From: Lachnospiraceae bacterium
GTDB taxonomy: Bacteria > Bacillota > Clostridia > Lachnospirales > Lachnospiraceae
Direction: 5' to 3'
Assembly: GCA_024699355.1 (NCBI GenBank)
Contig: JAILPR010000009.1
Location: 1-37,873, forward strand
Length of the DNA stretch: 37,873 nt
Shown here: positions 1-37,873 of the stretch, in pieces
Position numbering within the stretch: position 1 is the first letter of the stretch
How the letters are laid out: the number at the start of each line of letters is the position of its first letter
Program-made: the position numbers and the translations under genes
Notes under the pieces: generated by a model
Told to the model about the DNA's origin: nothing
The model's database searches: none
The model's input: the letters and a program-made list of their open reading frames with translations, nothing else

Positions 1-1501
1 CTGTAACGATTGTTCCTTCCATGCCTTCGGATAAGGTATCGGTCAGTGCTTCTGCAGTTGCCATCGCTTTAATGTCGCTCTTTGTAAGAAGCGTGTCATA
101 ACCGGTAAATTCCGTGGTCACCGCATCTCCGAGCGCATCAAACAGTGCGCCTGCACCAACGGAAAGTTTTGCAGAGAAATTCTGATTATCTCTGGCCTTC
201 TGTTTCTGCTCTTCCATCGCCTGATAGAAGCCATCTTCATCTACCGCAAGCGCTTCTTCCTGTGCCATCTCCACGGTCAACTCCAGCGGGAAACCAAACG
301 TATCGTACAGATAGAATGCGGTCTTGCCGTCGATCTCTTTTTTCTGTGCATCCTTAACAGTGCCAAGGATCTTCTGCAGCTCCTTCATGCCATTCTCAAG
401 GGTGCTCTCGAAACGCTCGATCTCCTTCTTTAACTCCTGCAGGATGAACTCACGGTTCTTGATCAGCAGCGGATAACTGTCATTATAAACTTCATCGATA
501 TAGATCTGTGCAACAGACAGCAGATTCTCCTTGGAAAGGCCGAGAATCCTGCCGTGTCTTACCGCACGACGGATCAGTCTGCGCAGAATATAGCCTGCAC
601 CGGTATTGGACGGAAGCAGCTTTGCTTCATCACCGATCAGCATCACGGAAGTACGTACGTGATCCGCAATGATACGCATGGATTTGGTCTTTGCCGTATC
701 CTCGCCGTACTTTTCACCGGAACATTTCTCAATGCGAGCGATCGCAGAAGTAAACAGATCGGTCTGGTAAACATCCTTGGTGCCGTTTAAAAACGCCAGA
801 ATACGCTCCAAGCCCCAACCGGTGTCCACATTCTTCTGCTTTAACGGAGTCAGCTTGCCGTCATGATGCTTCTCATACTGCATAAATACATCATTTCCAA
901 GCTCGGTATACTTGCCGCAGTCACATCCCGGGCCGCAGTTCGGACCGCAATCCGGAACATCTGCGATATAGAACATCTCGGAGTCCGGACCACAGGGACC
1001 GTACTCAAGCCCCCACCAGTTATCTTCTGCAGGCAGGAAATAAACATGTTCCTTCTTAAAGCCGGAATCGATTCTGCACTGTGCACCCTCTTCATCGCGT
1101 GGTGCATTTTCATCGCCTTCAAAAACCGTTGCAGCCAGGTGATCCGCATCAAAGCCGAAAACCTGTGTCAGCAGCTCAAAGCTCCACTGGCAACGCTCTT
1201 TCTTAAAGTAATCTCCAAGACTCCAACTACCCATCATCTCAAAGAAGGTCACATGGCTCTTATCGCCGACAGAATCAATATCATTGGTACGAACACAGCC
1301 CTGTACATTGCAAAGTCTGGTGCCGAGAGGATGCTTTTGACCAAGCAGATACGGCATCAGAGGCTGCATGCCGGCGACATTGAACAATACACCTGTCGAA
1401 CCGTCGGATACGAGGGAAACCGCTCCGACATCCACATGTCCTCTCTCTTTATAAAATTCAACCCAAGCATTTCTCAGCTCTTTGGATGTAAACTGCTTCA
1501 T
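1..1501 (-). CDS. alaS: Alanine--tRNA ligase, 3'-truncated by window edge
   Basis: Minus-strand reading from ATG at 1501 gives MKQFTSKELRNAWVEFYKERGHVDVGAVSLVSDGSTGVLFNVAGMQPLMPYLLGQKHPLG...RTNDIDSVGDKSHVTFFEMMGSWSLGDYFKKE..., class II AlaRS catalytic motifs; open through base 1. Not in the ORF track because the stop lies outside the window. Confidence 0.93.
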   Translation of the reverse strand, partial: MKQFTSKELRNAWVEFYKERGHVDVGAVSLVSDGSTGVLFNVAGMQPLMPYLLGQKHPLGTRLCNVQGCVRTNDIDSVGDKSHVTFFEMMGSWSLGDYFKKERCQWSFELLTQVFGFDADHLAATVFEGDENAPRDEEGAQCRIDSGFKKEHVYFLPAEDNWWGLEYGPCGPDSEMFYIADVPDCGPNCGPGCDCGKYTELGNDVFMQYEKHHDGKLTPLKQKNVDTGWGLERILAFLNGTKDVYQTDLFTSAIARIEKCSGEKYGEDTAKTKSMRIIADHVRTSVMLIGDEAKLLPSNTGAGYILRRLIRRAVRHGRILGLSKENLLSVAQIYIDEVYNDSYPLLIKNREFILQELKKEIERFESTLENGMKELQKILGTVKDAQKKEIDGKTAFYLYDTFGFPLELTVEMAQEEALAVDEDGFYQAMEEQKQKARDNQNFSAKLSVGAGALFDALGDAVTTEFTGYDTLLTKSDIKAMATAEALTDTLSEGMEGTIVT

Positions 1502-1560
1502 ATATTCTTAACCTCATTTCATGACGAAATTCAATGACTTAAAACCGCTCTCCGATCGGA

Positions 1561-2949
1561 TCAGAAGGTAAACTTGTCTGCGAAGAATGCATCCAGTTCA
1601 TCGATTGCAACTCGTTCCTGCTCCATGGAATCACGGAAACGAACCGTTACTTTGTGATCCTCTTCGGAATCAAAGTCATAGGTGATGCAGAACGGTGTAC
1701 CGATCTCATCCTGACGACGATATCTCTTACCGATCGCGCCTCTGTCATCAAACTCACAATTATACTTCCTGGACAGGTCTGCAAAAATCTTCTCCGCAGG
1801 CTCATTCAGCTTCTTGGACAGCGGAAGAACACCGATCTTAACAGGTGCCAGTGCCGGATGGAAATGCAGCACAGTACGTACATCTCCGCCTTCCAGTTCC
1901 TCTTCGTCATAAGCAGCACAAAGGAATGCCAGGGTAACACGGTCAGCACCCAGTGACGGCTCGATGACATACGGCAGATAACGCTCATTCTTCTGATCGT
2001 CAAAGTAGGTCAGATCTTCGCCGGAAGTCTCCGCATGACGGGAAAGATCGTAATCGGTACGATCTGCAATCCCCCACAGCTCACCCCAGCCAAACGGGAA
2101 CAGATACTCAATATCGGTCGTCCCCTTCGAATAGAAGGAAAGTTCTTCTTTCGCATGGTCGCGGAGACGCATCTCGCTCTCCTTCATGCCAAGGCTTAAC
2201 AGCCAGTCACGGCAGAAGCCTCTCCAGTACTGGAACCATTCCATATCGGTACCCGGCTCGCAGAAGAACTCCAGCTCCATCTGCTCGAACTCTCTGGTAC
2301 GGAAGGTAAAGTTACCCGGTGTGATCTCGTTACGGAAACTCTTACCTACCTGACCGATACCAAACGGGATCTTCTTACGGGAAGTTCTCTGTACATTCTT
2401 AAAGTTAACAAAAATACCCTGTGCGGTTTCCGGACGCAGATATACCGTATTCTTGGCATCTTCCGTAACGCCCTGGAAGGTCTTGAACATCAGGTTGAAC
2501 TGTCTGATATCCGTAAAATTATGCTTCCCGCAGGAAGGACACGGTACATTGTTCTTCTCGATAAAGTCCTTCATCTCTTCCTGAGAGAATGCATCGACCG
2601 GCTTCTCTAAAGTGATATCATGTTCTGCGGCAAAATCCTCGATGATCTTATCCGCACGGAAACGTTCTTTACACTCTTTACAATCCATCAGCGGATCGGA
2701 AAAGCCGCCCAAATGACCGGAAGCCACCCAGGTCTGCGGATTCATCAGGATCGCACAGTCCACGCCGACATTATAAGGATTCTCCTGAATAAATTTCTGC
2801 CACCAGGCTCTCTTCACATTGTTCTTCAGTTCCACACCGAGATTACCGTAATCCCAGGTATTGGCAAGTCCGCCGTAGATCTCACTGCCCGGATATACAA
2901 ATCCTCTGTTCTTGGCCAGCGCCACAATTTTGTCGAGTGTTTTTTCCAT
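1561..2949 (-). CDS. glyS: Glycyl-tRNA synthetase, dimeric (eukaryal/archaeal-like) type
   Basis: 462 aa; [50 protein letters not shown]..., GlyRS class II motifs; RBS GGAGGAAG upstream. Confidence 0.96.
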
Positions 2950-3031
2950 AATCTTCCTCCGCTTTGACTTTTCTGATCAGATCTCCGATCTGATAAAACT
3001 CTGTTTGATTGAAATCAAATAAAAAACGAGC

Positions 3032-3661
3032 TTACTTCTGGATCACGCAAACAGTCGTTCCGCCGCCACTGCCGATCACGGCATTTTTACCGGATACCGT
3101 CACGCCGTCCGTGTAATAAGCGATCTTCTTTGGCAGGATCACCGTAACACTTTGCCCGTTATTCATGGCATTATCATATAAAAAGACCGTGCTCTCCCCC
3201 ATGGAAAGCACTGCATCTCCGGTGAATGTCTCATCCGAGTCAACCTTTGCAAACGATAGGCTGCTCACATCAATGCCTGCTGAATAGGCATCTTCTACGG
3301 TTCCGTAAAAGCAAACCGCCGGTGTTTCCACCGCAGCGTTGTTAAAGTTGGAAAATGTCGCAACATCTTCATACGTCATCACCACTTTTACCCCGCTCTC
3401 GCCTTCGCTTTCAACGCTCTCCAGTGTGATCTCCGCGCCCGGATTCGACTGCGCAAAAGCATCGATCTGTGACCGGATCATCGCTTCAAGATCCGTCAGA
3501 GACGATCCCTGCGTATCAAACGCTTCGACGATCGTGTGTGTCACTTCGCCGTTCTTATGTACTTCGATCGTCGTCGAATCGATCTTGCTGCCGCATCCGC
3601 TCATCAGCATCAGCATGGCAGAAAGGATCAGTGCGACTGTCAGTTTATGTTTCATGTTCAT
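3032..3661 (-). CDS. Putative lipoprotein of unknown function
   Basis: Internal start MNMKHKLTVALILSAMLMLMSGCGSK gives a signal peptide with lipobox (LMSGC); ORF track extends to 3694. Confidence 0.75.
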   Translation of the reverse strand: MNMKHKLTVALILSAMLMLMSGCGSKIDSTTIEVHKNGEVTHTIVEAFDTQGSSLTDLEAMIRSQIDAFAQSNPGAEITLESVESEGESGVKVVMTYEDVATFSNFNNAAVETPAVCFYGTVEDAYSAGIDVSSLSFAKVDSDETFTGDAVLSMGESTVFLYDNAMNNGQSVTVILPKKIAYYTDGVTVSGKNAVIGSGGGTTVCVIQK

Positions 3662-3737
3662 CCCCGTAATTCTTCCTGCAAAGCACTTTCGCACTTAACG
3701 TCATGATAAATCAGAACAACTATTGATTATATCTGAC

Positions 3738-4403
3738 TTATTTTTGATTTTCAACTGCGAAATCATCGAGAAAAGCCAGACTTTTAAATTGGTGATGCAC
3801 GATCTTTTTCAAGTCCGCACAGGCCACATCGATCAGCTCCGAAAGGGCCTCTTTCTCCAGACGGAATTTAAAGGCGTCTTTGGCCTGACACCCCTGTAAA
3901 AATTGTACGGCAGCCATTGTCGCATCGCTTACCCGCATCACATTCGGGACGCCCGGGAACTCTCCGCTGACGATCATCGCCTTGCACTCATACACCGCGC
4001 GGATAAACGCGGTATCCGGATCCTTTGCGGTCAGCTGTTGCAGCGCACGGAATAACAGCACCATAAACTCGTACTCGTCATTGTTCTCCCGTGTGTAATA
4101 ATCCGCCAGTTCCAAAAAATACATGCCGAGGCAGGCCAGCTGCGGATCGCGGTGAAGCGATGCGAAGTAATCGAGCACCTCGATATCCGCAATGGTATAG
4201 GAAGATCTGCCTTCATAAAGCATGAAACGTCCAAAGACAAACAGGTCCGATGCCGCCATCAGGCGATTGTTCTGCTTTCTTGCGCCACGCACGAACCCGC
4301 TGATCTTGCCCCTCTCTTTGGTCAGGACCGTCAGCACCTTATCATATTCACCTACCGGCATGGTCTTTAAGACGATCCCGGTCACCTGTGCTGCATCCCG
4401 CAT
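3738..4403 (-). CDS. recO: DNA repair protein RecO
   Basis: 221 aa; VTGIVLKTMPVGEYDKVLTVLTKERGKISGFVRGARKQNNRL...; adjacent to era. Confidence 0.94.
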   Translation of the reverse strand: MRDAAQVTGIVLKTMPVGEYDKVLTVLTKERGKISGFVRGARKQNNRLMAASDLFVFGRFMLYEGRSSYTIADIEVLDYFASLHRDPQLACLGMYFLELADYYTRENNDEYEFMVLLFRALQQLTAKDPDTAFIRAVYECKAMIVSGEFPGVPNVMRVSDATMAAVQFLQGCQAKDAFKFRLEKEALSELIDVACADLKKIVHHQFKSLAFLDDFAVENQK

Positions 4404-4415
4404 GCCTTCTCCACC

Positions 4416-5318
4416 TTAAATGTCCTTTGGATTATAGCCAAAGTTACGCATCCAGAGTTCTTCGTCTCTCCAGTCCTTGCGCACCTTGACAAAGAGTTGC
4501 AGATTCACTCTGCTCTCCAGTAATTCCTCGATATCTTTGCGCGCCATGCTGCCGATCTTTTTGAGCATCGACCCCTGCTTTCCGATGATGATGCCCTTAT
4601 GCGAATCCCTCTCGCAAACGATCGAGGCTTCAATGTCACAAAGATTTTTACGGTACTTCATTGATTCGATCACCACCGCAATACCGTGCGGCACCTCATC
4701 CTTTAAGCAGATCAGTGCCTTCTCACGGATCAGCTCCGCAACGATCTGTCGCTCCGGCTGATTGGTGACGGTATCCTCATCGTAAAACGGATCGCCATAT
4801 GGCAGATACTGTGCGATCGTCCGGATCAGTTCATCGGTGTTCTTGCCATTTCTGGCTGAGACCGGCACGATCTCTGCAAACTCATACTCTTTGCTGTAAG
4901 CTTCGATAGCCTGCGCCAGTTTTTCTTCTTCCACCGTATCGATCTTATTGATGACCAGGATCACCGGAAGCTTTGTCTTTCTCAGATCCTCCAGGATCAG
5001 CTGCTCTCCGGCGCCGATAAATGTCGTCGGCTCCACCAGCCATAAGATGACATCCACTTCATCGATCGAACGCTCCGCCACCTTCACCATATAATCGCCA
5101 AGCTTATTCTTGGCTTTATGGATTCCGGGCGTATCCAGAAACACGATCTGACAATCATCATCCGTATATACGGTCTGGATCTTATTTCTGGTCGTCTGCG
5201 GCTTGTTCGACGTGATCGCGATCTTCATGCCGATCAGATGATTCATCAGGGTACTCTTGCCCACGTTCGGTCTCCCGAGCAGCGTCACGAATCCCGCTTT
5301 GTATTGTTCGTTTGCCAT
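4416..5318 (-). CDS. era: GTPase Era
   Basis: 300 aa; G1 GRPNVGKST, DTPG, NKID motifs and C-terminal KH domain (GIIIGKQGSMLKKIG). Confidence 0.97.
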   Translation of the reverse strand: MANEQYKAGFVTLLGRPNVGKSTLMNHLIGMKIAITSNKPQTTRNKIQTVYTDDDCQIVFLDTPGIHKAKNKLGDYMVKVAERSIDEVDVILWLVEPTTFIGAGEQLILEDLRKTKLPVILVINKIDTVEEEKLAQAIEAYSKEYEFAEIVPVSARNGKNTDELIRTIAQYLPYGDPFYDEDTVTNQPERQIVAELIREKALICLKDEVPHGIAVVIESMKYRKNLCDIEASIVCERDSHKGIIIGKQGSMLKKIGSMARKDIEELLESRVNLQLFVKVRKDWRDEELWMRNFGYNPKDI

Positions 5319-6279
5319 TTACTTTCTCCGCTTTCTGTTGCCGTTTGCGCGCCTTGCGCTTTTTCAGTCCGGAAATGATCATGATCACCGCCCAAAGGAT
5401 CAGTGCAAAAACAATAAGTCCCGGCAGATGTGTCACGATCCAGACAAAGACATCCACGAGCCAGTCGCGAACATCCTTTAGATTCTCGCTAAAGCCGGTT
5501 GCGATCCGCTCGCCGACGGTCTTCGGCTCTTTGGCGGTATACGTCTCGACCTGTTCCAGGGTCAGATAAACCGTGCTGTAATCGATCTGATTATCATAGC
5601 TGCGCAGCTGCGATTCCATGCTCTCGAGCTGATATCTGACGTCTGCCAGCTTATCTTCCACGGTGATCATATCCTCCACCGTTTCCGACAGTTCCAACAG
5701 TTCCAGCAGACGCTCTTCCTCAGCCAGCAGCACTTTTTTATGGCTTTCCAGATCCACATATGTTAATGTGACATCTTCCACCGATTTGGACTGATAGGTG
5801 ATGTTACTCTCTTCCGTCACGCTCGAGAGGAACGCATCCAGCTGCTCTGACGGGATCCGCACCGTCAGTGATGCTCTTGACGGAGTCGATGCCTGCTCGT
5901 AGTCCATGATGTCATAATTAAAATGCGTATCCTGATTGATGTCGCTGTTGGAAATATAGCCTCCAAGTGCTTTGACCTGCGCTTCCACTTGTGCAAGAAG
6001 CGTCGTCAGATCCTCGGATTCCGCCGTGATCCACATCGTGGTGATCAGCTTGCGATCCTGATCCTGCACCTGCAGATCTTCGCCGTTTACCGCTTCCTCC
6101 ATCACAGCTTCATCATACGTTGTCGCACTGTTAACGGTAGCCAGCTCCGTGCCATAGGACTGCGCCGATGAGGCTTCCTTCATCTCCGAAGAAGCACCGC
6201 TTGATCCGCATCCCCCAAGGATCATCGAAAGCAGCAGTGCCCCGATCAATACGTTTCCCCTAAGTCGTTTCTCTTTCAT
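5182..6279 (-). CDS. DUF4349-type membrane-anchored lipoprotein
   Basis: 365 aa; lipobox LGGCGSS; coiled-coil region (SHKKVLLAEEERLLELLELSETVEDMITVEDKLADVRYQLESMESQLRSYDNQIDYSTVYLTLEQVE) and C-terminal TM typical of DUF4349; C-terminus overlaps era. Confidence 0.82.
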   Translation of the reverse strand: MKEKRLRGNVLIGALLLSMILGGCGSSGASSEMKEASSAQSYGTELATVNSATTYDEAVMEEAVNGEDLQVQDQDRKLITTMWITAESEDLTTLLAQVEAQVKALGGYISNSDINQDTHFNYDIMDYEQASTPSRASLTVRIPSEQLDAFLSSVTEESNITYQSKSVEDVTLTYVDLESHKKVLLAEEERLLELLELSETVEDMITVEDKLADVRYQLESMESQLRSYDNQIDYSTVYLTLEQVETYTAKEPKTVGERIATGFSENLKDVRDWLVDVFVWIVTHLPGLIVFALILWAVIMIISGLKKRKARKRQQKAEKVNGKRTIQSGIRDAARETERGQEYPDESSDRHEDRDHVEQAADDQK

Positions 6280-6290
6280 AGGATCCCCCC

Positions 6291-9239
6291 TTATGATTCT
6301 CCGAATAAGGATTCGATGTGCATAAACTCATCTTTCGCATGATGGATCTTATCTTCTCCGCCGAGCGTACAAAGATTATTACAATCAACCATCGCCCGAA
6401 CCGCTTTTCCAAGTCTGCGGATATCCGCCCCGGAAACATGCAGCAGTTCATCACGCTCTTTTTGCAGACGCTCGTGAGAGATCTCACTCATATACGCATC
6501 CAGCGAGTACGCACCTCTGCTCTTTGGCGTTTTCGGTGCATCCAGATCACCGATCGCGCCGATCATATACTGTGTCAGTTTCTCTTCATGCTCTTTGCTC
6601 TCTTCGAAGCCTTCCAGGAAGTCCGCAACCTTACGGTAGACCTCCATCGTCCGCTTGCAGTGCGGATCTCTGTAAGAAACAAAGAAGCCGGAACCGTTGC
6701 GGTTAAAGTTACACATGCAGCCATACGCCCCGCCCAGCACGCGGATATTGGTCCAGAGATAGTCATAACTGAGCATTACCTTCAGCACCTTAAAGGCACC
6801 GCTATATGGTACGCCGCTCTTTCGATAATCACCGGCAATCGCTACATACTGCACCTGAGAAGCCGACGTAAATGCTTCGTTTTTCTGTGATGTCTGCGGA
6901 TGGAACTTCTCAGTTCCCGCTGCACAAGCTCCGATATACAGTTTTTCTTTAAATGAAGCGATCTGCGCACGGACCTTATCAAAGCCCGCTTCCTCCGCAG
7001 TTACATCCACGATCAGATGTTCCGGACGAAGCACGATGCGGGAGAGTTCCTGTAATTTTTCGATCAACTCTTCTTTCTTTGCATCAAAATTCTTCGTCAG
7101 ATCTTCGATAAACCGAAATCCGCTGATCCCGTTTAACAGCTCGCTTGCCGCAGAAGATTCGAACTGATAGCTCATCGCACGCTGCAGTGCAAAGCTGTTT
7201 CCGGCGGATAACAACTCGCCCTGTGCCTTGCTGACCAACTCCTCCAGCAGTTCCTTTAAACGTTTCTCATCACTCCAGTCGGTGTGCAGCAGCATCTCTT
7301 CCCCGAGTTCAAAGACATCGCCCACCTGCGAATCAAGCGCACTTGCCCGCAGGTCAAAGGTAAAGAGATACTCCTCAGGGCGCTCCACTTTGGTAAAACC
7401 GCTCATCGCTGTGGAGATTCCGCCGCTTCGTCTGTTGCATTCATTAAACAGATCTGCATACGAATAGTGCTCGGTATTCATCAGCCCCATAAAATTCCGG
7501 AAGATATTTAAATACCGGAAATATTCCTCAGGCACATGGTCACAGTCAAACATCAGGCGCACATAGACGATCCCGTTGGTCACCACCGGATGATACAGGA
7601 CCTTGATCCCTGCTTCGGTAAATTCCTCCGTCACCGGCGTATCCGCCTCTTTCTTCATATCCGCTCTGGTTAAATGCGGCAGCATCGCCAGCACTTCCGG
7701 TGTATCTTCCGCTTCCTGATATGCCTTTAACTCCCGCGTCTCTCGAACGATCCGCTCGATCTCCTCTTTGGAAAGAGACGCTTTGTAGGCTGACAGCTGC
7801 TCTTCCAGCGCTTTTTCCTTCTTTCCGGTCAGCCCCTTTTCCGGTACCAGTACGACATAGCTGCCGGAAGCATTCTCTAAGAGGTAGGTTTTGATCAGCT
7901 GTTCAAAATATCCGTTCGGAACGCTTTGTTTTAACTTTTCAAATGTTGCCAGAGCCTCGATGTGCATGAACGGCTGCATCTCATCATAGAGCCAGGAGTC
8001 AAACATCTGAAGGCCCATCATCAGGCCCTTCGGATAAGAACCATAGTCGCCTTCGCGGTATTTGAATTCATAGTAATTCAGTGCTGCATACAGTGCATTT
8101 TGATCCAGGCCTTCCGTGGCAAGTTTCGTCAGCACCTCGGTGTAGATTTTCTCAAACTCGTCTTTCTGCGAAAGGTTGGCATTCTTGGCGATCACGCTGA
8201 AATACGGCTGCATGATCCCGCCTTCGTAAACACTGTACACATCTTTGCCGATGCCGGCATCGATCAGCGCCTGCTTAAGCGGTGCGCCCGGTGCCGAACA
8301 GATGCAGTAATCAAGCACCTGGAATGCCAGATACAGATCCCGGTCCAGGCTGGTCGCGATGGTTTTATTGATCGCAAGATAGGTATTGTCCTGCTCTTCT
8401 TCCTGATCGGAGATCGGATAGCTGACCTGTACCTGAGATAAGCGCTCAAACGGTTTTTGCAGTTTTAACGTCGAATCGATCGGCTGCGCGTCAAATTTCG
8501 AAAGGTACTCACGGTCAATGAATTCAAGCTGCTCCGCAAAGTCCATATCTCCGTAGAGATAAATGTAACTGTTGGACGGATGATAATACCGTTTGTGGAA
8601 CTCAAGAAACTTCTCATAGGTCAGCGACGGGATCACCTCCGGATCGCCGCCGGATTCAAATCCATAAGAGGTATCCGGATACAGGGAATTCAGGACATAG
8701 CGCTCCAGTACATCATCCGGCGAGGAAAATGCTCCTTTCATCTCGCTGTACACAACGCCGTTCAGCGTCAGAGGCGCATCCGCATCCTCCATCTCATAGT
8801 GCCAGCCTTCCTGACGGAAGATTTTTTCCTCCCGATAAATGTTCGGATAGAACACCGCATCCAGATAAACATGCATCAGATTGCGGAAATCCCGATCATT
8901 GCAACTGGCCACCGGATAAACGGTTTTGTCCGGATAGGTCATTGCATTCAAAAACGTATTTAAGGACCCCTTCGCCAATTCCACGAACGGATCCTTCAAC
9001 GGAAACTTCTCAGAGCCGCATAACACGCTGTGCTCCACGATATGGGCCGACCCGCAGCTGTCTACCGGCGGTGTCCGAAACCCGATATAAAATACCTTGT
9101 TTTCATCGTCATTCTGAAGCAGCGCAACTCTCGCACCGGTCTTTTTATGACGCAACAGCATCCCCACCGAATGCAGATCATCGATCTGCTGTTTTTGCAG
9201 TACTTCGTATGCTGCAACTTCCTCCACAGTTCTCATCAA
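6291..9239 (-). CDS. M16C (presequence-protease-like) insulinase-family metallopeptidase
   Basis: 982 aa; inverted zinc motif HIVEH followed by SVLCGSEKFPLKDPF; M16C-associated architecture. Confidence 0.93.
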   Translation of the reverse strand: MMRTVEEVAAYEVLQKQQIDDLHSVGMLLRHKKTGARVALLQNDDENKVFYIGFRTPPVDSCGSAHIVEHSVLCGSEKFPLKDPFVELAKGSLNTFLNAMTYPDKTVYPVASCNDRDFRNLMHVYLDAVFYPNIYREEKIFRQEGWHYEMEDADAPLTLNGVVYSEMKGAFSSPDDVLERYVLNSLYPDTSYGFESGGDPEVIPSLTYEKFLEFHKRYYHPSNSYIYLYGDMDFAEQLEFIDREYLSKFDAQPIDSTLKLQKPFERLSQVQVSYPISDQEEEQDNTYLAINKTIATSLDRDLYLAFQVLDYCICSAPGAPLKQALIDAGIGKDVYSVYEGGIMQPYFSVIAKNANLSQKDEFEKIYTEVLTKLATEGLDQNALYAALNYYEFKYREGDYGSYPKGLMMGLQMFDSWLYDEMQPFMHIEALATFEKLKQSVPNGYFEQLIKTYLLENASGSYVVLVPEKGLTGKKEKALEEQLSAYKASLSKEEIERIVRETRELKAYQEAEDTPEVLAMLPHLTRADMKKEADTPVTEEFTEAGIKVLYHPVVTNGIVYVRLMFDCDHVPEEYFRYLNIFRNFMGLMNTEHYSYADLFNECNRRSGGISTAMSGFTKVERPEEYLFTFDLRASALDSQVGDVFELGEEMLLHTDWSDEKRLKELLEELVSKAQGELLSAGNSFALQRAMSYQFESSAASELLNGISGFRFIEDLTKNFDAKKEELIEKLQELSRIVLRPEHLIVDVTAEEAGFDKVRAQIASFKEKLYIGACAAGTEKFHPQTSQKNEAFTSASQVQYVAIAGDYRKSGVPYSGAFKVLKVMLSYDYLWTNIRVLGGAYGCMCNFNRNGSGFFVSYRDPHCKRTMEVYRKVADFLEGFEESKEHEEKLTQYMIGAIGDLDAPKTPKSRGAYSLDAYMSEISHERLQKERDELLHVSGADIRRLGKAVRAMVDCNNLCTLGGEDKIHHAKDEFMHIESLFGES

Positions 9240-9282
9240 AAATCGTTCCTCACTTTACTGTCTGTGCATTTTCCTGCCTGTA

Positions 9283-9708
9283 TTATAAGGCAAAACCAAG
9301 CAATGCCAGCTTGGATAAAATAATTTCCTGAACCACGATCCCCCGCTGCTTTTTCTCTTCCAGCGGAATTGCCGCGAAATCACGCAGTTTATCGATCCGT
9401 TCCTCGTAGATCTGCTCTTCTTTGCCGAACAGATGCTTTTTGGTGACCAGTTCGCTGTATTTGACTTTCGTGCGTAGCTGCTCATAGGTCTTGTAGGTGA
9501 AAGACTGCGGATCCATATAATAAAAATCGCTCTCGAGCGTGGTCTCTTTTTCCGTCTCTTTCATCAGATAGGCCATGACGATGCTGCGGAACTTAAAGTT
9601 CAGATCATCGTTCTCAATGATCTCATCATACGTAAACTTCGCCCCGATATAAACATTCTGCACATCCTGCAGCATGTATTTGTAATTACTGTACACCGTC
9701 GACTTCAT
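9283..9708 (-). CDS. Conserved hypothetical protein
   Basis: ORF 9283..9741; internal start MKSTVYSNYKYMLQD at 9708 is most compact, giving a 23-bp overlap with the upstream gene. Confidence 0.65.
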   Translation of the reverse strand: MKSTVYSNYKYMLQDVQNVYIGAKFTYDEIIENDDLNFKFRSIVMAYLMKETEKETTLESDFYYMDPQSFTYKTYEQLRTKVKYSELVTKKHLFGKEEQIYEERIDKLRDFAAIPLEEKKQRGIVVQEIILSKLALLGFAL

Positions 9709-10450
9709 CTGCAGCTCCTTTGTCGATATCTTCAATGGCAAATCCGCTCATACGATACGCATCCCTGATGCTCTTTTCGGAAATACCAAGTTCCTCTGCC
9801 AGTTCCGAAATCGTCACCTTACGGCGCAGATCCTCTGCCAGATCATGCGCTTTGTCCGCGATCTCATTGACTTTTTTGACTACTTTGTCATCGATCTTCT
9901 TTGCTTCAAAGTTACCGGAAACCAGCTCTTCCATGGAATCCAGGACCATCTTGACCAGCATGCCTTCCGCTTCGGTTGCATTCTCCATGGCGTTTAACAT
10001 GGTCACGCCCTCGGAAAGTGCCATATTCCCCTGTCCGATCAGATCATCGAGTAGCACGCCCTGATTGGCATATAATTTGGCAAACTCCGGGATCTGCGGC
10101 AAAAAGATCTCCGTCAGCCGCCGCTGCGCATCCTTCTCCCCGGCCATGGCCGAAAGGAACGCCGCCTGCTTCTCCCCGTCTGTGGCTGTCGGAAGAAGCG
10201 CTAAAGACTCCTGATACGCTTTCAGATAGTCAATTTCTTCATTGCTCAGATACTCCTCCTGCGAAAGAGGCTCTCCGATGCCGATACCGCGTTGCTTCAG
10301 GTATTCAAGCAGCATCGCATTCTGTTCTTTGGTCAGGGAAAGTGCCGCAAAACACGCATCGAGCTGTTCCTGCCGGATCATGTTTCCCTGGGCGCGCGCG
10401 GTTTTGTTCAGTTCCTCGAGCGCCTTTGCAAATAATTGTTCTTTGTTCAT
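9686..10450 (-). CDS. Sigma-70-like protein, apparently without region 4
   Basis: 254 aa; FLPQIPEFAKLYANQGVLLDDLIGQGNMALSEGV resembles sigma region 2; KVNEIADKAHDLAEDLRRKVTISELAEELGISEKSIRDAYRMSG resembles region 3. Confidence 0.7.
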   Translation of the reverse strand: MNKEQLFAKALEELNKTARAQGNMIRQEQLDACFAALSLTKEQNAMLLEYLKQRGIGIGEPLSQEEYLSNEEIDYLKAYQESLALLPTATDGEKQAAFLSAMAGEKDAQRRLTEIFLPQIPEFAKLYANQGVLLDDLIGQGNMALSEGVTMLNAMENATEAEGMLVKMVLDSMEELVSGNFEAKKIDDKVVKKVNEIADKAHDLAEDLRRKVTISELAEELGISEKSIRDAYRMSGFAIEDIDKGAADEVDGVQ

Positions 10451-10458
10451 AGACTTCC

Positions 10459-11316
10459 TTACTGTTGATCGATCTTGGTAATGTGCTTATGGGTATAGAG
10501 ATGCTCTTCGCAATACTCGTAATTGCCCATACACTTGGAGCAGAACCGGAAGGAAAGCTCCGGATTGGAGACCTCGGTCCTGCCGCAGATCGCGCATTTA
10601 TGTTTGGTAACGCCCTGCATCTTCTGTGCCGTCTGCTGGCGGAATTTTACAGTACGGGCCCTCTGTCCCGGGTGAAAACGCGTATTTCCGCGATAGAGCC
10701 ACCAGAAAACGACAAAATTCAGCATCGCGATCACTATGGCAAGCGCAAATGCATAATAACCGCCGGAAACGTACTGAATGATCTGTACGATCAGCAGCAG
10801 CGCATCGAGTGCCGCCAGATACTTTGCCTTCAGCGGGAAGACAAAATACAACATGAACTGTTCATCCGGAAACAGCAGGCAGAACGCAAAAAACATCGAC
10901 TGATAAATGTAATTCATGCCGCCGTAATAGGCCGGTATCCCCATCGTCAGATACAGGATCCACTCTCCCAGAACCGTCAGGACAATACCGCTGAAGAAAT
11001 AAAAATTAAAACGGAACGTTCCCCAGACATTCTCCAGTGAGTGCCCGAACAGATAATACAGATGGATCGTGATCACGAAAAACAGGATATCCAGAAAACT
11101 GTTAAGCGATGCCGGTGCCAGGATAAAGGTCACAAGGCGCCAGATCTGTCCCTGGCGGATCGCGTCAAAATCAAGTGCCAGATAGCCATAATAAAGGATC
11201 GGTGCGAACATGCAAAGGATTGTCATGACCACATACCCGATCACAAAATAGTTGATCAGATTCGGAATGGCAAAACGACCGAATCTGCGCTCCATATCAT
11301 ATAAAAATTTGCGCAT
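10459..11316 (-). CDS. Rhomboid-like multi-pass membrane protein with C-terminal zinc ribbon
   Basis: 285 aa; about six hydrophobic segments (FVIGYVVMTILCMFAPILYYGY; WRLVTFILAP; FNFYFFSGIVLTVLGEWILY...) then HKCAICGR...FRFCSKCMGNYEYCEEH. Confidence 0.72.
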   Translation of the reverse strand: MRKFLYDMERRFGRFAIPNLINYFVIGYVVMTILCMFAPILYYGYLALDFDAIRQGQIWRLVTFILAPASLNSFLDILFFVITIHLYYLFGHSLENVWGTFRFNFYFFSGIVLTVLGEWILYLTMGIPAYYGGMNYIYQSMFFAFCLLFPDEQFMLYFVFPLKAKYLAALDALLLIVQIIQYVSGGYYAFALAIVIAMLNFVVFWWLYRGNTRFHPGQRARTVKFRQQTAQKMQGVTKHKCAICGRTEVSNPELSFRFCSKCMGNYEYCEEHLYTHKHITKIDQQ

Positions 11317-11455
11317 AAGTACTCCTTTTGTTTGATTAGCTCATCATACCATTCATGCACCAAAAAGTAAATGAAGCTCACAGAGCTGTGCCCTTCCTTT
11401 CCGTCCAAAAATTCATGTATCTTTTGTGAATATACATTCATCGGCTTTTGTATGA

Positions 11456-11484
11456 TTGCTTTTTAAATTGCGCTCTATTATAAT
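11456..11484 (+). promoter_or_regulatory. Sigma-A-type promoter TTGCTT-N17-TATAAT
   Basis: -35 TTGCTT 11456..11461, 17-nt spacer, -10 TATAAT 11479..11484, upstream of the activase fusion. Confidence 0.7.
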
Positions 11485-11608
11485 AGCGTGGAGTCTAAAA
11501 TGGGTAATTATTAAATAATAAGAAGTAATGCCCTTTAGTTAGTTCCAATTTTTGAACCATTGTTCAAAGATTGCTGCATTATATTTTTTGAGACAGAGGT
11601 TAAGTTTC

Positions 11609-14600
11609 ATGTTTTTAAACGAGTACACATTAGGAATCGATATTGGCTCTACGACGGTCAAAGTCGCACTCTTGGATGATCAGTCTCATCTGGTGTTTTC
11701 CGACTATAAGCGTCACTTCGCCGATATCCAGAACACCCTGCGCGGGCTTTTAGAGGAAGCCAGAGAAAAGATCGGCAATGTGATCCTGCATCCGATGATC
11801 ACGGGATCCGGCGGTCTGACACTGGCCAACCACTTAGGCGTTCCCTTTACACAGGAAGTCATTGCGGTCTCTACCGCACTGCAGGCACAGGCTCCCAAAA
11901 CGGACGTTGCCATCGAGCTCGGCGGCGAGGATGCCAAGATCATTTATTTTGAAAATGGCAATATCGAACAGCGTATGAACGGCATCTGTGCCGGCGGTAC
12001 CGGATCATTCATCGATCAGATGGCATCCCTCTTACAGACGGATGCTCCGGGCTTAAATGAATATGCCAAAGACTATAAGTCTCTCTACACCATCGCGGCA
12101 CGCTGTGGTGTATTTGCCAAATCCGATATTCAGCCGCTGATCAACGAAGGTGCGACCAAAGAAGATCTTTCCGCCTCGATCTTCCAGGCGGTAGTCAATC
12201 AGACCATCTCCGGCCTTGCCTGCGGTAAGCCGATTCGTGGTCATGTTGCGTTCCTCGGCGGTCCGCTGCACTTTTTATCGGAGTTAAAAGCGGCCTTCAT
12301 CCGTACCTTAAAGCTGGATGAGGAGCATACGATCGAGCTGGAGAATTCTCACCTCTTTGCAGCCATGGGTTCTGCCATGTCTGCCAAAGAAGAGGTCCAT
12401 TATGAACTTGATGAAATGATCCAAAAGCTTGCAAACGGCATTCAGATGGACTTCGAAGTTGCCCGTATGGAGCCGCTCTTTAGAGATCAGGAAGAATATG
12501 ATGCGTTCAGTGCGCGACATGCACGTGCCAGAGTCACCACAGGCGATCTTGCATCTTACAAGGGAAATTGTTATCTGGGCATCGATGCCGGTTCTACCAC
12601 GACCAAAGTCGCACTGGTCGGTGAAAACGGCGACCTGCTCTATTCTTTCTATAGTAACAACAACGGCAGCCCGTTAAAGACTGCCATTCGATCGATACAG
12701 GAGATCTATACAAAGCTTCCGGAAGAGGCACATATCGTCCGCTCCTGCTCGACAGGCTACGGTGAAGCGCTGATCAAAGCGGCACTCATGCTCGATGACG
12801 GCGAAGTAGAGACCGTTGCGCACTACTATGCTGCCGCGTTCTTTAATCCAGAGGTGGATTGTATCCTCGACATCGGCGGTCAGGATATGAAGTGTATCAA
12901 GATCAAAAATCAGACCGTTGACTCCGTACAGTTAAATGAAGCCTGCTCCTCCGGTTGCGGCTCCTTCATCGAGACCTTCGCCAAGTCCTTAAACTATTCG
13001 GTTCAGGATTTTGCAAAGGCAGCACTTTTTGCGCAGAATCCGATCGATCTTGGGACCCGTTGCACGGTATTTATGAACTCCAAGGTAAAGCAGGCGCAGA
13101 AAGAAGGCGCCTCCGTCAACGATATTTCCGCCGGTCTTGCCTATTCGGTCATCAAGAATGCCCTCTTTAAGGTCATCAAGGTCTCCAGCGCGGCTGAGCT
13201 TGGAAAGCATGTCGTTGTCCAGGGCGGTACCTTCTATAATGATGCCGTTTTGCGCTCCTTTGAAAAGATCGCCGGCTGCGAAGCAGTCCGTCCCGATATT
13301 GCCGGGATCATGGGCGCTTTCGGCTGCGGTCTGATCGCCAGAGAACGTTTCCATCAGGAAGGTGCGGCGGAAACGACCATGCTGACCATCGACCAGATCA
13401 ACGCGCTCGAGTTTACGACTTCCATGGCCAAGTGCCAGGGTTGTACCAACCACTGCCGTCTGACCATCAACCGTTTCTCCGGCGGTCGCCAGTTCATCTC
13501 CGGCAACCGTTGCGAACGCGGTCTCGGAAAGCAGAAAAACGAAAAGCATATCCCGAATCTCTTTGATTATAAAATGCAGAGATTCTTTACCCAGTATCAG
13601 CCGCTTCCGGAAGAAGAAGCATCCCGCGGCACCGTCGGTATCCCGCGCGTCCTCAACATGTACGAGAACTATCCGTTCTGGTTTACCTTCTTTACCAGGC
13701 TCGGCTACCGTGTGGTCTTATCGCCGCCATCGACGCATAAAACCTACGAACTCGGCATCGAATCCATTCCGAGTGAATCCGAATGTTATCCGGCCAAGCT
13801 TGCACACGGTCATGTCCAGTGGCTGATCAACCAGAAAGTGGACTTCATCTTCTACCCGGCACTGTTCTATGAACGTAACGAACATCCGGATGCGAACAAT
13901 CACTACAACTGTCCGATCGTCACCTCGTATTCGGAGAACATCAAGAACAACGTCGAAGCGATCGGTCGCGGTGAAATGCGCTTCCGTAATCCGTTTATGA
14001 GTTTCGCATCTCCCGAAACGATCAAGCAGGCGCTGGGCAAAGAGTTCAAGGAACTGACGTCTGCGGAGATCTCTTCTGCCGTAGATGATGCATGGGAAGA
14101 ATTAAATCAGGCGCACCTCGACATCGAGAAAAAGGGCGAAGAAGTCCTCTCCTGGATGGAAGAACACCATGCCCACGGAATCGTTTTGGCAGGTCGTCCG
14201 TATCATATCGATCCGGAGATCAACCACGGTATCCCGGAAATGATCAACACCTACGGTATCGCGGTACTGACCGAAGATTCCGTATCGCACCTTGCAAAGC
14301 CCGAACGTCCGCTCATTGTCTCCGATCAGTGGATGTACCATACCCGTTTGTATGCAGCAGCCAGCTATGTCAAGACACGCGATGATCTGGATCTGATCCA
14401 GCTCAACAGTTTCGGCTGCGGTCTGGATGCGGTCACCACCGATCAGGTCAATGACATCCTCTCGGGCTCTGATAAGATTTATACCTGCTTAAAGATCGAT
14501 GAGGTCAATAACCTCGGTGCAGCCCGAATCCGTGTCCGCTCACTGCTTGCGGCGATCCGTGTCAGAAAGCAGCGCAAAGTCGAACGCACCATTCGCTCGA

Positions 14601-15853
14601 GTGCGATCACCAAAGTGCAGTTTACCGAAGAGATGCGCGCAGATTATACGATCCTTTGCCCGCAGATGAGCCCGATCCATTTCGATATGCTCGCTCCGGC
14701 CTTAAATGCCTGCGGCTACCATCTCGTGCTGCTTGAAAACGACAATCGCAAGGCGATCGATATCGGTACGCAATTTGTCAATAACGATGCCTGCTATCCG
14801 TCCATGATGGTCGTTGGGCAGATCATGGAGGCACTGCAGTCCGGTAAATATGACGTCAACAAAACTGCAGTCATTATGACGCAGACAGGCGGCGGGTGTC
14901 GTGCGACCAACTACATCGGCTTTATCCGTCGGGCCCTGGAAAAGGCCGGCATGGCGCAGATTCCGGTTATTTCCCTGAACCTGGGAAGCATCGAAACCAA
15001 TCCGGGCTTCCATATGAATCTGGAACTGCTGACCAGAGCAGCCTATGCCGCCGTCTTTGGCGATATCTTTATGCGCTGCATCTATCATATGCGTCCGTAT
15101 GAAGCAACACCGGGCTCTGTCGAAGCGGTCCATGAACATTGGAAATCCAAATGCATTGAATTTGTCACCGGCAAGCACATGAACTTCTTCAAGTTTCAGA
15201 AAATGTGTCGCAAGATGGTTGAGGACTTTGACAGGATCCCGCTGCTGAACATCCAAAAACCGCGTGTCGGCATCGTTGGTGAGATTCTCGTCAAATTCAT
15301 GCCGGCAGCCAATAACCACCTGGTGGAACTGTTGGAACAGGAAGGTGCGGAAGCGGTTTGTCCGGACCTTTTGGACTTTATGCTCTACTGCTTTTATAAC
15401 CAGATCTTCAAAGCAGAAAATCTCGGTACCAGCAAGAAGACCGCAAGGCTCTGCAGACTTGGCATCTGGGCACTGGAACGTTTGCGCGGCGGTGCTGTGA
15501 AAGCCATGAAAAAGAGTCAGAACTTCGAAGCTCCGATCAGTATTTACAAAATCGTCAAATATGCCGAACCGATCGTCAGCATCGGTAACCAGACCGGTGA
15601 AGGCTGGTTTTTGACCGGTGAAATGATCGAGCTGATCAAGCACGGCACCGGCAACATCGTTTGCTGTCAGCCGTTTGCATGCCTGCCGAACCACATTGTC
15701 GGAAAAGGTGTCATCAAAGAGATCCGCAGACGCTATCCGCAGGCGAACATCGTTGCGATCGATTTCGATCCGGGTGCTTCGGAAGTCAACCAGCTCAACC
15801 GTATTAAACTGATGCTCTCCACAGCTCAGAAAAACTTAACTTCTGTATCGTAA
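11609..15853 (+). CDS. 2-hydroxyacyl-CoA dehydratase activase-related fusion (two BadF/BadG/BcrA/BcrD ATPase domains + DUF2229 + HgdB-like region)
   Basis: Two ASKHA phosphate-binding signatures: [19 protein letters not shown] and [19 protein letters not shown]; Cys cluster KCQGCTNHC...GNRCERG; ORF track start is 11552 but [16 protein letters not shown] at 11609 is more likely. Confidence 0.88.
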
Positions 15854-15857
15854 TCGG

Positions 15858-15886
15858 TTGTTTAAGATGCCTGATTACGATACAAT
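15858..15886 (+). promoter_or_regulatory. Candidate promoter TTGTTT-N17-TACAAT for GH25 gene
   Basis: -35 15858..15863, -10 15881..15886, located in the inter-ORF gap. Confidence 0.5.
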
Positions 15887-15949
15887 AGAATCAGTATTTT
15901 GTATTCAAAATACTCAAAAAATACTACATCCTATGGGGAGACTGATTAC

Positions 15950-17701
15950 ATGAAATTTAAAACCGTTTTTAAGAGTTTACGCAAAGCACTGTTGGTAGGT
16001 GCTCTCGTCGCTTCTCTTTCCGTTTCTACCGTAACGACTTCGAACGCAGCCGTACTCGGTATCGATGTCAGCAAATACAACGGCGCCATCGACTGGAATG
16101 CCGTTGCATCCGCAGGTGTCGCTTTCACCTTTATCAAAGCGGGAAGTACCAACAGCGGCGTTGATCCGCAGTTTGTCAACAACATTACCAATGCACAGGC
16201 TGCAGGCATCCGTACCGGTGTTTACATTTACTCCTATGCGATGAGTGTGGAGGAGGCCGTCAATGAAGCCAATCTCCTGCTCGAATGGATCGCACCGTAC
16301 GGTGTCAATTTCCCCGTTGCATTTGATATCGAGAGTCGTGCACAGTCCGCTCTCGATCCGGCGACCATCACCGCGATGTGTAATGCCTTCTGCGATGTCA
16401 TCAACAACGCCGGCTACTATCCGATCGTTTATACCTACAAGAACTTCTTCAAAGGGCATATGACCTCGGATCTTCGTTATGATTATTGGATCGCCCAGTA
16501 TAAATCCGAGACCTGTGATATTGGCGGGTATTCCGTTTGGCAGTACTCCAGCACAGGCTCCATCCCGGGCATTTCCGGCGCCGTGGATCTGAACTGGATG
16601 GTCAAGGATTTTTCCGGTGTGATCATCAAAGACGGTTTCGCACAGCATGGTGACTATGTCTTCTTCTATCAGAATTATCTGATGCAGCGTGGCTGGGTAA
16701 CCTACAACGGCGCCCGTTACCACATGGATGACAACGGTCACATGAATACCGGATGGTTCTCTGATGCAAGCGGCACCTACTACTTATCTACCGTAGACGG
16801 ACATGCCGCAGTCGGTCTGGTTCCGTTGGATGCCGATACCTTCTACTTCGATGAAGAAGGTCGCATCTGCAACGGCTATATCACGATCGCTGATCAGAAA
16901 TACTACTTCGATCCGACCAATGGCTGCCGGATGTACAAAGGTTGGCTCACCGACTCCACCGGCGTTCATTATCTGTCGCTGGATGATGGTCACATGGTGA
17001 CCGGAGCCGCTCTCATCGACGGTAAGAATTATCTCTTCAACACTGACGGCAATATGCTGACCGGCTGGCAGACTGTCAACGGCCAGACTTATTACTACTC
17101 ACCTGAGAACGGTGCGATGGTAACCGGTTGGGTCGGCGATACTGCTAACCGCTACTATCTGTCCTTAGAGGATGGACATCGTGTCAGCGGTATGGTAACC
17201 ATTGATGGCAAGAACTACTACTTCGATCCGGAAACCGGCAAGATGCAGGTTGGCATGATCCCGCTGGGTGATACCACCTACTACTTCGATCCGAACACCG
17301 GCGCGATGATCACCGGCTTTGTCGGCGATCTGACCAATCGTTATTACTTCAACATCACCGATGGCCGTATGGTCAAAGGAACCGCACAGATCGACGGTGC
17401 GACCTACTATTTTGATACGACAACCGGTAAGATGCAGCTTGGCTGGCAGGTACTTGGCGGCCTGACCTACTACTTCGATCCGGCAACCGGTAAGATGATC
17501 ACCGGTTGGATCAGAGGCACGGAAGCCACCTATTACACCGCGACAGACGGTCATCTGATCACCGATCAGGCGCTGACCATTGAGGATCACATGTATGTCT
17601 TTAACACCGAAGGCCGCTTATGTGCAAACATGAACTACACCATCGGTACCACGACTTACAGCTGTGATGCCAACGGATATGCAACTGTGATCACACAGTA
17701 A
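15950..17701 (+). CDS. Secreted GH25 lysozyme with C-terminal cell-wall/choline-binding-type repeats
   Basis: Signal peptide MKFKTVFKSLRKALLVGALVASLSVSTVTTSNAA; GH25 signature VLGIDVSKYNGAIDWNAV...FPVAFDIES...; repeats of G(W/M)...YYFDP.TGKM; RBS GGGGAGA before ATG 15950. Confidence 0.92.
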   Translation: MKFKTVFKSLRKALLVGALVASLSVSTVTTSNAAVLGIDVSKYNGAIDWNAVASAGVAFTFIKAGSTNSGVDPQFVNNITNAQAAGIRTGVYIYSYAMSVEEAVNEANLLLEWIAPYGVNFPVAFDIESRAQSALDPATITAMCNAFCDVINNAGYYPIVYTYKNFFKGHMTSDLRYDYWIAQYKSETCDIGGYSVWQYSSTGSIPGISGAVDLNWMVKDFSGVIIKDGFAQHGDYVFFYQNYLMQRGWVTYNGARYHMDDNGHMNTGWFSDASGTYYLSTVDGHAAVGLVPLDADTFYFDEEGRICNGYITIADQKYYFDPTNGCRMYKGWLTDSTGVHYLSLDDGHMVTGAALIDGKNYLFNTDGNMLTGWQTVNGQTYYYSPENGAMVTGWVGDTANRYYLSLEDGHRVSGMVTIDGKNYYFDPETGKMQVGMIPLGDTTYYFDPNTGAMITGFVGDLTNRYYFNITDGRMVKGTAQIDGATYYFDTTTGKMQLGWQVLGGLTYYFDPATGKMITGWIRGTEATYYTATDGHLITDQALTIEDHMYVFNTEGRLCANMNYTIGTTTYSCDANGYATVITQ

Positions 17702-17710
17702 TCTCATTAC

Positions 17711-17745
17711 AAAAGCCCCGCAGGATGAAATCCTGCGGGGCTTTT
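17711..17745. terminator. Bidirectional rho-independent terminator
   Basis: AAAAGCCCCGCAGGAT-GAA-ATCCTGCGGGGCTTTT perfect hairpin between convergent genes. Confidence 0.95.
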
Positions 17746-17759
17746 CAGTGATGTCCGTC

Positions 17760-18809
17760 TTAATATACGGTCACCGTATTACTAATGGTACAAAGATCAT
17801 AGTTGTTATACACTGCCAGGGTGATCGTTCCGTTTGAGTTCTCCGGTAATACCACCGAAATGTCACCTTCACCGTTTGCTGTCCATCCGCAAAGGACCGA
17901 CCAGCTTGCACCGCTGTCAGTACTGTAACTGTAATAAATGATCGGGCTGCCAGAATCTTTGGCAAGTACATGTAGCTTCGCGGTTCGCGTTGCCGCATCG
18001 TACTGCGTTACTGTAATGGCTGCCGTTTCAGGCGGTGTCAGATCCTGTGCGACCGGGAGCGCCGGTGCTGCAACTTCTTCTTTGACATACGTGCTGTAAT
18101 CCACACCCAGTGCCGTAGACTTTAAGCCAAAATATTTGGCAACGGCAGTGGCATCAGCTTTGCCAAATGCCTCCAGATCGCCTTCTTCCATGTAGAAGCC
18201 GGTATCATGCGCTTCATCCATGTAACAGTGCTCTATGATGACGCTGGGCACGTTCAGAGACGTCGCTGCACTTATCACGCCGTAATAGTCGCGGCTCATG
18301 TTGGATGCTTCGCTGAGTTTCGTCTTAACGCCTCTCGTGTAAACACCGATCTGTGAGGACAACTCTGCCGTTTCGATCTTTCCAAACGCCTGACCCTTCG
18401 CATACATCTCGCCAAATCCGCTGGTCCAGACTTCTGAACCATACAGATTATGTTCCGAAGAAGCATTCAAATGAATACTGTATAAAAAATCTGCCTGATT
18501 GTTCTTGGCGATCTGCGCGCGATCCGAAAGACTCAGTTCTGCATCCGTGGTGCGTGTCATGACCACGGTAACACCCTCGTATTTTGTCAACTCCGCATAC
18601 ATCGCATTCGCGATCTGCAATGTCAGATCCTTCTCCTGCAGATCATTGTACTGTGCACCGAGATTGCTCCCCCCGTGACCGGGATCGATACAGACAACAA
18701 CATTCTTCGTCGCCGCCTCAGCGCTCATCGGTACTGCCGCGGTCGGCAGCATGCTCGCGCAAAGCGCCGTACATGTCACCAGCGCGACCTGTGTGAACCG
18801 TTTCTTCAT
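17760..18809 (-). CDS. Secreted N-acetylmuramoyl-L-alanine amidase (Amidase_3)
   Basis: Signal peptide MKKRFTQVALVTCTALCASMLPTAAVPMSAEA; VVCIDPGHGGSNLGA, SIHLNASS, PSVIIEHCYMDE; RBS AGAGGAT; ORF track start 18863 includes a likely spurious extension. Confidence 0.9.
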   Translation of the reverse strand: MKKRFTQVALVTCTALCASMLPTAAVPMSAEAATKNVVVCIDPGHGGSNLGAQYNDLQEKDLTLQIANAMYAELTKYEGVTVVMTRTTDAELSLSDRAQIAKNNQADFLYSIHLNASSEHNLYGSEVWTSGFGEMYAKGQAFGKIETAELSSQIGVYTRGVKTKLSEASNMSRDYYGVISAATSLNVPSVIIEHCYMDEAHDTGFYMEEGDLEAFGKADATAVAKYFGLKSTALGVDYSTYVKEEVAAPALPVAQDLTPPETAAITVTQYDAATRTAKLHVLAKDSGSPIIYYSYSTDSGASWSVLCGWTANGEGDISVVLPENSNGTITLAVYNNYDLCTISNTVTVY

Positions 18810-18868
18810 ACTATCCTCTTTTCCTGTGTTCTTACTTAAATGAGACCTTCCGGCGATCCTCATCTTTC

Positions 18869-19756
18869 TTACTTAAATGAGATCGACCAACGATTCTCAT
18901 AGTTCTTTCCGGCTTCCAGACTGATCAGATCCGATTGTGTCTCAAGATCTGTCACCACATCCTGTTGCGCGCAGAGTGAACTCCACGGCTCAATACAAAG
19001 GAATGGAGCGTCGGAATTCGGTTTATGCCAAAAGCCGATATAATTCATATCCGGGTACTGTACCGTGATCTCATGCTTACCCGGACCTGTTTTTAACGTA
19101 ACAGACTTTGCCACATTCTTTAAAACCAGTGCATCCGGATCAAACAGATCATGGCGCAGACGCAGTCTCTTGCGATCCTCCAGCGGATACTCTATTTCCT
19201 CTCCGGTAACAAAGCAGTCCTTGGAAAACAGCACCTGCTTTGGATCACACTCCTCCGAAAACTCCAGATAATAATCTTCGAATGCAACGCCTTTATCTAA
19301 CGGTACATTAAAGCCGGGATGACCGCCGACCGCAAAATACATGGTCCTGGTATCACGGTTCTCCACCGTCAGGATGATCTGCAGCATCCGGCCGTTTAAA
19401 CGATATTGCAGTAAAAACCGGAATGCAAACGGATACATTTTCCGCAATTCTTCCGTATCGCCAATGCTAAAGACCGCCATTTCATTTGTTGAGATCTCAA
19501 CACTCATATCCCGTGGTCTGACAAAGCCGTGTTTCTCCATTGGATAACGTTTTCCCTGATAGAGATATTCTCCACCGGTCAAACGCCCGATATACGGAAA
19601 GAGATTCGGAGCCTTACTGCCCCAATACGTCGGATCTGCCTGCCAAAGATATTCCGTGCCATCCTTTTTGTGATACACCGATTGCAATTCTCCGCCCCGT
19701 TTGGAAATTGCAATCTTCAAACTATCATTCTCCAAATAGATCAGTTCATTTCCCAT
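18869..19756 (-). CDS. Aldose 1-epimerase family (LacX-like) protein
   Basis: SKRGGELQSVYHKKDGTEYLWQADPTYWGSKAPNLFPYIGRL...KHGFVR...GGHPGFNVP; start MGNELIYLEND after GGAGG. Confidence 0.85.
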   Translation of the reverse strand: MGNELIYLENDSLKIAISKRGGELQSVYHKKDGTEYLWQADPTYWGSKAPNLFPYIGRLTGGEYLYQGKRYPMEKHGFVRPRDMSVEISTNEMAVFSIGDTEELRKMYPFAFRFLLQYRLNGRMLQIILTVENRDTRTMYFAVGGHPGFNVPLDKGVAFEDYYLEFSEECDPKQVLFSKDCFVTGEEIEYPLEDRKRLRLRHDLFDPDALVLKNVAKSVTLKTGPGKHEITVQYPDMNYIGFWHKPNSDAPFLCIEPWSSLCAQQDVVTDLETQSDLISLEAGKNYENRWSISFK

Positions 19757-19789
19757 GCCATACATACCTCCGTTGGATTTCCTATGCAA

Positions 19790-20127
19790 ATGCCCCTCAA
19801 AAAGTTCGTCAAAGATGTCTGTTGCACGTCAGAAGGCAGGTAACACGAAATATGGCAGGCCCCACCTGCCTGCCACATCACGTGAAAAGATGATAACTTT
19901 TCCACCTACTCCCTGTATAGGAATAACCCCCTTGCCATCAGATCCTGTCAATGACAAATCGTACTTCGCCGCAATCCCCCCGCACCGTTCGTATACTAAC
20001 GTTGCTGAATTACCGACGAAGACATTCGTCCAAAGGAAAGGTCATCGATTCACCACTGCTTTCGCAGCTGGTCACGACTCCCTCGAACAGCCCTGTTCTA
20101 AGATGGAAATATGAGTATTCTCACAAC
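19790..20127 (-). ncRNA. Candidate structured RNA / long structured 5' leader, class unassigned
   Basis: Downstream of a consensus promoter; serial stem-loops when read on minus strand (TGAGAATACTCA; GAACAGGGCTGTTC; GCTGC-GAAA-GCAGT; GACGAA-TGTC-TTCGTC; CGTT...AACG; TGTCATTGACA; GAAAAG...CTTTTC; GGCAGG...CCTGCC); no convincing ORF. Confidence 0.6.
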
Positions 20128-20133
20128 AATTTT

Positions 20134-20162
20134 GTTATAACATTCAACGAAATCGATGTCAA
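20134..20162 (-). promoter_or_regulatory. Near-consensus sigma-A promoter TTGACA-N17-TATAAC
   Basis: Minus strand: TTGACA (20162..20157), 17-nt spacer, TATAAC (20139..20134). Confidence 0.85.
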
Positions 20163-20262
20163 TATGACGAACCATACCCATTTTTTACAAAATTTTATAG
20201 GTAAATTTGTACTATAAAGCAACGAAATCGCCCTTGCATTTTTTGCCAAGATATGTATGGCC

Positions 20263-21006
20263 TTAAAGTACCTTGGATAAGAAATCCTGCAAACGCGGAT
20301 TTTTCGGGTGATGGAAGAATTCCTCCGGAGAAGCCTCTTCCTGGATTTGACCTTCGTCAATGAACATCACACGATTTCCGACCTCTCTGGCAAATCCCAT
20401 CTCATGCGTCACAACGACCATCGTCATTCCGCTCTTGGCAAGTTCCTTCATGATTCCGAGCACTTCACCGACCATTTCCGGATCCAACGCACTGGTCGGT
20501 TCATCAAACAGCATGACATCGGGATCCATTGCCAAAGCTCTGGCAATGGCGATACGCTGCTTTTGACCGCCGGAGAGCTGATTGGGATAAGCATCCGCTT
20601 TATCTTCCAGGCCAACTTTTTTCAACAGTTCCATGGCCCGTGCGGTTGCTTCTTCTTCCGATTTATGTAACAGCTTCATCGGTGCCACCGTGATATTTCG
20701 AAGAACCGTCATATGCGGAAACAGATTGAACTGCTGGAACACCATCCCCATACGCTCACGTAACGCATCGACATTGCAGCCCGGCGCATTGATCTGCTCG
20801 CCTTCAAAAATGATCTTACCGCCCGTTGGCTGCTCCAGAAGATTTAAACATCTCAGAAATGTTGACTTTCCGGAACCGGATGGTCCGATGATCACGCAAA
20901 CATCGCCTGCACAAATCTCTGTGGAAATTCCGCGAAGTACATCCACGTCATCAAACGTCTTACACAAATCCTCGATATGAAATAATACATTTCCTTTAGT
21001 GATCAC
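20263..21006 (-). CDS. glnQ: Polar amino acid ABC transporter ATP-binding protein (GlnQ-like)
   Basis: Walker [25 protein letters not shown], Walker [17 protein letters not shown] track start 21039 overlaps the permease; GTG at 21006 likely. Confidence 0.9.
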
Positions 21007-21679
21007 CGGAACGTAACCTCCTCTCGAGCCGACCTTCAAGTGCCGTCAGGAGCATCACGATCAGCAGATAAATAATGGCTACCGAGATCAGCGGGATAAA
21101 CGCTTCATAAGTACGGCTTCGAATGATATTGCCGCCGTGCGTCAGATCCGCCAGACCGATATAGCCGCTGATCGAAGTCTCTTTGAGCAACGTAATAAAC
21201 TCATTGAGCAGTGCCGGCAGACAGTTTTTAAATGCCTGCGGAAGAATGACTACGATCATGGTTTGTGCATAAGAAAATCCAAGGCTTCGGCCGGCTTCCA
21301 TCTGCCCCTTATCAATGGACATGATGCCGCTTCGAACAACCTCTGCCACATAGGCGCCGGAATTGATCCCAAATGCCAGAATGGCAACCAGCACACGATT
21401 ATCCGTACTTGCAAAAACCACATAGTACATGATCAGCAGCTGGATCATGGTCGGTGTACCTCGAATGATGGTCAGATAGGCCCTGCAAAGTAAATCCAGC
21501 AGATTCTTTTTGCCTGTCTGCTCCGATGTCGATCGAACGATCGCCACGATAAAACCGATCACGATACCCAGCAATGCAGCAAAGATGGTAATGACGATCG
21601 TCGTCCCAAGACCGCCGACCAGGTACATATATCGATCATCTTCTATAAAATTCTGATACAGCTTTTCTGTAAAGCTCAT
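20996..21679 (-). CDS. Amino acid ABC transporter permease (HisM/GlnP-like)
   Basis: 227 aa; [22 protein letters not shown]...[33 protein letters not shown] permease EAA motif. Confidence 0.93.
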
Positions 21680-21697
21680 AGCACCCTCGATCTAAGA

Positions 21698-22483
21698 TTA
21701 TTTCACACGAACAATGATCACCTGTGTAGATGTGGTATAGGTGTCGGAGAAATCGATGTTCTTTAAACGATCTTCCGTCACAGTCATACCTGCAGCACCG
21801 ATGTCTGCCTTACCTGCCTGAACCGCGGTAATGATGGAATCGAATTCCATATCCTGTACCTCTAAGTCCATACCCATCAGGTCTGCTACGGCAGTTGCCA
21901 TATCAACATCGATACCGATGATCTCATTGCCTTCATAGTATTCATACGGCTCAAAGTAAGCATTGGTTGCCATGGTCAGTGTACCGTTGTTATGCTCGTT
22001 CACGCACTCATAGGTGTAGGTGCCTTTGGTGTCATCGCCGATATAATTGCCGATGATCTGATCTAAGGTACCGTCAGCCTTGAGCTGAGCCAGTGCTTCA
22101 TTGACCTGTGCAGTAAGTTCTGTATTGTCCTTGGAAATGCAGATCGCATAATCTTCTTCTGTAAACGGATCATCCAGGATCTTCAGATCGGAGTTCTTTG
22201 CAACATAAGCCTTTGCCGGCTGTTCATCAATGATCACGCAATCAACTTTTCCCTGCTTTAAGGCGCTGACTGCATCGTTACCGGTGTTAAAACGTGAAAT
22301 GGTAGAACCTTCTTCCTCATAATCGGAAGCAAAGATATCGCCTGTGGTTCCAAGCTGAACACCAATGGTCTTGCCCGGCAGATCGTCCGCGCTGAATACG
22401 GTATTGGCCGGTACGCTGCTACCGCAAGCCGTTAACATGGATACGGTTGCTACTGTTAAAATTCCTGCAATAAGTTTTCTCAT
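21698..22483 (-). CDS. Amino acid ABC transporter substrate-binding lipoprotein (SBP_bac_3), apparently circularly permuted
   Basis: Lipobox LTAC; lobe-2-like DLPGKTIGVQLGTTGDIFASDYEE precedes lobe-1-like GTLTMATNAYFEPYEYYEGNEIIGIDVDMA; ORF track start 22537. Confidence 0.88.
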   Translation of the reverse strand: MRKLIAGILTVATVSMLTACGSSVPANTVFSADDLPGKTIGVQLGTTGDIFASDYEEEGSTISRFNTGNDAVSALKQGKVDCVIIDEQPAKAYVAKNSDLKILDDPFTEEDYAICISKDNTELTAQVNEALAQLKADGTLDQIIGNYIGDDTKGTYTYECVNEHNNGTLTMATNAYFEPYEYYEGNEIIGIDVDMATAVADLMGMDLEVQDMEFDSIITAVQAGKADIGAAGMTVTEDRLKNIDFSDTYTTSTQVIIVRVK

Positions 22484-22581
22484 AATTCTCTCCTTTTCCG
22501 CGCATAAAATAACGCTTAACCTTTTGTATTCTAGCATAAAAAAACATCAATTACTATGAAATTCAGTATATTTATGCAAGC

Positions 22582-22611
22582 AAAAAGGCCGCTCCGATTG
22601 CGGCCTCTTTG
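22582..22611 (-). terminator. Rho-independent terminator
   Basis: Minus strand AAAGAGGCCGC-AATCGGA-GCGGCCTTTTTG downstream of the Na/Pi transporter. Confidence 0.85.
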
Positions 22612-22661
22612 CTCGTTTCATCTATGGATCTTTCGATCTATACCATTTCAGTTGATCGATC

Positions 22662-24791
22662 CTATTTCTTTTTATCTTTCTTTTTGTCTTTCCTGTCTTT
22701 CTTTTCCTTGCTGTCTTTTTTCTCTTTCTTGTCTTTCTTTTCCGCCTTCTTGCGGTCCTTTTCGGCAAGTTTCTTCAAAATCTCCTGCATCTCGGCATCA
22801 CTTACGCCGTCGGCAGCCACCCCTGAAGCAACCTGTGGTGCATTTTCCGGAAGCTCCTGGGCTGCAACACGTGAAGGGATCCCATCCACGCTCTGATCCT
22901 GCGAGAGCATTGCCATATCATGCGCATCTTCCATCGCCATGACATTGACCAGCACCGGATGTGCTTCCACAAAGGAGGCATTCATCGCCTCGTCGTCATC
23001 ATGCTTTGAAATCGGCAAGCGATACTTTCGCTCATAGAAGTCAACCGACTTTTCGAAGTCCGCGTTCTTCTCTTCTCTGACCATCTCCAGATAGCCATGG
23101 GTATCAAACCCGTCTTCACTCACCTGCAAAATGCAGACAGCAACATTACTGCAGTGATCGGCGATACGTTCATAATCCGTACCGATATCGGAAAGATCAA
23201 ATCCAAGTTCGATCGTGCATTTGCCTTTACGAAGTCGTCTGACGTGACGACGTTTTACTTCCATATGCAGACCATCGATCACCTCTTCTAACGGTTCGAT
23301 CGATTTGGCCAATGTCAGATCCAACGTTTCAAATACCGTAACGGAGGTCGATACGATTTCCGTTACAGCTGCGGTAAATACACGAACCTCTTCCGCCGCT
23401 TTTGCTGAGAAGTGACGATCTGCTTCATGCATCTCACGTACGGTCTGCATGATATTTAACGCATGATCGCTGATTCGTTCAAAATCACTGATGCAGTGCA
23501 GCAGGATCGATAAGGTATGACTGTCGTTTCTGGTCATCTGTACGCTGCTCAGCTTCACCAGATACGTTCCAAGCTGATCTTCGTAGCGGTCGATCTTCTT
23601 TTCCAAACGGTCGATCTCATCCGCCTTCTCCTGATCGTAATTCTCGATCAGTTCCATAGCCATAAAGAGGGAATCTCTTGCACTCTCAGCCATATCCGCA
23701 GCAGCTCTGCGGCTCAGTTCCAGTGCAAACGGCGGGTTGGATAAGAATCTGGTATCGAGCGTCGTTAAGACCTCGGCATCTTCCTGCTCCTGACGTTCCT
23801 TCTCATCGATCGGGATTGTCTTGAGTGCCAGTGAAACAAGCACTCCGGAGAACGGCAGCATCAGCGGCGTACCGATCAGGTTCACGAGCGTATGGATCGA
23901 AGCGATACCAACCATGCCTGCCGCTTCTTCCATAAAGCCAAAATGAAGAACCGCATTGAGTGCATAGAACACGATCATAAAGGTAGACGCTTTGATGATG
24001 TTAAAATACAGATGCATCAGCGCTGTTCGTTTACCATTCTTATTCGCTCCGAGTGAAGAAAGGATCGCAGTAATACAGGTACCGACTTCCGCACCGATAA
24101 CAACCGGAATTGCCATGGAATAGCTGATAAAAATAGAAGAACTGAGTGCCTGAACAACACCGATCGTTCCGGCAGAGCTCTGAATCACCATAGTAAATAA
24201 GATACCGATCAGAAGACCAAAGATCGGGTTCTGGAACATTGTTAAAAAGGACTGGAATTCCGCAGACGTCTTCAGCGGTGCAACTGCATCCGACATCATA
24301 TCCATCCCAAACATCAATACAGCAAAACCAAGCAGGATGGTTCCGACATTTTTCTTTTTATCGGATTTGGTAAACATATACAGACCAATACCGATCAACG
24401 CCAAAAACGGCGTAAACGACATCGGCTTAAACAGATTGATGATAAAATTATCACTGCTGATCGCATTTAAACTGAGTAACCACGCAGTAAATGTGGTACC
24501 GAGATTTGCTCCGAGAATCACATTGACAGCCTGCTTTAAGGACATGATGCCGGAGTTTACAAGACCGACAACCATAACCGTCGAGGCTGAAGATGACTGT
24601 ACAAGTGCCGTGACACCGACACCAAAGAAATATGCCAAAAGCTTATTGGACGTAATATGCGCCAATGTGCTCTCCAGCTTACCGCCGGATGCTTTGGTAA
24701 GTCCGCCGCTCATGACATTCATTCCGTATAGGAACATCGCAAGGCCACCGATCAGACCGGCAACCAAAGTGAATAGCTCAATTGCACTCAT
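22662..24791 (-). CDS. Na/Pi cotransporter family protein with PhoU-like domain and Lys-rich C-terminal tail
   Basis: 709 aa; GLAMFLYGMNVMSGGLTKASGGKLES, ALVQSSSASTVMVVGLVNSG, VIQSSAGTIGVVQAL repeats; helical PhoU-like region; tail KKDKKEKKDSKEKKDRKDKKKDKKK. Confidence 0.93.
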   Translation of the reverse strand: MSAIELFTLVAGLIGGLAMFLYGMNVMSGGLTKASGGKLESTLAHITSNKLLAYFFGVGVTALVQSSSASTVMVVGLVNSGIMSLKQAVNVILGANLGTTFTAWLLSLNAISSDNFIINLFKPMSFTPFLALIGIGLYMFTKSDKKKNVGTILLGFAVLMFGMDMMSDAVAPLKTSAEFQSFLTMFQNPIFGLLIGILFTMVIQSSAGTIGVVQALSSSIFISYSMAIPVVIGAEVGTCITAILSSLGANKNGKRTALMHLYFNIIKASTFMIVFYALNAVLHFGFMEEAAGMVGIASIHTLVNLIGTPLMLPFSGVLVSLALKTIPIDEKERQEQEDAEVLTTLDTRFLSNPPFALELSRRAAADMAESARDSLFMAMELIENYDQEKADEIDRLEKKIDRYEDQLGTYLVKLSSVQMTRNDSHTLSILLHCISDFERISDHALNIMQTVREMHEADRHFSAKAAEEVRVFTAAVTEIVSTSVTVFETLDLTLAKSIEPLEEVIDGLHMEVKRRHVRRLRKGKCTIELGFDLSDIGTDYERIADHCSNVAVCILQVSEDGFDTHGYLEMVREEKNADFEKSVDFYERKYRLPISKHDDDEAMNASFVEAHPVLVNVMAMEDAHDMAMLSQDQSVDGIPSRVAAQELPENAPQVASGVAADGVSDAEMQEILKKLAEKDRKKAEKKDKKEKKDSKEKKDRKDKKKDKKK

Positions 24792-24875
24792 AAATTTTTT
24801 CTACTCTCCTACTTTTAGTCCTTCACCTGTCAATCCATCTTTTATTTTACTTGATTTTTACCAAAAGGACAATCT

Positions 24876-24905
24876 AAAAACCGCTATGTCGAGACATAGC
24901 GGTTT
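24876..24905 (-). terminator. Rho-independent terminator after lysA
   Basis: AAAAACCGCTATGTC-GA-GACATAGCGGTTTCT; minus strand ends GCGGTTTTTAG. Confidence 0.88.
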
Positions 24906-24969
24906 CTATCTTCCAAAAGTCTTAATTCAATTGCCCGGATAGCGGGAGCCGGCGGGCTGTTACTACTGC

Positions 24970-26244
24970 TTAGAAGCCCAGCTTATGATAGATCTCAAAC
25001 TGATCCAGTGTTGCAAAATAATCCTTTGGTGTCTCGGCTCTGCGGATCAGTTCTACGCTTCCGTCCTCTTTTAACAGGAGTTCTGCGCATTTTAATTTGC
25101 CGTTATAGTTATAGCCCATTGCATAACCATGAGCGCCTGCATCATGGATGTATAAGTAATCACCCATCTCGATCTTCGGCAACTGACGGTCGATCGCAAA
25201 TTTATCATTGTTCTCGCAAAGAGATCCGGTCACATCATAGGTGTGATCCAGCGGAGCATCCTCTTTCCCGAGTACCGTGATGTGATGATATGCGCCATAC
25301 ATTGCCGGACGCATCAGATTTACGGCACAGGCATCAACACCGATGTATTCCTTGTGTGTATGCTTCTCATGAATCGCCTTTGTCACAAGACTTCCGTACG
25401 GTGCGAGCATAAAACGGCCCATCTCCGTATAGATCGCGACATCGCCCATGCCTGCCGGAACCAGGATCTCTTCATAGACCTTACGTACCCCTTCACCGAT
25501 GACACAGATATCATTTGCTTCCTGCTCCGGGCGATATGGTACACCGACACCACCGGAAAGATTGATAAAAGTGATCTTTACGCCGGTCTCTTTCTGCAGT
25601 TTTACCGCAAGTTCAAACAGTTCTCCCGCAAGTTTCGGATAATATTCATTGGTCACGGTATTGCTTGCCAGAAATGCATGCATACCGAAGTTTTTAACGC
25701 CTTTGCTCTTTAAGATACGATATGCTTCAAACATCTGCTCTGTCGTCATACCGTACTTTGCATCCCCCGGATTGTCCATGATGCCGTTACTCATCGTAAA
25801 GACACCGCCCGGATTATATCTGCAGCTCATCGTCTCGGGAAGCTTTCCGCCGCAGGCTTCTTCACAGAAATCAATGTGTGTAATATCATCCAGATTAATG
25901 ATCGCACCAAGTTCGTTCGCATAGGTATACTCTTCTGCAGGTGTATCATTGGAAGAAAACATGATCTTCTCTCCCGGAAGACCAAGTGCCTTGCTTAACA
26001 TCAGCTCTGTCATGGAAGAGCAATCCGTACCGCAGCCATACTCTGATAAGATCTGGATCAGACGCGGATTCGGAGTCGCTTTTACGGCAAAATACTCACG
26101 GAATCCTTTGTTCCAGGAAAACGCTTCCTGTACAGCCTTGGCATTTTCGCGAATGCCTTTTTCATCATATACATAAAACGGTGTCGGATAGGTCTTTGCA
26201 ATCTCTTCGATCTTCGCTTTCGTTACACATACTGGTTTTTTCAA
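24970..26244 (-). CDS. lysA: Diaminopimelate decarboxylase (fold III PLP decarboxylase)
   Basis: 424 aa; TPFYVYDEKGIRENAKAVQEAF...EYFAVKATPNPRLIQIL; GGVGVPYRPEQEA; GSLCENNDKFA; HDAGAHGYAMGYNYNGKLK. Confidence 0.87.
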   Translation of the reverse strand: MKKPVCVTKAKIEEIAKTYPTPFYVYDEKGIRENAKAVQEAFSWNKGFREYFAVKATPNPRLIQILSEYGCGTDCSSMTELMLSKALGLPGEKIMFSSNDTPAEEYTYANELGAIINLDDITHIDFCEEACGGKLPETMSCRYNPGGVFTMSNGIMDNPGDAKYGMTTEQMFEAYRILKSKGVKNFGMHAFLASNTVTNEYYPKLAGELFELAVKLQKETGVKITFINLSGGVGVPYRPEQEANDICVIGEGVRKVYEEILVPAGMGDVAIYTEMGRFMLAPYGSLVTKAIHEKHTHKEYIGVDACAVNLMRPAMYGAYHHITVLGKEDAPLDHTYDVTGSLCENNDKFAIDRQLPKIEMGDYLYIHDAGAHGYAMGYNYNGKLKCAELLLKEDGSVELIRRAETPKDYFATLDQFEIYHKLGF

Positions 26245-26355
26245 ACTGTTCTCCTCAACTTTCTATTCTCTCGCAGTCTCACACTTTATCACGGTACAAG
26301 GTGAAACCGTTAGAAAAAACTATAAAATGTCATGCGCGATCTGTCAAGTAAAAAG

Positions 26356-26455
26356 CGTAGCGCGCAATCGTACAGCTTTCCCATCCAAAAAAGCCGTGTG
26401 CAATCGTACAGCTTTCCCATCAAAAAGAGCCGTGTGCAATCGCACACGACTCTTT
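26356..26455 (-). repeat. Tandem array of three 36-bp-period terminator-like stem-loops; most oppA-proximal copy (26424..26455) is a perfect terminator
   Basis: GCAATCG loop at 26364, 26400 and 26436 (exact 36-bp spacing); copy 3 AAAGAGCCGTGTGC-AATC-GCACACGACTCTTT with T-run on minus strand. Confidence 0.85.
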
Positions 26456-26485
26456 CGACGTTCATGATCAATTCAATAGAACAGA

Positions 26486-28318
26486 TTATTCTCTACCAAA
26501 CTGGCAATCGTTGTTACCGGATGCAGCGGTCCACATCTCAAGCATGTTGATCGGATCGTTGAAATCTGCTAACCAACCTTCACGAGCGAAGTCGAAGTTA
26601 CCTGCTTTACGATCATCCAGGAATACGTTCCACTCTTCGGAAGTAATGGTCATTTCGATACCAAGCTCAGCGAAATCCTGCTGCATAGCTTCTGCAACTT
26701 TGATATGGCCTGTACCATCGTTGGTCAGGTAATTTAAGGAGATCGGAGTAGACTCGGAAAGCATACCGTTCTCATCAAACTCATAACCAGCCATCTCAAG
26801 AAGGATTCTTGCATCTTCTACACATTCTGCAGAATAAGAATCTGTGAAGTAACCTGTTGTATCAGCATTCGGATAAGTATAAGCGTCATCGTTGGTCTTG
26901 AATACACCACCGTTACCATCTAACATACCTGCCGGAATGAATGCAGTAGCAACTTCCTGACCTGTCTGGCCGATGTTCTGTACGATGTAATCACGATCGA
27001 TCAACAGTGTCAGTGCAATTCTCATCAGAGCAGCCTGTGTAGCAGTCTTGCCTGCAAACAGCTCACTGTTTACGTTGAATGCTGCATAGTAAGTACCCAG
27101 GTTCGGAACGATGTAGAACTCAGAGTTCTCAAGCAGAGATGCAATCGCATCTGTCGGAACGGAATCGATGAAGTCAACATCACCTGCGTTGTAAGCAGAG
27201 AAGATTGCAGTATCATCTGCACTCAGCATGAAGTGAAGCTCATCAACAGTTACGTTCTCAGCATCATAGTAGTACGGATTCTTTACATAAACCATAGACT
27301 CATCATGGGTCCACTCTTTCAGAACATAAGCACCGGAAGATACGAAACCTGCTTCCTGGCACCATGCACCCGGGTTAGCTTCCCAATCAGCTGCAGATTC
27401 AACAGCTGCCTGCTGAACCGGATAGAATGCCGGGAAAGCCATCAGGTCAAGGAAGTATGCACAAGGAGCACCCAGAGTTACAGTTAAGGTATGATCATCA
27501 TCAGCAACAACGTTTACTTCGCCGTTTGCATCTTTGATGTTATCAAACATATAAGCATAGTCAGCTGCAGTCTCATCAGCTGCTGCTCTCTTCCAGCTGT
27601 AAACGATATCGTTTGCTGTCAGATCAGAGCCATCAGACCACTTTAAGCCTTCCTTCATGGTGATGGTGTAAACCAGACCATCATCAGATACAGTGTAGGA
27701 ATCAGCAAGTGCCGGCTGAAGTTCGCCGTTTGCATCATAGGTGTACAGACCTGCAAAAGAGTTTACTGCAAGGCATGCACCATCTACAGAGCTGTTCAGA
27801 GCCGGATCAAGCTTTGCCGGTTCAGAAGCAAGGTTAGCGTTCAGAACGCCACCTTCAACGCCTTCAGCGTACATAAAGTACTTGAAGCCGTACAGGTTGG
27901 AGTAGATGTTAGAGATTCCATCTCTTAACATATAAATATCATTGTAATAGTAGATCGGAAGAACCGCACCTGTAGCCATCAGGATATCCTCTGCCTGATG
28001 CATCAGTGCTTCACGGTTTGCATAATCTGTTTCAGACTTGATCTGAGAGATCAGAGACTCATACTCTGTCCAATCCGGAGCTGCTTCATTGTAAGAAGCT
28101 CCCTGTAAAGAATTTGCAAGCTCTACAAGGCCTGCTACGCTCTCGCTAACCTCTGCGGTAGCTTCTGCGCCTTCTTCAGTAGCTGCTGCGTCATCTGCGA
28201 CTACAGCTTCTTCTGCGCTTTGTGTTTCGCCTGTTGCAGAGTTCATGGTCTGACCACAGCCGGCCAGAGTAGTCATGACAAGTGCAAGAGAAAGAAACAT
28301 TGCTGTTGCTTTTTTCAT
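26486..28318 (-). CDS. oppA: Oligopeptide ABC transporter substrate-binding lipoprotein (SBP_bac_5), apparently circularly permuted
   Basis: Lipobox LAGCG; OppA C-terminal-like segment YESLISQIKSETDYANREALMHQAEDILMATGAVLPIYYYNDIYM...GFKYFMYAEG lies before the N-terminal-like segment LASEPAKLDPALNSSVDGA; ends ...NMLEMWTAASGNNDCQFGRE*. Confidence 0.9.
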   Translation of the reverse strand: MKKATAMFLSLALVMTTLAGCGQTMNSATGETQSAEEAVVADDAAATEEGAEATAEVSESVAGLVELANSLQGASYNEAAPDWTEYESLISQIKSETDYANREALMHQAEDILMATGAVLPIYYYNDIYMLRDGISNIYSNLYGFKYFMYAEGVEGGVLNANLASEPAKLDPALNSSVDGACLAVNSFAGLYTYDANGELQPALADSYTVSDDGLVYTITMKEGLKWSDGSDLTANDIVYSWKRAAADETAADYAYMFDNIKDANGEVNVVADDDHTLTVTLGAPCAYFLDLMAFPAFYPVQQAAVESAADWEANPGAWCQEAGFVSSGAYVLKEWTHDESMVYVKNPYYYDAENVTVDELHFMLSADDTAIFSAYNAGDVDFIDSVPTDAIASLLENSEFYIVPNLGTYYAAFNVNSELFAGKTATQAALMRIALTLLIDRDYIVQNIGQTGQEVATAFIPAGMLDGNGGVFKTNDDAYTYPNADTTGYFTDSYSAECVEDARILLEMAGYEFDENGMLSESTPISLNYLTNDGTGHIKVAEAMQQDFAELGIEMTITSEEWNVFLDDRKAGNFDFAREGWLADFNDPINMLEMWTAASGNNDCQFGRE

Positions 28319-28500
28319 AACTTTACCTCCTTATAAATTTGCCTTTCGGCTCTATATTCGACAGACCACGAAGTTATGTGCATGATCTGCCATGATAACG
28401 CATCCCTATGATACGATACCAATCAGTAAATAGATTGTAGTACTTCCTCGAAATCGTAAGCCTGCCGCTTACGGATGTTACCTCTAAACATGCAGTCTGC

Positions 28501-29466
28501 TTATCTGTTAAAGCAAGCTACTTTATGTCCGTTTCCACGATCCTCAAGTGACGGACACTCCTGTGCACAACGCTCTGTCGCATACGGACATCTGGTACGG
28601 AATGCGCAACCGGACGGCATATGCAGCGGACTCGGGATCTCTCCCTGAAGAATGATACGCTGCTTGGACTTTGCGATCTTCGGATCCGGGATCGGCACTG
28701 CACTAAGCAAAGATTCCGAATACGGATGCATCGGATGATCATACAGTTCATCCGCATCAGCGATCTCAACGATCTTCCCCAGATACATTACCGCGATACG
28801 ATTGGAAATATGATGAACCACGAGCAGGTCATGTGCGATAAACAGATACGCAACACCCAGCTTTTCCTGCAGTTCTTCAAACATATTAATCACCTGTGCC
28901 TGAATGGAAACATCCAATGCGGAAACAGGCTCATCACAAACGATAAATTTCGGATCTACGGCCAACGCTCTCGCAATACCGATACGCTGTCTCTGACCGC
29001 CGGAGAATTCATGCGCATAACGTGTTGCATGCTCTGCGTTCAGACCAACCGTTTCCATTAACGAAAGAATCTTTTCACGGCGATCTGCTTTGGTCGTATA
29101 TAAGTGGTGAACATCCAGCGGTTCACCGATGATATCTTCTACTGTCATTCTCGGATTCAGAGATGAATACGGATCCTGGAATACCATCTGCATCTCTTTA
29201 CGAAGTTCCGGCATATTCTTTTCGGTCACCAGTTCTCCGTTAAATCTAAACTCACCGGAAGTCGGCTTATACAGATGTAACAGGGTACGACCTACTGTTG
29301 TCTTACCGCATCCGGACTCTCCTACCAGACCAAGTGTCTCTCCCGGCTTAATGTCAAAAGATACACCATCTACAGCTTTTAAAGTCAAAGACTTTCCAAA
29401 GCCGCCCTTTACGGGAAAGTATTCTTTTAAATCCTTGACTTCCACAAGGTTCTTTACTTCAGACAT
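28501..29466 (-). CDS. oppF: Oligopeptide ABC transporter ATP-binding protein OppF
   Basis: Walker A GESGCGKTT; FSGGQRQRIGIARALAVDPKFIVCDEPVSALDVSIQAQ; start MSEVKNLVEVKDL at 29466. Confidence 0.94.
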   Translation of the reverse strand: MSEVKNLVEVKDLKEYFPVKGGFGKSLTLKAVDGVSFDIKPGETLGLVGESGCGKTTVGRTLLHLYKPTSGEFRFNGELVTEKNMPELRKEMQMVFQDPYSSLNPRMTVEDIIGEPLDVHHLYTTKADRREKILSLMETVGLNAEHATRYAHEFSGGQRQRIGIARALAVDPKFIVCDEPVSALDVSIQAQVINMFEELQEKLGVAYLFIAHDLLVVHHISNRIAVMYLGKIVEIADADELYDHPMHPYSESLLSAVPIPDPKIAKSKQRIILQGEIPSPLHMPSGCAFRTRCPYATERCAQECPSLEDRGNGHKVACFNR

Positions 29467-29467
29467 T

Positions 29468-30463
29468 TTAAACCTCTCCAGCAGCACTCAGCTGTTTCTT
29501 TACATTCATCCAGCAGGAAGCATAATGGCCTTCACCAACAAGTTCTTCCTGCGGCTTTTCTTCCAAACAGATCTTTAACGCCTCATCACAGCGTGTGCAG
29601 AAGGCACATCCTGCAGGCATATTCAGCAGATTGATCGGTGTTCCGCCGATCGGGATCAGCTTTTCTTTCATGTTGGAAGCATTCGGGATGGACCGAAGCA
29701 ATCCCTTGGTATATTCATGCGCCGGATGATAGAAAATATCCTCTGCATTGCCTCTCTCGCATACACGACCACCGTACATGACGATGATCTCATCGCACAT
29801 ACCTGCGATAACACCCAGATCATGTGTAACCAGAATGATCGCCATACCGAGCTTTTTCTGCAGATCCTGCATTAATTCCAGAATCTGTGCCTGAATGGTA
29901 ACATCCAGCGCAGTTGTCGGTTCATCTGCGATCAGAATATCCGGTTCGGAAGCAAGCGCCATGGCGATCATGACACGCTGACGCATACCGCCTGATAATT
30001 CATGCGGATACTGTTTTAAACGCTTCTCCGGCTCATTCACGCCAACCAGCTCCAGCATTTCTTTGGCACGATCAAAAGCCTGTTCTTTATTACGATCCGT
30101 ATGAAGCAGAATTGCTTCCATCAACTGATTGCCGATCGTGAACGTCGGATTCAGACTGGTCATCGGATCCTGGAAAATGATACTGCAGCATTTTCCACGG
30201 AAGCCACGCATCTGCGCAGCATTGTAATTCAAAATATTTTCGCCCTTATACAGGATCTCACCGTCGATGACCTTACCGGAGCCTGCCAGGATCTGCATAA
30301 TGGAATATGCCGTAACGGATTTACCGGAACCGGATTCACCAACGATACCAAGGATCTTACCTGCTTCCAGGTTAAAGGAAACACCGTTGACGGCTTTCAC
30401 TTCACCGGAATCGGTAAAAAATGATGTATGTAAATTTTTTACTTCTAGAATTTTCTCACTCAT
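29468..30463 (-). CDS. oppD: Oligopeptide ABC transporter ATP-binding protein OppD
   Basis: GESGSGKSVTAYSIMQIL; LSGGMRQRVMIAMALASEPDILIADEPTTALDVTIQAQ. Confidence 0.94.
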   Translation of the reverse strand: MSEKILEVKNLHTSFFTDSGEVKAVNGVSFNLEAGKILGIVGESGSGKSVTAYSIMQILAGSGKVIDGEILYKGENILNYNAAQMRGFRGKCCSIIFQDPMTSLNPTFTIGNQLMEAILLHTDRNKEQAFDRAKEMLELVGVNEPEKRLKQYPHELSGGMRQRVMIAMALASEPDILIADEPTTALDVTIQAQILELMQDLQKKLGMAIILVTHDLGVIAGMCDEIIVMYGGRVCERGNAEDIFYHPAHEYTKGLLRSIPNASNMKEKLIPIGGTPINLLNMPAGCAFCTRCDEALKICLEEKPQEELVGEGHYASCWMNVKKQLSAAGEV

Positions 30464-30509
30464 GTTTCTGATACCCTTCGCGTCTTAGGATGATAACTGT
30501 TTCTTCCTA

Positions 30510-31580
30510 TTATTTCTTCAGCTTCGGATCAAGTGCATCACGCAAACCGTCACCAAGCAGATTCAATGCCAATACGATCAGGCAGATCATCATTGCCGGG
30601 AATAACAGTTTGTACGGATAGCTCTGCAGACCCTGTCTTGCATTATTTGCCAAAGAACCAAGCGATGGCATCGGCGCTGCAACACCAAGACCGATGAAGC
30701 TCAGGAAACTCTCGGTAAAGATAGCGCTCGGAATCTGAAGTGCTGTTGTGATAATGATAACGCTCAGGCAGTTCGGTAAAATATGCTTCCAGATGATTCG
30801 TTTCGGCTTTGCGCCAATGGACTTTGCAGCCAATACGTATTCGTTCTCTTTTACGGAGAGGATCTGACCACGTACCAGACGTGCCATACCAACCCAGTAT
30901 AACAGACCGAATACAATGAAAATGGAAACCATATTGGTACCAAGCTTTGCAATGATACCTGTTGAATCATTCAATAACTCTTTGAGTACAACGGAAAGCA
31001 AAATAATAACCAGCATATCCGGGAGGGAATAAATAATATCGACGATACGCATCATGATCAGGTCCGTTCGTCCGCCTGCATAACCGGAAATACTACCATA
31101 TAACACACCAATGACCAAAACGATCAGACTGGCGAATAAACCAACGGAAAGAGAAACTCTGGTTCCGTAGATCACACGGATAAAATAGTCACGGCTCAGC
31201 TCATCGGTTCCCATGATATGCGGGAACAGCTTAATGCCGGTCTCTTCCATAAACGCAAGCTCGTTCTCCGAATACTGGAACGGTCCAAGATTCATGGCGG
31301 TCTTATCCCTCATCCCGTTTACCTTCAGGATTTCGGAATAACCGTACGGAACGACAAGCGGTCCGATCGTAATCAATAAAATAATAAGTACAAGTACAAC
31401 AATACTGAAAACTGCCAACGGATTCTTAAAGAGCTTCTTCATACTGTCCTTAAAAAAGGTCGTTGATTCGCTCATGACATCCTGCTGCTTCTTTTCCTCA
31501 TCAGTTGCCTTTTCAAATTTGGAAAGGTCAATCTGCATGCTCAGCGGATTCTTCTTTGGCATCATATCTACATCACTCAT
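30510..31580 (-). CDS. oppC: Oligopeptide ABC transporter permease OppC
   Basis: 356 aa; HIMGTDELSRDYFIRVIYGTRVSLSVG..., FTESFLSFIGLGVAAPMPSLGSLANNA. Confidence 0.94.
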   Translation of the reverse strand: MSDVDMMPKKNPLSMQIDLSKFEKATDEEKKQQDVMSESTTFFKDSMKKLFKNPLAVFSIVVLVLIILLITIGPLVVPYGYSEILKVNGMRDKTAMNLGPFQYSENELAFMEETGIKLFPHIMGTDELSRDYFIRVIYGTRVSLSVGLFASLIVLVIGVLYGSISGYAGGRTDLIMMRIVDIIYSLPDMLVIILLSVVLKELLNDSTGIIAKLGTNMVSIFIVFGLLYWVGMARLVRGQILSVKENEYVLAAKSIGAKPKRIIWKHILPNCLSVIIITTALQIPSAIFTESFLSFIGLGVAAPMPSLGSLANNARQGLQSYPYKLLFPAMMICLIVLALNLLGDGLRDALDPKLKK

Positions 31581-31595
31581 TTTAAAAAGTTCTCC

Positions 31596-32507
31596 TTAGT
31601 CAAACGTAATTCTCGGATCTACCATCTTATAGATCAGGTCACTGATGAGGTTCATGGTTACCATCAGGACTGCAAGGAAGATGGTCGTACCCATGATCAT
31701 CGGATAATCTCTGTTGTTAATACCGGTAACGAATTTAGATCCCAATCCGCCGACTGTGAAGATACTCTCTACTACCATGGAACCGGTCAAAATGGATGCA
31801 AGCATCGGTCCGACATAAGTGATAACAGGAATCAGCGCATTACGAAGTGCATGCTTAAAGATCACTTTTGTGGGAGCAACACCCTTTGCCTTGGCAGTAC
31901 GGACATAATCCTGTCCCAGTACCTCAAGCATACTGGTCTTGGTCAGACGGGTAATGTATGCCATCGGATACATAGACAATGCCAGTACCGGCAACAGATA
32001 GTTGCTGTTCTCTGTGGACCAGACCTGAATCCAGCCAAGTTTGATACAGAATACATATAATAATAAAGTAGCCAATACGAAACTCGGCACCGCCGTCATC
32101 AATGTGGAAATAAACACGATGAATCGATCTGCCCAGGTGTTTCTGTATAACGCTGCGATCGATCCCAGAACAATACCTGTCAGGATCGCCAGTGCAGCTG
32201 CCATACCACCGATGGTTGCCGAAACTTTGAACGAGCCAAAAATAGTCTCTGCAATATCACGACCGGTCTTGGTCGAAATACCCATATCACCATGAACTAA
32301 ACCCTTCACATAAATAATGTACTGTTCCGGAAGCGGCTTATCCAGGTTATAACGCTTCTCCAACGCTGCTTTTACTTCCGGAGAAGAAGCTTTTTCCGAG
32401 TTGAACGGACCACCCGGAACCGCATTCATGGTAAAGAATGTGATGATCGTAATGATCACGATCGTGAAAAATGCTAACAGAACTCTTTTGACAACATATC
32501 TGCCCAT
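31596..32507 (-). CDS. oppB: Oligopeptide ABC transporter permease OppB
   Basis: 303 aa; MGRYVVKRVLLAFFTIVIITIITFFTMNAVPGGPF...; DYVRTAKAKGVAPTKVIFKHALRNALIPVITYVG. Confidence 0.94.
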   Translation of the reverse strand: MGRYVVKRVLLAFFTIVIITIITFFTMNAVPGGPFNSEKASSPEVKAALEKRYNLDKPLPEQYIIYVKGLVHGDMGISTKTGRDIAETIFGSFKVSATIGGMAAALAILTGIVLGSIAALYRNTWADRFIVFISTLMTAVPSFVLATLLLYVFCIKLGWIQVWSTENSNYLLPVLALSMYPMAYITRLTKTSMLEVLGQDYVRTAKAKGVAPTKVIFKHALRNALIPVITYVGPMLASILTGSMVVESIFTVGGLGSKFVTGINNRDYPMIMGTTIFLAVLMVTMNLISDLIYKMVDPRITFD

Positions 32508-32707
32508 ACTACTTTGCTCCTGTACTACGAATATTTTGAAGCGTTACGCTTCGATGATCCATAACCAACCACGGATCAATTACTGCATCTTATAACCGTA
32601 AATTATATCGCTTTAAATCACTAAAGCATAAAAAAAATGAGATGAACGAACCGTCACCCCATCGTGCCTGCAAAATTATGCGATTAACAAGTAACAGCAT
32701 GAAATGT

Positions 32708-32736
32708 ATTCTAATAATTTTACGGGCAACTGTCAA
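32708..32736 (-). promoter_or_regulatory. Promoter TTGACA-N17-TAGAAT upstream of the opp operon
   Basis: Minus strand: -35 TTGACA (32736..32731), 17-nt spacer, -10 TAGAAT (32713..32708); implies a leader of about 190 nt. Confidence 0.75.
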
Positions 32737-32960
32737 GGCACGTTTCACGTTGATTTTTCGCGCTTTATGCAGTATTTATTCACACTTTATTCAGCTAAAA
32801 TTGCATAACAAAGGGAAACCGATGTGTTTTTATACAGTTTCCATGCATAAAAATTGATATTTATTCATTTTTAAAAATTATCAATTTTTACGCAATTCTT
32901 CCCATTAGATCAAATTATTGCTCTTAAATACGATGATAAGTGCATTTATTTCAATCATGC

Positions 32961-33641
32961 TTAAATATTCTCGATCTGCCAATCGATCGGAGTCTCTCCG
33001 TGAGCGATTAAAAATTCATTTGCTTTACTAAAATGCTGACATCCGAAAAATCCGCGACTGGCCGATAACGGACTGGGATGAGGTGCCGTCAGGATCAGAT
33101 GCTTCGGATTATTCAGCATCTCCATCTTGCTTTGCGCCGGCTTTCCCCACAGGAAAAATACGATCGGACGATCCTGCGCGTTCACCGCGGTAATGATCGC
33201 GTCGGTAAACTGCTCCCACCCGTGCTTTTGATGTGAAAATGCCTGATGTGCCCGCACCGTCAGTACCGTATTTAACAAAAGTACCCCCTGATCGGCCCAT
33301 TTTTTCAAATACCCGTTATTCGGAATACTGCACCCCAAATCGCTATGCAGTTCTTTATAAATATTCTTTAAGGAAGGCGGAATATCTTCGCCCGGCAAAA
33401 CCGAAAAGCTAAGGCCATGTGCCTGATGCACATTATGATACGGATCCTGCCCCAAAAGTACCACCTTAACCTTGGATAACGGCGTAAAATGAAAGGCATT
33501 AAAAATATCATCCGCCGGAGGATATACCACCGTAGTCTGATATTCTTTTGAGACAAAGGTATACAGTTCCTTATAATAAGGCTTCTTTGTCTCCGTTACC
33601 ACAACATCTTTCCAGTCATTTTCAATCATTCCCATGACCAA
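32961..33641 (-). CDS. ung: Uracil-DNA glycosylase (family 1)
   Basis: VVLLGQDPYHNVHQAHGLSFSV; LLLNTVLTV; HPSPLSASRGFFG. Confidence 0.97.
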   Translation of the reverse strand: MVMGMIENDWKDVVVTETKKPYYKELYTFVSKEYQTTVVYPPADDIFNAFHFTPLSKVKVVLLGQDPYHNVHQAHGLSFSVLPGEDIPPSLKNIYKELHSDLGCSIPNNGYLKKWADQGVLLLNTVLTVRAHQAFSHQKHGWEQFTDAIITAVNAQDRPIVFFLWGKPAQSKMEMLNNPKHLILTAPHPSPLSASRGFFGCQHFSKANEFLIAHGETPIDWQIENI

Positions 33642-33692
33642 TCCCCTTTACGTTCAGATAAAGCATACTGTCCGTGCAAACATTCCCGCAGC

Positions 33693-34457
33693 CTATTCCA
33701 GGCGAACGGATACACCTTTTTGACGTAAATACTCTTTGACTTCCCTGATTTCCAGTTCTTTGTAATGAAATAATGAAGCCGCAAGAGCTGCTTCCGCCTT
33801 GCCTTCGGTCAGTGCTTCATAAAAATGCGACAACTCACCGGCACCGCCCGATGCGATGACCGGGATCGATACCGTCTCCGCGATCTGTCGTGTCAGCTCC
33901 AGATCATATCCGGCCTTGGTCCCGTCACAATCCATACTGGTCAAAAGGATCTCGCCTGCCCCAAGCTCTTCTACTCTGGCTGCCCATTCGATCGCATCGA
34001 TACCGACATCAATCCTGCCGCCGTTTTTGTAAATATTCCATCCGCTGCCATCTTCTCTTTTCTTGGCATCGATGGCTACAACCACACACTGACTGCCGAA
34101 TTTATCCGCAGCATCAGAGATCAGCCGCGGTGTATTGATCGCGGAAGAATTAATGGAAATCTTGTCCGCGCCTTCACGAAGCAGCATCTTAAAATCATCC
34201 GTGGTACGGATACCGCCGCCTACCGTAAACGGGATAAAGACACGCTCGGCAACACGACGGACCATATCCACCACCGTAGCTCTGGCATCACTTGATGCCG
34301 TGATATCCAAAAAAACCACCTCATCCGCACCGGCCTTATCATAAGCAGCCGCGATCTCCACCGGATCTCCGGCATCCTTTAAATCCACGAAATTCACGCC
34401 CTTCACGACGCGTCCGTTATTCACATCCAAACAGGGAATAATTCTTTTAGTATGCAT
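33693..34457 (-). CDS. hisF: Imidazole glycerol phosphate synthase cyclase subunit
   Basis: 254 aa; [31 protein letters not shown]...; [18 protein letters not shown]. Confidence 0.97.
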
Positions 34458-34489
34458 AATCTACGATATCTCTTTCTCTATAGAATCAA

Positions 34490-35098
34490 TTACGAAATCT
34501 TCAAAAAGTTTTCCAGGATCTGCAGTCCCGTATCCGAGCTCTTTTCCGGATGAAACTGACACGCAAAGACATTTCCCTGCTCAACAGATGCCTGAATTTT
34601 CACACCGTAATCACAGGTCGCCGTCACGATCTTTTGATCCGATGCTTCCAAATAATACGAATGCACGAAATAAACAAACCTGCCTTCCGGGATTCCCGCA
34701 AAAAGGCGCCCGGGATTCGGATAATCCAGCGAATTCCAACCGATATGCGGGATCTTTAATCCGGTATCCTGCGGAATACGGCAGATCTTTCCTTTGCAGA
34801 TTCCAAGTCCCTCTGCCTCAGGAGATTCCTCACTGCTTTCAAAAAACAGCTGCAGCCCCAAGCAGATTCCCAAAAGCGGCGTATTGCGGTCAGCCACTTG
34901 TCGGATCACCTCAACCAACTGATATTCGCGAAGCTTTTGCATCGCATCTCCAAACGCTCCAACGCCCGGTAAGATCACATGATCCGCCTGCAAAATCAGC
35001 GCCGGATCTCTGGTCACGCACACCTCTGCGCCCAAATGGATCAGCGCCTTCTCCACGCTCTTGATATTACCGGCATCATAATCTATTATTGCAACCAC
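34490..35098 (-). CDS. hisH: Imidazole glycerol phosphate synthase glutamine amidotransferase subunit
   Basis: IIDYDAGNIKSVEKAL; LGICLGLQLFFESSEES; QFHPEKS; likely GTG start with GAGGAG RBS. Confidence 0.96.
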   Translation of the reverse strand: MVAIIDYDAGNIKSVEKALIHLGAEVCVTRDPALILQADHVILPGVGAFGDAMQKLREYQLVEVIRQVADRNTPLLGICLGLQLFFESSEESPEAEGLGICKGKICRIPQDTGLKIPHIGWNSLDYPNPGRLFAGIPEGRFVYFVHSYYLEASDQKIVTATCDYGVKIQASVEQGNVFACQFHPEKSSDTGLQILENFLKIS

Positions 35099-35183
35099 AA
35101 CAGCTCCTCACTTTCACATATTAACGTACTAGAATATTTTCCTTTACTATCTTATCTTATGCGCCCGTATGATACAAGTTAAA

Positions 35184-35225
35184 AAGCTCCGAACATCTCA
35201 GGTAACCCTGAAATATTCGGAGCTT
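35184..35225 (-). terminator. Rho-independent terminator after the large acidic protein gene
   Basis: AAGCTCCGAA...CAGG-GTTA-CCTG...TTCGGAGCTT imperfect long stem; minus strand ends GGAGCTTTTTAAC. Confidence 0.85.
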
Positions 35226-35256
35226 CGTTGTTCCAAATGATCACTGTATCAATACA

Positions 35257-37873
35257 TTATTCCTCAGGAGGTGACGGATTCGAAGAATCCTCCATTGGCT
35301 GATCAGAAGAATCCTGTATCGGTACATCCTCAAGACTCATTTCCTCATTTTCCGCAGGTAAGGTATCTACCAGCGGCAAACGGATGGTCTCTGTTGAAGT
35401 ATCTTCACTCTCCGAGGTCGCAGCATTCTCTGCTTCCTCTTTTGCCGCAAACTCTTCGGCTACCTCAGCCTCGATCTTCTCATACGGATCCTCGTATTCC
35501 GTACCGTTGACCACAGCCTCGATCCGAAGTGTATACGTATAATCGTCATCATCTTCCGCAATGATCTTCGCATCTCCCTCCGTCAAATGATATTCCGACG
35601 AAAGAATACTTAAGATCTGCTGATAGATGCGTTCCAGTTCATCCGTGATCAGACTGAATGCCGAAAACTTCTGATCCTCTTCATAAAGAGCGACACCTTC
35701 GATCAGGTCATTTAATGCCTTGACCTCTTCACCGAGTGCCTTATGATTTTCATAAGAATCGACCTTATTCTGCATTGCGAGTGTTGCAACCGCACGCTGA
35801 TAAATAATCGAGTCACTCTCATTCAGCTTCTTACCCTGGTAAAGCATATATGCTTCCTGATAATCACCCTTTCGGTAGGCTCTGCGTGCACTCTGCGTCT
35901 CCAGGATCGGAAGAATGATGTTGTTAAAGAGAAGTAACAGAACGACCAGCGTGATCGCTACGAGCACAACCGCAAAAACACGCTTCTTGCCGATCTTTTT
36001 AGAGGCCTCTTCCGGTGTCGGTTCCGGCTTTTCCTTCTTGGGCTTTTTCTCTTTCTTTTTCTTGCCCTTCTTGCCGCCTTCGCCTTCTTCTCCGTCTTCG
36101 CCGTCCTCGCCTTCGGCACCTTCGCCCTTTTTGCCTTTCTTGCCTTTCTTTTTCTTCTCTTTCTTTTTCTTTCCTTTTTTACCGCCTTCAGCTTCTTCGC
36201 CTTCGCCGCCTTCGCCGGCTTCACCCTCGGCACCTTCCGCACCCTCAGCACCTTCCGCAGTACCTTCGCCCTCGACTGCTTCTTCCTCGTCAGGCTCATT
36301 TTCTTCAAAAAGCGCCTCAATGATCCTGCCTAAAAGCCCTTTCTTCTTTGGCTCTGCCTCCTCTGCTTCCGCAAGAAGTTCCGCAGGTGCTGTACTCTCA
36401 TCGATTTCAAGAGACGCCGGCTCTTCCGGTGCCTCTCCTTCGGAAAGATCCGGAATGTCCTCTAATCCTGCGATCGGCTCCTCGAATAAATCTGCCGCCC
36501 CGATCGGATTATCGAGCATATCCATAAAATCAGGCTCACCGCCACCAATCTCTTCGGTCACAGGTCCATCAAATTCGCCACCGTTGAATGCTTCACCGCG
36601 CTCCTTAGCCTGTGCATTCTGCTCTGCAGCAGCAGCCATCAGATCATCCATCATTCCGGGTTCTTCGAAATTCTGGGCAAGATCTCCAGCCTCGACAAAA
36701 TCCTCATCCGGGATTAATTTTTTGACATCCGCCTCTGTAATCTCACGACGTGCATACGGATGATCATTCGTCACGCCTGCTTCACTGATGCTATCCGGAT
36801 CCAGATCAAAACCGCCCAGAGCACTCGCTACCGAAGCAGCATCATTGGAAATATCATCAAGTACATCTGCCCCTGCTTCTCCTGCGGCCATACCGGCATC
36901 GGCTACTGCGCCGGTCGCGCCTGCAACTGCTCCGGCTGCACCTGCTGTGCCTGCAGCTGCATCATCTGCCGCTTTCTTTTTCCCTCTGCCAAACAGTTTG
37001 GAAAAGAAGCCCTGCTTTTCTTCTCCGGTAGATTCTCCGGAATCAGACTGCTCCTGATCCTTTTTATTTTTTCTGCGTTTCTTTTCTTTCTTCTTTTTCT
37101 TCTTCGGATTCTCCTCCGCTTCAGCTGGCACCGCCTCTGAAGGAGATTCCTCACCGTAATAATCCGCTTCCTCGAGAATCTCATGATTATCTGACATCTG
37201 AAGAAGGGATTCAATATCAGACATAACCCCTTGCGCGTCATCAGCCCCGTCATTTTCCGGTAGATCAAACTCCGGATCCAGATCGGCGCCTTCCTTACTT
37301 GCCTTAAGCATCCGGTCGATCTGTTCTTCCGTCAGATTCTGGATATCTTCGGCCATCACCTTATCGCCGGTAGACATCTCTGATTCCGCAAAATCATCTT
37401 CAGCCATCAGATCATCCATTACCGGAAGATCATCGATTGGCGAAGCATCCTCAATGATCGGGACATCCTCAATGATCGGGACATCCTCGATCGGTGGAAT
37501 ATCATCCATCACCGGCAGATCCTCGATTTCCGGAGTTTCATCCATCGCCGGCAGATCATCGATTGCCGGGACTTCATCCATCGCCGGCAGATCATCGATT
37601 ACCGGGGCTTCATCCACCGCCGGCAGATCCTCGATTACCGGAACATCATCCACCGCCGGCAGATCCTCGATTGCCGGGGCTTCATCCATCACCGGCAGAT
37701 CCTCGATTGCAGCCTCCTCTGATGGAATCAAATCATCTTGCGGTTCCGCAACATCCCCTGTAACTGCAGTCGGCTCTGGAATATCTGCCTCCGGAACATC
37801 TTCCTCTGCCGCATCTTTCGGTGCAACGGGTACTGTTTCTCTAACAGGTGCTACATGAATCGGTGCATTCTGA
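35257..37873 (-). CDS. Large acidic/Lys-rich low-complexity single-pass membrane protein with 12-aa repeats; 5' end beyond window
   Basis: Single TM RVFAVVLVAITLVVLLLLFNNIILPIL after Lys/Glu-rich stretches; repeat consensus P(A/V)xDExPxI(E/D)DL. The track start at 37731 is an internal TTG (Leu): frame stays open upstream (QNAPIHVAPVRETVPVAPKDAAEEDVPEADIPEPTAVTGDVAEPQDD) to the window edge. Confidence 0.85.
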   Translation of the reverse strand, partial: QNAPIHVAPVRETVPVAPKDAAEEDVPEADIPEPTAVTGDVAEPQDDLIPSEEAAIEDLPVMDEAPAIEDLPAVDDVPVIEDLPAVDEAPVIDDLPAMDEVPAIDDLPAMDETPEIEDLPVMDDIPPIEDVPIIEDVPIIEDASPIDDLPVMDDLMAEDDFAESEMSTGDKVMAEDIQNLTEEQIDRMLKASKEGADLDPEFDLPENDGADDAQGVMSDIESLLQMSDNHEILEEADYYGEESPSEAVPAEAEENPKKKKKKEKKRRKNKKDQEQSDSGESTGEEKQGFFSKLFGRGKKKAADDAAAGTAGAAGAVAGATGAVADAGMAAGEAGADVLDDISNDAASVASALGGFDLDPDSISEAGVTNDHPYARREITEADVKKLIPDEDFVEAGDLAQNFEEPGMMDDLMAAAAEQNAQAKERGEAFNGGEFDGPVTEEIGGGEPDFMDMLDNPIGAADLFEEPIAGLEDIPDLSEGEAPEEPASLEIDESTAPAELLAEAEEAEPKKKGLLGRIIEALFEENEPDEEEAVEGEGTAEGAEGAEGAEGEAGEGGEGEEAEGGKKGKKKKEKKKKGKKGKKGEGAEGEDGEDGEEGEGGKKGKKKKEKKPKKEKPEPTPEEASKKIGKKRVFAVVLVAITLVVLLLLFNNIILPILETQSARRAYRKGDYQEAYMLYQGKKLNESDSIIYQRAVATLAMQNKVDSYENHKALGEEVKALNDLIEGVALYEEDQKFSAFSLITDELERIYQQILSILSSEYHLTEGDAKIIAEDDDDYTYTLRIEAVVNGTEYEDPYEKIEAEVAEEFAAKEEAENAATSESEDTSTETIRLPLVDTLPAENEEMSLEDVPIQDSSDQPMEDSSNPSPPEE
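37431..37711 (-). repeat. In-frame tandem repeats of about 36 bp encoding 12-aa acidic units
   Basis: Plus-strand units such as atcCATCGCCGGCAGATCaTCGATTgCCGGgaCTT recur at about 36-bp period. Confidence 0.88.

Follow-up and report, generated by a model that had tools for sequence, protein, structure and literature searches.

Two ABC-importer substrate-binding proteins (SBPs) of a Lachnospiraceae bacterium, a GlnH-type and an OppA-type receptor, carry the segments of their folds in a swapped order. We find the same orders in many relatives, in genes that are conserved, have more than one origin and are cut at different sites. Both proteins have confidently predicted folds. We consider it likely that both genes encode functional, lipid-anchored type I importer receptors that became natural circular permutants through duplication and trimming. 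The predicted ligands are polar amino acids for the GlnH-type receptor and oligopeptides for the OppA-type receptor.

Both genes lie in the window, the whole 37,873-nucleotide stretch of DNA analysed here, which is the entire contig C172 of its source MAG (G000). Elsewhere in the window (15899–17701, plus strand) is a gene for a GH25 lysozyme-like protein containing numerous choline-binding repeats.

Segment order of the two receptors

The GlnH-type SBP begins with its second lobe. Its 279-aa ORF lies at 21698–22537 on the minus strand, as do all genes of the two systems, and was characterized by phmmer against the PDB, Pfam, tblastn and a segment HMM; the likely start is MRKLIAG at 22483. The lipoprotein signal peptide (22427–22483) has the lipobox LTAC, with Cys38 at 22424–22426 (sequence and lipobox survey). 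Lobe 2 and the C-terminal lobe-1 piece, normally second, come first (residues 46–170; 22028–22402), and the N-terminal lobe-1 piece, normally first, comes last (residues 183–277; 21707–21991), both delimited by phmmer and the segment HMM. Between them, a linker of ~12 aa (21992–22027; segment HMM and AlphaFold2 model) connects what were originally the C and N termini; the equivalent linker is 14–24 aa long in most relatives. The chain terminates in the first hinge strand, TQVIIVR.

Homology searches recover both halves in exchanged positions. Against 4zv1 (phmmer, PDB), query residues 181–277 match chain residues 6–103, and query residues 46–167 match chain residues 108–232. Pfam assigns the ORF to SBP_bac_3 (PF00497; 7.1e-36), with both halves matched in two stretches. 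The segment HMM and the tree show that this swapped, non-canonical order is common to a large clade of relatives. At 279 aa, the receptor consists of one domain and its permease is encoded separately, unlike a GlnPQ-type SBD–permease fusion. T27/T28 (the GTT motif), D67, G210, T215 and R220 are invariant across 43 permuted GlnH proteins; in the SBP_bac_3 family, these residues bind the amino-acid backbone. The AlphaFold2 model of the permuted protein reaches a pLDDT of 93.1 and a pTM of 0.87. Its best Foldseek match is the GlnPQ SBD1–SBD2 tandem (6h30), where the order lobe 2–lobe 1–linker–lobe 1 arises naturally at the joint between SBD1 and SBD2.

The OppA-type SBP begins with a short segment that is normally last. 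Its 610-aa ORF (26486–28318; phmmer against the PDB, Pfam, tblastn and segment HMM) opens with a signal peptide bearing the lipobox LAGC (Cys21; 28256–28318, from sequence). The C-terminal segment stands directly behind the linker (residues 76–152; 27863–28093; phmmer, tblastn and alignment), ahead of the main body (residues 158–608; 26495–27847; phmmer and segment HMM), which ends at GNNDCQFGRE. In canonical relatives, the chain continues past the equivalent loop into the C-terminal segment. The match to DppE (8ay0; phmmer, PDB) places query residues 158–601 on chain residues 23–442 and query residues 79–146 on chain residues 446–513; the C-terminal ~75 residues come first, which is not the canonical order. 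Pfam assigns the ORF to SBP_bac_5 (PF00496; 8e-82), and the AlphaFold2 model has a pLDDT of 88.0 and a pTM of 0.86.

The transport partners of both receptors look ordinary in Pfam, as the initial annotation had stated. The GlnH system comprises a cognate amino-acid permease (BPD_transp_1; 20996–21679) and ATPase (20263–21039). Upstream of the OppA gene lie those for OppF-type (28501–29487) and OppD-type (29468–30463) ATPases and OppC-type (30510–31580) and OppB-type (31596–32507) permeases, of which OppF provides an independent operon marker. The same annotation had described the normally C-terminal part as moved behind the lipobox and linker in both receptors. This holds for OppA, where the moved segment is short. 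GlnH is instead cut at the first hinge strand, which puts lobe 2 and the C-terminal part of lobe 1 ahead of the N-terminal part of lobe 1.

Spread, conservation and limits of permutation

The permuted orders are widespread within the family. In a tblastn search of 397 family genomes that required one continuous match across the new junction, the GlnH junction was crossed in more than 80 genomes and the OppA junction in ~26, bearing out the earlier suggestion that the two cases are unlikely to be random. Both orders are present in dozens of genera of the family. Named permuted relatives are mostly Lachnospiraceae and include the complete genomes AP025576.1 and NZ_CP074197.1 and the type strain DSM 15970. 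The GlnH order with its cut at the first hinge (P1) also occurs in several other families of the class. Outside the class, a few continuous matches mark candidate P1 proteins and suggest that P1 is rarer there. Between related permuted genes, dN/dS is mostly 0.03–0.17. In one single-contig genome, a permuted OppA (L075; G272:C1:439087–440847) is broken by one in-frame TAG; this could reflect a pseudogene or a sequence error.

An assembly or binning artefact had to be excluded, because the source MAG is fragmented (294 contigs, 76% complete) and its genus-mate G001 carries, in a syntenic opp operon, a collinear OppA with 64% identity to the permuted one. The same order, however, recurs in many independent assemblies, including complete genomes and isolates. 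The permuted genes are in frame and under purifying selection, and AlphaFold2 folds both proteins of the window confidently. Together these observations exclude an artefact, to which we attach practically no probability. Canonical order in all other SBPs of the genome, together with collinear orthologues in close relatives, had been named at the outset as a sign of isolated or artefactual events; the collinear orthologue does exist in G001, but the permuted form recurs across genera, which argues against that reading.

Not all SBPs are permuted. Permuted and canonical orthologues coexist at 60–70% identity, even within one genus and in the same operon. Family-by-family searches of G000 found collinear order in the other scored SBP_bac_3 proteins, verified by segment HMM for C97 and C211, and also in the main cluster-B sugar SBPs. 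Across 80 family genomes, SBP_bac_1 proteins are full-length and collinear among the matches listed, and permuted members of SBP_bac_1 and cluster B are absent from the samples examined. The lineage-wide remodelling first proposed holds as a recurrent event, seen in two or more SBP families and in no fewer than three combinations of family and cut site, not as a change to every SBP; the general feature suggested for the lineage is better described as recurrence in two families.

Two other proteins of G000 deserve mention. A candidate third permuted SBP (C240, L307), with a reversed PF13407 match, was rejected; it resembles an ABC_sub_bind-type protein of cluster B in collinear order, and the reversed match is probably a cross-match between two similar lobes. 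A 564-aa lipoprotein (L309; G000:C176, 2682–988, minus strand) adjoins a MetN-like ATPase and, read by eye, appears to be an amino-acid SBP fused with an NlpA/MetQ-like SBP.

Origins of the permuted forms

Permuted GlnH forms include two cut-site classes. On trees built from de-permuted alignments, P1 proper forms one clade (support 100/99). The second class, P2, is cut inside lobe 2 and runs from the lobe-2 C part with the lobe-1 C piece through the lobe-1 N piece to the lobe-2 N part. P2 arose at least twice: its 24–25 proteins fall into two groups, P2a and P2b, and a single clade is rejected (AU p=0.004; one group is long-branched). Additional P1 origins were considered and set aside. L228 is placed among canonical rows, but joining it to P1 is not rejected (AU p=0.32), and neither is the union of the distant P1 rows with P1 (AU p=0.186).

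The segment order of OppA switched at least three to five times, at one cut site. Permuted and canonical OppAs alternate on the tree with five changes, at least three of which are forced by well-supported branches. The AU test rejects a single clade of permuted OppAs (p=0.002), and does so too when the long-branched L187 is removed. Exchange of main-body sequence by recombination among permuted and canonical OppAs was dismissed as an explanation, since every subwindow of the alignment requires the same five changes and no mosaic blocks are evident. OppF from the same operons, a sequence that is itself unpermuted, gives six changes, three of them forced, with groupings that are largely those of OppA.

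These switches could be repeated gains or a single gain followed by losses. The cut site is the same in every permuted OppA, and in nearly all of them the chain stops after G-K/R. Each permuted clade, and the distant L187 as well, has an identical end point, as one ancient permutation with repeated reversion to the canonical order would leave it, and this near-uniformity exceeds what several independent trimmings would be expected to produce. Yet gain-only and loss-only models are equally costly in the OppA ingroup, at six changes each, and the route back would be as complex as the route to permutation. Because the cut site and end are shared while both models require six changes, either history is possible; an ancient permutation with later reversions fits equally well, and we judge it plausible, at slightly under an even chance.

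The textbook route to circular permutation, tandem duplication, is also the most likely one here. Along this route, the binding domain would have been duplicated in tandem and in frame, after which the start of the first copy would be lost behind a retained signal peptide and lipobox, and the end of the last copy would be lost as well. With the N and C termini of an SBP close together, a short linker could bridge them, leaving fold and ligand site intact. The new termini fall at the hinge or within lobe 2, no longer in lobe 1, and the N-terminal lipid would tether the protein elsewhere.

Tandem arrangements of the kind this route predicts occur among GlnH relatives. In a 973-aa ORF (L159; G197:C2), three consecutive amino-acid binding domains, all canonical and nearly identical, are fused to a permease domain, apparently through a recent triplication in frame. 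ORFs of 755–1151 aa from other families of the class (L293–L296) contain a tandem of two or three permuted binding domains, and the 200 or more residues that follow the last one are probably a permease. The initial proposal of tandem duplication followed by trimming is thus supported by tandem SBD fusions in the same subfamily; for OppA, no intermediate with a doubled lobe in a single domain (e.g., Cseg-Main-Cseg) was seen. Permuted GlnH domains are also fused to their permease in single chains of 500–550 aa (L046, L049, L106, L149, L155 and others), so that both the N-terminal anchor point and the exit into the membrane domain are new.

Anchor point, precedents and implications

Because the signal peptide is always kept, the segment order implies a new site for the lipid tether, at the hinge or lobe 2 instead of lobe 1. 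Such a shift may have been selected for better docking or ligand release in thick-walled Clostridia with a dense lipoprotein coat, a reading we consider somewhat less likely than not. Every cut-site class, in two families, puts the signal peptide before lobe-2 or hinge segments, and the lipobox survey finds the motif in most permuted proteins (102 of 122 GlnH P1, 24 of 24 P2 and 24 of 29 OppA). The authors who described permuted TpMglB-2 proposed the same idea (PMC4990184). Selection on the anchor is no more than possible, however: tethers are shorter in permuted GlnH (median 9 aa versus 19 in canonical forms) yet longer in permuted OppA (43.5 versus 24). Moreover, some permuted OppAs (L054, L062, L069 and L072) have no recognisable lipobox, sister species use canonical orthologues for the same job, and folding tolerance alone would also favour cuts in surface or hinge loops. 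Near-neutral drift is at least as likely and has, in our estimate, an even chance of being correct: frequent tandem duplication and fusion of SBDs, combined with tolerance of the fold, would generate permuted and reverted forms without benefit. The recent near-identical copies of L159, the presence of both orders in one genus and operon type, and the switches in both SBP families are consistent with drift, although GlnH P1 is one old clade (100/99) maintained over many genera, and the large SBP_bac_1 and cluster-B families have no permuted members in the samples.

A permuted lipoprotein receptor is known from another fold. TpMglB-2 (Tp0684) is a circularly permuted glucose-binding lipoprotein, proposed as 'type Ic / cluster Bc', whose relatives are found chiefly in treponemes and in Gram-positive bacteria of the gut (PMC4990184). 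Like the receptors described here, it is a natural circular permutant and a lipid-anchored ABC SBP, and it itself retains ligand binding and closure (PMC4990184). It differs in its cluster B (type I, sugar) fold and its cut site, and has no sequence relation to SBP_bac_3 or SBP_bac_5; Pfam assigns only these two families to our ORFs, and no MglB-like cluster B fold. The canonical counterpart of TpMglB-2 is also distant, whereas here permuted and canonical orthologues are close, even in one genus.

The canonical families differ from the permuted receptors mainly in arrangement. Canonical SBP_bac_3 proteins (cluster F: GlnH, ArtJ, TmArgBP and AncQR 4zv1) have the same halves, ligand residues and permease/ATPase partners as the permuted GlnH, but another segment order and lipid-anchor attachment point. 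Canonical SBP_bac_5 proteins (cluster C: OppA, DppE and MppA) share the full sequence content and opp operon context, whereas permuted OppA has the C-terminal segment at its N terminus and ends in the GNNDxQFG(K/R) loop. The GlnPQ tandem SBDs share the subunit fold, and their inter-domain joint, in permuted order, makes them a plausible intermediate; they are nevertheless two complete canonical domains fused to a permease, rather than one permuted domain. Fukami-Kobayashi reportedly described in 1999 a 'domain dislocation' between PBP types, likewise a topology change within the SBP superfamily, but an ancient change of strand order between fold types rather than an order swap among close orthologues. 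No description of a permuted SBP_bac_3 or SBP_bac_5 was found in the open-access literature searched, and no single-domain permutant is reported among the PDB matches examined by sequence (GlnH and OppA phmmer).

The surprising part is the repeated switching of segment order among orthologous operons. Natural circular permutation is usually regarded as rare and old, happening only once in a family. In these receptors it is common, uses several cut sites and affects two SBP families, and permuted and collinear orthologues occur in the same operon. The route by which tandem fusion and trimming produce such forms, whether it can be reversed, and what the anchor point contributes thus become directly testable. 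For annotation, profile searches split permuted SBPs into two fragments; before such proteins are modelled or used as sensors, their segment order needs checking. It is a speculative and rather unlikely proposition that Clostridia, Lachnospiraceae above all, permute importer receptors of unrelated SBP families repeatedly and reversibly because the shifted tether alters docking, which would constitute an undescribed adaptive axis of importer evolution. These receptors offer a natural experiment on the anchoring and folding of such proteins.
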